Shown here in pieces: positions 1 through 64,000 of a DNA stretch of 64,000 nucleotides. This DNA comes from an uncultured Rhodopila sp. GTDB taxonomy: Bacteria; Pseudomonadota; Alphaproteobacteria; Acetobacterales; Acetobacteraceae. The stretch's first letter is position 1. The number at the start of each line of letters is the position of its first letter. A program made the translations under genes and the position numbers. Under the pieces are notes generated by a model, which saw only the letters and a program-made list of their open reading frames with translations, was not told where the DNA came from and searched no databases. The stretch spans positions 62,001 through 126,000 of the forward strand of contig NZ_CAIWTY010000106.1 of assembly GCF_903915725.1 (NCBI RefSeq), written 5' to 3'.

Positions 1-362
1 ACCGACAAATTAATGCCCCATACCTCGCTTGGCGCGCTGCTCGTGTGTGCAAAGAAGCCGTCCGGGATATACATCACAACAGGCGCCAGTGGAGCTCGCT
101 GTTTATTGATGCTGCCTGCGTAGTCGCGCAAAACAACAATTTGCCGTCCCGTCATTTGGGGTATCGAGAGACCCGGCGTTGGCTCGGGCGCAAACCGTTC
201 AGGTTCTATAGGGAAGTTGCGGAGTATCGGATCCGGGGAGCCTGGAATCTGGGCAAAAGCACCACTGGTTGCGAGCGCGCTCATTAGGCCCACAACCAGC
301 GCTTCGCTGATTGTTGGGACGCGCTCCATTCTATGCTGTAGCCTGTCCTGATCGCGCGCCAT
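1..362 (-). CDS. Partial secreted protein of unknown function (C-terminus beyond left edge)
   Basis: An open minus-strand frame runs off the left edge without a stop. From the ATG at 329 it begins MERVPTISEALVVGLMSALA and continues to a likely signal-peptidase site after TSGAFA, followed by a proline-rich mature start. An in-frame ATG at 362, eleven codons upstream, has a GAGA-type ribosome site at better spacing and is used here; the 329 start is also possible. About 110-120 residues are visible, with no family recognised. Export to the periplasm is inferred from the hydrophobic N-terminus only. The plus-strand frame over the same bases has no such signature. Confidence 0.5.
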   Translation of the reverse strand, partial: MARDQDRLQHRMERVPTISEALVVGLMSALATSGAFAQIPGSPDPILRNFPIEPERFAPEPTPGLSIPQMTGRQIVVLRDYAGSINKQRAPLAPVVMYIPDGFFAHTSSAPSEVWGINLS

Positions 363-444
363 TGGAAGTTCTCATTACGGTACTTGGGTTCATCTCTCAT
401 CCCTGACCAACGAGCGATCCAGTTGCCCGGGAACTCAGCCCGCC

Positions 445-2920
<2,476 letters not shown>

Positions 2921-2926
2921 AGCGGA

Positions 2927-3304
2927 CTACTCCTGCGGTTCGGCGGCGGTTTCGGCGGCCGCGGCGGGTTCCGGCGCGGTATAGGTCTGGCCGTTGGCGT
3001 TGATGCCGGCGACGCGCAGCACGGTGACGTGCTGGCGGTGACCGTTGCGGCGGCGGCTGTTCTGCCGGCGGCGCTTCTTGAAGATGATGACCTTGTCGAG
3101 ACGATCCTGCGCGATCACCGTGGCGGTGACGGAGGCGTCGGCCACGGTGGGGGAGCCGATGGTCAGGCTGCCTTCTCCGCCGACGGCGAGGACGTCGGTG
3201 AACGTGACGGTGCCGCCGGCTTCGGCGTCAAGCTTCTCGACCTTCAGGACCGCGTTGGGCGTGACGCGGTACTGCTTTCCGCCGGTGCGGATGACAGCAA
3301 ACAT
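2927..3304 (-). CDS. rplU: 50S ribosomal protein L21
   Basis: 125 residues starting [14 protein letters not shown], the universal L21 start, with the [19 protein letters not shown]-binding stretch in the second half. A TTG nine bases upstream is in frame, but the ATG at 3304 gives the family start. The C-terminus carries an extra low-complexity tail rich in Ala, Glu and Pro (about 15 residues), common in alphaproteobacterial L21. First gene of rplU-rpmA, with its own promoter and a hairpin in the leader. Confidence 0.97.
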
Positions 3305-3339
3305 GGGGGACAACTTTCAAGACACTACAAATGGGCCGC

Positions 3340-3360
3340 CCGGAGCGATGACGCTCCCGG
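3340..3360 (-). promoter_or_regulatory. Hairpin in the rplU mRNA leader
   Basis: GGAGCG at 3342-3347 and CGCTCC at 3352-3357 pair around a four-base loop, extended by flanking C/G bases. It lies in the transcribed leader between the rplU promoter and start codon. No T-run follows, so it is more likely an mRNA control or protein-binding structure than a terminator. Function is inference. Confidence 0.35.
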
Positions 3361-3376
3361 CGACCGGAAGCGGCGG

Positions 3377-3404
3377 GTTATAGCCATGGGCGGCGCGGTG
3401 TCAA
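3377..3404 (-). promoter_or_regulatory. Sigma-70 type promoter for rplU-rpmA
   Basis: On the minus strand: TTGACA (3404-3399), 16-base spacer, TATAAC (3382-3377). A perfect -35 and a five-of-six -10 about 75 bases before rplU. This is the best consensus-like promoter seen by eye in the window. Confidence 0.7.
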
Positions 3405-3474
3405 CCGCTAATGTCGGCTGAAATGGTAGGCGGGTCAGCAACTTGCTTATGTCACGACCCCCGGCTGGCCCGGG

Positions 3475-3810
3475 TCAGTTTTCGAACAGGTCGGCATGCG
3501 TGCCGGCTCGGACGAATATGACGTCCTCAGAAGCACCGGAGCCGTTGAGCCGATAAATCAGCAGAAAGTCTCCACCAATGTGACACTCGCGATGATCAAC
3601 CCAGTCGCCCGTCAGCGCGTGATCCAGCCACTCGGCTGCCAGAGGTCCATCGTTCGCGATCAGCAGCAGCATGGCTTCCTTGAGTTGCCGCATGTTGTAG
3701 CGACCTGAGCGAGTTAACCGCTCCCAGTCTTTCAGGAACTGCTTCGTGCGATCCGACCGTCGCGGCGGATTGGCGCGTTTCGGGTTATCTGCCCTCGGCC
3801 GCGAGGTCAT
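3475..3810 (-). CDS. YafQ-type mRNA interferase toxin (RelE/ParE superfamily)
   Basis: 111-residue protein whose body matches YafQ toxins: RSDRTKQFLKDWERL near residue 20, then GDWVDHRECHIGGDFLLIYRL and the C-terminal VRAGTHADLF, carrying the conserved histidine and phenylalanine of the YafQ active site. Such toxins cleave mRNA on the ribosome. The ATG at 3810 overlaps the end of the antitoxin gene by 26 bases; an open frame extends 11 codons further and leaves the start slightly uncertain. It forms a two-gene module with the DinJ-like gene immediately upstream. Confidence 0.82.
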   Translation of the reverse strand: MTSRPRADNPKRANPPRRSDRTKQFLKDWERLTRSGRYNMRQLKEAMLLLIANDGPLAAEWLDHALTGDWVDHRECHIGGDFLLIYRLNGSGASEDVIFVRAGTHADLFEN

Positions 3811-4048
3811 CAAACAACGCTTCAGGAGCGGCGAATCGGGCACGGTTCATCGCCCGGGCTTCTTCCATCGCTGCGCGTGTCGGCGCGTTCGGCACCTTCA
3901 GCGCAAAGGGAATCGCCTGCTCGACCGCGACCCGGTAGAGGAACATGCGCACAGCCTCAGACACCGACAAGCCCATCTCTCCGAGGGCAGCGGACGCTTG
4001 CTTTTTGATCTCATCGTCCACACGAACGTGCAGCATTGCTGTTGGCAC
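3785..4048 (-). CDS. DinJ/RelB-type antitoxin
   Basis: 87 residues starting MPTAMLHVRVDDEIKKQA, a ribbon-helix-helix N-terminus of the RelB/DinJ family (SVSEAVRMFLYRVA follows), with an acidic and alanine-rich C-terminus that would wrap the toxin. The GTG at 4048 is chosen because AAGGAG lies six bases before it; an ATG at 4036 is in frame. A perfect inverted repeat about 45 bases upstream is the likely autoregulatory operator. Confidence 0.85.
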   Translation of the reverse strand: MPTAMLHVRVDDEIKKQASAALGEMGLSVSEAVRMFLYRVAVEQAIPFALKVPNAPTRAAMEEARAMNRARFAAPEALFDDLAAEGR

Positions 4049-4090
4049 GGCCCTCTCCTTGAAACGAGTGTTGATCAGTTCTTTGCTCCG

Positions 4091-4112
4091 TTGTATCTCA
4101 TCCGAGATACAA
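4091..4112. promoter_or_regulatory. Perfect inverted-repeat operator of the DinJ/YafQ-type module
   Basis: TTGTATCTC at 4091-4099 and GAGATACAA at 4104-4112 are perfect reverse complements separated by four bases. The site sits 42 bases upstream of the antitoxin start. DinJ-type antitoxins bind such palindromes to repress their own operon. Nothing else recognisable is present between 4113 and 4343. Confidence 0.7.
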
Positions 4113-4343
4113 ATGCAACCATGGTCTTGCAACCCACCTCTCCTGGCCATCAAAGTCCGCCCTGAAAGCCTCATGGTCCGGTGCGGTTCACCGGCCGGCG
4201 TGATAACCGCCTGGATGCCGAGCTTGATCGGCAGGTGGGCTCGGGCTGTCCTCCGGCATCATGGCGTTCCGCGGAAAGCCGCCGGTCACCGCCTCATCGC
4301 GCGCCGTGATCGCATCCATAGGCACTGGCGTCATGGAAGATCG

Positions 4344-4990
4344 CTATTTGGCGGGCGTTCCCAAGCTGTCCCAGTCGAACGGCTTGTCGGGTTGCGGTTG
4401 AGGGGTCATTACGTCGTTCCAGGAAAGCGGCTTATCCGGAGCGCCCTTGGGAACGATCCGATCGTCGGGGCCGCCGGGTGGAATTGCTGCCTTATCGTCC
4501 GGCATCATGTCGTCGAATGAAAGAGGCGCCACCGGCGCAGCACCGCGTGGACCGCGCGCCATAAGCCGCTCCAGCCAGACAGAGGTTATCAGCGAAAGCC
4601 GCTCGCAATCTTGTGGCGTCAGGAAAGTCGCGTCGCGGAGAAGCTCAACCTCGGTGTCGAGTTCATGCTGAGCCCGCCAGAGGGACGACAGAAAGGCCAA
4701 CCAAATACAACCCACTCCACGGGACGCTTCATAACGGACACCGTTTGCGGCTCTGCCGGTTCCCGGACAAGCAGGAACGGCCCTTTTACCGACAGACGCG
4801 CTACGAGCCGTTCGCGGATTTCGTTGCTCGCCCCGGCTCCACGAAACTTCGCTATTTCGGCGTTCCTGGCAGCCGTATGGGCTGCCTCGCGTGCGTTCTG
4901 CTCCTTGATGTCGGCGCCAACTATCCAAACAAGCCATCCTGCCACTGCCGCAGCCGTAGCCAAGATAAGAACCGCACAAATCGGGCGCAT
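4344..4990 (-). pseudogene. Single-pass membrane protein gene, apparently frameshifted
   Basis: From the ATG at 4990 (GGGGTG ribosome site six bases upstream; a GTG at 4999 is also in frame) the frame gives a membrane segment, ICAVLILATAAAVAGWLVW, then a charged helix and KRPVEWVVFGWPF. It then degenerates to a stop at 4619. A second frame picks up as LSSLWRAQHELDTEVELL and continues with acidic proline-rich repeats (PLSFDDMMPDD, KPLSWNDVM, KPFDWDSLG) to a stop at 4344. One extra base in the three-base run at 4692-4694 would join both into a single protein of about 215 residues. No family recognised. Confidence 0.5.
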
Positions 4991-5317
4991 TTTGCTCACC
5001 CCGCACGGAAATGGTGCGGTATCGATATAACGACGGCTCCAATCCGTCTACAAGCCTCCCGCCTTTGGCTGCACCGCTGCCGCCGGCGGCACGGGGGGCG
5101 GCCGGTGCTGTTGCTCCGGGAGCATCCGCATGACGATCTCGCCGAATCCCGGTTCACGCCAGCGTGAATATCAACACCACGAAAAGACGCGCAAACCTGA
5201 TGAGAAATCGCGGCTTCGGCCATCCATCTGCACGACCAGCGGCCGATGACGCGCCGCGGCTTGGCACAAGGTCCAAAAACCGAGTTCAGAACTCACGATA
5301 ACACAGGAGGCGATACG
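4991..5317. other. Non-coding or decayed stretch
   Basis: No start-to-stop frame here has a convincing ribosome site and protein-like composition. A short minus-strand frame ending at a TAG near 5047 reads REPGFGEIVMRMLPEQQ and a proline-rich tail, but a stop shortly upstream means it could only be a gene remnant. The stretch adjoins the frameshifted gene and the toxin-antitoxin module, consistent with an eroding accessory segment. Confidence 0.35.
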
Positions 5318-5467
5318 ATGTTGGTTGTCCTGGCAGTCATCTGCGTGGTCTTTTTCGCGTACGCACTGACCTTCAATAGAATCGGCGACGCGGTGCCGAA
5401 AAAGGTCGCCGATGCGGTGTCCAGCGAGTTCTCGCAGACCACGCCGCACGACCGCGATCGAGCGTAA
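5318..5467 (+). CDS. Small single-pass membrane protein (49 residues)
   Basis: An AGGAGG ribosome site seven bases before the ATG at 5318 starts a 49-residue protein: MLVVLAVICVVFFAYALTF forms one membrane segment from the first residue, followed by a polar tail with IGDAVPKKVADAVSSEF. An open frame extends upstream but is not protein-like. The gene converges on serA across a perfect hairpin. Function unknown; the strong ribosome site and clear hydrophobic/amphipathic division support a real small membrane protein. Confidence 0.55.
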   Translation: MLVVLAVICVVFFAYALTFNRIGDAVPKKVADAVSSEFSQTTPHDRDRA

Positions 5468-5477
5468 CCCGGCAAAC

Positions 5478-5508
5478 GGAGCGTTTCCGGCACCACCGGA
5501 AACGCTCC
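5478..5508. terminator. Perfect hairpin between convergent genes
   Basis: Thirteen-base arms at 5478-5490 (GGAGCGTTTCCGG) and 5496-5508 are perfect complements around a five-base loop. The hairpin lies between the small membrane gene (+) and serA (-), so it can end both transcripts. No long T-run follows on either strand. Confidence 0.6.
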
Positions 5509-5514
5509 AGTCCC

Positions 5515-7101
5515 CTAGAACGTCAGCGGCGTCGCCTGAACCACCAGCGGCAGCGCGCGCACCTGGTTCAGGACAACCTCCGGCACGTCCTCATCCAGCG
5601 ACACCAGGCAGATCGCATCGCCGCCCTCGGCCGAACGTCCGAGGTGGAACGTCGCAATGTTCAACCCCGCATCCGCCAAAGTGGCGCCGAACCGGCCGAT
5701 GAAGCCCGGCTTGTCCTTGTTGGTCACGTACAGCATCCGCGGTGCAAAATCGGCCTCGACCTTGATGCCCTTGATCTCGACGATGCGCGGCCGCGAGCCG
5801 GCGAACAACGTTCCCGCCACGGACCGGGTCAGCCCATCGGTCTCCACCGTTACCCGCACCAAGGTCAGATACTCGGTCGGGCGGTCATGCACCGTTTCGG
5901 CGACATCGATGCCGTGGTCGCGCGCGAACACCGAGGCGTTGACCATGTTGACGCCTTCCATCAGCGGCGACATCAGCCCGGCCAGCATCGCCGCGGTAAG
6001 CGGCTTCTGGTTCAGCTTCGCGGCCAGACCCTCATACTCGATGGTCACCTTGCGCAGCGCACCCTCGCGCGCCTGGGTCAACTGCCCGGCGAACGCGCCC
6101 AGCGCGCGGGCCAGAGCCAGATACGGCTTCAACCGCGGCGCATCCTCGGCCGAGACCGACGCCATGTTGATGGCATTGGTGACCGCGCCGGTCAGCAGGA
6201 AGTCGCTCATCTGCTCGGCCACCTGAAGCGCAACGTTCTCCTGCGCCTCCGCCGTGGCCGCGCCCAGATGCGGCGTGCACACAACGTTTTCCAAAGCGAA
6301 CAACGGCGAGTCCTTGGCCGGTTCGGTCTCGAACACATCCAGCGCGGCGCCGGCGATGTGGCCGGACTTGATGCCCTCGGCGAGAGCCTCCTCATCAACC
6401 AGGCCGCCGCGGGCGCAGTTGATGATCCGCACGCCCTTCTTCGTCTTCGCCAGCGCTTCCCGCGACAGGATGTTGCGGGTCGAGTCGGTCAACGGCGTGT
6501 GCAGCGTAATGAAGTCGGCGCGCGCCAGGATCGTCTCCAGGTCCGCCTTCTCGACGCCCAGTTCCAGCGCCCGCTTCTCGGTCAGGTAGGGGTCGTACGC
6601 CAGCACCTTCATGTGCAGGCCGACCGCGCGATCCGCGACGATCGAGCCGATATTGCCGCAGCCAATCAAACCAAGCGTCTTGGCGGTCAGCTCGACGCCC
6701 ATGAAGCGGTTCTTTTCCCACTTCCCGGCCTTGGTCGAAACCGTCGCCTCCGGCAACTGCCGCGCCAGAGCGAACATCATCGCAATGGCGTGTTCCGCGG
6801 TCGTAATGGTATTGCCGAGCGGCGTGTTCATCACCACCACGCCGCGGGCGGTGGCGGAACGGATATCGACATTGTCCACGCCGATACCGGCGCGGCCGAC
6901 AACCTTCAGGTTGGTGGCTTCATCCAGCAGCTCTTTCGTCACCTTGGTGGCGGAGCGGATCGCCAGGCCGTCATACTCGCCGATAATGGCGCGCAACTCG
7001 GCCGGCGTAAGGCCGGTCTTGATATCGACGTCGATTCCGCGCGTGCGGAAAATCTCGACAGCCGCCGGCGACAGCTTGTCGCTGATCAGAACTTTGGGCA
7101 T
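5515..7101 (-). CDS. serA: D-3-phosphoglycerate dehydrogenase
   Basis: Committed step of serine synthesis: oxidises 3-phosphoglycerate to 3-phosphohydroxypyruvate with NAD. The 528-residue, long-type enzyme has a substrate/NAD domain with VVGRAGIGVDNVD near residue 67, the nucleotide motif GLIGCGNIGS near 144, NCARGGLVDEEAL, and PHLGAAT carrying the catalytic histidine. An intervening domain and a C-terminal ACT domain follow (GFIGRFGATLADAGLNIATF). It lies 24 bases downstream of serC in a two-gene serine operon. Confidence 0.96.
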   Translation of the reverse strand: MPKVLISDKLSPAAVEIFRTRGIDVDIKTGLTPAELRAIIGEYDGLAIRSATKVTKELLDEATNLKVVGRAGIGVDNVDIRSATARGVVVMNTPLGNTITTAEHAIAMMFALARQLPEATVSTKAGKWEKNRFMGVELTAKTLGLIGCGNIGSIVADRAVGLHMKVLAYDPYLTEKRALELGVEKADLETILARADFITLHTPLTDSTRNILSREALAKTKKGVRIINCARGGLVDEEALAEGIKSGHIAGAALDVFETEPAKDSPLFALENVVCTPHLGAATAEAQENVALQVAEQMSDFLLTGAVTNAINMASVSAEDAPRLKPYLALARALGAFAGQLTQAREGALRKVTIEYEGLAAKLNQKPLTAAMLAGLMSPLMEGVNMVNASVFARDHGIDVAETVHDRPTEYLTLVRVTVETDGLTRSVAGTLFAGSRPRIVEIKGIKVEADFAPRMLYVTNKDKPGFIGRFGATLADAGLNIATFHLGRSAEGGDAICLVSLDEDVPEVVLNQVRALPLVVQATPLTF

Positions 7102-7125
7102 GTGATACGTCCTTGAAGAGGATCG

Positions 7126-8301
7126 TTACTGGGCAGGCGCGAAGGTTTCGGCGACGGTAGCAGCGGCCCAATCCAGCCACGGCAGCAGGGCAACGATGTC
7201 GGAGGTCTCGACCGTCGCTCCGGCCCAGATCCGCAGGCCCGGAGGTGCGTCGCGATAGGCGCCGATGTCATAGGCCACGCCTTGCTTATCCAGCAACGAA
7301 GCCAGTTGCTTCGCCGCCTTCGCCTGGCCGTCTTCCGGGAGCGCGGTGAACCAGGGTGCCACGACCTTCAGGCAGATCGAGGTGGAAGAGCGGATCGCCG
7401 GATCTTCGGCCAGGAAGCCGGCCCAATCGGATTTCGCCACCCAGGCGGCAATCGCCGCCAGATTGGCTTCCGAGCGCCCGATCAACGCCGGCAGTCCACC
7501 GATGCCTTCGGCCCAGCGCAGGCCGTCAACCGCGTCTTCGACGCACAGCATGGACGGCGTGTTGATCGTCTCGCCCTTGAAGATGCCCTCGGCAATCTTG
7601 CCCTTTGAGGTCAGGCGGAACAGTTTCGGCAGCGGCCAGGCCGGGGTATAGGTCTCCAGCCGCTCGACCGCGCGCGGCGACAGCGCCAGCATGCCGTGTG
7701 CCGCTTCGCCGCCGAGCACCTTCTGCCAGGACCACGTCACGACATCCAGCTTGTCCCAGGCCAGATCCTGGGCGAACGCCGCGGAAGTCGCGTCGCAGAT
7801 CGCCAGACCCTGACGGTCCGCCGGAATCCAGTCGGCATTCGGAACGCGGACGCCGGAGGTGGTTCCGTTCCAGGTGAAGACGATGTCGTTCGCCGGATTG
7901 ACTGCCGCCAGATCGGGCAGTTGCCCGTAACCAGCGGACAGAACCCGGGCATCCTTCAGCTTCAGGTGCTTGAGGATGTCGGTCGCCCAGCCCTCGCCGA
8001 AGCTCTCGAACGTCAGGACATCGACGCCGCGGGCGCCGAGCAGCGACCACAGGGCGATTTCCACGGCGCCGGTGTCGGACGCCGGAACGATGCCCAGGCG
8101 CCAGTCGGCCGGGATGCCCAGGATCTTTCGCGACAGGGTGATGACCTCGGCGATGCGCGCCTTCGGTTCGGCGGCGCGATGGCTGCGGCCGAGGAAAGCG
8201 CCCGCCAGACCGTCCAGCGAGAAGCCGGGACGCTTGGCGCAAGGGCCGGATGAAAAATTGGGATTGTTCGGACGCAGGTCCGGTTTGGCAATGTTCGACA
8301 T
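7126..8301 (-). CDS. serC: Phosphoserine aminotransferase
   Basis: Second step of serine synthesis: transaminates 3-phosphohydroxypyruvate with glutamate, using PLP. The 391-residue protein is of the proteobacterial/actinobacterial SerC subgroup, starting [17 protein letters not shown]. It carries [11 protein letters not shown] near residue 71 and [13 protein letters not shown] with the PLP lysine at about 194. First gene of serC-serA, with a promoter candidate about 60 bases upstream of its start. Confidence 0.95.
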
Positions 8302-8359
8302 GTGCAGCTCCCCCTTTCAGAAGAGAAGCGTCCCGGTGGGGGGACGTGACCCGGCGCGG

Positions 8360-8388
8360 GTGTTAATGAGCCTCGGCCGATGCGTCAA
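8360..8388 (-). promoter_or_regulatory. Candidate promoter for serC-serA
   Basis: On the minus strand TTGACG (8388-8383), 17-base spacer, TAACAC (8365-8360). The transcribed leader holds a small CGTCCC/GGGACG hairpin at 8329-8346. The -10 is weak, so confidence is moderate. Confidence 0.45.
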
Positions 8389-8530
8389 CAAGTTTTTGGT
8401 AGCTTCGCAACAAAAGCCGGTTCGGCCCGTCGGCGGCTCACGATCCTGTTAGTAGGCCGAAATTGGGGTCCGGTCCAGTTTGCGTTGTGCTACGCAGCAT
8501 CGGTTTGAACGATGACCAGGGGAGAATGCG

Positions 8531-8800
8531 ATGTCCGAGAATGATGACATCTCCGCGCGCCTGACCGCGCTTGAAACGGTCGTCAGCCAGCTTATCACCC
8601 ACCTCGCCGTCCGCTCCGATGATCCTTCCGGCTGGGTCGAGACTCGCAAAGTGCTCGCGCTCAGCGCGATCAGCGGGCGGGAGCCGGCTACGGCGCGGGT
8701 GCGCGACGCGATCGAGGGTTTCTTCGACCAGGCGGAGCTGGTTGTCGGCGACTACCAGTTCAGCGCGCGGCGCGGAACGGTGCGTCCCTTCGTGCGTTAG
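8531..8800 (+). CDS. Conserved small cytoplasmic protein, unknown function
   Basis: 89 residues from an ATG preceded by GGGGAG. The N-terminal 30 residues (SENDDISARLTALETVVSQL) look like a short coiled coil, followed by a mixed basic/acidic body, VETRKVLALSAIS and FFDQAELVVGDY. No signal peptide or membrane segment. It is followed by a secreted proline-rich protein and cyanase on the same strand, which may or may not be one transcript. Family not recognised. Confidence 0.55.
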   Translation: MSENDDISARLTALETVVSQLITHLAVRSDDPSGWVETRKVLALSAISGREPATARVRDAIEGFFDQAELVVGDYQFSARRGTVRPFVR

Positions 8801-8846
8801 TCCGGCAACGGCGCGTTCAGCGCCGGAAACCGGACGGAAGCGCGCC

Positions 8847-9167
8847 ATGCCTCGAGTTTCGTTGCTGCTTGTACTGACCGTCGCCGCCGCCCCGGCGCTG
8901 GCGCAAAATCCGCAGCCCACTTCGCCGACCAATCCGACCGTGCCGATCGCGCCACCGAGCGCGCCGTCGCCGCCGCCGGAGCGGATTGCTCCGGGCCCGG
9001 GCAGCGGCACCATGAGCGATCGTCTGTCGCAGCAGAAGGGCACCATCGCGCCGCCGGATGTCGATCCGGGGATGGCGGTCAAGCCGTCGGGACGCGGGGC
9101 TGCGACCACGCCGGTCATTCCGCCGCCGGGGTCGCCGGGCGGGAACCAGTCGGTGGTGCCGAAGTAG
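8847..9167 (+). CDS. Secreted proline-rich protein
   Basis: 106 residues with a clear signal peptide, MPRVSLLLVLTVAAAPALA, cleaved before QNPQP. The mature part is low complexity, rich in Pro, Gly, Ser and Thr, with APPSAPSPPPERIAPGPG, and has no folded-domain signature. Probably periplasmic or surface-linked. The start is fixed by the signal peptide and a GGAAG ribosome site; an open frame upstream is not protein-like. Confidence 0.6.
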   Translation: MPRVSLLLVLTVAAAPALAQNPQPTSPTNPTVPIAPPSAPSPPPERIAPGPGSGTMSDRLSQQKGTIAPPDVDPGMAVKPSGRGAATTPVIPPPGSPGGNQSVVPK

Positions 9168-9226
9168 TTGGCACAGCGTTTGCTGGCATCCGATGCTCAT
9201 CTGCAACCGACGGGCCGGAGACTGCC

Positions 9227-9709
9227 GTGACGCGCGCCGAACTGACCGAAAAGATCCTGGATATCAAGCGTGAAAACGATTGGAGTTGGCGGCACATCTG
9301 CTCCGAGATCGGCGGCGTGTCCGAAATCCTGGTCGTCGGTGCGCTGCTCGGGCAGATGAAGCTGGTCAAGCCGCTGGCGCGAAAAGCGGCGGCATTGTTC
9401 GGGTTGAGCGCAGTGGAAGAGCGGATGCTGAACGAAGTACCGAGTCGCGGAACCTCCATGCCGCCCACCGACCCGCTGCTGTATCGGTTCTACGAGCTGG
9501 TCATGGTGAACGGACCAGCCTGGAAGGCGCTAATCGAGGAAGAGTTCGGCGACGGCATCATGTCGGCGATCGACTTCGACATGACGATCGACCGGGAGGC
9601 AAATCCGAAAGGCGACCGGGTCAAGATCAGCATGTCAGGCAAATTCCTGCCGTATAAGTATTACGGCAATGAACAGGGAATTCCGGAAGTGGGATACAAG
9701 GAAAACTAA
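9227..9709 (+). CDS. cynS: Cyanate hydratase (cyanase)
   Basis: Converts cyanate and bicarbonate to carbamate, which decays to ammonia and CO2: detoxification and a nitrogen source. 160 residues with an N-terminal helical DNA-binding-like domain and the C-terminal catalytic domain. The active-site triad is present at Arg87, Glu90 and Ser113, with the same spacing as the E. coli enzyme, in LLYRFYELV and GIMSAIDFDMTID. The family C-terminus YYGNEQGIPEVGYKEN is intact. No cynR, cynT or cyanate transporter lies beside it, so it stands alone. Confidence 0.97.
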   Translation: MTRAELTEKILDIKRENDWSWRHICSEIGGVSEILVVGALLGQMKLVKPLARKAAALFGLSAVEERMLNEVPSRGTSMPPTDPLLYRFYELVMVNGPAWKALIEEEFGDGIMSAIDFDMTIDREANPKGDRVKISMSGKFLPYKYYGNEQGIPEVGYKEN

Positions 9710-9779
9710 GCAGGTATTGATCTCGGCTGAAGGTTTGTAGCCGGCATTGCCGATGGCACGCCGCGCCGCGCACCAACGC

Positions 9780-11321
9780 TTATTCCATTGCCGCATGCGC
9801 CTCGGCCGGTGCCGCCGAGGCCAGACGCGGGCGGCGCATCAGCAACAGCAGCAGCAGCGACGGCAGCGTGGTGAAGATCATCATCCGGTAGTCGTCGATA
9901 TACGCAATGATCTGCGCCTGCTGGTTGACGATGCCGTCCAGCGCCGCCGCGCCATGCGCCTGCAACGGGTTCCAGGACCGCGCGATGATCCCGCCATCCT
10001 GCAGGGCGCGGTTGAACGGCGTGACCGAGGCGCCGATCTGCTCATGCAGCACCTGCGTATTGTGCGACAGCAAGGCGGAGGTGACGGAAACGCCGACGGC
10101 CGCGCCGATATTGCGGAAAAGGGCGAACAGTGACGCGCCGTCGGTGCGGTACTTCGGAGGCAAGGTGGCGAACGCCGTCACCTGAAGCGGCAGAAAGATG
10201 AAGCCGATTCCGGCGCCCTGCACAATGATGACGGCGATTATCCGCCATTGGGCGATGTCCGGAGTCCAGAACGTCATCTGCCACAGCGACCAGGACAGTG
10301 CCAAAATCCCGCCTGCCATCAGGATGCGCGGGTCCATTTTGTTCGCCAGCCGGCCGCCGGTCAGCATCGCCACCATCGTGCCGATGCCGCGCGGCGCCAT
10401 GATCAGCCCGGCCGTCTCCACTGGATAGTTCGCCAGATTCTGCAACCATGGCGCCATCAGCGAGGAACTCGACACCAGGATCGTGCCCGTGGCGAACATC
10501 AGCATCAGGCCGGCCGCAAAGTTCCGGTCCTTGAACAGCACCGGCGGGATGAAAGGCTTCTTCGCCGTGATCATGTGCACGACGAACAGATAGACGCCCA
10601 GGCCGCCGAGCACCGCTTCTGCGATGACCTCCCGCGAGGTGAACCAATCCTGGTCCTGTCCGCGGTCCAGCATCAACTGCAGCCCGCCGATGCCCAGCGA
10701 CAGCACGCCAAAGCCGATCCAGTCGAAGCGCAGGTTGAAGTTGCCGAAGGAGCGCGGCATGCAGAAAAGCAGCCCGAGCGTCGCCAGGATGCCGAACGGC
10801 AGGTTGATGTAGAAGACGTAGCGCCAATTGTACATCTCGGTCAGATACCCGCCGAGAGTCGGCCCCAGGATCGGCCCCACCATCACGCCGACACCCCAGA
10901 TGGCCATGGCCATGCCGCGCTGCTCGGGCGGGTAAATGTCCATCATGGTGGCCTGGGACAGAGGCACCAGCGCCGCGCCGAACACGCCTTGCAGCAGCCG
11001 GAACGCCACCATCTGCGGCAGCGACTGCGCCGCGCCGCACATCATGGAGGTGACGGTGAAGCCGACAAGGCAGGCGATGAACAGGTATTTGCGGCCGAAG
11101 CGGGAGGACAGCCACCCGACCGGCGCGGTCATGATCGCCGCGGCGGTGATGTAGGAGGTTAGGACCCAGGTGATCTCGTCATAGGTCGCCGACAGGCTGC
11201 CCTGCATATAGGGCAGCGCCACATTCGCGATGGTCTGGTCGAGCGCCTGCATCAGCGTGGCGCCCACGGTGCAGAGCGTGATAATCAGTCGGTGCGGTAC
11301 GCGTTCCTGGGGGGGTGGCAC
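9780..11321 (-). CDS. emrB: EmrB/QacA-type multidrug efflux permease (MFS, 14 TM)
   Basis: 513-residue DHA2-family proton antiporter of the inner membrane. It starts with LIITLCTVGATLMQALDQTIANVALP, the conserved helix 1 motif with LDQTIANVALP, then WVLTSYITAAAI and GWLSSRFGRKYLF (motif A). About 14 hydrophobic segments follow. With the upstream HlyD-type adaptor it would form an EmrAB pump exporting hydrophobic compounds. Third gene of marR-emrA-emrB; a palindromic repeat sits between emrA and emrB. Substrate unknown. Confidence 0.92.
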   Translation of the reverse strand: MPPPQERVPHRLIITLCTVGATLMQALDQTIANVALPYMQGSLSATYDEITWVLTSYITAAAIMTAPVGWLSSRFGRKYLFIACLVGFTVTSMMCGAAQSLPQMVAFRLLQGVFGAALVPLSQATMMDIYPPEQRGMAMAIWGVGVMVGPILGPTLGGYLTEMYNWRYVFYINLPFGILATLGLLFCMPRSFGNFNLRFDWIGFGVLSLGIGGLQLMLDRGQDQDWFTSREVIAEAVLGGLGVYLFVVHMITAKKPFIPPVLFKDRNFAAGLMLMFATGTILVSSSSLMAPWLQNLANYPVETAGLIMAPRGIGTMVAMLTGGRLANKMDPRILMAGGILALSWSLWQMTFWTPDIAQWRIIAVIIVQGAGIGFIFLPLQVTAFATLPPKYRTDGASLFALFRNIGAAVGVSVTSALLSHNTQVLHEQIGASVTPFNRALQDGGIIARSWNPLQAHGAAALDGIVNQQAQIIAYIDDYRMMIFTTLPSLLLLLLMRRPRLASAAPAEAHAAME

Positions 11322-11333
11322 GGTCGGCGCTAC

Positions 11334-11423
11334 CCGTCATAGTCAGCGAAGGCGGACCATCCACGCCTCGCGGTGCGCGTTGCGGCAAAGGCGTGGATGG
11401 TCCGCCTTCGCTGACCATGACGG
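11334..11423. repeat. Dispersed bipartite palindrome, copy 1
   Basis: Between emrA and emrB. The left arm starts with CCGTCATAGTCAGCGAAGG and runs through GCGGACCATCCACGCCT. The right arm is almost its exact reverse complement, starting AGGCGTGGATGGTCCGCC and ending CCATGACGG, about 35 bases per arm around a short centre. It shares the ATCCACGCCT/AGGCGTGGAT core and outer GTCATNG/CCATGAC ends with the other copies. Confidence 0.85.
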
Positions 11424-11463
11424 AGAGAGGACGGTGTGTCCCCGGGCACGATCAAACCGCCGA

Positions 11464-12564
11464 TCAAAACAAATCGCGCCAGGTCCGCCGGTGTCCGGTG
11501 TCGATGTCGGCGACGACGCTCATGCCCGCACGCAGGTCCGGGTCGCCATCCTTGTGCTCGACCTTGATGCGGACGGGGATGCGCTGCACCACCTTCACCC
11601 AGTTGCCGGAGGTGTTCTGCGCCGGCAGCACGGAGAACTCCGAACCGCTGTTTGGCGCGATCGATTCAACTTCGGCCTTCCATGTCACGCCGGGATAGGT
11701 ATCCACCGTCAGGTCCACGGGGTCGCCGGGCTTGACGTGGGTCAGTTCGGTTTCCTTCGGATTGGCCTCGACCCAGACCCGTTCTTTCGAAACCAGGCCG
11801 AACGCCGCCGTCGCCGCGCCGAGATACATGCCCGGCTGGACCGACTCGACCTGCGTCACGATCCCGCTGAACGGCGCATGGATCACCGCGTGATCCAGTT
11901 GCCGCTGCGCTTCGTCCACCTTGGCCTGGGCCTGAAGGTAATCCGACATGGTGTGCACATCGATCTCGGGGTTGCCGCTGAGCCGCGCCAATTGCACCGC
12001 GGCGGTGACCTTGAGGGCCTCCACCGCCTGGGTGTCAGCCATCAGCAGGAAGCGCGCATTGTCGTAGTCCGCCCGGGTGACGCCGCCGCTTTTGACCAGG
12101 CCGGCATATCGCTGGAAGCTGGCCTGGTCGGAGGCTAGCTGCGCCTCCTTGACCTCGACGTCGCGCAGCATCCGCTTGTAGTCGAGTTTCATCGCGCTCA
12201 GCGTTGAGACCATGCCGTCGCGGGCGGCGGTCGCGCCGGCCAGGGCAATCTCGAACGGCCGCGTGTCCAGGCGGAGCAGGACATCGCCCTTCTGCACGAG
12301 CTGACCCTCATGCACCGGCACCGCGGCGACGATGCCGGAGACGTCGGTGGCGATGACCTCCTTCGCCGCGCGGACATAGGCGTCGTCGATCGACACGACG
12401 CGTCCGCCGCTGATCCAATAGCCCGCCGTCGCCGCGATCACGGCGACAATGCCGCCGAGCATCAGGATTGGCCGCAGTGCGCCCCGGCCGATCCCGGGGC
12501 GGACGGGGGTATCGGCGATGCGGTTGGCGATGCGCGGGCCGGGCGAGGTTGCGGCTTGCGACAT
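11464..12564 (-). CDS. emrA: EmrA-type membrane fusion protein (HlyD family)
   Basis: 366-residue periplasmic adaptor: one N-terminal membrane segment (ILMLGGIVAVIAATAGYWI, about residues 34-52), a lipoyl/barrel-sandwich half motif DDAYVRAAKEVIATDVSG, a central coiled coil (about 120-200), the second lipoyl half HAPFSGIVTQV and a beta-barrel domain. The ATG at 12564 shares its A with the TGA of the upstream marR gene (TGATG). The frame extends further upstream but only as a shadow of marR. Partner of the downstream EmrB permease. Confidence 0.92.
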   Translation of the reverse strand: MSQAATSPGPRIANRIADTPVRPGIGRGALRPILMLGGIVAVIAATAGYWISGGRVVSIDDAYVRAAKEVIATDVSGIVAAVPVHEGQLVQKGDVLLRLDTRPFEIALAGATAARDGMVSTLSAMKLDYKRMLRDVEVKEAQLASDQASFQRYAGLVKSGGVTRADYDNARFLLMADTQAVEALKVTAAVQLARLSGNPEIDVHTMSDYLQAQAKVDEAQRQLDHAVIHAPFSGIVTQVESVQPGMYLGAATAAFGLVSKERVWVEANPKETELTHVKPGDPVDLTVDTYPGVTWKAEVESIAPNSGSEFSVLPAQNTSGNWVKVVQRIPVRIKVEHKDGDPDLRAGMSVVADIDTGHRRTWRDLF

Positions 12565-13040
12565 CACACAGACTCCCGCGTTTCGGTTTCGGCGCCGCGG
12601 CGCGAGGCATGGGATTCGCGGGTCAGGGTGGCTTTCATCCGCAGCAGCGCGTCGGTCACCGTCTCGATGGATTCCTCGCTCAGGCCGGCGGTGACCATGC
12701 GGGTCATGTCGGCGCGTTGTTCGTCGATTTCGTTGAGCACGCCGCGACCGGGCTCCAGCAAATGCAGCCGCCAGATGCGGCGGTCGCGCGGGTCGGGGCG
12801 GCGTTCGACCATGCCGCGGGCCTGAAGCCGGTCGATCAGCCGCGCCACGGTTATCGGCTCGACTTCGAGAATTTCCGACAGCTCCTTCTGCGAGATGCCG
12901 GGCTGGCGTTCGAGCCAGATCAGGATGGCCCATTGTGCCCGGGTCATGCCGTTCACCCGCGCGCGCTTATCCGCATCGACTCGCAGCAGGCGCGCGACGT
13001 CATGCAACAGGAACAGCAAGTCGCGATGAAATTCGTCCAA
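12564..13040 (-). CDS. MarR-family transcriptional regulator
   Basis: 158-residue winged-helix repressor: MTRAQWAILIWLERQPGISQ leads into the recognition region LSEILEVEPITVARLIDRL and the wing RRPDPRDRRIWRL, flanked by dimerisation helices. The TTG at 13040 is preferred: AGAGGAT lies seven bases before it and the product has normal MarR length, while in-frame ATGs at 13085 and 13121 would place a perfect palindrome inside the gene. It heads marR-emrA-emrB and probably represses it. Confidence 0.88.
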   Translation of the reverse strand: MDEFHRDLLFLLHDVARLLRVDADKRARVNGMTRAQWAILIWLERQPGISQKELSEILEVEPITVARLIDRLQARGMVERRPDPRDRRIWRLHLLEPGRGVLNEIDEQRADMTRMVTAGLSEESIETVTDALLRMKATLTRESHASRRGAETETRESV

Positions 13041-13065
13041 CGGGCGTATCCTCTGGGCTGGGCTG

Positions 13066-13085
13066 ATGATAAGCGGCGTTATCAT
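13066..13085. promoter_or_regulatory. MarR-type operator palindrome
   Basis: ATGATAA (13066-13072) and TTATCAT (13079-13085) are perfect complements separated by six bases, just upstream of the preferred marR ribosome site. Size and symmetry fit a MarR dimer site, suggesting autorepression of the efflux operon. Confidence 0.6.
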
Positions 13086-13302
13086 ATGGATGCCAGCCCG
13101 GTTGCCATGCGCGACGTGCAACGCCGCTACCCGCCAGTAGGATCATCGGACCGGAGGGCCGATTTGCGGTTTCGCGGCGCTTCCGCAAGCCGCACGCATC
13201 CCGCCGCCGCCGCGCGGCGGCGGCTGCCCGGGCGAATGGACGCCGTCCTGGCCCGGTTGCGCCGGGCCTTGACGGTTGCGCGTGAAAAAAACCCGGTTTG
13301 TC

Positions 13303-13503
13303 TTATGTGCCCCAGCCGGCGATGTCGGTGCCGACGGCACTGAAGAAGGTGCCGAGCGCGGTTCCGAATTTCGTTACACCCACGATGACCGCGACGGCGA
13401 TGAAGGAAACCAGCAAAGCATACTCGAGTGCTCCCGCAGCCCGCCGATCGGCGTGCAGAACGCGCAGGAAACGATCGAAGATGGAGCCAATCAGGTAAGG
13501 CAT
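13303..13503 (-). CDS. Flp/Fap-type pilin subunit
   Basis: 66 residues with the Flp pilin pattern: a basic leader of about 20 residues, a Gly-Ala-Leu-Glu-Tyr-Ala processing region (AGALEYALLVSFIAVAVIVG) with the conserved glutamate five residues after the glycine, and a hydrophobic helix ending VTKFGTALGTFF. Prepilin peptidase would cut before the ALEY part. AGGAG precedes the ATG. No tad/cpa assembly genes adjoin, so it is an orphan subunit that would rely on a distant Tad system. Confidence 0.85.
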   Translation of the reverse strand: MPYLIGSIFDRFLRVLHADRRAAGALEYALLVSFIAVAVIVGVTKFGTALGTFFSAVGTDIAGWGT

Positions 13504-14016
13504 GGCGATTCTCCTTTGAATGATAACGAGACGGGTTGGATGGTCTTTCGATCCGTTCAGTACAATCCTGCCGGTCTGCTTACATGCGCGTGTCTTGGCC
13601 TCGTCTCAGCCGATCGGCGTTTCTCTGTAGCCAAAACAAGAACGATACAGAAGCGGATTTTCCGTGATATTGGTGCCGGGAGCCTGCTGGAAAGAAGCCG
13701 GAAGGGGCTGTGCCGTGGCGAGGTCCGCTGAACTATAGTATTGATTCGATTTCTTTTCTTACCGCCCGAGAAACCGAAAAGTGGAGCGAGCTCACCGCCA
13801 GATTGCAGATCCGGCGATCAGAAAATCGGAAACATGTGATAATTGCATTTTTGTCATGGTGTGCCATGGTATTCCAACCGCCCGGGAACACCCCCAACAA
13901 CCACTGTTCCCGCTCCCCCGGGGCGGGATCGTGTGCTACGGTCCGGCCGGACGACAGCATCGGGCGACCCGCCCGTTCCGGATCGCCGGCCTGAGCCAAG
14001 GCATCGAGAGGACTGC
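13504..14016. other. Intergenic region upstream of pilin (-) and amidohydrolase (+)
   Basis: 513 bases between divergent genes, with lower GC than the surroundings, especially 13730-13860. A CATGG-tgtg-CCATG inverted repeat is at 13855-13868. Neither strand has a frame with a ribosome site and protein-like composition. It probably carries the two divergent promoters, but no consensus promoter was clear by eye. Confidence 0.4.
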
Positions 14017-15216
14017 ATGGACCTGATTATCCGCAACGCGCGCCTGCTCGGCGCCCCGGAGCACGCGCCGGTCGATATCGGCATCAGGTCCGGCCAGATC
14101 ATAGCGATTGAAACCAACCTGATGGCGAATGCCCCGGTGTTCGATGCCGAGGGCCATCTCGCCTGTGCCGGGCTGGTCGAAACCCATCTCCACCTGGACA
14201 AGAGCCGCATTATCGACCGCTGCCCGCAGCCGGACGACCGCGACGCGGATGCGATGGCGAGGGTCGCCGCCGTCAAGCCAAAATTCACCGAGGCCGATGT
14301 TTATCGGCGCGCCAGCCGGACAGTGGAGGCGTGTATCCAACACGGCACCACCCGAATGCGCACGCATGTCGAACTCGATGCCGGGGTGGAGCTGCGCAGC
14401 TTCGACGCGCTGGAGACACTGCGGACGGACTATGCCTCGGTCATCGAGATCGAGCTGTGCGTGTTCCCGCAGGAGGGTCTGACCAACAATCCCCGCTCCG
14501 ATGAACTGCTGGTAGAGGCGCTGAAGCGCGGCGCCAGGGTCATCGGCGGTGCGCCGGACCACGATCCGGACAAGGCGGGGCATATTCGCCGGATTTTCGA
14601 GCTGGCGCGTGAGTATGACGTCGATATCGACATGCATTTGGATGCCGGCGATAGCTCCGGGGACATGGATATCCATCTGGTGTGCGAACTGACCCGGCAA
14701 TACCGGCTGGGCGGACGTGTCACGGTCGGGCATGGCTGTCGGTATTCCACCCTGCCCCCGCCCGCGTTCCAGGCGCTCGCGGGGGAGATTGCGGACGCCG
14801 GCGTGGCGGTGACGGTGCTGCCGGCAACCGATCTGTTCATGACGGGACGCGTGGCGGACGCGAATGCTCTGGTGCAGAACAGGGTGAACTGCTCGATCGC
14901 CAGCGGTCATGTCCTGGACCCGTATACGCCCTATGGGGACGGCAACCTGATCCGCCTGGTCAACCTTCAGGCTAATGTCTGCCGCATCGAAGGGGCCGAG
15001 GGGTTGCGGCAATGTTTCTACATGGTGACGGAACGCGCGGCGATGGTGATGAATTTGCGGGATTACGGCATTGCCATCGGCAATCCTGCGGATGTGGTCA
15101 TCATGGATGCGACGACCCCGGAACAGGCGGTGGCTGAGTTGCGGGGACCTTTGACGGTGTTCAGACGCGGCGAACGGACGGTGATTCGGCCGCGGGCGGA
15201 ATTGCACCGGCCGTGA
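14017..15216 (+). CDS. CodA-like amidohydrolase with altered active-site residues
   Basis: 399-residue TIM-barrel metal-dependent hydrolase of the cytosine deaminase / N-isopropylammelide group. A GAGAGGA ribosome site precedes the ATG. The metal motif is ETHLHLDK (His57, His59); further metal/catalytic histidines are His207 in DMHLDAGD and His239 in VTVGHGC. In E. coli CodA the HxDE glutamate is the acid/base and an aspartate in GHDDVFDP completes the site; here the aligned positions are Ala210 and Gly297/His298 (SGHVLDP). The substrate therefore cannot be assumed to be cytosine. It stands alone, convergent with the GH1 gene. Confidence 0.75.
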   Translation: MDLIIRNARLLGAPEHAPVDIGIRSGQIIAIETNLMANAPVFDAEGHLACAGLVETHLHLDKSRIIDRCPQPDDRDADAMARVAAVKPKFTEADVYRRASRTVEACIQHGTTRMRTHVELDAGVELRSFDALETLRTDYASVIEIELCVFPQEGLTNNPRSDELLVEALKRGARVIGGAPDHDPDKAGHIRRIFELAREYDVDIDMHLDAGDSSGDMDIHLVCELTRQYRLGGRVTVGHGCRYSTLPPPAFQALAGEIADAGVAVTVLPATDLFMTGRVADANALVQNRVNCSIASGHVLDPYTPYGDGNLIRLVNLQANVCRIEGAEGLRQCFYMVTERAAMVMNLRDYGIAIGNPADVVIMDATTPEQAVAELRGPLTVFRRGERTVIRPRAELHRP

Positions 15217-15234
15217 TGCCATACGGCGCAATGA

Positions 15235-16707
<1,473 letters not shown>

Positions 16708-17442
16708 TCAAGGGTGACGCGCGCCGGCCACCGCCGTCTTCAGCTCCGCCAACTCGACCGCCCCCGGAACCAGATTGTCCCCGATGATCAGCGCCGGCGT
16801 CCCCTGAATCCCCAGCCCATGCGCCAGCTTCACATTGGCATCGAGTCGCGCCTGGATCGCCGGATCCTCCATGTCACGTGCCATCCGGGGCCAGTCCAGG
16901 CCCAGTGACTTAGCCGCCGTCTCAAGCTGCGCCAGCGTCGTATCCGGCGGCAGCTTCATCACCGCCTCGCGCATTTTCACATACGCATCCTGCCGCTGCG
17001 CCGCCAGCAGCGCCTTCGACCCCAGCAGACTGGCCGGCCCGAGTATCGGCAGATCCTTGTAGACCAGCCGCACTTTCCTGTCCTGGCCGAGGAAACTGTC
17101 CATCGTCGGCTCCATCTTCCGGCAGTACGGACAGCGCGTGTCGAAGAACTCGACGATCGTCACGTCGCCCTGCGGATTGCCGGCCACCGGGTCCGCCGGC
17201 GTCACCAGCTCGTTGCGCGCCCCGGCGATGGCGGCGCGCGCCGCGTCCTGGTTATGCGCGGCTTCGTCCGTCTGGTAGGCGACCACCGCGTCCCGCAGGA
17301 TCGACGGGTCCGTCTTCAGCGCCTCGCGCACGATGGCGACGATTTCGTCGCGCTGCGCGGGGGTGAACGAGGCAGCGTCAGCCGTCCGGACAAGCAGCAT
17401 GGCAGGAAGCAGCAGGGCCGCGGCCCGGAGCAGTCGGTTCAT
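16708..17442 (-). CDS. DsbA/Com1-family thiol-disulfide oxidoreductase
   Basis: 244-residue periplasmic protein: signal peptide MNRLLRAAALLLPAMLLVRT ending near ADA, a helical N-terminal extension (SFTPAQRDEIVAIVREALKT), then a thioredoxin/DsbA fold with the redox motif CPYC in FFDTRCPYCRKMEP and the cis-proline loop GIQGTPALIIGD. This is the DsbA-like (bacterial Com1/BdbD) type rather than classical DsbA with CPHC. It likely introduces or isomerises disulfides in exported proteins. The ATG at 17442 with GAGGGA is preferred to the TTG one codon earlier. Confidence 0.88.
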   Translation of the reverse strand: MNRLLRAAALLLPAMLLVRTADAASFTPAQRDEIVAIVREALKTDPSILRDAVVAYQTDEAAHNQDAARAAIAGARNELVTPADPVAGNPQGDVTIVEFFDTRCPYCRKMEPTMDSFLGQDRKVRLVYKDLPILGPASLLGSKALLAAQRQDAYVKMREAVMKLPPDTTLAQLETAAKSLGLDWPRMARDMEDPAIQARLDANVKLAHGLGIQGTPALIIGDNLVPGAVELAELKTAVAGARHP

Positions 17443-17617
17443 CAATGGTCCCTCATTTGGTCACGCCGCCCACACTAGCGGCAATCCACGCGCCGGCCCA
17501 GGGCACCGCGTCAAGCTTGGTTGCCGCTGATGCCGAAGCCGTTTATGGCACGCTTCCTCAACGGCAGGACGTGTTCGCTTGATTCGGCGCGCCCTTCGGA
17601 TTGGCGAGACCGACAGG

Positions 17618-19099
17618 ATGAACTCAATGCGTTGCGTCCACCAGACCCGTCTTCGGCAGGCAACCGCGCGGCGCGGGCTGCGTTTGCGCGCCGCCTTAGC
17701 CGTGCTGGCTTTCCTGCCGAGCTGTTCGACCGTCACCAAGGTGACCGACTCGGTGCTGGGCAGCGGCGGCCCGGCTGCCGGCCAGCCGGGCTATGTCGCC
17801 GGCTTCCTCGGCGGGGTGACGGCGGATGAGCCACGCGCCGTGCTGGCGGGGCGCGAGGTCCTGTCCTCCGGCGGCAGCGCGGCCGACGCGGCGGTTGCCG
17901 TCGGGCTGACTTTGGCGGTGACCCTGCCCTCCCGCGCCGGCCTGGGCGGCGGCGGCGCCTGTTTGGCGCTCTCGACCAACGTAAAGGGCCCGGCTGGCGG
18001 CGTGCCCGAAGCGATCATGTTCACCCCGCTCGCCCCGGCTCAGCGCGGCAGCAACGCCGATCGGCCTGCCGCGGTGCCGATGCTGGCGCGCGGGCTGTAC
18101 TTGCTGCACGCCCGCTACGGGGTGCAGCCGTTCGAGTCGCTGGTATCCTCGGCCGAGCAGATGGCGCGATTCGGCACCCCGGTATCGCGGGCTTTGGTGA
18201 AGGACCTGGCTCTGGTCGCCGGGCCGCTGCTGGCCGATCCCGGTTCGCGGGCGGTGTTCAGCGAGAATGGCGTGCCGCTGCAGGAGGGTCAGATCCTGCG
18301 CCAGCCGGACCTTGGCGCGACCCTGGCGCAGATCCGCGTCGCCGGTGTCGGCGACCTGTATCAGGGCGGCCTGGCGCGCCGGATCGAGACCGCCTCGGCT
18401 TTGGCCGGCGGCCCGATCGCGCAGTCGGATCTGCGCGGCGCGCTGCCCAAGCTGGCGGCGCCGCTGGTCGCATCCTATCGCGTCGACAAGGTCGCCTTCC
18501 TGCCGCCGCCGGCCGATGGCGGACTGGCGGCCGATGCCGCGTTCGCCGTGCTGGCGGCCAATCCGAACGACCTCGGCGCGGCGCTGGCGCGCTCCCTGGC
18601 GGTGGCGGAACGCTACCGCGCCGGCGGGATCACGCCGGAGGCGGTGCTGGCGGCACGCGACCTGCCGCCGCCGGATTCGACGGTGTTCCCGGCCTCGACC
18701 AGCTTCGCGACGCTCGACCGCAACGGCAATGCCGTGGTGTGCGCACTGACCATGGATAACCTGTTCGGCACCGGCCGCATCCTGCCGGGCCTGGGCTTCC
18801 TGGCCGCGGCCTCGCCGGATTCCGTGCCGCCGCCGTTGCTGGCGGCTGGGCTGGTGTGGAACGCCAACATCGTGGCGTTCCGGGCTGAGGCGGGCGGCTC
18901 CGGCCAGTCCGGTGCGGCGCTGGCGGTCGCGGCGGGGCTGATCAACGCGCTGCGCTCCAACCAGCCGATGCCGGTTCCGGTGCCTGAACCCGGGCGGGCG
19001 AACGTGATCGCATGCTCGCGCTACCTCCCGGGCGAAACCACCGAGTGCAACTGGGCCAACGATCCGCGTGAATACGGGCTGGCTTTGGGGGCCAACTAG
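17618..19099 (+). CDS. Gamma-glutamyltransferase-like lipoprotein with altered nucleophile site
   Basis: 493 residues: a basic leader and lipobox LPSC (Cys36), so probably membrane anchored, then a GGT-like body with SSGGSAADAAVAVGLTLAV and GLGGGGACLAL. In active GGTs autocleavage occurs before a threonine in TTHxSVVDxxGNAV. The matching segment here is STSFATLDRNGNAV, so the nucleophile is replaced by Ser360 and the following histidine by Ser362. The PLSSM oxyanion motif is also missing (AAASPDSVPPP). It may be an inactive or re-purposed paralogue. An ATG at 17627 is an alternative start. Confidence 0.75.
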   Translation: MNSMRCVHQTRLRQATARRGLRLRAALAVLAFLPSCSTVTKVTDSVLGSGGPAAGQPGYVAGFLGGVTADEPRAVLAGREVLSSGGSAADAAVAVGLTLAVTLPSRAGLGGGGACLALSTNVKGPAGGVPEAIMFTPLAPAQRGSNADRPAAVPMLARGLYLLHARYGVQPFESLVSSAEQMARFGTPVSRALVKDLALVAGPLLADPGSRAVFSENGVPLQEGQILRQPDLGATLAQIRVAGVGDLYQGGLARRIETASALAGGPIAQSDLRGALPKLAAPLVASYRVDKVAFLPPPADGGLAADAAFAVLAANPNDLGAALARSLAVAERYRAGGITPEAVLAARDLPPPDSTVFPASTSFATLDRNGNAVVCALTMDNLFGTGRILPGLGFLAAASPDSVPPPLLAAGLVWNANIVAFRAEAGGSGQSGAALAVAAGLINALRSNQPMPVPVPEPGRANVIACSRYLPGETTECNWANDPREYGLALGAN

Positions 19100-19141
19100 A
19101 CCCATCTCAGGCGGACCGGAAAAAGACGCTAGGGGTGTTTC

Positions 19142-19450
19142 ATGAAGCTGTCGGCCGTATGGCTGGCGTCGATACTGGTGGCGTCGGGCTCGGTGGCGTC
19201 GGCGCAGCGTGCCGCCCCGGCCTCGGTTGGTCCGGGACGGATTGTCTGCAACGCGTCGTTCTGCGAACTGGGCGTTGGCCCGCGTCCGGTTCAGCGTATC
19301 CGGGTGATCGCCTCGGTCCTACCGGAGGACGACACGAGGCGCTTGCGCAAATGCACCGGGGTCGCGCCGCCGTGCATGGTGACGGTGGACGGGCTGGAGC
19401 AAGGGGACAAGACCAGGATCATGGCCACGCGCATCGTCTGGCAGGAGTGA
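19142..19450 (+). CDS. Secreted small protein with four cysteines, unknown function
   Basis: 102 residues from an ATG behind AGGGG. Signal peptide KLSAVWLASILVASGSVASA is cleaved before QRAAP. The mature part has cysteines in IVCNASFCELG and RKCTGVAPPCMV, which could form two disulfides, fitting export; a DsbA-family gene lies nearby. It is 42 bases after the GGT-like gene and four bases before the aminotransferase, so the three may be cotranscribed. Confidence 0.6.
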   Translation: MKLSAVWLASILVASGSVASAQRAAPASVGPGRIVCNASFCELGVGPRPVQRIRVIASVLPEDDTRRLRKCTGVAPPCMVTVDGLEQGDKTRIMATRIVWQE

Positions 19451-19454
19451 CCCG

Positions 19455-20615
19455 ATGGCGCTGAAAATCGGCAAGGGCGCGCTGGCGCCGCCGTTCATGG
19501 TGATGGACGTCATCGCCGCGGCGAACGCCCGTCAGGCCGCCCTCCCCCCCGGCTCCCCCCACATCATCCGCATGGAGGTCGGCCAGCCCGGCACCGGCGC
19601 CCCGGCCGGCGCGGTGGAAGCGGCTCAGGCGGCGCTTCGGTCGGGGCATCCGCTGGGGTATACCGAGGCGTTCGGATTGCGGTCCTTGCGTGAGCGCATC
19701 GCCGCGCATGCCCGGGCCTGGTACGGACTGGACCTGGCCATCGGCCGGATCGCCGTGACGGTGGGGGCGTCGGGGGCGTTTCCGCTGGCATTCCTGGCGG
19801 CGTTCGACCGCGGCGACCGCATCGCCATGGCGGCGCCGTTCTACCCGCCTTACGTGAACATCCTGACCGCTCTGGGCATGGTGCCGGTGATCCTGGAGGC
19901 AGGGCCGGAGACCCGGTTCCAGCCGAGTGTGGCGATGCTGGAGGCGCTGGACCCGCCGCCGGACGGGGTGATCGTCGCCAGCCCGTGCAATCCGGCCGGC
20001 ACGATGCTGCACCGCGACGAACTCGCCGCTATCGCCCAGTGGTGCGACCGCAACGGTGTGCGGCTGATCAGCGACGAGATCTATCACGGGCTGAACTACG
20101 ACAGTCCGATCGCCTCCGCCGCGGAGTTCAGCGGCAGCGCCGTGGTGGTCAACAGCTTCTCGAAGTATTTCTCCATGACAGGGTGGCGCATCGGCTGGCT
20201 GGTGTTGCCGGGCGACCTGGTGCGGCCGGTGGAGTGCCTGGCGCAGAACCTGTTCATCAGCGCGCCGTATATCTCGCAGGTGGCGGCCGAGGCGGCGTTC
20301 GACTGCGAGACGGAGTTGCAAGCGAACATCGCCCGCTACCGGCGCTCGCGGGACCATCTGCTCGCGGCGCTGCCGGAGGCCGGATTCGCGCGGCTATCCC
20401 CTGCCGAGGGCGCGTTCTACCTGTTCGCGGATATCAGCGACCGGTCGAACGACAGCGCCGGGTTCTGCGCGCGGATGCTGCTGGAAGCGGGAGTTGCGGC
20501 TAGTCCGGGAGTGGATTTTGACCACGCGCGTGGCAACCGGTTCATGCGGTTCAGTTACTGCGGACCGGAGGCGGACATGCGGGAAGCGGCGGAGCGGCTG
20601 AAAATTTGGCGATAA
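19455..20615 (+). CDS. PLP-dependent class I/II aminotransferase
   Basis: 386-residue fold-type I aminotransferase (AspC/alanine-type subgroup). Landmarks: GQPGTGAPAGAVEAA near the N-terminus, VASPCNPAGTM (Asn for the cofactor), SDEIYHGL (Asp), NSFSKYFSMTGWRIGW with the PLP lysine, and RFSYCGPEADM with the carboxylate-binding arginine. The substrate cannot be told from sequence. The second half of this gene occurs again, truncated, at 21474-21944, with a toxin-antitoxin module between the copies. Confidence 0.88.
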   Translation: MALKIGKGALAPPFMVMDVIAAANARQAALPPGSPHIIRMEVGQPGTGAPAGAVEAAQAALRSGHPLGYTEAFGLRSLRERIAAHARAWYGLDLAIGRIAVTVGASGAFPLAFLAAFDRGDRIAMAAPFYPPYVNILTALGMVPVILEAGPETRFQPSVAMLEALDPPPDGVIVASPCNPAGTMLHRDELAAIAQWCDRNGVRLISDEIYHGLNYDSPIASAAEFSGSAVVVNSFSKYFSMTGWRIGWLVLPGDLVRPVECLAQNLFISAPYISQVAAEAAFDCETELQANIARYRRSRDHLLAALPEAGFARLSPAEGAFYLFADISDRSNDSAGFCARMLLEAGVAASPGVDFDHARGNRFMRFSYCGPEADMREAAERLKIWR

Positions 20616-20740
20616 TATAACAGCGTGGATCCCGGACGGGCGATTTATTTCGGGCTGTTGCGCGGAACGCTGATGTTGGGCGGTGCTGTTGAGACTGAGT
20701 TCGGTCGCCAATGTGCATGGGTTGCACCAGTCCCATAAGA

Positions 20741-20769
20741 TTGACTGTGGCGCTTAACTTAGCTAGAAA
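20741..20769 (+). promoter_or_regulatory. Promoter of the Phd/PIN toxin-antitoxin module
   Basis: TTGACT (20741-20746), 17-base spacer, TAGAAA (20764-20769). A short TTAGC/GCTAA inverted repeat overlaps the -10 (20759-20778), a likely autoregulatory site. AAGGAG follows before the antitoxin ATG. Confidence 0.55.
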
Positions 20770-20790
20770 TATGGCTAAGGAGCACGGCCT

Positions 20791-21021
20791 ATGGAACACG
20801 TTGTCAATATGCACGACGCGAAAAGCCAACTATCGAAATTGGTCGCGTTGGCCCAACAGGGTGATTCAGTGACGATTGCCATTCACGGCAAGCCAGTGGC
20901 CAAACTTTTGCCGATTAAACCGCAACCGGTTTTTGGGTTGGGCAAGGATCAATGTCCTCCGGTCCCGTGGAGTGCCTTCGCGCCGATGTCGGATGAGGAA
21001 GCGGCAGAATGGGGACTATGA
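20791..21021 (+). CDS. Phd/YefM-type antitoxin
   Basis: 76 residues: MEHVVNMHDAKSQLSKLVAL is the Phd/YefM DNA-binding fold, then GDSVTIAIHGKPVAKLLPI. The acidic C-terminal tail APMSDEEAAEWGL would neutralise the toxin. AAGGAG precedes the ATG. Its TGA overlaps the toxin ATG (ATGA), giving coupled translation. Likely represses its own promoter. Confidence 0.9.
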   Translation: MEHVVNMHDAKSQLSKLVALAQQGDSVTIAIHGKPVAKLLPIKPQPVFGLGKDQCPPVPWSAFAPMSDEEAAEWGL

Positions 21022-21404
21022 GGCTATTGCTCGATACCCATGCACTCTATTGGTGGCACCGTGGCGACCCGGCCTTGTCGGCGTCAGCGCAGGCTGCCAT
21101 CGCCGACAGCCAGAACGAAAAATACGTCAGCGCAATCACCGCATGGGAATTCATCACCAAGTTTCGTTCTGGCAAGCAACCGGAGTTTGCCGGGATTGCT
21201 GCCGACGTAGCGGCGGTGGTTGCTTCGCACGGGTTCATCCAGCTACCAATAACCATGCATCATGCGCAGGCTGCCTCTTATCTGCCATCTCATCACAGGG
21301 ACCCAATGGATCGGTTTCTCATCGGACAGGCAATTGTGGAGGACATGACCATCGTCACGGTTGACGGTGCTTTCGCCAGCTATTCTGCTAAATTGCTTTG
21401 GTAG
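21018..21404 (+). CDS. PIN-domain ribonuclease toxin (VapC-like)
   Basis: 128 residues from the ATG overlapping the antitoxin stop (another ATG at 21009 is in frame). PIN-domain acidic residues are visible: Asp in LLLDTHALYWW, Glu in AITAWEFITKF, Asp in HHRDPMDRFLIGQA and the last in IVTVDGAF. Such toxins cleave tRNA or rRNA when the antitoxin is degraded. The pair lies between an intact aminotransferase and its truncated duplicate. Confidence 0.9.
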   Translation: MRLLLDTHALYWWHRGDPALSASAQAAIADSQNEKYVSAITAWEFITKFRSGKQPEFAGIAADVAAVVASHGFIQLPITMHHAQAASYLPSHHRDPMDRFLIGQAIVEDMTIVTVDGAFASYSAKLLW

Positions 21405-21473
21405 ATAGGTTAGATTAGCCAGTGTGAACCATGAGTCGCGGCCCTTGACCGGGATTCCGGTTAAGCAAAGCGG

Positions 21474-21944
21474 ATGCTCGTGAACAGCTTCTCGAAGTAT
21501 TTCTCGACGACCGGCTCGCGTATCGGCTGGCTGGTGCTGCCGGACGACCTGGTGCGGCCGGTGGAGTGCCTGGCGCAGAACCTGTTCATCAGCGCGCCGT
21601 ATATCAGCCAGGTGGCGGCCGAGGCGGCGTTCGACTGCGAGGCGGAGCTGCAGGCGAATATCGCCCGCTACCTGCGCTCGCGGGACCATCTGCTGGCGGC
21701 GCTGCCGGTGGCCGGGTTCGCGCGGCTGTCGCCGGCCGAGGGGGCGTTCTACCTGTTCGCGGAAATTAGCGACCGGTCGAACGACAGCGCCGGGTTCTGC
21801 GCCCGGATGCTGCTGGAGGCCGGGGTGGCGGCGAGTCCGGGGGTGGATTTCGACCGCACCCGCGGCACAAGGTTCGTGCGCTTCAGCTATTGCGGGCCGG
21901 AGGCGGATATGCGGCAAGCGACGCAGCGGCTGCGGGGATGGCGG
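21474..21944 (+). pseudogene. Truncated duplicate of the upstream aminotransferase (C-terminal 157 residues)
   Basis: The frame LVNSFSKYFSTTGSRIGWL to RQATQRLRGWR matches the last 40% of the gene at 19455-20615 nearly residue for residue, including the PLP lysine, and the nucleotide match is long and close. The N-terminal half is absent. The original stop is lost, so the frame runs on to 22115 over the end of the patatin gene. This is a partial tandem duplication or the remains of a second gene copy. It is unlikely to make an active enzyme. Confidence 0.85.
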
Positions 21945-21985
21945 CAGCGCGGCCGGGAGACGGCCTCGGCAGGCGCCGAGTATAA

Positions 21986-23071
21986 TTACCCTCCTACTCC
22001 GCCGGGCGGCGGCGCCTTCATCACCCGATGCGTCAGCGCCGCCTTCACATCGACCGAAGACCGCTCGCCCACCTTGTCCAGATGCGCGGCAACCCACGCG
22101 TCCGCCGCCTTGTAGCCAGCCTCCCGCAGCGCCGACAGAAAGCTCCATGACGTGCTGCTTTTGGAAACGAATCCCAGCCCCGCCAAAAATGCCGGATCCG
22201 AAATGGCATGCATCCTGATCGGCTTATATCGACCACGATAAGAAACGTCCGATGCCGCCAGTTCCGCCAGCAGGCTGTTGACCGCCTCGATCGCGTTCAC
22301 CTCCAGAACAATCGACGCGTTGAAGGTGATCTCGTTCAGACGATCAAGAATGCCGGGCGCGGTGACCGGGGGCATGTTATCGCGGTGGAACGGGTTGACC
22401 AGCACCAGTAGCAGATCCTGCGCAAAATCCAGCAGCGGAGACAGCGACGGATTCCCGAGATAGCCGCCGTCCCAGTATGGCACCCCACCGATGGTCACCG
22501 CCTTGAAATCCGTCGGCAGGCAAGCCGACGCGCGCAGCGAATCGACGGAAATATCCGGCTGCGAAAAAATCATCCGGCCGTTGCTGGTGACGTCGGTCGC
22601 CGTAATGAACAGCCGGGGCTCCGCCGCCGCATTCAGCCGCTCGAGTTCGCCCGGTGGAAATGCAGCCGCAACAATCGGGGCCAGCGCGTCGGTGTAGAAC
22701 GGGTTGGTATAGGGTGAAACGACAAGGCCAATCGCTTCAAGGGCGATCGCGGCGGGTGAGAAATCCAGATTGAAACCGAATGCTCCGGGTTCGCCGAAGA
22801 ACAGGCCGTTGCCGCCCAGAAACCCCCCTCTCGAAACCGCCCGCCAAAAATCCTCCAGTTTCCGGCTCGCAAGTTCCGCCCCGCCCATCACCAATCCGCT
22901 GACGGTCAGGGCCGCATTGAATGCACCCGCGCTGGTGCCACTGACCGCCGCGAATTTCAGCCGGTTGGCTGCGACCTCCCGCAGCAGACGATCGAGCACG
23001 CCCCAGGTGAAGGCGCCATGGGAACCGCCGCCCTGCAAAGCAAGCGAAACGGTCGGGGCATGATCGGGCAT
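21986..23071 (-). CDS. Patatin-like phospholipase
   Basis: 361-residue cytoplasmic or peripheral serine lipase. Oxyanion loop LALQGGGSHGAFTWGVL at the start, nucleophile elbow GTSAG (serine about residue 45) and the catalytic Asp in YWDGGYLGNPSL form the Ser-Asp dyad. The start is the ATG at 23071 (MPDHAPTVSLALQGGG); the frame extends 18 codons upstream without family similarity. Such proteins hydrolyse acyl chains from membrane lipids. Its 3' end converges on the aminotransferase fragment. Confidence 0.9.
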   Translation of the reverse strand: MPDHAPTVSLALQGGGSHGAFTWGVLDRLLREVAANRLKFAAVSGTSAGAFNAALTVSGLVMGGAELASRKLEDFWRAVSRGGFLGGNGLFFGEPGAFGFNLDFSPAAIALEAIGLVVSPYTNPFYTDALAPIVAAAFPPGELERLNAAAEPRLFITATDVTSNGRMIFSQPDISVDSLRASACLPTDFKAVTIGGVPYWDGGYLGNPSLSPLLDFAQDLLLVLVNPFHRDNMPPVTAPGILDRLNEITFNASIVLEVNAIEAVNSLLAELAASDVSYRGRYKPIRMHAISDPAFLAGLGFVSKSSTSWSFLSALREAGYKAADAWVAAHLDKVGERSSVDVKAALTHRVMKAPPPGGVGG

Positions 23072-23357
23072 CTTGTGGCTCCGGCAAAACGGAAGGGCGG
23101 CAGGCAGCGGGCGCCTGCGTGGCACATTCCAGGAAGCAGCGATGTCACAATTTGCTGAAAGGCTGCGATCGGCCGTCTGATTTCGAAGCCGGCCTGAAAT
23201 TCCAGGCCGTCCAACCCGGTAGCCTGGAGGCGCGAGAAGCGGATATCCACGACATGCTGAGCGAGGTACGGCAACTCTTCAAACCAGCCCGTACGTTGCC
23301 GGATGCAAATCCGGCGCGGGGCGCGCAGGCCGAACCAGGTGCCGTGTCGTCATCGGC

Positions 23358-23387
23358 CTGCTCCGCGCCACAGGCGGCGCGGAGCAG
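23358..23387 (-). terminator. Strong hairpin downstream of a small gene
   Basis: CTGCTCCGCGCC (23358-23369) and GGCGCGGAGCAG (23376-23387) form a perfect 12-bp stem with a six-base loop, ten bases past the stop of the gene at 23397-23708. No T-run follows. The rest of 23072-23396 holds only a weak plus-strand frame (see rejected items). Confidence 0.45.
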
Positions 23388-23396
23388 CGACTTGCC

Positions 23397-23708
23397 TTAG
23401 AGCGTGTAGGGCTTAGAGGCCCGCGCGTTGTCCGGAGCGGCCATCGGCGGCCAGCCGTGCTCATGCTCCTGATGCGACGGCGGAACCACCAGCGCATCGG
23501 CCCAGATGACGGTGGCATAGCCCAGGGCAAGACACCCTTCTTCGACAATCCGGCGCGCCTCCGCAGCGGTGGCAACAACCTGATATTGCGGCAAGTCGTT
23601 CAGGTCCGATCCCGGGCCACAGGCGATAAATGTCGTGTAGAACAGTCCCCGCTCTATTTCGCACAGTGTCGCACGAACCGTTGCTCCGTGCCTGGTCGCG
23701 GCCGCCAT
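23397..23708 (-). CDS. Small conserved-looking protein, unknown function
   Basis: 103 residues starting MAAATRHGATVRATLCEIER, with FYTTFIACGPGSDLNDLPQY, AEARRIVEEGCLALGYATVIW and a His-rich end (SHQEHEHGWPP). No signal peptide. The ATG at 23708 has an AAAGGGA ribosome site; the frame extends 29 codons further with basic, non-protein-like sequence. It is followed by a strong hairpin. No family recognised. Confidence 0.5.
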   Translation of the reverse strand: MAAATRHGATVRATLCEIERGLFYTTFIACGPGSDLNDLPQYQVVATAAEARRIVEEGCLALGYATVIWADALVVPPSHQEHEHGWPPMAAPDNARASKPYTL

Positions 23709-23791
23709 GAACGTTCCCTTTCTTGTGTTACGTTTGCGCTTACCCGACAGTATTTCGGACGGCCGGCGGGGTCCTCCAGCACGCCCGAGGG

Positions 23792-24076
23792 TCACACCTT
23801 CGACCTCAGTGGCGTGATCCCACCCTGCGTAGCCAACCCCATCGTCTTTAACGCAAAACTACCGATCTCGACGGCATCCTCCACGGTGTCCTGATAGAGA
23901 TCCATTCGTAGCTCTGCAATATCCCTGATGTTGCGCCACGGCGGGAGGTCGAAGTGCCGGCACCTCCCGCCGAACCGCCCTGCATGGCGAATCATACCAA
24001 GATAGAGAAGTTTTAACCGATTTAAAGCACGCCTCTTCGCTTTCACCGCGCTGCTTCGTTCTGCCACGCCTGCCAT
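23792..24076 (-). CDS. Small basic protein, unknown function
   Basis: 94 residues from an ATG with a good GGGGGAAGG ribosome site. The N-terminal half is strongly basic (VKAKRRALNRLKLLYLGMIRHAGR); the second half is acidic and helical (RMDLYQDTVEDAVEIGSFAL). It could bind nucleic acid, but no domain is recognised. It precedes the 103-residue protein on the same strand by 83 bases. The 255 bases upstream to 24332 show no other gene. Confidence 0.45.
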   Translation of the reverse strand: MAGVAERSSAVKAKRRALNRLKLLYLGMIRHAGRFGGRCRHFDLPPWRNIRDIAELRMDLYQDTVEDAVEIGSFALKTMGLATQGGITPLRSKV

Positions 24077-24331
24077 GACAATCCTTCCCCCAATTGAGAT
24101 GGGGTGCCGCTGGAGCGGCTTCCCCCGGCCGGACTACTTGCGCGCCTCTCATTCCGCTTTGCCGCGGATATCCGTCAGTAAGCCACAGGATATCGGCACC
24201 GCCGCACCGCGTCATTATACTGGATCAGTTTTTGCTTGGATGACACAGATATAATCAAAACCTCCGGATTCTTTCGAGCAATCTTCGGATGCCCCGAATT
24301 TGTCCAAAATATTGGGAAATAGAACGCGAAT

Positions 24332-25147
24332 TTAGCTGCCCTGTCTCTCGCGCAGAAACTGCCGCTGCCGATCAAAATAACCGGAGATGATTTCGGGCGC
24401 TCCGCCGAGATGCAGGTAGTCTTGCCCGATCTCGGCGATCTGCTGAAGACGTTGCAAATCGTGCAGCGTCAGCGTGCGCTGCTCCAGAGTCAGCAAGCCG
24501 TTGCGCCGGAACTCCTGCAGCACCCGGTTGACATGCACCGGGGTCAGGCCGAGCGCATCGGCCAGATCGATTTGCGTCAGCGGCAGGGTCACCAGATGGT
24601 CCTCGGCCAAGCCGACAAGCTTGTGCCGCCAAAACAACTCGCACAAAAGGTATGCGACACGCCCGCGCGCATCCCGCCGCCCGAGTGCCACGATCCGCTC
24701 GCGCAGAATGGCTTCCTCCTGCAAGCCGCTCCACCACAACGCGGTGGCGATGCGGGGGCGGTGCAGGGTCAGATCGACCACGTCCTGCCAGGCAATGTCG
24801 GCGAGGCGAACCGGGGTGATGGCGGCGATCGAATGGTCCATCCTGCGCAGCAGGAAGACGTAAAGGTCGCAGATATCGCCGGGGATCAGGAAGCTGGTGA
24901 TCTGCCGGCGCCCGTCGCGCAGGATGCGGTAGCGGCACGCCAGACCCGCCTGAAGCACGAACACGGCATGCGGAACGGCGCCCTCGCGCACAATATCCTG
25001 CCTGGCATCGAACTGTTCCTCGCGGCTGCCGGCGGCGTCCAGGGCACGCAGATCTTCTTCTGAAAGCGGAGCGAAGTTCGCCAGCTTTCGCGTCAGAGGG
25101 CTGCGGGCAAGATTGGGTTCGACCGCCGTGGCAAGGTGACCTGGCAA
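24332..25147 (-). CDS. Crp/Fnr-family transcriptional regulator
   Basis: 271 residues: an N-terminal cyclic-nucleotide-binding-like domain (FDARQDIVREGAVPHAVFVL, FLIPGDICDLY) and a C-terminal winged helix with TQIDLADALGLTPVHVNRVL. It lacks the N-terminal cysteine cluster of FNR, so is not an oxygen-sensing iron-sulfur protein of that type. The start is a TTG at 25147, with no ATG/GTG available upstream before the stop of the preceding gene and a weak ribosome site. Effector and targets unknown. Confidence 0.85.
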   Translation of the reverse strand: MPGHLATAVEPNLARSPLTRKLANFAPLSEEDLRALDAAGSREEQFDARQDIVREGAVPHAVFVLQAGLACRYRILRDGRRQITSFLIPGDICDLYVFLLRRMDHSIAAITPVRLADIAWQDVVDLTLHRPRIATALWWSGLQEEAILRERIVALGRRDARGRVAYLLCELFWRHKLVGLAEDHLVTLPLTQIDLADALGLTPVHVNRVLQEFRRNGLLTLEQRTLTLHDLQRLQQIAEIGQDYLHLGGAPEIISGYFDRQRQFLRERQGS

Positions 25148-25225
25148 AGACGATTCATTTCGGTCAAGCCGATTGTCGGGAGGATCCCGGCCGCCAAAGC
25201 GATACCACCCTATGAAGCGGAACGG

Positions 25226-26077
25226 CTAAGCTTTCTCCGACAGGAAATGCTGCACGTGCCAAGTGAACTGAGCCGGGTCCTGAAGGAATGAGAAATGGCT
25301 TGTCCAGGGCAGAATCAGCAGCCCGCCCCCCGGAATCCTCGCCGCGATCATTTCGGTATGCGGGCGCTTGATCGCCTCATCATGGTCGCCGTCCGCCACC
25401 AGGATCGGCGTTTTGATCGCGGAGAGTTGAGCATCGGTCCAGTTCGGCTGTGTCGCCCACATCTTGCTGATAGCATCTACGAAGCCAGCGTAATCTCCCG
25501 GCGTTGCTGACAGTTTGCTATACTCGTGTCCGGCGCGGGCAATAAAGGCGGCGAAGGTCGGGTTCTTCTCCACCCCACCCACCACGCCGGACGGATCGGT
25601 GTTGGCGGCAAAGGCAAACACCTTCGTCACGCGTCCCGGATGGCGAATCGCCAGGTCGAGGCCGAGGATGCCGCCGTCGCTCCAACCGACAATCGCCGCC
25701 TTCGGGATCTTGAGGAAATCAAGCAAGGCCACGACGTCATCGGCCATCAGGTCGTAGCCATAAGGGCGATTGTCGCGGGTGCTGCGGCCGTGACCTCGGC
25801 TGTCGAGCACAATGACCTGCCGATCCCGGGCCACCACGGGCACCTGGAGGCCCCAATAGTCGGCGTTGGCCAACCCGCCGTGCAGGAACACCACGGGCTC
25901 GCCCTGGCCGAAGACGGCGTACCAGAGCTTGATGCCGTTCACCGGCGCATGCCCGCTTCGCTCGGCCCTCGGCAGCCCCGGTGTCGGCGGCAGTTGCAGC
26001 CAAAGCGGCTGAGCCGCACGGGCGCCAGGCGTGAGAACCAGGGCCGCGGCGATTAATCCCTGGCGGCGAGAAATCAT
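25226..26077 (-). CDS. Exported alpha/beta hydrolase
   Basis: 283 residues with a signal-like start, MISRRQGLIAAALVLTPGARA, with paired arginines that could be a Tat signal. Core: VVFLHGGLANADYWG (oxyanion), nucleophile elbow GWSDGG, acid in VADGDHDEA and histidine in LPWTSHFSFLQ. This is the haloperoxidase/esterase-like group; the substrate is unknown. The ATG at 26077 is used. The Crp-type regulator follows 78 bases downstream, possibly in the same transcript. Confidence 0.85.
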   Translation of the reverse strand: MISRRQGLIAAALVLTPGARAAQPLWLQLPPTPGLPRAERSGHAPVNGIKLWYAVFGQGEPVVFLHGGLANADYWGLQVPVVARDRQVIVLDSRGHGRSTRDNRPYGYDLMADDVVALLDFLKIPKAAIVGWSDGGILGLDLAIRHPGRVTKVFAFAANTDPSGVVGGVEKNPTFAAFIARAGHEYSKLSATPGDYAGFVDAISKMWATQPNWTDAQLSAIKTPILVADGDHDEAIKRPHTEMIAARIPGGGLLILPWTSHFSFLQDPAQFTWHVQHFLSEKA

Positions 26078-26181
26078 GTCAGGTCCGTCTGTTCCGGATC
26101 GGTTAACGCTATCCGGCACAAACCACGCGTGCAAGAGCGCCCCCGTCCGGCCAAACCGCGGCGACCGGCATCCCCGTCGCG

Positions 26182-26349
26182 CTAGAACACCGCCACCGGC
26201 TCGGTTGATCCTGCTGCATTCGTGCGGTTCAACTTTGCCCGTTCCTCGGCCAGCAGTTCTTCCAGCAATTGCTGCTCGGCGGGATCGGACGCTTTACGGA
26301 GCATTTGCTCAAAACGCGTGATATTACATTCCGCAACGAAACGTTCCAT
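26182..26349 (-). CDS. Small protein of 55 residues, conserved-looking, unknown function
   Basis: Reading from the ATG at 26349 (AGGTGA ribosome site) gives MERFVAECNITRFEQMLRKA, then SDPAEQQLLEELLAEERAKL and a short tail ending AVF. It is a soluble, strongly helical acidic protein; short proteins of this style are common in rhizobia and relatives. I recognise the style, not a function. It stands alone between the hydrolase and rsmB. Confidence 0.6.
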   Translation of the reverse strand: MERFVAECNITRFEQMLRKASDPAEQQLLEELLAEERAKLNRTNAAGSTEPVAVF

Positions 26350-26689
26350 GCGTCACCTGTCAAATTCAGAGAGACGAATACGCATACGCGGGGCTGAATG
26401 AGAAACGACCGGATGCGCCCGGTTCCAAGCCGGTACAGCACCGCTGCGGCGACTCATACTCGCGCTGGCGTGATATTTCCACAGGAAACTAGCCAGGCCG
26501 CACAAGGATCGCGCCCGGATCGCCGGGCCTCGACGGCGGGGTGCCCCATCCGTTCCCTGGCATCGAGGCCGTCGCCCTCGGTGCCGATTGACATGGCCAA
26601 ATCGGCGCAGCCGGTGTATCGGGATTTCCTTTGTCATGGCCCGAGGTGCTTAGAGTGCGTCCTATGTCGGCATTGTCCGGCCAGTCGGT
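26350..26689. other. Intergenic region before rsmB
   Basis: 340 bases between divergent small gene (-) and rsmB (+). No frame is convincing and no palindromic repeat copy is present. It presumably holds both promoters; none close to consensus was found by eye. Confidence 0.4.
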
Positions 26690-27979
26690 TTGACCCCCGC
26701 CGCGCGGATCGCCGCCGCGATCGATCTGCTGGAGGTGGTGGAGGGTGCCCCTAAACGCCCCGCCGATGCCGTCGCCAACGATTTTTTCCGCTCCCGCCGC
26801 TATATCGGTTCCGGCGACCGCCGTGCCGTGTCCGAACGTGTCTGGAGCGTGCTGCGCACCCGCCGCCGCCTGGGCTGGTGGCTCGGCGACGCCCCGGCGA
26901 CGCCGCGCCTGCTGGTGGCGGTCTCCCTGCTGCTGGAGGGATGGACCAAGGCCGGGGTCGTGCAGACCTTCTCCGGCGGCCAGTTCGCCGCCCCCCCGCT
27001 CGACCGTGGTGAATTGGCCGTCACCGCGAGGATCGAGGGTCACACGCTGGATCATCCGGACATGCCCCCGGCGGTGCAGCTCGAAATCCCCGACTGGCTG
27101 TTGCCCCGGATGCAATCCCGTTTCGGCCCCGGCCTGTTCTCCGAAATGGCCGCGCTGTCGGAACCCGCCACGCTCGATCTGCGGGTGAACCTGCTCAAAG
27201 GCGACCGGGACCGGGCGCGCGCCGCATTGGCCGTCGAGGGCTGGGAGGCGAAGCCGACACCGTTCTCGCCCCGGGGCCTGCGCATCGAGGGCCGTCGGCC
27301 GGTGACCGACGGGCCGGCGTTCCAGTCCGGCCTGGTGGAAATCCAGGATGAGGGTAGCCAGCTCGTCGCCTTGATGGTCGGCGCAGCGCCGGGGATGCGC
27401 GTCGCCGACTGGTGCGCCGGTGCCGGCGGCAAGACGCTGGCTTTGGCGGCGGAGATGGACAATCGCGGCCAGATCGTCGCCTGCGACGTCTCCGCCCCGC
27501 GCCTGGAGGGCGCGGTGCGACGCCTGCGCCGCGCCGGGGTGCACAATGTCGAGCGGCATCTGGTCGAGTCCGGCGACAAGTGGCTGAAGCGGCGCGCCGG
27601 GACTTTCGATCGCGTGCTGGTCGATGCACCTTGCACCGGAACCGGCACCTGGCGGCGCAACCCCGACGCCCGTCACCGGTTAAAAGAAACGGATCTACTG
27701 GAGCTGGTTCCCAAACAGGCGATGATCCTCGATACCGCTCAGAGTCTGGTTCGCAAAGGCGGACGCTTGGTGTACGCTACCTGTTCCTTGCTGGAAGAGG
27801 AAAACGAGGCGCAGGTGACGGATTTCCTTCGACGCCATCCCGAGTTTGCTTTGATCCCGCTGCCCCGTGCCTGGCCGCTGCCACAGCCGGTACCAAACAG
27901 CGGGGAGTTTCTGAGCCTAACGCCGGCGCGCCATCACACCGACGGGTTCTTCACCGCGGTGCTGGAGCGAATCCCGTGA
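26690..27979 (+). CDS. RsmB-family 16S/23S rRNA (cytosine-5) methyltransferase
   Basis: 429 residues: an N-terminal NusB-like helical domain (AARIAAAIDLLEVVEG) and a C-terminal SAM-dependent RNA m5C methyltransferase domain with motif I VADWCAGAGGKTLALA, motif IV DAPCTGTGTWRRNPD (one catalytic cysteine) and motif VI VYATCSLLEEENE (second cysteine). It starts with TTG at 26690; no in-frame ATG lies near. Its TGA overlaps the GTG of the following GNAT gene (GTGA). Exact target base not determinable. Confidence 0.9.
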   Translation: MTPAARIAAAIDLLEVVEGAPKRPADAVANDFFRSRRYIGSGDRRAVSERVWSVLRTRRRLGWWLGDAPATPRLLVAVSLLLEGWTKAGVVQTFSGGQFAAPPLDRGELAVTARIEGHTLDHPDMPPAVQLEIPDWLLPRMQSRFGPGLFSEMAALSEPATLDLRVNLLKGDRDRARAALAVEGWEAKPTPFSPRGLRIEGRRPVTDGPAFQSGLVEIQDEGSQLVALMVGAAPGMRVADWCAGAGGKTLALAAEMDNRGQIVACDVSAPRLEGAVRRLRRAGVHNVERHLVESGDKWLKRRAGTFDRVLVDAPCTGTGTWRRNPDARHRLKETDLLELVPKQAMILDTAQSLVRKGGRLVYATCSLLEEENEAQVTDFLRRHPEFALIPLPRAWPLPQPVPNSGEFLSLTPARHHTDGFFTAVLERIP

Positions 27980-28545
27980 TCTCGTTGCGCAAGGCGCGTG
28001 TCGCTGACGCCATCGCCATCGGCGCTGTGCATGTCGCGGCGTGGCGCAGCAGCTATCCCGGCATCCTGCCCGACACCTATCTGGCGAGGATGTCGGTGTC
28101 GCGCCAGGCGGCGCATTACGACGCGGCGATCCGCGGCGGCACCGGCGTCATGGTGGCCACCGCATCCGGCGTGGACGTGCCCATCGGCAGCGGCCCCCGC
28201 ATTATCGGCTTCAGTACGGCGGGCCGGGCGCGCCACGCTGAAATCGCCGGCAAGCGGCTGGCGGAGGGGGAGGTTGAGACTCTGTACGTCCTGGACGACT
28301 GGCGCGAGCGCGGCGTCGGGCGCCGGCTGATGCGGGCCTCCGCGTCCCACCTGATCGATATCGGCTGCAAGTCGGCGTTCGTGTGGGTGCTGCGCGAGAA
28401 TCCCAGCCGCTGGTTCTACCAGCGCCTGGGCGGCAAGCCGGTCGCCGAGGCGACGACCCAGATTGCCGGCCAGAAAATTGCACAGACCGCCTTCGTGTGG
28501 GACCCGATCCAACAATTGTTGGCGGCATCGCCGCAGGCTTCCTGA
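27976..28545 (+). CDS. GNAT-family N-acetyltransferase
   Basis: 189 residues from a GTG overlapping the rsmB stop. It starts ISLRKARVADAIAIGAVHVA, the usual GNAT beta-1/alpha-1 with WRSSYPGILPDTYL. The acetyl-CoA pyrophosphate loop lies in VLDDWRERGVGRRLM and the terminal motif in NPSRWFYQRLGGKPV. Substrate unknown. Translational coupling to rsmB might suggest a partner in ribosome or protein modification, but this is inference. The 220 bases after it hold CCGGGACA-like repeats and no gene. Confidence 0.88.
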   Translation: MISLRKARVADAIAIGAVHVAAWRSSYPGILPDTYLARMSVSRQAAHYDAAIRGGTGVMVATASGVDVPIGSGPRIIGFSTAGRARHAEIAGKRLAEGEVETLYVLDDWRERGVGRRLMRASASHLIDIGCKSAFVWVLRENPSRWFYQRLGGKPVAEATTQIAGQKIAQTAFVWDPIQQLLAASPQAS

Positions 28546-28764
28546 GCTCCGGCAAGGATCCGCGACCTGGAGGTGGCAGTCGGCAGCGCCAGTGCTCGGC
28601 CTGACCCGCTCCCGGCTTGTCCGGGGGATCTCCGGGCACCTATGCAGTGACATGCCGGGACAGGTGGCCCGGCCAACAGGCCGGGACATGACGGTCCGGG
28701 GCACCCTGCCACCTGCGGCGGCTATTCCCAATCGGGCGGTAACGCCAACCGGCCGGGAGGTCGC

Positions 28765-29151
28765 TTAATCTCGCTGAATCAGCTCGATCTTATACCCGTC
28801 CGGGTCCTCGACGAATGCGATGATCGTGGTGCCGAACTTGACCGGCCCGGGCTCGCGCGTGACCTTGGCGCCGAAGCCGCGCAGCTTTTCGGTCGTGGCC
28901 GCGACATCCGGCACGCCGATGGCGAGGTGCCCGAAGGCGCTTCCGAGGTCGTACTTCTCGGTACCGTAGTTGTAGGTCAGTTCGATCACGGTGTTACTCT
29001 CTTCATCGCCGTAGCCGACGAACGCCAGCGTATATTGGCCGTCCGGCACATCGCGGCGGCGCAACTCCGTCATGCCGAAACCTTTGGTGTAGAAATCGAC
29101 GCTGCGCTGCAGGTCACCGACGCGCAGCATGGTGTGCAGGAACCGGCTCAT
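28765..29151 (-). CDS. gloA: Lactoylglutathione lyase (glyoxalase I)
   Basis: 128 residues, the single-domain bacterial enzyme that isomerises the methylglyoxal-glutathione hemithioacetal to S-lactoylglutathione. Metal ligands visible: His in [15 protein letters not shown], Glu in [10 protein letters not shown], His in [10 protein letters not shown] and the final Glu in GYKIELIQ. Short length fits the Ni-dependent (E. coli-like) class. It lies 12 bases downstream of lpxI on the same strand. Confidence 0.95.
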
Positions 29152-29163
29152 TGAATGCCCCCT

Positions 29164-30012
29164 TCAGGATAAGTCGGCGGGATCGAGGCCCACCAGAAAA
29201 AGCCCTGCCGCGTCCGCCGCGGCGAGACAGGCTTCCCGGTCTGCGAGAATGGTGGCCCGGGCTTCGAACGCAAGTCCCCGAAGCCCGGCGGCGGCGGCGT
29301 TGCGAACCGTCTCCGGCCCGATCGTCGGCATGTCGGCGCGGCGGTCCTGCCCGGGCTTCATCAGCTTCACCAGCACCCCGCCGAAACCGTCGCGGCGCAG
29401 GGAAGCGGCGCGCGCCAGCATGGAGTCGGTGCCCTCGATCGCCTCCACCGCCAGGACCAGCCCCTGCTGCACCACGCAGCCCTGCCCGACATCCGCCGCC
29501 CCGAGGACACGCGCCACCTCCACGCCGCGGCGGATATCGGCCATGGCCTGCGCGTCCGGCGTTGCACGGGTCAGCACGCCGCCCGGCGCCAAAACCTCAC
29601 CCATCACTTCATGCGCGCCGATAACCGTGAAGCCTTCTTCAGCGAATACTTTAATAACAGCTGCCAACAGTCCGTCATCGCCCGCAAATATTGCCCGGCC
29701 GACGCGGGCCAGGATGCGCGTGCCGTCGGCGTCCGGGCGCAGGTCGAGCAGCGACGGGCGGCGCACCGGGCCGATCATCACGACGTCCTGGCAGCCATGC
29801 TCGCGCAGCGCGGCAAGGATGCGTCCGGCGCGGCCGATACGCTGGAACTCGTGCGGCCATGGCGCCAGAACAACGGGTTCCGCGAAGCCTTCGAGACCCA
29901 GGATGAACACGCTCCGGCCTGCGGCGCGCGCGGCGGCTGCAACTTTGCCGGGCAGGTCGCCGCCACCGGCGATGATGCCCAGACCGCGTGGCATTTCTGC
30001 CTGATTTTTCAT
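29164..30012 (-). CDS. lpxI: UDP-2,3-diacylglucosamine pyrophosphatase, LpxI type
   Basis: 282 residues of the LpxI (formerly DUF1009) family, the alphaproteobacterial replacement for LpxH in lipid A synthesis; hydrolyses UDP-2,3-diacylglucosamine to lipid X. It begins LGIIAGGGDLPGKVAAAARA and has the C-terminal catalytic domain with EGTDSMLARAASLRRDG and PGQDRRADMPTIGPETV, including the conserved aspartate. In many relatives lpxI sits between lpxA and lpxB; here it is followed by gloA instead. Confidence 0.93.
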   Translation of the reverse strand: MKNQAEMPRGLGIIAGGGDLPGKVAAAARAAGRSVFILGLEGFAEPVVLAPWPHEFQRIGRAGRILAALREHGCQDVVMIGPVRRPSLLDLRPDADGTRILARVGRAIFAGDDGLLAAVIKVFAEEGFTVIGAHEVMGEVLAPGGVLTRATPDAQAMADIRRGVEVARVLGAADVGQGCVVQQGLVLAVEAIEGTDSMLARAASLRRDGFGGVLVKLMKPGQDRRADMPTIGPETVRNAAAAGLRGLAFEARATILADREACLAAADAAGLFLVGLDPADLS

Positions 30013-30106
30013 TGCGAGTTCCGCTAAGCCTACTCTGTTGTTGCAACCGGGACGGGTTTTTCAGCATACATGAAGGGCCGCTGCATCACGCCTTCGCGAG
30101 TGTCTT

Positions 30107-30334
30107 ATGACAGAAATTTCTCCGCCGATGATAGACGACGAATTGCCCGATGCGGCCCGCCACGCCACCGCAGCCGGGGTTCTTCAATGCCTGACGATGC
30201 TGGCGGAGGAGACTGTGAACCTCAATCTGCCGCGAACCGTGCTGGCGCTGCGCAAAGCGATCCGGGCTTGCCAGGCCGAGCAGGCCCGTCCGGTTCCGAA
30301 TCTGCGCCCCCGCCGCCACGTAGTGCTGCATTAG
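30107..30334 (+). CDS. Small helical protein, unknown function
   Basis: 75 residues starting TEISPPMIDDELPDAARHAT, with an alpha-helical middle (VLQCLTMLAEETVNLNLPRT) and a basic end. The ribosome site is weak. It lies between lpxI (divergent) and gltA (same strand, 165 bases on). Composition is protein-like, but no family is recognised. Confidence 0.4.
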   Translation: MTEISPPMIDDELPDAARHATAAGVLQCLTMLAEETVNLNLPRTVLALRKAIRACQAEQARPVPNLRPRRHVVLH

Positions 30335-30498
30335 GCCCGTTTCGGCGTGGATTTTGTCGGCCGATGGGCTTTGCTGCGACTGCGAAGGTTGCGTCCGGAG
30401 GCATAGCGCCATAATCCTACGCGCAGCCGCCGTCCCGGCAGGGCGATAGTCGTCTGCCGGTGCGTCGGGAAGCCTTCGTACTAGCACAAGGACATCGC

Positions 30499-31806
30499 AT
30501 GAGCGCCGCGGCAAAACGGTCTGTCACGATCACCCTGGACGGCACCAACAAGTCGACCAGCCTGCCCTTGCTGTCGGGCACCATCGGTCCGGACGTCTTT
30601 GATATCCGAAAACTCTATTCCGACCTGGGGGTTTTCACCTACGACCCCGGCTATGGCCAGACGGCGTCATGCGACAGCAAGATCACCTACATCGATGGCG
30701 ATGAGGGCGTGCTGCTGTATCGCGGCTACCCGATCGAGCAGCTCGCGGAAAAGTCCCGCTTCCTGGAAGTGTGCTACCTGCTGCTGAACGGCGACCTGCC
30801 GACGAAGGAGGAATTCGGCAAGTTCGAGAAGGGCGTGATGCGGCACAACATGCTGCACGAGCAACTCCGCTCCTTCTACAACGGCTTCCGCCGTGATGCG
30901 CACCCGATGGCGGTGATGTGCAGCGTCGTCGGCGCGCTGTCGGCCTTCTATCATGACAACCTGGACGTGCGGGATGAGAACGCCCGCCGGATCGCCGCCT
31001 TCCGGCTTATCGCCAAGATGCCGACGATCGCCGCCTGGGCGTACAAGTATTCGGTCGGGCAGCCGTTCGTGTATCCGCGCAACGAGCTGACCTATTCGGC
31101 GAACTTCCTGTACATGTTCCATGCCGTGCCGACGGAGGAATACAAGTTCAATCCGGTGCTGGCCAAGGCGATGGACCTGATCCTGATCCTGCATGCGGAT
31201 CATGAGCAGAACGCCTCCACCAGCACGGTGCGTCTGGCCGGTTCGACCGGGGCCAATCCGTTCGCCTGTATCGCCGCCGGCATCGCCAGCCTGTGGGGCC
31301 CCGCACATGGCGGCGCCAACGAGGCCGTGCTGAAGATGCTGGCCGAAATCGGCACCACCGCGAACATCAAGCCGTTTCTGGACGACGTGAAGGCGAAGGA
31401 CAACTCGACCAAGCTGATGGGCTTCGGCCACCGGGTCTACAAGAACTACGACCCGCGGGCGAAGCTGATCCAGAAGGCCTGCCACGACGTTCTGAACGAC
31501 CTCGGGATCAAGGACGACCCGCTGCTCGACCTGGCGATGGAACTGGAACAGATCGCGCTGAGCGACCCGTATTTCATCGAGCGCAAGCTGTATCCGAACG
31601 TGGATTTCTATTCCGGCATCATCCTCAAGGCGATGGGCTTCCCGACCAACATGTTCACCGCGCTGTTTGCGGTGGCGCGCACGGTGGGCTGGGTGAGCCA
31701 GTGGAAGGAGCTGATGGAGGATCCGCAGCAGCGCATCGGGCGTCCGCGGCAGCTCTACACGGGCGCGCAGCGCCGGGACTACGTGCCGATGTCCGAACGC
31801 GCCTGA
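30499..31806 (+). CDS. gltA: Citrate synthase (type II, hexameric)
   Basis: Entry enzyme of the TCA cycle. 435 residues from an ATG behind AAGGA. It has the N-terminal beta domain of Gram-negative citrate synthases ([20 protein letters not shown]) and catalytic residues His in [13 protein letters not shown], His in [14 protein letters not shown] and Asp in NVDFYSG. Type II enzymes are usually inhibited by NADH. It stands alone, with an intrinsic terminator 32 bases after the stop. Confidence 0.97.
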
Positions 31807-31837
31807 CCGCTCGAAGCTGAAATTTCGGTTGAGGTCG

Positions 31838-31872
31838 GACCGGTGGTCGCAGGACCGCCGGTCTTATTTTTT
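31838..31872 (+). terminator. Intrinsic terminator of gltA
   Basis: GACCGGTGGTC (31838-31848) pairs with GACCGCCGGTC (31853-31863) around a four-base loop (one G-T pair) and is followed by TTATTTTTT. A textbook Rho-independent terminator. Confidence 0.85.
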
Positions 31873-32224
31873 AGATGTTCTTTTCGCCATTGGCCGGAGA
31901 TAATTTCGCCCAGTGAAATTCGAATTCTGTATTTAAAAAGATTTTTTTGTTTTGCATCGTCTTAACAGAGTGCCTTAGCCTTCTCTCTCAACCAATTGAC
32001 GCGATTTTTCTCCAAACGGCACCGTGCTGGATAGTCTAGAAATTGATCATCGGCCCACGCCTGTGTGTGACGGCTTTCCGGTGTTCTAAATCCCGATATC
32101 ATTATCGTGATTGAGAAGAATGCGATTACCCACTGCTTTTTGTGGACGGTCCATCAGGAGAAAATCCCCGATTCGCATACCCGTGTAGGTTGAGTTCCGT
32201 CATAAATTGCTCGGGAAGGCTCGC
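31873..32224. other. AT-rich intergenic region
   Basis: Noticeably lower GC than the window average, with runs such as TTTAAAAAGATTTTTTTG near 31940. No gene, tRNA or clear promoter was found. It separates gltA from an unrecognised gene and could mark an insertion boundary, but no direct repeats or integrase were seen. Confidence 0.4.
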
Positions 32225-32854
32225 ATGCGGGGACGTGTTTCGCTCGACCTTATGGTCAAGAATCGGCTGAAGCGGTGGGGACAGCGGCCGCCCGGCGTGA
32301 AGCCGCGGCGCGGCAAGGAGTCCTGGCTGCGCGGCCGACCGTCCGAGGATGAGACCAGGATCAGCAGCCCATACCTGAAGATCCCCGGCAGCACGCGCCT
32401 GCGCACCTTGCCCGACGGGCTTTGGCTCAATTTCGGCGGCAGCTTCGCCGAACCGTTCGTCGACATCCTGGCGATCGAGGCGTGCAGCACGATCCAAAAC
32501 CTGCTCGACAAGCGGTCCCGCTTTGCCCCGAGCACCCACTCGCTGATGTGCGTCTGCCCCGCCGAATGGCTGCTGGCGCCGATAACCCCGACGGATCCGA
32601 CGCCGCGATGGCGGACAACGGGCGTGATCCACCAGGAGCCGTTCCTGGACGTGGTGATCCCGGTGCGGGAGATGCGGGTGCTGTATGGTTTGAAGAAGAA
32701 CCATTACAAAGGCTTTGCGCGGCATCAGCTGCCGCACGCGCACGAGTTCTTCGTGCCGATGGAGACACTGACCGAGGAGAACAGCGAGGCGAACCCCGCC
32801 CTGCGGGACCTCATCGCGCGGGCATCCGTGTCGGCGAATTTCTTCAGCCCATAA
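32225..32854 (+). CDS. Hypothetical protein, 209 residues
   Basis: The ATG at 32225 follows a GGGAAGG ribosome site (a TTG six codons earlier is in frame). The N-terminus is very basic (VKNRLKRWGQRPPGVKPRRG). Later come WLNFGGSFAEPFVDILAIEA and FLDVVIPVREMRVLYGLKKN, with scattered cysteines and no membrane segment. Family not recognised. The upstream AT-rich DNA and the basic N-terminus would fit an acquired nucleic-acid-related gene, but nothing shows this directly. Confidence 0.5.
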   Translation: MRGRVSLDLMVKNRLKRWGQRPPGVKPRRGKESWLRGRPSEDETRISSPYLKIPGSTRLRTLPDGLWLNFGGSFAEPFVDILAIEACSTIQNLLDKRSRFAPSTHSLMCVCPAEWLLAPITPTDPTPRWRTTGVIHQEPFLDVVIPVREMRVLYGLKKNHYKGFARHQLPHAHEFFVPMETLTEENSEANPALRDLIARASVSANFFSP

Positions 32855-32888
32855 TGATCAGCCAGGACGCCGATCGGCCATGCCAGGC

Positions 32889-33845
32889 TTAGAACAACAG
32901 GCCCTTCTTCAGCATCGCGTGGATGCCCTTCTCGCCGTTCACCGTCTGGGTGACGCGGAAATCCACCGCCAGCGAGCAGAACTGATAGGCTTCCTGCCGC
33001 GACAGGTTGGTCCGGCCGGTGATGAAGGCGATCATCTGCCGCAGCGCGGTTTTCATCGCCGTGTCCAGATCCTCATGCATGCCCATGGCGATGAAGTGGC
33101 TGGCCGTTTCCGCCCGGGGATAGCGCAGCAGCGGATCGCGGATGCCGCCGCCCTTGTGCAAGGTCAGCGTGAAGGTCCCGGTCAGGCAGATTTCCAGCGC
33201 GTTGATGCAGACCTCGCCGTCGCCCTGCACGCCATGCCCGTCCCCGGCCGAGAACAGCGCGCCCGGCGCCCACACCGGAAGGAACAGCGTCGATCCCTCG
33301 CCGAGTTCCTTGTTGTCCAGGTTGCCGCCGTGCTCGCGCGGCTGCACGGTCGAGATCCGGCCATAGTTCGGCGGCGGCGCCACGCCCATGACGCCGAAGA
33401 ACGGCGACAGGTTCAGCTCGGAGCCCCAAGGCAGCCGGCACGTCCGGCGGGCACGGTCCACCGGGATATGCGACAGGAATGTTTCCGGGAAATCCTCCGG
33501 GATGGTCCCTGCCAGCGGCCGGAAGCCGCAATAGCCCCAGTCGCAGCCGAGCTCGACCCGGTCGATCCGCACCTCCAGCATGTCGCCCGGTTCGGCACCC
33601 TGCACGCCAATGGGGCCGGTGATCAGGTGCCCGGGGGCGCGCGGAATGTTGGCGCCGTGGATCGCCACCAGCGCGGGCGGGATGGTCAGACCGGAGCCCG
33701 GGGGCGGCATGACTTCGGGTCCACCGGAGACGCATTCCAGCACCACGGTATCGCCCGAGGCAACGGTGATCAGCGGCGGAAAGCTGGCGTCGAACACCCC
33801 CCAACGCACTGTTTCCGGCGTCGATTCAAGCCGATGTGTCGCCAT
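32889..33845 (-). CDS. Acetamidase/formamidase family hydrolase
   Basis: 318 residues of the FmdA/AmdA family, which hydrolyses formamide or short amides to ammonia and the acid. Typical segments: SGDTVVLECVSGGPEVMPP, HLITGPIGVQGAEPGDMLEV, the glycine-rich HGGNLDNKELGEGSTLFLPV and FSAGDGHGVQGDGEV with conserved Asp/His residues. The ATG at 33845 gives the family start. It lies 90 bases past the stop of meaB, probably as a separate unit. No amide transporter is adjacent. Confidence 0.88.
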   Translation of the reverse strand: MATHRLESTPETVRWGVFDASFPPLITVASGDTVVLECVSGGPEVMPPPGSGLTIPPALVAIHGANIPRAPGHLITGPIGVQGAEPGDMLEVRIDRVELGCDWGYCGFRPLAGTIPEDFPETFLSHIPVDRARRTCRLPWGSELNLSPFFGVMGVAPPPNYGRISTVQPREHGGNLDNKELGEGSTLFLPVWAPGALFSAGDGHGVQGDGEVCINALEICLTGTFTLTLHKGGGIRDPLLRYPRAETASHFIAMGMHEDLDTAMKTALRQMIAFITGRTNLSRQEAYQFCSLAVDFRVTQTVNGEKGIHAMLKKGLLF

Positions 33846-33935
33846 GCAAAGCCGCCCTTTATCGATTGTCGATGGGGCGATGCCATCACATCGTCCGGTG
33901 CCACACAACCGCGCACAAACTCTATTCCCCTGGCA

Positions 33936-34943
33936 TCATCCCGGACAGTCGCCCTCCCCCGGCTTCACCCCCGACAGCCGCAGCGCATCGACGATCGCCC
34001 CAGCCCCCAATACCGGCGTCATCGTCCCGCCGCGCACCTGCTGTTCGGCGTTCTCCGCAATCGTCCGGATCGCCTCCGTCTGCCGCAACGCTTCCCGGAT
34101 TTTCGCATCGACCAGGGTCCACATCCAGGCCGTCGCCTGCTCGGCCCGCTTCGCCGCCAGCGCGCCGGAGCGTCCGGCGCCCCGCATCCGCTCGGTGATC
34201 AGGGTCCAGATCCGGTCCAGCCCGGTGCCCTCCACCGCGCTGCACGTCACCACCTCCGGCAACTCGGCCGCTTCATGCAGCAAGTTCATCGCGAACCGGT
34301 ATTGCGAGGCCGCGATCGACGCCGCCGTCACGTTCCTGCCGTCCGCCTTGGTGACGACGATCATGTCGGCGCGTTCAAGCAGGCCGCGCTTGATGCCCTG
34401 CAACTCGTCCCCTGCCCCGGCCAGCATCAGTACCAGCAGCATGTCGGTCATAGAGGCGACCGCCACCTCCGACTGGCCGACGCCAACGGTCTCGATCAGC
34501 ACGATATCGTAGCCGGCCGCCTCGCACAGCAGCATGGTTTCCCGGGTCTTGCGCGCGATCCCGCCCAGCACGGACCCGCTCGGCGAGGGCCGGATGAACG
34601 CATTGGGATCGGCGCTGAGTTTCATCATCCGCGCCTTGTCGCCGAGGATGCTGCCGCCGGTGCGCACGCTGGACGGATCGATCGACAGCACGGCGACCCG
34701 ATGCCCGGCCGTCGTCAACAACGTGCCAAACGCCTCGATGAAGGCGCTTTTCCCCACCCCCGGCACGCCGGTAATGCCGATGCGCGTCGCCCCGCCGGTG
34801 CGCGGCAGCAGGCGTGTAATCAGCGCCTGGCCGAGGACCTCATGATCCGGACGGTTGGACTCGACCAGCGTGATCGCGCGCGCCAGCATCGACCGGTTGC
34901 CGCCTACAAGCCCCTCGGCCAGGGCATCGACCGACAGCTTCAT
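33936..34943 (-). CDS. meaB: Methylmalonyl-CoA mutase-associated GTPase MeaB
   Basis: 335-residue G3E GTPase that loads and protects adenosylcobalamin on methylmalonyl-CoA mutase. P-loop GVPGVGKSAFIEAFG (about residues 59-73), Walker B-like VLSIDPSSVRTGGSILGD and IVVTKADG are visible. Its ATG follows the mutB stop after a single base, so the mutA-mutB-meaB genes form one tight operon. Identity is firm from motifs and context. Confidence 0.95.
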   Translation of the reverse strand: MKLSVDALAEGLVGGNRSMLARAITLVESNRPDHEVLGQALITRLLPRTGGATRIGITGVPGVGKSAFIEAFGTLLTTAGHRVAVLSIDPSSVRTGGSILGDKARMMKLSADPNAFIRPSPSGSVLGGIARKTRETMLLCEAAGYDIVLIETVGVGQSEVAVASMTDMLLVLMLAGAGDELQGIKRGLLERADMIVVTKADGRNVTAASIAASQYRFAMNLLHEAAELPEVVTCSAVEGTGLDRIWTLITERMRGAGRSGALAAKRAEQATAWMWTLVDAKIREALRQTEAIRTIAENAEQQVRGGTMTPVLGAGAIVDALRLSGVKPGEGDCPG

Positions 34944-34944
34944 G

Positions 34945-37128
34945 CTAGGCGTCGCCGTCTCCGGCCAGCAGGTCGAGCACTTTCGATGCCGAGTCCGAAA
35001 TCACCGAGCCCGGCCCGAACACCGCTGCCGCCCCGGCCGCATACAGCTCATCGTAATCCTGCGGCGGGATCACGCCGCCGACGACGATCAGGATGTCCTC
35101 GCGACCGCGTTCGTCCAAAGCCTTGCGCAAGGCCGGGATCAGTTGCAGATGCCCGGCCGCCAGCGAACTGGCGCCGACGACATGCACGTCGTTGTCCACC
35201 GCCGCCTGGGCGGCTTCCTCCGGCGTCTGGAACAGCGGACCGACATCGACGTCGAAGCCCAAATCGGCGAAGGCCGAGGCCACCACCTGCTGGCCGCGGT
35301 CGTGCCCGTCCTGGCCGAGCTTGGCGATCAGGATGCGCGGCTGGCGCCCCTCTTCCTCGGCAAACGCCGCCACTTTCGCACGCACATCCATGATACCGCT
35401 CCTGGATTCGCCGAAATCGCGCGCATACACGCCGGTGGCGAGGCTTGGCGTGGCCTGGTAGCGGCCGAACACCACCTCCAGCGCATCGCTGATTTCGCCG
35501 ACGGACGCCTTCAGCCGCGCCGCCTTGATCGACAGGTCGAGCAGGTTGCCCTCCCCGGTTTCCGCCGCCTTGGTCAGCGTTGCCAGCGCGGCCTTCACCG
35601 CATCCGTGTCGCGTGACGCGCGCAACTGCTGCAAGCGCCTGATCTGCGACGCCCGCACCTCGGTATTGTCGATCTTCAGCACGCGTATCGGCTGTTCCGT
35701 GCGCGGCCGGTACTTGTTCAGGCCGACAATCGTTTCTTGCCCCGAGTCGATGCGCGCCTGCATCCGCGCCGCCGCCTCGGCGATGCGCATCTTCGGCAGC
35801 CCGGCCTCGATCGCCTTGGTCATGCCGCCATGCTCTTCGCATTCGACGATATGCGCCCAGGCGGCCTGCGCCAGTTGGTGAGTCAGCCGCTCGACGTAAT
35901 AGCTGCCGCCCCAGGGATCGATGACGTTGTCGGTGTCGGTTTCTTCCTGCAGGAACAACTGCGTGTTGCGGGCGATTTCGGCGGAGAAATCCGTCGGCAG
36001 CGCCAGCGCCTCGTCAAAGGCGTTGGTGTGCAGGCTCTGGGTTTCGCCCTGCGTCGCCGCCATCGCCTCCAGGCAGGTGCGCGTGACGTTGTTGTAGACG
36101 TCCTGCGCGGTCAGGCTCCAGCCGCTGGTCTGGCTGTGGGTGCGGAGAGAATAACTTTTCGGGTTCTTCGCGTCGAAGCCCTTGATGATCTTCGCCCACA
36201 ACATGCGGGCGGCGCGCATTTTCGCGACTTCCATCAGCACGTTCTTGCCGATGGACCAGAAGAACGACAACCGGGGGGCGAAATCGTCCACCGCCATGCC
36301 GGTCTTCAGCCCGGTGCGCAGATATTCCAGCCCGTCCGCCAGGGTGTAGCCAAGTTCGAGGTCCGCCGTCGCCCCCGCCTCCTGCATATGATAGCCGGAG
36401 ATGCTGATGCTGTTGAACTGCGGCATATGCCTGGTGGTGTACTGGAAGATATCGCCGACGATCCGCATACTCGGTGTCGGCGGATAGATGTAGGTATTGC
36501 GGGTCATGAACTCCTTCAGAATGTCATTCTGAATGGTGCCCGTCAGTTGCTCCTGCGCAACACCCTGTTCCTCTGCCGCAACCACATATAGCGCCAGGAT
36601 CGGCAGCACCGCGCCGTTCATCGTCATCGACACGCTGATCTGGCCGAGCGGGATGCCATCGAACAGGATGCGCATATCCAGGATGCTGTCGATCGCCACA
36701 CCCGCCATGCCGACATCGCCGAACACCCGCGGATTGTCGGAATCGTAGCCGCGATGCGTCGGCAAATCGAAGGCGATGCTGAGGCCCTTCTGCCCGCCGG
36801 CGATGTTGCGCTTGTAGAACGCGTTGGATTCTTCAGCGGTGGAGAACCCGGCATATTGCCGCACCGTCCAGGGGCGGCTGACATACATCGAGGCATACGG
36901 CCCGCGCACGAACGGCGCGAAGCCCGGGTAGCTGTCGAGATGTTCCAGGCCCGCCAAATCGGCCGCGGTATAAAGCGGCTTGACCGGGATGCCCTCGGAC
37001 GTCGTCCAGTTCAGCGCCTCTAGCGGCTTCAGCACGCTGTGCTCGGCGGTTTCCAGCCACTGGCTTGGTGTCGCGGTTGGTGCGAACGGCTTCAGCGGGA
37101 CGGATTTGAAGTTCGGGATCGTGGCCAT
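34945..37128 (-). CDS. mutB: Methylmalonyl-CoA mutase, large (catalytic) subunit
   Basis: 727 residues. Interconverts (R)-methylmalonyl-CoA and succinyl-CoA with adenosylcobalamin. The TIM barrel includes [20 protein letters not shown] and [12 protein letters not shown] with the conserved histidine; the C-terminal B12 domain has the base-off motif DxHxxG in [12 protein letters not shown]. Its ATG shares the A of the mutA stop (TAATG). Links propionate and odd-chain or branched-chain catabolism to succinate, and in reverse succinate to propionyl units. No epimerase gene is nearby. Confidence 0.97.
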
Positions 37129-39254
37129 TACAGAGCTCCCTCCTGCCGCAACAGCGTCGTCAGCGTCTCCAGAACGTTACTTCTGACAAAGATAAACGTA
37201 TCGACCCCGGCGGCGCGGTAGTTAGCTTCCTCCGCGCCCGGATGGCCCGCCAGCACCACCGTGCGGGCCCCGGCCGCCTTCAGCTTCGGCGCCAGGTCCG
37301 CCACGCCGGTGGCGTAGAGCTTGTCGGTCGAGCAGATCACCGCGATTTTTGCGCCGCTGGCGGCGAACTCCGCCGCTGCCTGATCGACGGTGAAATTGCC
37401 TTCGTGCGCCAGCACTTCGAAGCCGCCGGCCTGGAAGAAGCTATTGGCAAAAGTCTTGCGGCCGATTTGCTGCGCGATGGAGCCGAAGCCGGTGAGGAAG
37501 ACGCGCGGACGGTGACCGTGCTTTTCCTCGAAATCATCGGCGGCGTCGCGCAGATGCTCGTAGGCCTCGTCGAACGGATGCACGGCCAGCGGCGTGACGT
37601 GCGCAGCCTCCGATCCCGCCGGAATCAGCGCGGCGGCCAGCTCGCCGATGGTCGCACCGGCCTCGGCCGCCGTGATCGCCTGAGCCGTCACGCCCCGGGA
37701 CGTCGTCGCGGCATCCGCCAGTCTCGCCAGCGCCGCCTTCGCCTCATGCGTCGCCCGCCAACCAGCCAGCCGATCGGCTGCGGCGGCGCGGAGGGTGGCG
37801 GGGTCTGTGGCGGGGGTGTGGTGGACGTGGCCTTCGGAGACGTTGGCATGCTCGCTGATACCGGTGATGGCCAGCTTGCGGGTGGCGATGTCGCGTTCCC
37901 GCTTCGCCTCCACCGCCTCGATCTTGTGCACCACCCAGCCGCTGTCGACGGCGGCGATCATGCCGCCCTCGGCCTCGATCTCCTGGAACAGCGCCCAGGC
38001 CTGTTCGGCCAGATGGGTCGTGTACCACTCGATGTACCAGGAGCCGCCAGCCGGATCGATGACGTGGTTCAGGTGGCATTCCTCGGCGAGGATCAACTGC
38101 GTGTTGCGCGCATTGCGCCGGCTTTGATCCGCGCTGAGCACATCAGGCGCATCGACCGGCACGGTGGTGATGGCGTCGGCCCCGCCGATAGCGCCGGCAT
38201 AGGCGGTGGCGGTGTTTCGCAGGATGGTCAGCATCGGGTTGCGCGTGGTCAGCACCCGCCGCCCGGTCGTGGTGTGCACATGCGCGCGGCGGGCGGTTTC
38301 GCTGCCGCCGCTGGCCGCGACCACCTGGTCCCACAGCAGCCGGGCGGCGCGGATTTTCGCCGTCGCCTGGTAGAAGCGGCAGCCCAGCTCGATGCTGAAG
38401 GTGATCTGCCGCGCGGCGGTATCGACATCCAGCCCGGATGCGGTCAGCGCCCGCAGATACTCGACGCCGGTCGCCAGCAGGAAGGCCAGATCCTGGGCCG
38501 AGGTCGCACCCGCATCGTGATAGGCTTTCGTCGACACCAGCACCGACGTCATGCGCGGCGCGTTTGCCGCCGTCCAGGCCGCGAGGTCCGCTGTCTGCTT
38601 CAGCGCCGTGTCGAGCGGCACCGGCAACCTGCCCTCATGCACCAGCGTGCCCAGAGGATCGGCTGCGAACGAACCCAGCAGCTTATCGGCGGCCACGCCC
38701 GCCTGCTTCGCCGCCGCGACATACAGCGCGGCGGCCGGAATGGCGGCGCTGCCGGCTTCCAGCCAGGCCCCGGCGACCTCAAGCAGAACCCCATCCAGCA
38801 CCCGGCCCATATCGCCGGCGGTGTGGATCAACGCGCCGCCCTTGCCCGACAGCGAAGCGGCGCGCGGATCGTCTGCGTCAAGGCCGGAGGCGGCCGCGGC
38901 ATCGAACTGCAGCACAACGGACGTCACGCCATTCGTCAGATCGTCCAGGACCTGCGCATTCAGCGCCGCCGGGTCCGGTTCGGCGTGTTCCTGGCGGATG
39001 TCCCAGCCGGCGACGGTAGCGCCGAGCGGGCTCGAGCCGCGCACGTAAGGCGGGAAACCGGGAACACCGGATGGATCGCCGCCGGTCGGGAACAGGTCCT
39101 CGGTATACAGCGGCTGCAGCGCGAAGCCTTCATAGGTCTGCGAGACCATGCGCTTTTCGAACGGCGCCTTGACCTCCTTCTCGACGGCCGCGCGCCAGGT
39201 GTCGAAGTCGATGCGAGGGAATGCGTTTCCCAGCGTGAAGGTCTTGTCGATCAT
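37128..39254 (-). CDS. mutA: Methylmalonyl-CoA mutase, small (beta) subunit
   Basis: 708 residues, the non-catalytic partner in the heterodimeric enzyme. It has a mutase-like barrel and a C-terminal B12-fold domain ([20 protein letters not shown]) in which the DxHxxG cobalamin motif is replaced by GSIAQQ, as expected for the beta subunit. First gene of mutA-mutB-meaB, with AGGGGGAAG before the ATG. No consensus promoter was identified in the 330 bases upstream. Confidence 0.94.
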
Positions 39255-39482
39255 CTTTGAGCTTCCCCCTGTTATGCAGCGGTTCCTGTATCAGCGGCTG
39301 GAAGAACCCGAATCCGTATCAAGCGCATCGGCCGTGCCTCCTGCCTGGTGACTCGGCCCGAAGGCCGGGGGAACGCCGGTAGCAGCCGATGCGATTGACG
39401 CCGGCCGTAGCTATTCTGGTCTAATGATGGACTTGCGCAAAGACAATTTTGCAATCATCCGCGGGCGGAACGGGAACGCTCA

Positions 39483-39567
39483 ACCGTCATGGCGGGCGAA
39501 GGCCTGCCATCCACGCCTTTGCTTGAACCATTGGAAGGCGTGGATGCCGACCTTCGTCGGCATGACG
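39483..39567. repeat. Dispersed bipartite palindrome, copy 2
   Basis: Between mutA (start) and frdD (end). Left half ACCGTCATGGCGGGCGAAGG, CCTGCCATCCACGCCTTTG; right half AAGGCGTGGATGCCGACCTT, CGTCGGCATGACG. The core ATCCACGCCTT/AAGGCGTGGAT is exact. It lies 18 bases past the frdD stop and may act as its 3' end. The rest of 39255-39584 holds no gene. Confidence 0.8.
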
Positions 39568-39584
39568 ATTGAGCCGCGAACGGT

Positions 39585-39938
39585 TCAGAACCCGATCGAC
39601 AGCAGCGATATCAAGCCCAGCAGCGTCCCATACCCCGCCAGACCGTAAAAAATCGGCTTTTCCTTCGGGCTGTGGATGGCGAAGTCATGCAGGCTGTGCA
39701 GCAGGCGGTGCATGCTGTGGAACAGAAACAGCAGGATCACCACGAACAGAAACAGCTTCCCAATCGGGTTCTGCGCGAAGGCCAGCGCGTGGGCGTAGCT
39801 GAGTGTGCTTTTCGGCAAGATGAAGCCGAACGGCACCGCGATGCCGGTGATGAAGATCAGCACCGGACCGAGCAGCGCCGACAGCATACCGCCGGCACCG
39901 AACATCGACCAGAAGATGGGATCGTTGGCGCGTTTCAT
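39585..39938 (-). CDS. frdD: Fumarate reductase membrane anchor subunit D
   Basis: 117 residues, three membrane segments. It aligns along its length with E. coli FrdD: RANDPIFWSMFGAGGMLSA (E. coli SDEPVFWGLFGAGGMWSA), FGFILPKSTLSYAHALAFAQ and HSMHRLLHSLHDFAIH. Together with FrdC it anchors FrdAB and forms the quinol site. The ATG overlaps the frdC stop (ATGA). The membrane-domain type distinguishes this complex from a succinate dehydrogenase. Confidence 0.93.
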   Translation of the reverse strand: MKRANDPIFWSMFGAGGMLSALLGPVLIFITGIAVPFGFILPKSTLSYAHALAFAQNPIGKLFLFVVILLFLFHSMHRLLHSLHDFAIHSPKEKPIFYGLAGYGTLLGLISLLSIGF

Positions 39939-40336
39939 CTCGTGACTCCAAACAGCACGGCGACAATAACCACCGACAGGCCGGCGGTGAACAACACGCC
40001 GGTCTTGACGATCGTCTGCGGCGCAACGTCGATCTGCGGCGTGGTCTTCGGCATGACCTTGAACCAGGTGTAGGTATGGTAGGCCAACAGCCCCAACAGC
40101 ACCAGGTGGAACACCAGCGACGTCTTGGTGGTAAGCAGCGCCTGCCACGCCTCATACGTGCTCTGCCCCAACGCAAGCGAGATCACTCCCGACAGCAGCA
40201 CCAGCGCATAGATGAAGACGAACAAAGCGGTCGCCTCACGCGCCATGTAGACGAGGAAGAACGGGTTTTCTTTCCACCACGTCCCGGTTACGGGACGGGT
40301 GTAGGTTTTGACAGCCGGCTTGAAACGTCCGCTCAT
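39935..40336 (-). CDS. frdC: Fumarate reductase membrane anchor subunit C
   Basis: 133 residues with three membrane segments. YTRPVTGTWWKENPFFLVYM and HTYTWFKVMPKTTP match the E. coli FrdC landmarks RPMTSTWWKKLPF and HTKTWFELAPK. The usual SdhC haem-ligand signature is absent, as in haem-free E. coli-type enzymes. It starts within the frdB stop (ATGA) and ends within the frdD start, so frdBCD are translationally coupled. Confidence 0.93.
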   Translation of the reverse strand: MSGRFKPAVKTYTRPVTGTWWKENPFFLVYMAREATALFVFIYALVLLSGVISLALGQSTYEAWQALLTTKTSLVFHLVLLGLLAYHTYTWFKVMPKTTPQIDVAPQTIVKTGVLFTAGLSVVIVAVLFGVTR

Positions 40337-41100
40337 TTGCCGAACCCCACGGTGGACAGCAGCTTCAGCACGCCGAAGTAATCCAGGGTGCTGTTGACCT
40401 TGTTCTGGTTGATCGCATGCGCCGGATCGACGTTCTTCGGGCACACTTCCGAGCAATAGCCGACAAGCGTGCAGCGCCAGACGCCATCTTCGGAATTCAG
40501 CACATCACTGCGTGCCGACCAGCCGACGTCGCGGGAATCGGCGTTGTAACGATGCAGCAGCGCCAACGCAGCGGGGCCGGTGAAGGTCGGGGTCAGGCCA
40601 TACTGAGGACAGGCCGCATAGCACAGCAGGCAGTTGATGCACTGCGAGTAGTTATAATACTGCTCCATCTGCTTCGGCGTTTGCAGGTAGGCGCCTTCCG
40701 ACAGCGGCTTGTCCTGCTTCGGGATCAGGTACGGCTTCACCGAATCCAGCTTGTTCAGGAAGTCGGTCTGGTCGATCGCCAGATCCTTGATGATCGGGAA
40801 ATGTTCCAGCGGATCGATGCGCAGCTTCTTCGGCCAGTAGTCGCGCAGGAAGGTATGGCACGACAACTGCGGAATGCCGTTGATCATGGTGCCGCAACTG
40901 CCGCAGATCGCCATGCGGCAGGACCAGCGGAAGGTCAGCGTGCCGTCCAGGTGGTCCTTGATATACTGCAAGCCCACCAGCACCGAGGTGTCGTGCTGGA
41001 ACGGCACCTTGTAGGTCTGGTAGCGCGGCGGCGCCCCGCTGTCCGGATCATAGCGGAGGACGTCGATCTCAATCGTTCGGGTTTCGGTCTCGGCGGTCAT
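40333..41100 (-). CDS. frdB: Fumarate reductase iron-sulfur subunit B
   Basis: 255 residues carrying three iron-sulfur clusters: the [2Fe-2S] ligands in CRMAICGSCGTMINGIPQLSC, the [4Fe-4S] set in CINCLLCYAACPQYG, and the [3Fe-4S] set in CTLVGYCSEVCPKNVDP. Passes electrons from quinol to the FAD of FrdA. It lies 12 bases after frdA in the order frdABCD. Confidence 0.95.
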   Translation of the reverse strand: MTAETETRTIEIDVLRYDPDSGAPPRYQTYKVPFQHDTSVLVGLQYIKDHLDGTLTFRWSCRMAICGSCGTMINGIPQLSCHTFLRDYWPKKLRIDPLEHFPIIKDLAIDQTDFLNKLDSVKPYLIPKQDKPLSEGAYLQTPKQMEQYYNYSQCINCLLCYAACPQYGLTPTFTGPAALALLHRYNADSRDVGWSARSDVLNSEDGVWRCTLVGYCSEVCPKNVDPAHAINQNKVNSTLDYFGVLKLLSTVGFGK

Positions 41101-41112
41101 GTCTGTCCCCGA

Positions 41113-42879
41113 TCAGGTCATTACGGCTTGCTTGCCGGCGCCGCCGTAACTGCGGGTCCTCGGCTGCGACTTGGTGATGGTCACCGGCTGGTAGCTGATC
41201 GCCGGAGGTCCCTCGCCGGTGTAGGTCGCCAGCGAATGCTGCAGGAATTTGTCGTCGTCGCGCGTCGAGTATTCGTCGAGCCGCACATGCGCGCCGCGCG
41301 ATTCCTTGCGGTTATACGCCGAATGGGCCATCGCCTCGGCGACCTCCAGCATGAAGCCGAGTTCGATCGTCGTCAGCCATTCGGTATTGAACGAGCGGCT
41401 GTGGTCGTCCAGCGCGATGCCCGCGCGATAGCGCGCCCGCAATTCGGCGATCTTGTCGCAGGCCGTCTTCATGCCGCTGGCGCTGCGGTAGATGCCGACA
41501 CCGGTTTCCATCGCGTCGCCCATCTCGTCGCGCAATGTCGCGACGCGCTCGCCCTTGTCGTTCTTCAGCAGCGCGAGCAGCCGAGATGCCGATTCTTCCG
41601 CCTGCTGGCGAACCCCGGCAGACGATCCGTCCGGAACGGTGCGGGCGTACGCGGCGGCACGCTCCCCGGCGACCTTGCCGAAGACGATGATTTCCACCAG
41701 CGAGTTCGAGCCGAGCCGGTTGGCCCCGTGGATGCCGACGCTGGAACATTCGCCCGCCGCAAACAGCCCGGGGACCTCGGTCTCCGTCATGTTGGCGTAG
41801 ACGCCGCCCATCGTGTAGTGCACCGCCGGCCGCACCGGGATCGGATCGGTTACCGGATCGACGCCGGCGAACACGCGCGCCGCCTCGGTAATCAGCGGCA
41901 GCCGCTCCAGGATCTTCTTTTCGCCCAGGTGCCGCAGGTCGAGATTGACCGCTGTGCCGAGCGGAGTCTTGAAGGTGTTGCCCTTCTGGTCCTCGTGCCA
42001 GAACGCCTGCGACAGGCGGTCGCGCGGCCCGAGTTCCATCGCTTTCGGGCGCGGCCAGGGATCCAGCGGCCCGAGCGCGTAATCCTGCAGATAGCGGTAG
42101 CCGTCCTTGTTGGTCAGGATGCCGCCCTCACCGCGGCAGCCCTCGGTCATCAGGATGCCGGAGCCGGGCAGGCAGGTCGGGTGATACTGCACGAATTCCA
42201 TGTCGCGCAGCCTGGCGCCGTGGCGATACGCCAGGCCCATGCCGTCGCCGGTGACGATGCCGGCGTTGGTGTTCTGGCGATAGACGCGCCCGGCGCCGCC
42301 GGTGCCGAGGATCACCGCCTTGGCCTCGAACAGGACGATCTCACCGGTGGCGACCTCGATCGCCAGCACGCCGCGGACGCGGCCGTCCTCCAGGATCAGG
42401 TCCGCAACGAAATATTCATCGTAGCGCTGGATGCCGGGGTATTTGATCGAGGTCTGGAACAGCGTGTGCAGGATGTGGAAGCCGGACTTGTCGGCGGCGA
42501 ACCAGGTGCGCTGCACGGTCATACCGCCGAAGAAGCGGACATTGATGTTGCCGTCGTCCTTGCGGCTCCAGGGGCAGCCCCAATGCTCGAGCTGGACCAG
42601 TTCCTCGACGCAATGCTCAACGAAATACTGCACCGCGTCCTGGTCGCACAGCCAGTCGCCGCCGGAGACGGTGTCATTGAAATGATTGTCGAGCGAATCG
42701 TCGCCGCGAATGACACCTGCCGCGCCGCCCTCGGCGGCAACCGTATGGCTGCGCATCGGCACAACCTTCGAAACCAGCGCGATCGTCAGTTTGGGATCGG
42801 ATTCAGCGATGGCGATTGCCGCCCGCAGTCCTGTTCCGCCGCCGCCGACGACGACGACATCGCACGTGATGACTTGCAT
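41113..42879 (-). CDS. frdA: Fumarate reductase flavoprotein subunit A
   Basis: 588 residues; reduces fumarate to succinate with covalent FAD as terminal step of anaerobic respiration. FAD-binding VVVGGGGTGLRAAIAIAES, the flavinylation site SHTVAAEGGAAGV, FVQYHPTCLPGSGILMTEGC, GECSSVGIHGANRLGSNSL and MAHSAYNRKESRGAHVRLDE follow E. coli FrdA closely. The ATG at 42879 with AGGAG five bases upstream is chosen over an in-frame TTG at 42906. It lies downstream of pckG on the same strand. Confidence 0.95.
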   Translation of the reverse strand: MQVITCDVVVVGGGGTGLRAAIAIAESDPKLTIALVSKVVPMRSHTVAAEGGAAGVIRGDDSLDNHFNDTVSGGDWLCDQDAVQYFVEHCVEELVQLEHWGCPWSRKDDGNINVRFFGGMTVQRTWFAADKSGFHILHTLFQTSIKYPGIQRYDEYFVADLILEDGRVRGVLAIEVATGEIVLFEAKAVILGTGGAGRVYRQNTNAGIVTGDGMGLAYRHGARLRDMEFVQYHPTCLPGSGILMTEGCRGEGGILTNKDGYRYLQDYALGPLDPWPRPKAMELGPRDRLSQAFWHEDQKGNTFKTPLGTAVNLDLRHLGEKKILERLPLITEAARVFAGVDPVTDPIPVRPAVHYTMGGVYANMTETEVPGLFAAGECSSVGIHGANRLGSNSLVEIIVFGKVAGERAAAYARTVPDGSSAGVRQQAEESASRLLALLKNDKGERVATLRDEMGDAMETGVGIYRSASGMKTACDKIAELRARYRAGIALDDHSRSFNTEWLTTIELGFMLEVAEAMAHSAYNRKESRGAHVRLDEYSTRDDDKFLQHSLATYTGEGPPAISYQPVTITKSQPRTRSYGGAGKQAVMT

Positions 42880-43113
42880 CGATGCTCCTGAAGTTTGCGT
42901 TGCCAAAGATGCATCCGAGATGCCGGTCCGGAGTCCCTGCCCGCTGCCTACACCCTTGCAGGTGCTTATGAAATTAGCAGCGGTAGTGTGCCTTGAGTGG
43001 TGGAATTAGTCCATAGCGCAAACGTGAAATTCGGTGGGCGATTGGGTTGCGTGGGCTAGGATTTTCGTTTCGATACACGTCTGTACTGGCCGGTCGCCGG
43101 GCACCGCCGCCCC

Positions 43114-43204
43114 ACCGTCATGGTCCGCGGAGGCGGACCATCCACGCCTTGCGGTGCTGACCGCCGAAAAGGCGTGGATGGCGGGCCTGCGCCCGCCATG
43201 ACGG
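43114..43204. repeat. Dispersed bipartite palindrome, copy 3
   Basis: Between pckG and frdA. Local hairpin GTCATGGTCCGC-GGAG-GCGGACCAT, then CCACGCCTT, a spacer, AAGGCGTGGAT and a second local hairpin GGCGGGC-CTGC-GCCCGCC ending ATGACGG. A partial extra half (GTGCCCGCCATGACGGTCGG) follows at 43211-43230. It lies about 55 bases past the pckG stop. The rest of 42880-43259 shows no gene and no clear promoter. Confidence 0.85.
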
Positions 43205-43259
43205 GAGGGACGTGCCCGCCATGACGGTCGGAGGCAGGCCCTCCCCCCGCCGTGTCCCG

Positions 43260-45107
<1,848 letters not shown>

Positions 45108-45307
45108 GCTGAGTTCTCCTATTGGAGCGAAGTGATCCCGTCGGTCTGGACGAGGCGATGAAAGGCAAGAGTGACGAACCGCATCGAACAGGTATATGAA
45201 ATTTCTGTAGGCATTGGCCGCGCTGGAACTCATTCATAGGCGGGACTATTCTATCCGATGTTGCCGCGGATTTCATAGCCAAAATCGCCATGCGGTTGTC
45301 GCCCCTC

Positions 45308-45383
45308 GTCATAGCCCGGCGTGTCCGGGCCATCTGTCGCGGCAGGTGCGGGTATAAATGGCCCGGACACGCCGGACCATGAC
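45308..45383. repeat. Dispersed palindrome, copy 4 (divergent variant)
   Basis: GTCATAGCCCGGCGTGTCCG to CCAT at 45308-45333 pairs with ATGG to CCATGAC at 45358-45383 with two mismatches, around a 24-base centre. It has the outer GTCAT/ATGAC ends of the family but lacks the CCACGCCTT core. It lies in the 394-base pckG/pstS divergent region, ending 21 bases before the Pho box. Confidence 0.7.
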
Positions 45384-45404
45384 AATTGGGCTAAGGCAAA
45401 GCCG

Positions 45405-45444
45405 CTGTCATCCAACCGTCATAAAACTGCAATATGGCAGTCAC
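45405..45444 (+). promoter_or_regulatory. Pho box upstream of pstS (four half-sites)
   Basis: Four 7-base direct repeats at exact 11-base spacing: CTGTCAT (45405), CCGTCAT (45416), CTGCAAT (45427), CAGTCAC (45438), with four-base AT-leaning spacers. This is the PhoB-binding pattern. It ends 56 bases before the pstS ATG, so PhoB encoded at the end of the operon would activate its own operon under phosphate limitation. Confidence 0.85.
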
Positions 45445-45500
45445 GACGCCCGCCTAGGTTCCGTCGGCGCCTGGCGCACCGACTCCTGAGGAGAAGTATT

Positions 45501-46541
45501 ATGAAGATTGCCCTTACGGCCCTGGCCCTTGGCCTGGCCGGTTTTGCCGCAGCCACAGGCGCGGCGGAAGCCCAGCAGATCACCGGCGCGGGCGCCACAT
45601 TCCCGGCCCCGGTGTACACCAAATGGGGCGAACAGGCGAAAGCGGCGATCGGCGTCGAGCTGAACTATCAGGCCATCGGGTCGGGTGGCGGCCAGAACCA
45701 GATCCTCCAGCGCACCGTCGATTTCGGCGCCTCCGACGCGCCGATGGCGGCCGAGAAGCTGGAATCCGGCAAACTGCTGCAATTCCCCACGGTGATGGGT
45801 TCGGTCGTGGTGATCGTGAACATCCCCGGCGTGGAATCGAACCAGCTCAAGCTGCCGGCCGAACTTCTGGCCGACATCTATGAGGGCAAGATCACCAAGT
45901 GGAACGACCCCAAGCTGGTCGAGGCCAATCACGGCGTCGCCCTGGCGAACGTCGCGATCGCGCCGGTTTACCGGGCTGACGGATCGGGCACCAGCTTCGT
46001 CTATACCTCTTACCTGTCCGCGGTCAGCCCGTCCTGGAAGGACAAGGTTGGCGCCAGCACCAGCGTCAAGTGGCCGGCCGGTTCGGGCGCCAAGGGCAAT
46101 GACGGCGTCGCCGCCACCGTGCGCAACACCCGCGGCGGCATCGGCTATGTCGAGTACGCCTATGCCAGCCAGAACCACCTGGTCACCGTGCAGCTTCGCA
46201 ACAAGGCCGGCCACTTCGTCTCCCCGACCATGGAATCATTCCAGTCCGCCGCGGCGAACGGCGACTGGGCGAATGCCAAGAACTTCGCGGTCAACCTGAT
46301 CGATCAGCCGGGCGACAAGAGCTGGCCGATCGTCTCGACCACGTTCATCGAGCTGCCGAAGGACCCGGCCGATCCGGCCCGCTCCGCCACGGTAATCAAG
46401 TTCTTTGATTGGGCTTACAAGAGCGGCGACGCTTCTGCGACGTCGCTGGAATACGTGCCGCTGCCGGAGGCCGTGAAGGCCGCCGTACGGACCGCGTGGC
46501 ACGCCAACATCGTTGGCCCGGGCGGCAAGCCGATATATTGA
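45501..46541 (+). CDS. pstS: Phosphate ABC transporter substrate-binding protein
   Basis: 346 residues: signal peptide KIALTALALGLAGFAAATGA cleaved before the mature QQITGAGATFPAPVY. Binding loops include GSGGGQNQIL, FGASDAPM, and YRADGSGTSFVYTSYLS. Periplasmic high-affinity phosphate capture for PstCAB. GAGGAGA precedes the ATG. A perfect palindrome follows the gene, which can stabilise pstS mRNA above the rest of the operon. Confidence 0.97.
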   Translation: MKIALTALALGLAGFAAATGAAEAQQITGAGATFPAPVYTKWGEQAKAAIGVELNYQAIGSGGGQNQILQRTVDFGASDAPMAAEKLESGKLLQFPTVMGSVVVIVNIPGVESNQLKLPAELLADIYEGKITKWNDPKLVEANHGVALANVAIAPVYRADGSGTSFVYTSYLSAVSPSWKDKVGASTSVKWPAGSGAKGNDGVAATVRNTRGGIGYVEYAYASQNHLVTVQLRNKAGHFVSPTMESFQSAAANGDWANAKNFAVNLIDQPGDKSWPIVSTTFIELPKDPADPARSATVIKFFDWAYKSGDASATSLEYVPLPEAVKAAVRTAWHANIVGPGGKPIY

Positions 46542-46555
46542 GAGTGGTGGCCCTA

Positions 46556-46590
46556 ACCGTCATGGCCGGGCGTGACCCGGCCATGACGGT
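46556..46590. repeat. Short dispersed palindrome between pstS and pstC, copy 5
   Basis: ACCGTCATGGCCGGG (46556-46570) and its exact 15-base reverse complement (46576-46590) around CGTGA. It has the outer GTCATGG/CCATGAC part of the family without the inner core. Its position, 14 bases after pstS, is that of REP-type elements that separate highly expressed binding-protein mRNA from permease mRNA. Confidence 0.85.
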
Positions 46591-46640
46591 GGGTGGAGAC
46601 CGGCCCGCGGCCTCCGGCCACTGCGAACAAGCACATCTAC

Positions 46641-47621
46641 ATGACTAACCAGGAACCCATTGTGCCTCAGGCCGCCACCATCATCAGTCATCCGACCAGG
46701 CCGAAGACCAGCCCCGGCGACGCCATCTTCGCCGCCATCGCGAAGTCATCCGGCGTCTTCGTGCTGCTGCTGCTCGGCGCCATCATCGTCGTGCTGTTCC
46801 TGGGCGGCCTGCAGGCTTTTCATGCGTTCGGCCCGGGCTTCCTGATCGACGACGACTGGGACCCGGTGCAGGACGTCTACGGCGCGGCCGTGCCGATCTT
46901 CGGCACTGTCGTCACCGCCGTGCTGGCGCTGCTGCTCGCGGTGCCGCTGGCGTTCGGCATCGCCTTCTACCTGACCGAAATCGCGCCGGTCTGGTTCCGC
47001 CGCCCGGTCAGCACCGCGATCGAGCTGCTCGCCGCCGTGCCGTCCATCATCTACGGCATGTGGGGCTTCTTCGTGGTCGTCCCGCTCATGGCGCAGTACA
47101 TCCAGCCGCCGATAATCGACAGCCTGGGCGACCTTCCGTACATCGGCAGCCTGTTCGCCGGACCGCCGTTCGGCACCGGCATCCTGACCGCCTCCCTGAT
47201 CCTGGCCGTCATGGTCATCCCGTTCATCGCCGCCACCATGCGCGACGTGTTCGAAACCGTGCCGCCGGTGTTCAAGGAATCCGCCTACGGCCTGGGCTGC
47301 ACGACGTGGGAGGTGATGCGCTCGATCGTCATCCCCTACACCAGAGTCTCCGTCGTCGGCGGCATCATGCTGGGCCTCGGCCGCGCTTTGGGTGAAACGA
47401 TGGCGGTGACCTTCGTCATCGGCAACACCAACCGGATCACCTCCTCCCTGTTCGGCCCCGGCAACACCATCGCCTCCCTGGTGGCGCTGGAGTTCCCGGA
47501 AAGCCAGGCCGGCACGCTGAAGCTGTCGTCGCTGCTGGCGCTGGGCTTCATCCTGTTCGTCATCTCCTTCATCGTGCTGGCGATCTCGCGCCTGCTGCTG
47601 CGGCCGAGGCTGAAGACATGA
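46641..47621 (+). CDS. pstC: Phosphate ABC transporter permease PstC
   Basis: 326-residue inner-membrane permease with about six membrane segments. Family motifs: [19 protein letters not shown], the EAA-type loop [20 protein letters not shown] and [17 protein letters not shown]. The ATG at 46641 is the natural start; an upstream extension of 16 codons reads through the palindrome. Its stop overlaps the pstA start (ATGA). Confidence 0.95.
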
Positions 47622-48511
47622 GCGCGACCATGACCTCCGGGACCGTCCCCGGCCCGGCCAAGGACGAACGCGTTTCCCGCTCGCTCGGCCGCAGGCGGAA
47701 CCTGTCGAATATCGTCATCAAGACGCTTTGCATCATTGCTACGGTCATCGGCCTGGCGCTGCTGGCGTCGATCCTGTTCACCCTGCTGTATCGCGGCCTG
47801 GGCGGGCTGTCGCTGACGGTGTTCACCACCTCCACGCTGCCGCCGGGATCGAACGGCGGACTGCTCAACGCGATCATCGGCAGCCTCATCCAGACCGTCC
47901 TCGGCGCAGCCATCGGCACCCCGATCGGGCTGATGGTCGGCACCTACCTGGCGGAATACGCCACCGGCTCCGTCATCGGCAACGCCGTGCGCTTCGTCTC
48001 CGACGTTCTGCTGTCTGCGCCGTCCATCCTGATCGGGTTGTTCATCTACCAGCTCGCCGTCTCACCGTTCGGCGGCTTCAGCGGCTTCGCCGGCTGCCTG
48101 GCGCTGGCGGTGATCGTCATCCCGATCGTCGTGCGCACGACGGAGGACATGCTGCGGCTGATCCCCTCCACCCTGCGGGAGGCTGTCATCGGCCTGGGCG
48201 CGCCGAAGTGGAAGATGATCGTGCTGGTCTGCTACCGCGCCGCCCGGCAAGGCATCGCGACCGGCATCCTGCTGGCGGTCGCCCGCATCGCGGGAGAAAC
48301 CGCACCGCTGCTGTTCACCAGCCTGGGCAATCTGAACTGGTCGCTCAGCCTCGGCAAACCCATGGCGAGCCTGCCGGTTACGATCTACCAATATGCCGGA
48401 TCGGCCTTTTCTGATTGGGTGCAGCTCGCCTGGGTGGGCGCGCTGCTGATCACCTTCGGCGTGCTGGCCATCAACATCGCGGCCCGTCTGCTGCTGCGCG
48501 GAGCAAAATGA
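47618..48511 (+). CDS. pstA: Phosphate ABC transporter permease PstA
   Basis: 297 residues with about six membrane helices; partner of Pst[21 protein letters not shown] and the EAA loop [20 protein letters not shown], with [20 protein letters not shown], are typical. Translationally coupled to pstC through ATGA and seven bases before pstB. Confidence 0.95.
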
Positions 48512-48518
48512 GGTGTCC

Positions 48519-49349
48519 ATGAGTGCAACAACCGCATCCCAGGGGACGGGACCGAACTTCAGCAGTGTTCAGGGGCATGGCGCCGCCACGATGAACCCGT
48601 CACGCCTTGCAATCCGCAACCTCGATTTCTTCTACGGCGACCACCGCGCCCTGAAAGCCATCAACCTCGACCTGCCGGAACGCCAGGTTACCGGCATGAT
48701 AGGTCCTTCAGGTTGCGGCAAGTCCACCCTGCTGCGGGTGCTGAACCGGATGTACGACCTTTATCCCGGGCAGCGCGCCACCGGCCAGGTGATGATGGAC
48801 GAAACCAACATCATCGACGCCAAGGTCGACGTGAATTCGCTGCGTGCCCGCATCGGCATGGTGTTTCAGAAGCCGACGCCATTTCCCATGACCGTTAGCG
48901 AAAATATTGCATTCGGCGTCAAATTGCATGAAAAGCTGTCAAAGTCCGCGATGGAAGAGCGAATCGAATGGTCGCTGACCCGCGCGGCACTTTGGGGTGA
49001 GGTGAAGGACCGTCTGCACAGCTCCGCCATGGGCTTGTCGGGCGGGCAGCAGCAGCGCCTGTGCATCGCCCGGACCATCGCCGTACGACCGGAGGTGATC
49101 CTGCTGGATGAGCCGACAAGCGCGCTGGACCCCATCAGCACGCTGAAGATCGAGGAGCTGATCGACGAACTGAAGCACGACTTCACTATCGCCATCGTCA
49201 CCCACAACATGCAGCAGGCTGCCCGCTGCGCCGATCAGGTGGCGTTTTTTTACTTGGGGGAAATGGTGGAGTGCGCGCCGGCGGTGCAGATCTTCACCGC
49301 GCCGAAGCAGAAACGGACTCAGGAATACGTCACCGGCCGATTCGGCTGA
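48519..49349 (+). CDS. pstB: Phosphate ABC transporter ATPase PstB
   Basis: 276 residues. Walker [13 protein letters not shown]-loop [12 protein letters not shown], signature LSGGQQQRL, Walker [13 protein letters not shown] and switch histidine in [13 protein letters not shown]. Powers the PstSCA transporter from the cytoplasmic face. The ATG at 48519 with AGGTG is preferred to a GTG two codons earlier. The N-terminal 25 residues are a variable extension. Confidence 0.97.
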
Positions 49350-49371
49350 ACAGGAAGGAACCATCAGGCAG

Positions 49372-50091
49372 ATGTCCGACTCGACCGAGCACCTGGTCAA
49401 AAGCTTCGACACCGATCTGAAGCGTCTGCGCGACATGCTGACCGAAATGGGCGGCATCGTCGAAAGCCAGGTTGCGCTGGCGGCCGAAGCGATCATGAAC
49501 CGCGACACCAACGCCGCGACCCGGGCGGTCGAGGAAGACCCTAAGGTGGACGCGCTGGAGCGCGAGGTCGAGCAGTTCGTCATCCGCATGCTGGCGCTGC
49601 GCCAGCCGATGGCAGGCGATCTGCGGCGCATCGTCGCCGGGCTGAAGATCACCGGCGACCTGGAGCGTATCGGCGACTATGCCGCCAACGTGGCCAAGCG
49701 CAGCATCGTGCTTGGGCAGTATACCCTGCCCTACCCGCTGACTGGCCTCGCGCATATGGCGGAGATGGTGCAGGAGCAGTTGAAGACAATCATTGACGCC
49801 GTCGGGTCCAACGATACGGAAAAGGCGGTCGAGGTCTGGCGCTCCGACCGGGTGGTGGACGACATCTACAACGCCCTGTTCCGCGAACTAATCACCTACA
49901 TGATGGAAGATCCGCGCAATATCACGCCGTGCACGCATCTTTTGTTCATCGCCAAGAACCTGGAACGTATCGGCGACCATACGACCAATATTGCCGAGAC
50001 AATCTATTACGCGGTCGAAGGCGAAGTGCTGCCGGATACGCGGCCGAAGGGCGATTCGTCGGCCTATGCCGTCATTCGCGCGAAGGAATAG
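49372..50091 (+). CDS. phoU: Phosphate signalling protein PhoU
   Basis: 239 residues forming two repeats of a three-helix bundle. Conserved metal-binding motifs ALEREVEQFVIRMLALRQPM and DLERIGDYAANVAKRS, repeated as NLERIGDHTTNIAETIYYAV. Represses the Pho response when phosphate is plentiful by linking PstSCAB to the sensor kinase. It lies 22 bases after pstB and 16 before phoB. Confidence 0.96.
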   Translation: MSDSTEHLVKSFDTDLKRLRDMLTEMGGIVESQVALAAEAIMNRDTNAATRAVEEDPKVDALEREVEQFVIRMLALRQPMAGDLRRIVAGLKITGDLERIGDYAANVAKRSIVLGQYTLPYPLTGLAHMAEMVQEQLKTIIDAVGSNDTEKAVEVWRSDRVVDDIYNALFRELITYMMEDPRNITPCTHLLFIAKNLERIGDHTTNIAETIYYAVEGEVLPDTRPKGDSSAYAVIRAKE

Positions 50092-50107
50092 CTTACAGGA
50101 GAGTGTG

Positions 50108-50824
50108 ATGTTTGACAGTGTATCTAGCCTGCCAAAGCCGCTGGTCCTGGTGGTGGAGGATGAAGCGCCGCTGGCGACAATGCTGCGCTACAACCTGGAG
50201 AAACAGGGTTTCCGGGTCGATGAGGCCGGGGACGGTCAGGAAGCCCTGACCCGCATCGCCGAGCAGCAGCCCGATCTGGTGCTGCTGGACTGGATGCTGC
50301 CGGTGATGTCCGGGATCGAGGTCTGCCGCCAGATCCGCCGCAAAGCCGCGACCCGGGATTTGCCGGTGATCATGGTTTCCGCCCGGACCGAGGACCAGGA
50401 CGCGGTGCGCGGCCTGAATACCGGCGCGGACGATTACATCACCAAGCCGTTCAACATCGAGGCGCTGCTGGCCCGGATGCGGGCGCTGCTGCGGCGATCC
50501 AATTCGGTGCCGGTGAAGGGTCTGCTGTCGTTCCACGATATCGCCATGGACCTCGCCTCCCATCGAGTCACGCGTAACGATCGGCGGTTGCACCTGGGAC
50601 CGACGGAATTCCGGCTGCTGGAGTTCTTCATGCAGCATCCGCGGCGGGTGTTCTCGCGCGAGGAACTGCTGGACGCTGTCTGGGGACCGGACATCCATGT
50701 CGAGCCGCGCACGGTGGACGTGCATATCCGCCGGCTGCGCAAGTCGATCAACGGACCGGAGGAACTGGACGTCGTGCGCACGGTGCGGACGGCGGGATAT
50801 GCGCTGGATACCGAGGCGCTTTAG
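50108..50824 (+). CDS. phoB: Phosphate regulon response regulator PhoB
   Basis: 238 residues. Receiver domain with acidic pocket VVEDEAP, phospho-acceptor Asp61 in LLDWMLPVMSG and Lys in YITKPFN; C-terminal OmpR-type winged helix with GPTEFRLLEFFMQHP and VDVHIRRLRKSI. Last gene of pstSCAB-phoU-phoB, in a position seen in many alphaproteobacteria. No phoR is visible in the window, so the sensor lies elsewhere. Confidence 0.94.
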   Translation: MFDSVSSLPKPLVLVVEDEAPLATMLRYNLEKQGFRVDEAGDGQEALTRIAEQQPDLVLLDWMLPVMSGIEVCRQIRRKAATRDLPVIMVSARTEDQDAVRGLNTGADDYITKPFNIEALLARMRALLRRSNSVPVKGLLSFHDIAMDLASHRVTRNDRRLHLGPTEFRLLEFFMQHPRRVFSREELLDAVWGPDIHVEPRTVDVHIRRLRKSINGPEELDVVRTVRTAGYALDTEAL

Positions 50825-50893
50825 GCACCGCTTTTCACCGAGGCCAGAACGGTCCTAAGCTGGTTTCCTTGATTTCTATCCAAGGGGACTCCG

Positions 50894-51397
50894 ATGGACG
50901 CCGATGCCAAGAAGACCGCACTCCGCATGATCCCGTACGGGATTTACGTCCTGACCGCGGATGACGGGAAGGGTAATGTTGGTGCGGCGACGGTGAACTG
51001 GGTGACGCAGGGGTCATTCGCTCCGCCCTTGGTCGTCGTCGGCGTCAAGGCCGATTCGGGCGCGCACACCGTGGTCAAGGGAACCGGTCGCTTTGCGCTG
51101 AACATTCTCGGCAAGGACCACAAAGGTCTGGCCTTCACGTTCTTTAAGCCAGCCAAGCTGGAGGACGGCAAGCTGTCAGGCCAGGATTTCCATGCGGGTG
51201 CCAACGGCGCGCCGATTTTGGACGCGGCGATTGCGGCGGTGGAGTTGACGGTGAAGGAAATCGTCGAGTTGGGTGATCACCACATCGTCGTGGCCGAGGT
51301 GACCGAGGCGTATGTGAAGACCCCGCCGGTTGGCCGCGCCGACGCGGCAATCCTGGAGATGAAGGATCTCGGCGACACGGTTTATTACGGCGGGTAG
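50894..51397 (+). CDS. Flavin reductase-like FMN-binding protein
   Basis: 167 residues of the flavin reductase (DIM6/NTAB-like) split-barrel family. MIPYGIYVLTADDGKGNVGA and WVTQGSFAPPLVVVGVKADS are the FMN-binding segments, with GRFALNILGKDHKGLAFTFF after. AAGGGGA precedes the ATG. Could be a reductase component or a flavin-dependent oxygen-protective enzyme. It lies 69 bases after phoB and is convergent with the bcr operon, separated by a palindrome. Confidence 0.82.
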   Translation: MDADAKKTALRMIPYGIYVLTADDGKGNVGAATVNWVTQGSFAPPLVVVGVKADSGAHTVVKGTGRFALNILGKDHKGLAFTFFKPAKLEDGKLSGQDFHAGANGAPILDAAIAAVELTVKEIVELGDHHIVVAEVTEAYVKTPPVGRADAAILEMKDLGDTVYYGG

Positions 51398-51403
51398 AAC
51401 ATT

Positions 51404-51475
51404 CCCGTCATGGTGCGCGCAGGCGCACCATCCACGCCTTTGCTTCGCTCTCCACCGCGAGGCGTGGATGGTGCA
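51404..51475. repeat. Dispersed bipartite palindrome, copy 6
   Basis: CCGTCATGGTGCGC-GCAG-GCGCACCATCCACGCCT, about 20 bases of centre, then AGGCGTGGATGGTGCATC. Left hairpin complete, right hairpin truncated. It sits in the 87-base gap between the convergent flavin reductase gene and bcrD and may serve as bidirectional 3' end. Confidence 0.85.
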
Positions 51476-51484
51476 TCCCCCCCT

Positions 51485-52327
51485 TTACGCCGCCCTCGCC
51501 TGCTCCGCCATCCGGGCCAGTTTTTCGTGCCGGAACGCTCCCCATAGCGCCGCCCCGAACGCGCCCGCAAAAATCGCATCCGGATGGCTTTCGATCGGCG
51601 CCGTGATTTTCGCCCGCTCGGTTGCCTCCTTCATCGCCTCGACAAGCCCGGCATCGAGCGCCAAGCCGCCCGTCATCTGGATCACCCCATCCACCGTCCC
51701 AATCGTCTTCAGCAGTTTCGCCAGCCGATCGGCCATGGATTCGTGAATGCCCTTGAGGATGTTGGGCGCGGTGATGCCGCGCGACACCATGTTGATGACG
51801 TCGGTTTCCGCCAGCACGGCGCAGATGCCGGAAACCTTTTCGGGGTTGTCGGACTGCCGCGACAAGCTGCCGATTTCATCCTGTGCGATGCCGAGATAGC
51901 GGGCGATATTCTCCAGGAACTGCCCGGAACCCGAGGCGCATTGGCTGGTCATCTTGTAGTTCAGCACCTTGCCGCGTTCGTCCAGCCGGATGGCCCGGCC
52001 GTGCAGCGCACCGACATCGAGAGCGGCACGAGAATCCGGACGCAAATAGATTGCGCCGCGCGCATGGGTCGTCATTGAATAGAAATGCCCAGTGTGGAAG
52101 TCCAGCGACTCGCCTTCACCGGTGGTGGCGCAATACGCAATATCGTTGCGGGCCAGACCCGCCGCCTTGACCACGTCGTTGTAGATCTGAGCAGCCAGCT
52201 TCAGCGGATCGCGCTGGCGGACACGCTCGACGCGTTTGGCCAGGCAGGTTTCCGTGTCGCCGTTTACGTCGAACACCGCGACCTTAACGGCACCGGTTCC
52301 GACATCGATTCCTGCTGTTATCGGCAT
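51485..52327 (-). CDS. bcrD: Benzoyl-CoA reductase subunit D (ATPase/activase)
   Basis: 280 residues of the BadG/HgdC activase family (ASKHA ATPase fold): ITAGIDVGTGAVKVAVFD is the phosphate loop. Cysteines in KMTSQCASGSGQFLENIARY and KVSGICAVLAETDVINMV ligate the [4Fe-4S] cluster shared with BcrA. ATP hydrolysis drives electrons at very low potential into the BcrBC site. Last gene of the cluster, 14 bases after bcrA; length matches Thauera BcrD. Confidence 0.94.
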   Translation of the reverse strand: MPITAGIDVGTGAVKVAVFDVNGDTETCLAKRVERVRQRDPLKLAAQIYNDVVKAAGLARNDIAYCATTGEGESLDFHTGHFYSMTTHARGAIYLRPDSRAALDVGALHGRAIRLDERGKVLNYKMTSQCASGSGQFLENIARYLGIAQDEIGSLSRQSDNPEKVSGICAVLAETDVINMVSRGITAPNILKGIHESMADRLAKLLKTIGTVDGVIQMTGGLALDAGLVEAMKEATERAKITAPIESHPDAIFAGAFGAALWGAFRHEKLARMAEQARAA

Positions 52328-52341
52328 GACATTCTCCTGCT

Positions 52342-53655
52342 TCAGGAAACCACGGCGCGGCGGGCGAATTCGGCGGCGCCGAGCGCACCGGTGTAGATCG
52401 AGTCCGGATTGATGTTGATCGTCACGTCGCCGTAGTTTTCCTTGATCAGCTTGCGCAATTCCCGCACCGCGGCTTCATTCTTGGCGACCCCGCCGGTGAA
52501 GGTGAATTCGTCGGTCACGCCGCCCGAGCGCGAAATGATCGAGATCGCCCGCAAAATGATCGCGCGATGCAACCCGGCCAGGATGTCTTCGCGCTTTTCG
52601 CCCAGCGACAGGCGATCGCGCAGTTCCGCCCCGGCGAACACGGTGCAGGTGGAATTGATGCGCGCCGGCCGGTTGGATTTCATCGCCAGCGGCCCGAGTT
52701 CGTGCAAGCCCATGTTCATCTCATCGGCGATATAGCCGAGATACCGCCCGCAACCCGCCGCGCATCGGTCGTTCATCTGGAAATTCGCCACGATGCCGCT
52801 GCCGTCAACCTGGATGCCCTTGGTGTCCTGACCGCCGATATCCAGCACTGTGCGGGTCTTCGGATACATCATATGCGCGCCCAGGCCGTGGCAGAGGATC
52901 TCCGACCGGATATGCTCCTTGGAGAATGGCAGCGTCACGCGGCCATAGCCGGTGCCGACAAGATAGGTTTCTTCGAGTTCAATCCCAAGGGTGTTCTCGA
53001 TCCTGGCCGGAACGTCGTTCGCCCCGTCGATCAGGTGCGGATCGATCTCCAGCACGCGCTCCATGGCGCGGTGGAACTTGTCGCTCATGTCGCCCGACGG
53101 CGGCCGGTTCTCCACGTCGATGATCGATTTGTCGTAGGCATTCAGCAGGATTTCGTGCGGGACAGCGGATTCTTCGGCAACCGCATCGGCATGGACATGG
53201 AAGCGGGAACCGGCAATGTCGCGGAAAAAGTCCGACTTGCGCACCGCACCCGGGGCGTAAAGATCGGCTGCCTCGGCGCGAAGGCGCCTGAACACCTCGT
53301 TCAGCGCCTCGCCCATCTTGTCGGCGACTTTGGCAAAGCGTTCGGTCTTCAACTGCCCCAGGCAGGTTTCTTCCAGATCGCCGAGCTGTTCCAGGAACTG
53401 CACCAGACGGAAATTCCGTTCCAGCGCACCAAGGAAGGCCTGGACGAGGGCGCCGTTCGCCTCGCCGGATTCCAGCGCGCGGCGAAACAAGGTGAAGCGG
53501 CCGTCGATCCGCGCTTCCTCGCTGGCGACGCGCGCGGCGGTGGCGTAGTTGGACCGGGAGTTGGTGATGCCGCGCCCGATGACGTCGCAGTTTTCGTCCA
53601 GCACCACGGCTTTGGTCGTGGTCGAGCCGAGGTCGATGCCGATGAATGTGCGCAT
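52342..53655 (-). CDS. bcrA: Benzoyl-CoA reductase subunit A (ATPase/activase)
   Basis: 437 residues of the same ASKHA family as BcrD but longer: [20 protein letters not shown] at the start, then an insertion of about 150 residues typical of BcrA/Bad[21 protein letters not shown], cluster cysteines in [20 protein letters not shown] and [13 protein letters not shown], and [10 protein letters not shown]. With BcrD it forms the ATP-driven electron donor of the class I (oxygen-sensitive) reductase. Confidence 0.95.
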
Positions 53656-53665
53656 GGTTTTCCCC

Positions 53666-54976
53666 TCAGGCAGCGCCGCGCAAACCGGCGCGTTTCTGCT
53701 CGATCATCTGGAAGTAGCTTTCGAGGCGGTTCTTGACGTTGGCAGGCGAGAAATAGCGCGGATCGACCAGATCCGTTTCAATAAACGCAGCCGGCTTGCC
53801 GGTGCGCTTTTCGACTTCCCGCATCATCAGCAACTGCCCGGCCGAGAAGCTGTTGCAGCTTTTGATCGAGTTGATCAGCAGACCGTCAGCCTGATACTCG
53901 TCGATGTAGTTCTCCAGCATGTCCACCCGCATCGGCAGGTTCCGGTTGGTGTAGACATTCAGGCAATATTCCGCGAGCGACTCCAGCGGATTGACCGGGT
54001 CGTGCCGGAAGCCGAAATCATAGGTGCCGCCGACTTTGGTGTAGCTGGAGGCGACGACGACCGCACCCTCATCGTAGAACATCTTCCAGAACTGCCGGAA
54101 ATGCGTGTAGTTCGGCGGTCCTTCGACGACCAGGCGATAGCGCTCCTGCCCCATGTCGCCGTCAGGCGTGACCGGCCCCTTGCCTTCGGCGATGCGTTCT
54201 TCCACTTCCTGACGCAGGAAACGATAATAGTCGATCGCGTCATCAGTGCCGCGGAACGCCCCGAAAATCGGACCGATATAATAGATCCCGCCGAAATACG
54301 CATCGATGGGCGACGGCTTCGTCTTGGCACTTTGCAAGACCCAGACAAGATCTTCCTCGGCGATAGCGGATTTCCGCAGATGCGCGCGCAGCAGATCGAT
54401 GTCGAATTTTACTCCGGATACTTTCTCGAGTTTCGGAATGACATCCTGCTTGAGCTGCTTGACCATGTATTTGATCATGTCCTTGGTGATTTTCCCATCC
54501 GCCATATACGGCGTATGGAACATGATCGTCTCGCAGTTATATTGCTGCCGCAGCAGCTCGAACCACTTCATGAAGGTGAAACAGCCTGTGTAGGACAGCA
54601 GCAGCACGTCCGGGTCCGGCAGCTTGCGGCCGTTCGGGCCGATATTGCCCTTGGACATCATGCCGATATCGGACTTGACGTAGGTACAGACATCCTCGGA
54701 ATGGCCGCTTTTCTCGGCTTCCATAACATAGCCGCCGCTTTGCTTGCGCAACCCGCTCTGGATCGCGTTGACCTCCGGCAGGTTGTTGGCGAAGCCGAAG
54801 CACATCAGCAGTTCGTTCAAGTTGCCCGGAACGAAGGTGGCGGCAACCTTTTCGCCATTGGCGGGCGCATCGGACAGCCGCTCGTAATGCCGCGCCATCA
54901 TGTCCTTCTGCTTCGACATCGAAGCGTCCTTGATGATGTCCGCTGGCTTCGACGCGGGGCGGGTGATGATGGTCAT
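53666..54976 (-). CDS. bcrB: Benzoyl-CoA reductase subunit B (catalytic module)
   Basis: 436 residues of the HgdB/BcrB family. The ring-reducing BcrBC part holds two [4Fe-4S] clusters and binds benzoyl-CoA. Visible conserved cysteines in [27 protein letters not shown] and [14 protein letters not shown]. The ATG at 54976 overlaps the bcrC stop (ATGA); four more codons upstream belong to bcrC. Length matches Thauera BcrB. Confidence 0.95.
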
Positions 54977-56157
54977 GCGCCACTCCACAGCTTGATTGAA
55001 TCGGAGAATGTGCCGGCCTGTTCGCGAATCGGCTGCATCTGGCCTGAGTTTTCGGCGAACTTGAAAGCGATCTGCGGCACGCCGTGCGCTTTCAGGATGT
55101 CCTGCAGCATGGGGCGATCGAGCAGGGCCGGATCGCAGAAGCTGGCCATGGCGAAGATGACGCCTTCTGCACGGTGTTTTCGCACGGCCTCGACGAGATA
55201 CAGACCCTTCTTCGCCTGGTCCGGCTCATATTTCGGCGGGGTCGAATGCGAATCATGCAGGAACGCCCGCGACAGAGCTGCCAGCGGATCGCCATCGGTC
55301 GAGACGTCCGACCGCTCCCACCTATTGATCAGCAGGAAGTCGTCATCGACGATGTAGCATCCGGACAGTTCGATCGACTTGATCAGCGTCAGCGGCGGCT
55401 GTTCGCAGAACGCGCCGGAAACTACGACCCGAGAATTGTCCTTGATTGGCCGTTGCTGATCCCGCACGGATGCCAGATAGTCGCGGATAAGCTGGCTATG
55501 CTCTTCCACCGGCAGAACAAATCCGGCGCGCATCACCAGGTAAAGCTCCGACGCGGGAACGTTCCACGGCTCATCGGTGCGCAGCGTGTACGCCTCCCGA
55601 ACCAGGCGGCGATTTTCGTTGAACACTTCAATCGAGGCCCGGATCGCATCGTCAGTGATCGGCTGGCCGGTGATCCCGCCCAGCCACTCGCGGATTTCGT
55701 TCAACTCGCTGCGGTAGAACTCGCCACCGACATCGTCCTCGAAATTCTGCGGCAGATCGACATAGCGCGTGGCGGTGTTCGGAAACATCAGCATCCACAT
55801 ACCGGACAGATTGCGGATGACATCGCAGATCGACGGAAACAACATGCCATCGACGAAATCGATGCGGCCGGAGACACCAAGTTCGATCGTCGAGCGCGGG
55901 ATGCGGCAAATATAGCTCTGGTAATAGGCGTCACCGTGGATCACCTCAAGCTGGTCGCCGCCGCCGAGGATGCCCAGCGGCAGCGCGCCGGCGGCGTGGA
56001 TGATTTCACGCGGAACATAATATGGCATGAAGCCGATGACCTTGCGCCCGGGCTTCGCCGCCTTCCATGCCCGCGCCGTCGAAAAATGCAGATCCGAAAA
56101 CAGATCTTCGCAACGGCGGATGATTCCGGCCGTAGCGGATGCAGGTACGTCCAGCAT
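54973..56157 (-). CDS. bcrC: Benzoyl-CoA reductase subunit C (catalytic module)
   Basis: 394 residues, related to BcrB, with GRKVIGFMPYYVPREIIHAA, SYICRIPRSTIELGVSGRID, FPSICDVIRNLSGMW and VSGAFCEQPPLTLIKSIE, which carry the likely cluster cysteines. GGGAGG lies nine bases before the ATG at 56157 but directly abuts the other in-frame ATG at 56166, so 56157 is preferred. It follows the dch stop by one base. First of bcrCBAD, the same order as Thauera aromatica. Confidence 0.94.
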   Translation of the reverse strand: MLDVPASATAGIIRRCEDLFSDLHFSTARAWKAAKPGRKVIGFMPYYVPREIIHAAGALPLGILGGGDQLEVIHGDAYYQSYICRIPRSTIELGVSGRIDFVDGMLFPSICDVIRNLSGMWMLMFPNTATRYVDLPQNFEDDVGGEFYRSELNEIREWLGGITGQPITDDAIRASIEVFNENRRLVREAYTLRTDEPWNVPASELYLVMRAGFVLPVEEHSQLIRDYLASVRDQQRPIKDNSRVVVSGAFCEQPPLTLIKSIELSGCYIVDDDFLLINRWERSDVSTDGDPLAALSRAFLHDSHSTPPKYEPDQAKKGLYLVEAVRKHRAEGVIFAMASFCDPALLDRPMLQDILKAHGVPQIAFKFAENSGQMQPIREQAGTFSDSIKLWSGA

Positions 56158-56158
56158 G

Positions 56159-56926
56159 TCAGACATCCTCCCAGCGCGGCGTTCGTTTTTCCAGGAAAGC
56201 GTGCAATCCCTCGACCGCGTCGTGCGTCGGCATCAATTCGCGCAAGTACATCGTCTCGATCGCGGCCAGCTTCGCCGAGACACTTTCGATCAGACCGTGC
56301 CGCGCGGCGCGGGTGGCAAAGCGCAGCGAACTCGCGCTCTTCGGCGCCAAATGACGGTCGAAATACGCAAGTGCCGCAGCCTCGGGATCATCAGCGACTT
56401 CGTTCAACAGGCCAACCACCAAAGCGTCCTGCGCGCTGATGCTGCGGCCGGACAGCAGCAGATCCTCCGCCGCCGCCAGGCCGATGCGTTCCGGCAATAC
56501 ACACGACGCCGCCGGGGCGAAGACGCCGATCTGAATTTCCGGCTGGCCGAATTTGGCGTCCGGGGCGGCGAACAGCAGGTGGCCGGCACTGGCGAGTTCC
56601 AGTCCGCCGCCGAGGCACTGGCCGCGCACCGACGTCAGCACGGGAACCGGCGAGGCAAAAATCCGCAGCACCAGGCGGTGAAAACTTGCCAGCATGGCGG
56701 CGCACTGCTTCGGCAGGTGCTCCTCGATCGAGGCGCCGAAACTGAAATGGGGGCCGCTTGCGTCGAACAGGATGCCGCGCAATTCCGCGACGGTTCCGTG
56801 CCGTTCGAGCGCGTCCTCGATCGCGCCGACAAGGGCCGCGTCGAGGACGTTGGCTTTCGGGCGATCAAGCCGCAGGCGCAGCAGGCGCCCGTCGCGCTCG
56901 AACCAGACCTTCAGCGGACTGGTCAT
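56159..56926 (-). CDS. dch: Cyclohexa-1,5-diene-1-carbonyl-CoA hydratase
   Basis: 255-residue crotonase-fold enzyme that adds water to the dienoyl-CoA product of benzoyl-CoA reductase. KVWFERDGRLLRLRLDRPKA at the start, oxyanion loop HFSFGASIEEHLP, and SVRGQCLGGGLELASAGHLL. Length matches Thauera Dch. The ATG overlaps the oah stop (ATGA); an upstream open extension is a shadow of oah. Assignment between generic enoyl-CoA hydratase and Dch rests on the gene order. Confidence 0.9.
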   Translation of the reverse strand: MTSPLKVWFERDGRLLRLRLDRPKANVLDAALVGAIEDALERHGTVAELRGILFDASGPHFSFGASIEEHLPKQCAAMLASFHRLVLRIFASPVPVLTSVRGQCLGGGLELASAGHLLFAAPDAKFGQPEIQIGVFAPAASCVLPERIGLAAAEDLLLSGRSISAQDALVVGLLNEVADDPEAAALAYFDRHLAPKSASSLRFATRAARHGLIESVSAKLAAIETMYLRELMPTHDAVEGLHAFLEKRTPRWEDV

Positions 56927-58017
56927 GCCCGCTTCCCAGGGATCAGCTCTTCGATCATCGCCTCGGACCAGGGTTCGCCCTGGGCGAGACGTTGGCGCAG
57001 CGCGATGAAATCGATTTCGCGATCGTTCTTGGGGCCTTCGTTGAAGGCGCGGAAACCGGTGCGAGCTTCGGCCAGCATGTTCAGCGCCAGCCAGGCGCGG
57101 CTGTCTTCCTTGTTGCGGTTCCAGGTCTCGATCTTCGGCTTGCGCAGTTCCTCGAAGCTTTTCGTCAGGCACTCGGGGAAGGTGGTCATCAGCTTAGTGC
57201 ACAATGCTTCGACCTTGGCATCCAGCGCCGACAGATCGACGACACCGCGGGCCAGGGTCGCCTTGCCCTCGGCCAAAGCTTCACCGGTCAATGGTTCGCC
57301 GTGAATGATGCGGCCGAATTCGTCGAGGTAGCGCTTCGTTTCGACCAGCGGGTTGGCGACGTATGACCCGTCAATCTTCAGCGCCGGCACGATATCCAGA
57401 ACGATGCCGAGGCGGTATGCTTTGTGCGCGGACCAGTGCTCGCACAGGGTGCCGGATTCCATGGCGCGTTCGGCGCCCACCATCAGCGGCAGGAAATCCG
57501 TGGCGCCACCGATGGCGGCGGAGCCGTGCTTGGGGCCGGCCTGACCGAAGCGTGCGAGATCCTGCGAGATGGTGAAATCGCAGGCCATGCCGATTTCCTG
57601 GCCGCCGCCGATACGCATGCCGTTGACGCGGGCGATCACCGGCTTGTCGCAGGCCAGGATCGACGACACCATGTCGTTGAACAGCCGCATATACTGGCGG
57701 TATTCCTGCGGATTGCCGGCGTAATATTCGGCGTATTCCTTGGTATTGCCGCCGGTGCAGAACGCCTTGTCGCCGACGCCGGTAAACACCACCGCAACGA
57801 CATCGCGCGCATGCGACGCGGTGCGGAAGCCGCGGATGACGCCCTTCACCATGTCGGTGGTGTAGGAATTGAACTGACCAGGGTTATCCAGCCAGATCCA
57901 GGCATTGAACAGGCCCGGAACGACCCGGCCATCGGCGCGATGCGCCGGTCGTTTCTCATAAATGACGCCGGGGGAGGGCTCGAAGGCGACGACGTCGTGG
58001 TCGACAAGATGGGACAT
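56923..58017 (-). CDS. oah: 6-oxocyclohex-1-ene-1-carbonyl-CoA hydrolase (ring opening)
   Basis: 364 residues of the crotonase superfamily, much longer than a normal hydratase and typical of Oah. Key segments: FNAWIWLDNPGQFNSYTTDM, VFTGVGDKAFCTGGNTKEYA, VNGMRIGGGQEIGMACDFTI and FGQAGPKHGSAAIGGATDFL. Hydrates and opens the ring, giving 3-hydroxypimelyl-CoA. The ATG at 58017 is 14 bases after the had stop. Presence of Oah defines the Thauera-type rather than the Rhodopseudomonas cyclohexanecarboxylate-type branch. Confidence 0.95.
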   Translation of the reverse strand: MSHLVDHDVVAFEPSPGVIYEKRPAHRADGRVVPGLFNAWIWLDNPGQFNSYTTDMVKGVIRGFRTASHARDVVAVVFTGVGDKAFCTGGNTKEYAEYYAGNPQEYRQYMRLFNDMVSSILACDKPVIARVNGMRIGGGQEIGMACDFTISQDLARFGQAGPKHGSAAIGGATDFLPLMVGAERAMESGTLCEHWSAHKAYRLGIVLDIVPALKIDGSYVANPLVETKRYLDEFGRIIHGEPLTGEALAEGKATLARGVVDLSALDAKVEALCTKLMTTFPECLTKSFEELRKPKIETWNRNKEDSRAWLALNMLAEARTGFRAFNEGPKNDREIDFIALRQRLAQGEPWSEAMIEELIPGKRA

Positions 58018-58031
58018 GGCGAAAGATCCTG

Positions 58032-59105
58032 TCAGTGTTGCGGAACGAGAACGGCGCGGCGGGTCAGCTTGTGCGCGTGCGCCAGTTCGAAAACCTGGTT
58101 GATGCTGTCCAGCGGATGCTGCTCGACGAACGATGCGAGGTCGATCTTGCCATCCAGCACCAGATCGAGCGCGGCGGGATAAAGCTCCGGCGGGCAGCCC
58201 CAATTTCCCAGCGCGCGGGCATCGAATGCCATCAGGTTGGACAGGCGCAGTTCGATGCGGTCCATGGTGAAGCCGACGACGCACAGGGTTGCGCCATAGG
58301 TCAGCAGTCCGAACGCCGTGCTCTGGCCCGCGCCGGTGCCGGAACATTCGAAAATTGTCCATTCGGTCAGCGGCAGTCCGCCCGCCTTGCAGAAGTCGCT
58401 GATCTTCGCTTTCAGGCCCTTCAGGTCATATTCGCGCGCATTCAGCGTCAGCTCAGCGCAAACCCGGCCGATGGCATCCAGCTTGACCGGATCGACATCG
58501 ATCGCCACCACGGTGGCGCCGAATGCTTTGGCGATCTGCGCGGCATAGCCGCCGACACCGCCGATGCCGACGACGATGGCAACCGATCCCGGCGTGACCC
58601 CGGCGCGCAGCACGGCCTGGTACGGGGTCGTTACTGCATCGGCCACGACACTTACATCCGCCAGCGACAGCCGACGCTCCAGGCGGGATTCGTCGACCGG
58701 GCAAAGGCCGCGGGCGGGAACCACGATGTGCGAGGCGAAGCCGCCCTGGATGTCGTTCCCGGGCATCGCCTGCTTGCGGCAGATATTCGGGCGGCCGCAC
58801 CTGCAGGTATCGCATTCGCCGCAGGGCAGCACGGCCGGAATGATGACAGCGCGCCCGAGCCAGGACTCCGCCCCCGCGCCGGTCGCGGCGACCCGTCCGG
58901 ATATTTCGTGGCCGAGCGTCAGCGGCAGCTTATGGTTGGTGCGCACGCCGTCATACAGATAGCCGAGATCGGTGTGGCAGACGCCGCAGCCGGCAACCGC
59001 GACGACGACCTCACCGTCCGCCGGGGTCGCGGTGAAAGCCTCGCGGACCAGCGGTTGGTTGACCCCCGTCATGATCCAGCGATGCGCGTCGGTGCCCGAT
59101 GTCAT
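58032..59105 (-). CDS. had: 6-hydroxycyclohex-1-ene-1-carbonyl-CoA dehydrogenase
   Basis: 357-residue zinc alcohol dehydrogenase-family enzyme oxidising the Dch product to the 6-oxo compound with NAD. Catalytic zinc site in [17 protein letters not shown] and LGHEISGRV; structural zinc cysteines in [17 protein letters not shown]; coenzyme loop [14 protein letters not shown]. First gene of the had-oah-dch-bcrCBAD transcription unit, preceded by a good promoter at 59145-59173. Confidence 0.93.
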
Positions 59106-59144
59106 TGCGTTTCCCCAGTTTCGCCGGCGGCGAATTTTGACGGT

Positions 59145-59173
59145 ATAATAGTATTGGAATACCGGATTGGCAA
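59145..59173 (-). promoter_or_regulatory. Promoter of had-oah-dch-bcrCBAD
   Basis: On the minus strand TTGCCA (59173-59168), 17-base spacer, TATTAT (59150-59145), five of six bases matching consensus in each box, 40 bases before the had ATG. An imperfect palindrome, GGTAT (59142-59146) with ATACC (59159-59163), overlaps the -10 and spacer: a candidate operator. Confidence 0.65.
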
Positions 59174-59207
59174 GCCCTGTCCAGGCCGATCCGATCCCTC
59201 TCCGGCG

Positions 59208-59244
59208 AAGGCGTGGATGGCGGGCCTGCGCCCGCCATGACGGG
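59208..59244. repeat. Dispersed palindrome, copy 7 (right half only)
   Basis: AAGGCGTGGAT, then the local hairpin GGCGGGC-CTGC-GCCCGCC ending ATGACGGG: the same right half as in copy 3 (43114-43204), without a left half. It starts a few bases past the hcrB stop, between hcrB and the had promoter. Confidence 0.8.
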
Positions 59245-59250
59245 GGGGCG

Positions 59251-60225
59251 TCATGCCTCGCCCCACAGGTCGTCCACCAGCTTGCGGGCCATCGCCTGAA
59301 TCACCCGCCGCCGGTAGGCCGGACCAACGATCGTCGTGCGCAGGACGCTCGATTTCTTGCGCAGATGCTGAGCCACAACCGCCGCGGCATCGGCATCCCA
59401 CCTGCGTCCGATCACCTCCGCCGCGTCCACGGCGAGCGGCGCGGAGTTGGTACCGGTGATCGCCATTCGGAAACCGGCGATCACATCCCCGTCCCGCTGC
59501 ATCGCCGCCGCGACGCCGGCCAGCGGGAAGTCGATGGCGTCGCGGATGCGCACTTTTCGATAGGCCGCGCGCCAGCCGGGCAGCGGCGGCAACACTATCA
59601 CCGCCAGCACCTCGCCCGCCGCCAAAGTCAGATGCGAGGCGCCGGTCTCGCGATATAAATCGCAGACCTTCACCCGCCGCGCACCGTCAGGCCCGACCAG
59701 CAGAGCCTCGGCATCCAGCACCATCAGTACCGGTGCGATGTCGCCGTGATAGGTCGCGTAGCAGCGGTCGCTTTTCGCAACGACCTGGCACTTGTCGCCT
59801 TCTTTCTTGAGGCAGAAGCTGTTGGCTTCCCGCCACCATTGGCTCTGGTTGTAGAAGACGCAGCGTGTGTCCTGACACAGATTGCCGCCCAGGGTCGCCG
59901 CCGCCCGGTGAGTCGGTCCCGCCACCGCCAGCGCCGCCTCCACCAACGCCGGATACGCCGCCATCACGTCCGGATGCCGCGCAAGGTCCGCCAGCGTGAC
60001 CCCGGCGCCGATCCACAGCGACTCCCCGTTCCGCCGGATCGACCCCATATCGGCCACGCCGGTCAGGTCGATCAGCGCCGCCGGCTCGCCCAGCCCGCGC
60101 CGCAGATTGACCAGCAGATCGGTTCCCCCGGCCAGGAAGCGCGCACCCTCCGACGCGGCCTTCAGCCGCACCGCTTCGTCCAGCGTCGCCGGGCGGTGCA
60201 CCCGGACATCCGGCAGCAGGTTCAT
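59251..60225 (-). CDS. hcrB: 4-hydroxybenzoyl-CoA reductase, FAD and [4Fe-4S] subunit
   Basis: 324 residues of the molybdenum hydroxylase FAD subunit family: [20 protein letters not shown] and [18 protein letters not shown]. It contains the extra loop found only in 4-hydroxybenzoyl-CoA reductases, with Cys122, Cys138, Cys146 and Cys155 (spacing 16, 8, 9) ligating a [4Fe-4S] cluster; these numbers coincide with those I recall for Thauera HcrB. The ATG at 60225 overlaps the hcrA stop (ATGA). Confidence 0.95.
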
Positions 60226-62540
60226 GACCGCCTCCGATCTTTGGCGTCGAGCCATTCAGCGATGCGATCCGGCGTCAGCGGCAAAGCGTCGGGGCGAATG
60301 CCGATGGCCTCATGCACCGCGTCCATCACGGCGGGCAGGAAGCCGGCGAGCATGCCTTCGCTCGCCTCCTTCGCCCCATACGGCCCGTTCGGGTCGATGC
60401 TTTCGACGATGAAGACCTTGATATCCGGGCTTTCCGCCATCGTCGGCACCCGGTAGTCGAGGATGTTGGCGTGCAGCATGCGGCCCTGGTCGAAGCGGGT
60501 TTCCTCCGACATCGCCTGTCCCATGCCCATCCACACCGCGCCCTGGATCTGGCCTTCCACCGCCAGCGGATTGATGGCTCGGCCGACATCGACTGCCACC
60601 CAGACCTTCTCCGCGGTCACCTTGCCGGTGATCTCGTCCACCGAGCATTCCACGACCTGCGCGGCGTAGCAGAACCCCATGGTGGCGCCGATGGCGCTGC
60701 CGCGGACCTTCTTGTCGCCCATGAATTCCTGCGGGCTGGTGAAGGTGCCCTTCACCGTGATGGGTCCGGTATCGATCAGCGCCGCCTTCACCACGTCGGA
60801 GAACGGCAGGCCCGGGTCCTGGCCGGCGACGCGGAAGAACTCGCCCTCGCACTCGATCGCGTCCAGTGGGGCGTCCAGCTTCTTCGCCGCCGCTTCCACC
60901 AGGATCCGCTTCAGGTCCTGCGCCGCCGCCACCGCCGCATTGCCGACCATGAAGGTGACGCGGGAGGAGTAGGAGCCGTTGTCTTTCGGGGTCAAGGCGC
61001 TGTCGGCGGAGATCACCCTCAGCCGGTGCCAGTCCACGCCCAGCACCTCCGCCACCATCTGCGCCGCCATGGTGTTGGATCCCTGTCCGATATCCGCGGC
61101 GCCGGTCAGCACGGTGATGCCGGCGTCGAAATCCACCCGCAGATTGACGGTGGCGTGCGGCTCGCCGGTCCAGTGCTTCGGCGTGGTGGTGCCGGAGACG
61201 AAATGCGAGCAGGCCAGCCCCAGGCCCCTGCCCTTCGGCAATTTGCCGCGGCGTTCCGCCCAGCCGGACGCGGCCATGACGGCGTCCAGGCATTCCGGCA
61301 GCCCGTAGCTCATGACCCGCTGGGCGTAGGCGGTGATGTGCGGGATCTCGCGCAGCAGGTTGATGCGGCGTACGGCGAAGGCGTCGAGCCCGAGCTCCTC
61401 GGCCATCTCGTTCATCAGCGCCTCGAAAGCGGCGCGCGGATCGACGGTGCCATGGCCGCGCTGGGCGCCGCAGGGCGGGGTGTTGGTATAGACGCGCCAG
61501 CCGTCATGCTTGATGGCGGGCAGGTCGTAGATGCCGTGCAGCAGCGCGCCGGTATAGAGGATCGTAATGATGCCGTAGCTGGCATAGGCCCCGCCGCGCT
61601 GGGTGGCCTTCAGGTGGCAGGCGGTCAGCTTGCCGTCGCGGGTCATTCCCAGCTTGACGGTGATTTCGGTTTCCGGACGGCCGCGATGCGCCAGGAACGT
61701 TTCTTCGCGGGTTTGCAGCATCCGCACGGTGCCCGCTGCCTTGCGGGCGAGCATAGCGGCGATGATCTCAAAGTGCAGACATTCCGTGCGGGCGCCGAAG
61801 CCGCCGCCGACGAACGGCTTGATGACGCGGATATGGCTTTCTTCCATCTCCAGGCACTTCGCCACGTTCAGTTGGACGTAGTACGGCACCTGGGTGGTGG
61901 TGTGCAGCGTCAGGTGGCCGCGTTCGGGGTCGTATTCGGCCAGCGTGGCGTTCGGCTCGATATGGACGTGGTTAACCTCGGCGAACTGGAAGGTCTTTTC
62001 GCGCACCAGATCCGCCGCCGCGAACCCGGCTTCGGCGTCACCGAATTCGTTGTGCACCTCACGCAGGATATTGTTCGGCTTCTCCGCGTGGATCGGCTCC
62101 GCGCCGGGGGCCATGGCCTTTTTGACTTCGAAATAGGCGGGCAGCGGTTCGTATTCGACGCGGATCAGCTTGATCGCGGCGGCCGCAGTTGCTTCGTCGA
62201 TCGCCGCAACGGCGGCCACCGGGTCGCCGCGGTAGCGCACCTTCTCGCGCGCCAGCGGAAATTCATTTTCCGATATCGGCAACACGCCGAACGGGGTTTT
62301 GCAGTCGGCGCCGGTGCAGACGGCGACAACACCTTCCAACGCCTCCGCCGCAGACGTGTCGATAGAGAGTACCCGGGCGTGCGGCAGCGGCGAGCGCAGT
62401 ATCCTGCCGCACAACGCCCCCGGCGCGGCCAGATCTGCCGTGTATTTCGCCTTGCCGGTCACCTTCTCGACGCCGTCGATCAGAGGAGTGCGGACGCCAA
62501 CCGATCCGATACCGCGCCGTTTCAAATCGTGAATGCTCAT
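60222..62540 (-). CDS. hcrA: 4-hydroxybenzoyl-CoA reductase, molybdenum subunit
   Basis: 772-residue xanthine oxidase-family subunit that binds molybdopterin cytosine dinucleotide and removes the para hydroxyl of 4-hydroxybenzoyl-CoA reductively, giving benzoyl-CoA. Segments: [32 protein letters not shown], the molybdenum-pocket regions [20 protein letters not shown] and [15 protein letters not shown], and the C-terminal [10 protein letters not shown] with the conserved glutamate. It overlaps both neighbours by ATGA in the order hcrC-hcrA-hcrB. Confidence 0.94.
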
Positions 62541-62995
62541 CCTGCCGCGGCCTCCACTGATTCGATGATTTTGACGTAGCCGGTGCAGCGGCACAGGTTG
62601 CCGGCGAGCGCCGCCTTAATCTCCTCGCGGCCCGGGTTCGGATTGCGCCGCAGCAGGGCTTCCGCCGCCATGATCATGCCGGGAGTGCAAAAGCCGCACT
62701 GGGTGCCGAGCTTTTCGTGGAACGCCTGCTGCAGCCGGGTGATGCGGCCGCCTTTGGCCAGGCCCTCGACGGTTTCGACGCGGCGGCCCTGCATCTGGAC
62801 CGCGAGCGTGGAGCAGGCGAGCCGCGGCTGGTCGTCCACGAGGACCGTACAGGCGCCGCACTCGCCGCCGTCGCAGCCTTGTTTAGTGCCGGTCAGACCG
62901 AGCTGCTCGCGCAGGTAGTCGAGGAGCAGCATGGTGTCGGGAACGAGGTCTTCCCGGCGGCGGCCGTTCACGGTCAGGGTGAGGATGGATTTCAT
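62537..62995 (-). CDS. hcrC: 4-hydroxybenzoyl-CoA reductase, [2Fe-2S] subunit
   Basis: 152 residues with two [2Fe-2S] clusters: the plant ferredoxin-type set in [18 protein letters not shown] and [10 protein letters not shown], and the second set in [13 protein letters not shown] and [13 protein letters not shown]. The ATG at 62995 is chosen; the open frame upstream runs through a palindromic repeat and is not coding. First gene of hcrCAB. Confidence 0.95.
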
Positions 62996-63029
62996 GGAGT
63001 GGTTCCCGCTGCACGGTCTCGTCCTTTGT

Positions 63030-63118
63030 GTCGTGGCCGGGCTTGGCCCGGCCATCCACGACTTTGCCGCCCCAAACACCGCAAGTCGTGGGTGGCCGGG
63101 CCAAGCCCGGCCATGACA
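63030..63118. repeat. Dispersed bipartite palindrome, copy 8
   Basis: GTCGTGGCCGGG-CTTG-GCCCGGCCAT, CCACGACTT, 18-base centre, AAGTCGTGGGTGGCCGGGC, CAAG, CCCGGCCATGACAC. Two local hairpins also pair with each other. The inner core is CCACGACTT rather than CCACGCCTT, changed compensatorily on both sides, which argues for conserved base pairing. Lies between the aryl-CoA ligase and hcrC. Confidence 0.85.
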
Positions 63119-63194
63119 CTGAAGCAACGACCGTGCCACTGCCCCCTTAGGGCAGCACCGACCACCGGAGCGGGAACGCCATGCTTCATCCTCC

Positions 63195-64000
63195 TCATCC
63201 CGGTGTCACGGCCATGTGCCGCTGGCGCAGCACGAATCGCTGGATCTTCCCCGTCGCGGTCTTCGGCAGATCCGGCACCACCTGCACCCAGCGCGGGAAC
63301 TTGTATGGCGCCAGCCGCGTCCGGCAGTGCCGCACCAGATCGGCCTCCAACCCCTCCGGCACTTCCTGAACCGGCACTTTCGGCACGATCCAGGCTTCCG
63401 GCTTGACCAGCCCGTCGGCATCCTCGCGGCCGATGACCGCGGCTTCCAGGACGTCGGGGTGCTCGATCAGCGCCGCCTCGATCTCGGCCGGCGAGCACCA
63501 GATGCCGCCCACCTTCAGCATGTCGCCGCTGCGCCCGCTATAGGCGAACGTCCCGTCCGGGTTGGCGCGATAGGTGTCGCCGGTGTCGAACCAGCCATCC
63601 TCCAGCGTCGGTCTTGGATTGTGCCAGTAATATTTGGCGATGGAATCGCCGCTCAGTAGCAGCCGTCCGGGCGTGCCAACCGGCACGTCATGGCCGTCGT
63701 CATCGACCACCCTCACGGCGTAGCCGGCCACCACGCGCCCGCTGGCACCCGGCGTCACGTCGCCCGGGCGGTTGGCGATGTACATGTGCCCCGCCTCGGT
63801 CGACCCGATGGCATCGAGGATGTCGATCCCCGTCAGCCGCTTCCAACCCTCATACAGATGCGCCGGCAGCGCCTCCCCGGCGGAAACGCAATACCGCACC
63901 GAGGACAAATCGGCCTGATGATGCTGCAGTTCGGCGATCTGACGGGCGTACAGTGTCGGAACGCCGAAGAACAGAGTCGGGCGGAAGCGCTCGATCGCAG
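63195..64000 (-). CDS. Aryl-CoA ligase (benzoate or 4-hydroxybenzoate), partial
   Basis: The frame stays open to the right edge, giving about 268 C-terminal residues of an acyl-adenylate-forming enzyme. Visible: LFFGVPTLYARQIAELQ, VRYCVSAGEALPAHLYEGWK, GIDILDAIGSTEAGHMYIA, GWFDTGDTYRANPDGTFAYS, RSGDMLKVGGIWCSPAEIE and the C-terminal lysine in PKTATGKIQRFVLR. This is the benzoate-CoA ligase group (BclA/BadA/HbaA). Upstream of hcrCAB it would supply the CoA substrate. Which acid it prefers cannot be read from this part. Confidence 0.9.
   Translation of the reverse strand, partial: AIERFRPTLFFGVPTLYARQIAELQHHQADLSSVRYCVSAGEALPAHLYEGWKRLTGIDILDAIGSTEAGHMYIANRPGDVTPGASGRVVAGYAVRVVDDDGHDVPVGTPGRLLLSGDSIAKYYWHNPRPTLEDGWFDTGDTYRANPDGTFAYSGRSGDMLKVGGIWCSPAEIEAALIEHPDVLEAAVIGREDADGLVKPEAWIVPKVPVQEVPEGLEADLVRHCRTRLAPYKFPRWVQVVPDLPKTATGKIQRFVLRQRHMAVTPG

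What the first reader, a model, noticed from the sequence alone, without database searches (positions are those of the whole stretch)
51485..64000. Contiguous anaerobic benzoate / 4-hydroxybenzoate degradation cluster of Thauera type in an alphaproteobacterium
Aryl-CoA ligase, hcrCAB, had-oah-dch and bcrCBAD lie head to tail on one strand with ATGA couplings, covering the route from 4-hydroxybenzoate to 3-hydroxypimelyl-CoA. The had/oah/dch set indicates the Thauera-Magnetospirillum branch, not the Rhodopseudomonas badDEFG/badK branch usual for phototrophic alphaproteobacteria. The cluster borders ordinary housekeeping genes (pst, frd). The ferredoxin and its reductase that feed BcrAD are not in the visible part.
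Basis: partly seen in the sequence, partly recalled or inferred. Interest (0 to 1): 0.75.

Follow-up and report, generated by a model that had tools for sequence, protein, structure and literature searches.

The report
Mosaic anaerobic benzoate-degradation cluster in Rhodopila
A bacterium with purple-photosynthesis genes carries a gene set for breaking the benzene ring without oxygen, pieced together from two bacterial lineages and lacking the usual companion genes that feed electrons to the ring-breaking enzyme.

Summary
Eleven genes on one strand (aryl-CoA ligase, hcrCAB, had, oah, dch, bcrCBAD) all exceed their NCBIfam cut-offs and encode 4-hydroxybenzoate/benzoate to 3-hydroxypimelyl-CoA. 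The host is a Rhodopila-like Acetobacteraceae with photosynthesis and nif genes.

The reductase joins a clade with Rhodopseudomonas, far from Azoarcus. The cluster is a mosaic: had-oah-dch-bcrCBAD is Hyphomicrobiales-type, while the GNAT-Rrf2 pair (BadL/BadM-like, right of the window) is Acetobacteraceae-type; AU tests reject the opposite placements.

Unusual: the bcr ferredoxin (after bcrD in 55 of 60 loci) and KorA (49 of 56) are absent from the cluster, with no close homologue in the genome. Yet the genes stay under purifying selection (dN/dS 0.02-0.13). Candidate replacements: nif ferredoxin with FixABCX/NifJ, or a POR plus fused-Nfn pair seen in 4 of 4 bcr genomes lacking bcr-type KorA and 0 of 3 having it. 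The electron route is inferred, not shown.

The parts
51485..52327 (-). bcrD, benzoyl-CoA reductase activase subunit
   Evidence: TIGR02261 508.6 bits, cut-off 312.85
52342..53655 (-). bcrA, benzoyl-CoA reductase activase subunit
   Evidence: TIGR02259 823.7 bits, cut-off 578
53666..54976 (-). bcrB, ring-reducing subunit
   Evidence: TIGR02260 865.1 bits, cut-off 486.55; start read from the ATGA junction
54973..56166 (-). bcrC, ring-reducing subunit (a second possible start is at 56157)
   Evidence: TIGR02263 736.2 bits, cut-off 421.15
56159..56926 (-). dch, cyclohexa-1,5-dienecarbonyl-CoA hydratase
   Evidence: TIGR03189 396.8 bits, cut-off 292.5; start from the ATGA junction
56923..58017 (-). 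oah, 6-oxocyclohex-1-ene-1-carbonyl-CoA hydratase
   Evidence: TIGR03200 640.5 bits, cut-off 464.45; start
58032..59105 (-). had, 6-hydroxycyclohex-1-ene-1-carbonyl-CoA dehydrogenase
   Evidence: TIGR03201 571.7 bits, cut-off 338.65
59251..60225 (-). hcrB, 4-hydroxybenzoyl-CoA reductase FAD subunit with the cysteine-rich loop
   Evidence: TIGR03195 473.9 bits, cut-off 404.55; Cys 117, 122, 138, 146, 155 align with Cys of 1rm6_B
60222..62540 (-). hcrA, 4-hydroxybenzoyl-CoA reductase Mo subunit
   Evidence: TIGR03194 1283.9 bits, cut-off 994.55
62537..62995 (-). hcrC, 4-hydroxybenzoyl-CoA reductase small Fe-S subunit
   Evidence: TIGR03193 282 bits, cut-off 257.8
63195..64000 (-). 3' part of the aryl-CoA (benzoate/4-hydroxybenzoate) ligase; the ORF continues 826 nt past the window
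   Evidence: full ORF L157:13196-14827: TIGR02262 584 bits, cut-off 375.25; best PDB match benzoate-CoA ligase 2v7b
51405..51471 (.). REP-like palindromic repeat in the bcrD-flavin reductase gap, where relatives carry the bcr ferredoxin gene
   Evidence: fdx within 1.5 kb after bcrD in 55 of 60 loci; this exact repeat is not at this place in G006
59208..59248 (.). REP-like repeat in the hcrB-had gap, where relative G017 carries korBA and other genes
   Evidence: not at this place in G006
63030..63117 (.). palindromic repeat in the ligase-hcrC gap, where G017 carries a transporter-like gene; also present in G006

Best explanation
The cluster is a working anaerobic 4-hydroxybenzoate/benzoate module of a Rhodopila-like bacterium with photosynthesis and nif genes. 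The ligase makes the CoA ester, HcrCAB removes the para-hydroxyl, BcrCBAD reduces the ring with ATP and low-potential electrons, and Dch, Had and Oah carry the dienoyl-CoA to 3-hydroxypimelyl-CoA (steps from established biochemistry of these families, not tested here). It is a mosaic. had-oah-dch-bcrCBAD came from a Hyphomicrobiales-type (Rhodopseudomonas/Rhodoblastus-side) donor. The regulators (a GNAT and an Rrf2 protein, BadL/BadM-like), and by similarity the ligase, are of the family's own type. The transferred block probably came with korAB and a bcr ferredoxin, still present in sister lineage G017; the window's lineage lost both. BCR must then take electrons from another low-potential source. 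Inferred, not shown: the nif-linked ferredoxin, reduced by FixABCX, NifJ, or a POR-Nfn pair encoded on another contig.
For: Family models: all 11 genes over cut-off. Mosaic: BCR joins the Rhodopseudomonas clade, and a grouping with the Acetobacteraceae-side rows is rejected (AU p 6.6e-7); Had/Oah/Dch likewise (p 7.2e-5); GNAT+Rrf2 the other way round (p 0.003). Ligase 74% identical to that of same-family G044, 53% to Rhodoblastus, 43% to R. pseudopalustris. Modularity: in G024, GNAT-Rrf2-ligase-hcrCAB sit on contig C49 and had..bcrD on C211. Loss: fdx after bcrD in 55 of 60 loci, KorA in 49 of 56; G017 keeps both; no bcr-type KorA or Fdx match in the genomes of G000, G006, G024. Function kept: dN/dS 0.020-0.130 for the 11 genes against G006 and 0.040-0.131 for the seven had..bcrD genes against G024. 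Host: pufL, pufM, bchY, nifD, nifK over cut-off; fixABCX-like genes beside nif (below cut-offs). NifJ 1689 bits. POR-like + fused Nfn on C90.
Against: No biochemistry, expression or growth data; all genus genomes here are draft assemblies. The electron route rests on absence plus co-occurrence: the four genomes with the POR-Nfn pair also all have the nif-type ferredoxin and pufM, so the pair may serve nitrogenase. hcrA ancestry is unresolved (weak tree). Donor direction is read from the 80 nearest loci only, one of the clade's rows is a MAG labelled Betaproteobacteria (L042), and G017 of the sister lineage shows no pufM match. Only KorA, the bcr ferredoxin, RnfC, NifJ and Nfn-large-subunit models were searched; other ferredoxins or flavodoxins were not. 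Two of the three repeats found in the gaps are not at those places in G006, so they do not date the losses.
Confidence: 0.8

Rival explanations
1. Thauera/Magnetospirillum-type cluster acquired from a betaproteobacterial denitrifier.
For: had-oah-dch is present and the order resembles that of Azoarcus taiwanensis L103.
Against: The Azoarcus proteins fall on the opposite side of both trees; the same order is common in the mostly alphaproteobacterial loci; the nearest rows outside the genus are L039 and L040, the latter titled Hyphomicrobiales.
Confidence: 0.05
2. The cluster descended vertically within Acetobacteraceae.
For: The GNAT-Rrf2 pair groups with family members; the ligase is 74% identical to that of G044 of the same family.
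Against: AU tests reject it for BCR (p 6.6e-7) and for Had/Oah/Dch (p 7.2e-5); same-genus G029 carries the other, family-type BCR.
Confidence: 0.07
3. The cluster is a decaying remnant: having lost korAB and ferredoxin it no longer works.
For: Three gene blocks present in G017 are missing.
Against: All ORFs intact; dN/dS 0.020-0.131 in pairs of genomes that both lack the bcr ferredoxin and KorA; a BadM-like regulator (60% identity or more) is in 5 of 5 bcr genomes of the genus and in 1 of 28 without bcr.
Confidence: 0.08
4. Electrons for BCR come from the 2-oxoacid:ferredoxin oxidoreductase next to iorA on contig C109, a functional replacement of the lost KorAB.
For: KorA-like protein over the PRK08659 cut-off (572/411), IorA over cut-off and a KorB-like protein below cut-off beside it; matches also in G006 and G029.
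Against: G024, which has bcr without bcr-type KorA, gave no such match; identity to bcr KorA only 37%.
Confidence: 0.2

Closest known systems
Rhodopseudomonas palustris bad/hba system (BadDEFG, BadL/BadM, BadB; PMC6191541, PMC9973337)
   Same: Closest named reductase relative is R. pseudopalustris (L049); GNAT + Rrf2 pair of the same kind (in R. palustris BadL acetylates aminobenzoates and the product releases BadM from the promoter); host with photosynthesis genes.
   Different: The window uses had-oah-dch where L049 shows only 31-36% matches; no BadB-type ferredoxin; regulators only 46-50% identical to those of L049; neither bcr-type KorA nor a clear AadN orthologue found.
Thauera/Azoarcus bcr cluster
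   Same: Same enzymes and near-identical order (seen here in Azoarcus taiwanensis L103; Thauera order recalled).
   Different: fdx and korAB absent; sequences distant from L103; a GNAT-Rrf2 pair stands beside it.
Clusters L039 (Proteobacteria MAG) and L040 (Hyphomicrobiales MAG)
   Same: Nearest rows outside the genus for both BCR and Had/Oah/Dch; same gene order.
   Different: They keep korAB and ferredoxin; their GNAT-Rrf2 pair is of another clade.
Genus relative G017 (JAJZEV010000268)
   Same: Same mosaic of regulators, ligase, hcr and had..bcrD.
   Different: Still has a transporter-like gene, korBA, other genes and ferredoxin in the cluster.

Membership tests
Class I benzoyl-CoA reductase, bcr/bad subtype (BcrABCD) | All four subunits over the bcr-type equivalog cut-offs, not the bzd or dehydratase models | tested here: met
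   A 824, B 865, C 736, D 509 bits; bzd and dehydratase models below their cut-offs
Class I benzoyl-CoA reductase, bcr/bad subtype (BcrABCD) | Dedicated 2[4Fe-4S] ferredoxin gene next to bcrD (a usual companion, not part of the enzyme) | tested here: not met
   absent after bcrD and no bcr-type match in the genome; best hit is the nifB-linked ferredoxin, E 1.6e-12
Class I benzoyl-CoA reductase, bcr/bad subtype (BcrABCD) | ATP-dependent ring reduction | not testable with these tools
   needs enzyme assay
Thauera-type lower benzoyl-CoA route | had, oah and dch equivalogs | tested here: met
   all over cut-off
Thauera-type lower benzoyl-CoA route | Phylogenetic placement with Thauera/Azoarcus | tested here: not met
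   the one Azoarcus row is distant; no Thauera row was available
4-Hydroxybenzoyl-CoA reductase | Three subunits over cut-off and the extra cysteines of HcrB | tested here: met
BadL/BadM regulatory pair | GNAT gene adjacent to an Rrf2 gene beside a bcr/bad cluster | tested here: met
   L004:1332-1865 and 1878-2336
BadL/BadM regulatory pair | Aminobenzoate acetylation and acetamidobenzoate-responsive repression | not testable with these tools
   shown for R. palustris (PMC6191541, abstract and passages)
AadN (fused Nfn feeding BCR) | Fused Nfn within the aromatic gene cluster | tested here: not met
   the fused Nfn found lies on contig C90 next to a giant POR-like gene, not in the cluster
AadN (fused Nfn feeding BCR) | Orthology with R. 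palustris AadN | not tested
   no AadN sequence was at hand

The most novel reading that the evidence does not exclude
In Rhodopila, benzoyl-CoA reductase has been cut loose from its private electron line twice (in the G000/G006/G024 lineage and, with a different bcr, in G029) and now shares a low-potential pool with nitrogenase. The nif ferredoxin, charged by FixABCX or by the giant POR-fused Nfn pair (G000:C90), would serve both enzymes. This is the reverse of the insulation between the two pathways reported for R. palustris (PMC9973337).
Probability: 0.3. Interest if true: 0.65.

Novelty: new variant of a known kind. Interest (0 to 1): 0.5.

Why it matters
How the ferredoxin of benzoyl-CoA reductase is reduced in phototrophs is unsettled: R. 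palustris strains that degrade aromatics carry either KorAB or the Nfn-like AadN, and the BCR line is insulated from nitrogenase (PMC9973337). A lineage with an intact, selected BCR but neither bcr-type KorA nor a BadB-type ferredoxin is a natural test of that rule. Rows L039 and L040 also show had-oah-dch inside the Rhodopseudomonas-side BCR clade, which suggests that the R. palustris route replaced it. In print: no held paper has both 'benzoyl-CoA reductase' and 'Rhodopila'; two hold 'Acetobacteraceae' with 'benzoyl-CoA', 'anaerobic' and 'aromatic', and by their titles neither is about this (listing only).

Tried and rejected
Betaproteobacterial origin and vertical descent: against trees and AU tests. 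Rnf as electron source: no rnfC over cut-off in 7 of 7 genomes; the weak hits may be NuoF (not checked). AadN-like protein: nothing over the TIGR01316 cut-off in 8 of 8 genomes; best in G000 is the C90 fused Nfn at 400 bits. FNR-type operator of the catabolic operon: the only perfect TTGATN4ATCAA in L157 lies upstream of the O-methyltransferase gene, not the ligase. Plasmid search for the fused Nfn at E 1e-100: no match. The second HGD-D locus on C71 as an electron source: no support, left as a side observation.

Limits of the counts. The 80 loci are the best of 348 and include three genus relatives (L036, L037, L038), of which L036 and L037 are two of the five loci without ferredoxin. For trees, hits with under 75% coverage or 45% identity were dropped; careful trees used 26 of 72 (BCR) and 25 of 55 (Had/Oah/Dch) rows; the regulator tree used 33. 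The 'Acetobacteraceae side' in the AU tests held G029, G044 and Acidicaldus L076 (BCR) or G044 and L092 (Had/Oah/Dch) plus MAG rows without a named family, picked after a first FastTree tree, so those p values are somewhat optimistic. Fused Nfn absence in G044 and G058 rests alone, where no match resembles the C90 one; other fused Nfn proteins there are not excluded.
Full report
Observation. The window's right end carries, on the minus strand, ligase, hcrCAB, had, oah, dch and bcrCBAD. Each of the 11 genes exceeds its curated NCBIfam cut-off. HcrB keeps five cysteines of the loop region of Thauera HcrB 1rm6_B (that they include the ligands of the extra [4Fe-4S] cluster is recalled). ATGA overlaps occur at 4 of 10 junctions; two junctions are true gaps of 145 and 199 nt. 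The ligase ORF ends 826 nt beyond the window; beyond it, divergent, lie a GNAT gene and an Rrf2 gene, then an O-methyltransferase and an SDR gene.

Host. The window is G000:C106:62001-126000, in a 6.7 Mb genome of 111 contigs. It has pufL, pufM, bchY, nifD and nifK over cut-off and a FixABCX-like set beside nif (hits below cut-off, FixX named from position and length). Of 33 genus genomes, 5 have bcrC over cut-off and 7 have pufM over cut-off (an eighth below it), 4 in both (Fisher p 0.004; three of the four are close sisters, so not independent).

What the relatives show. A scan with an alignment of seven BcrC proteins gave 348 relatives, 80 kept, mostly alphaproteobacterial by title. had-oah-dch stands directly upstream of bcrC in 51 of 65 loci with room to see it. 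Of the 14 exceptions, 5 have dch and oah without a had match; others, such as Rhodopseudomonas L049 and Bradyrhizobium L041, have none of the three. A bcr-type ferredoxin follows bcrD within 1.5 kb in 55 of 60; the five exceptions are two Rhodopila loci, L049 (ferredoxin further on), L102 and L110. KorA at 50% identity or more is present in 49 of 56. An adjacent GNAT-Rrf2 pair is seen in 28 of 80 loci; many loci are too short to show it (18 of the 36 longest have it).

Mosaic. With 26 rows and 1551 columns, BcrCBAD of G000, G006, G024 and G017 forms a 7-row clade (100/100) with Rhodopseudomonas L049, L039 and L040. The Acetobacteraceae-side rows, including same-genus G029, are in another part of the tree, and holding the two together costs 419 log-likelihood units (AU p 6.6e-7). 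Had/Oah/Dch give the same picture (183 units, p 7.2e-5). GNAT+Rrf2 instead group with G044, G029, L061 and L106, and holding them with the Rhodopseudomonas side is rejected (57 units, p 0.003). In G024 the two modules lie apart: GNAT, Rrf2, ligase and hcrCAB on C49; had..bcrD on C211 beside the flavin reductase gene. G004 carries the first module and no bcrC match (89% complete). The ligase is 74% identical to that of G044. hcrA is unresolved.

Missing electron supply. G017, the sister lineage, has a transporter-like gene (named by eye) between ligase and hcrC, korBA and other genes between hcrB and had, and ferredoxin after bcrD. In the window these three places are short gaps that hold REP-like palindromes; G006 has the same gaps but only the ligase-hcrC repeat. 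Genome-wide, the best KorA match in G000 is 37% identical, in an ior-kor cluster on C109, and the best ferredoxin match is the nifB-linked one on C13. G029, whose bcr is of the other type, also lacks both, although its clade mates G044, L076, L078 and L099 have them; its fetched region shows dch but no oah or had. Yet the genes are under purifying selection: dN/dS 0.020-0.130 for the 11 genes against G006 and 0.040-0.131 for had..bcrD against G024. A BadM-like Rrf2 protein of 60% identity or more is present in 5 of 5 bcr genomes of the genus and in 1 of 28 without bcr (p 2.5e-5).

Candidate donors. NifJ is over cut-off in 6 of 6 genomes tested, including the bcr-negative G009. A 1656-aa POR-like protein (below the NifJ cut-off) followed by a 946-aa protein matching both subunits of P. 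furiosus NfnI is present in G000, G006, G024 and G029. Nothing like it shows in G017 and G009, and no Nfn match of this kind in G044 and G058 (only). So it is in 4 of 4 bcr genomes without bcr-type KorA and 0 of 3 with it. This mirrors the either-AadN-or-KorAB pattern of R. palustris strains (PMC9973337; I read the abstract, sections 7 and 9, and passages). But the same four genomes are the only ones of nine where the C13-type nif ferredoxin was found, so the pair may serve nitrogenase. In R. palustris the BCR and nitrogenase lines are insulated (same paper); Rhodopila, lacking a private ferredoxin, may not be.

Regulation. In R. palustris, BadL acetylates aminobenzoates and the products release BadM from the badDEFGAB promoter (PMC6191541, abstract and passages). 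That paper reports similar pairs in other proteobacteria, including Magnetospirillum magneticum, so the pair here is a known kind. PMC10803450 (passages) reports BadM only in alphaproteobacterial contexts. PMC10715153 (passages) lists Rhodopila among the phototrophic Acetobacteraceae and does not contain the word benzoate.

Verdict. A real, probably functional, known pathway; unusual in its mosaic origin and in the loss of its dedicated electron supply.

Noticed in passing
L020:5698-13388 (G000:C71), also L034 and L035: Tandem locus of three activase domains and four HGD-D-type domains (two of them weak; one activase-HGD-D fusion of about 670 aa), nearest to double-cubane reductases but below that model's cut-off. 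Among 98 relatives searched with the bcrC model it shows only in G000, G006 and G024; a strong match in 1 of 385 class and 1 of 398 phylum genomes, both G000 itself, plus one weak match. In G000 and G006 it follows a Mo-bisPGD/Fe-S/membrane-protein operon; short fragments on C77. Possibly a second ATP-dependent reductase.
   Followed up: partly
L146:146-9689 (G000:C88): Phenylglyoxylate oxidoreductase genes PadG, PadH, PadI over cut-off, with PadI and a PaaK-type ligase in one 929-aa ORF, beside a Mo-bisPGD oxidoreductase: likely an anaerobic phenylacetate-to-benzoyl-CoA branch.
   Followed up: partly
L184:7546-15353 (G000:C90): Giant 1656-aa POR-like protein overlapping a 946-aa fused Nfn (PRK12779, 1751 bits over a cut-off of 1519); about 82% identical in G029.
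   Followed up: partly
window 11357-11400, 39507-39547, 43138-43181, 51428-51471, 59209-59220, 63052-63095: Dispersed REP-like palindrome; 10 matches to its core against 0.6 expected.
   Followed up: partly
L157:16088-16101: Perfect FNR-type box TTGATCTAGATCAA upstream of the O-methyltransferase-SDR pair beside the regulators; perfect boxes also lie upstream of had and between ligase and hcr in G044.
   Followed up: no
L031 (G029): Same-genus genome with a family-type dch-bcrCBAD next to GNAT-Rrf2 but no had, oah, ferredoxin or korAB in the fetched region.
   Followed up: partly
window 50894-51397: Flavin reductase-like gene (matches below cut-off) between phoB and the cluster; also adjacent to the cluster in G006 and G024, in spite of the inverted order in G024.
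   Followed up: no
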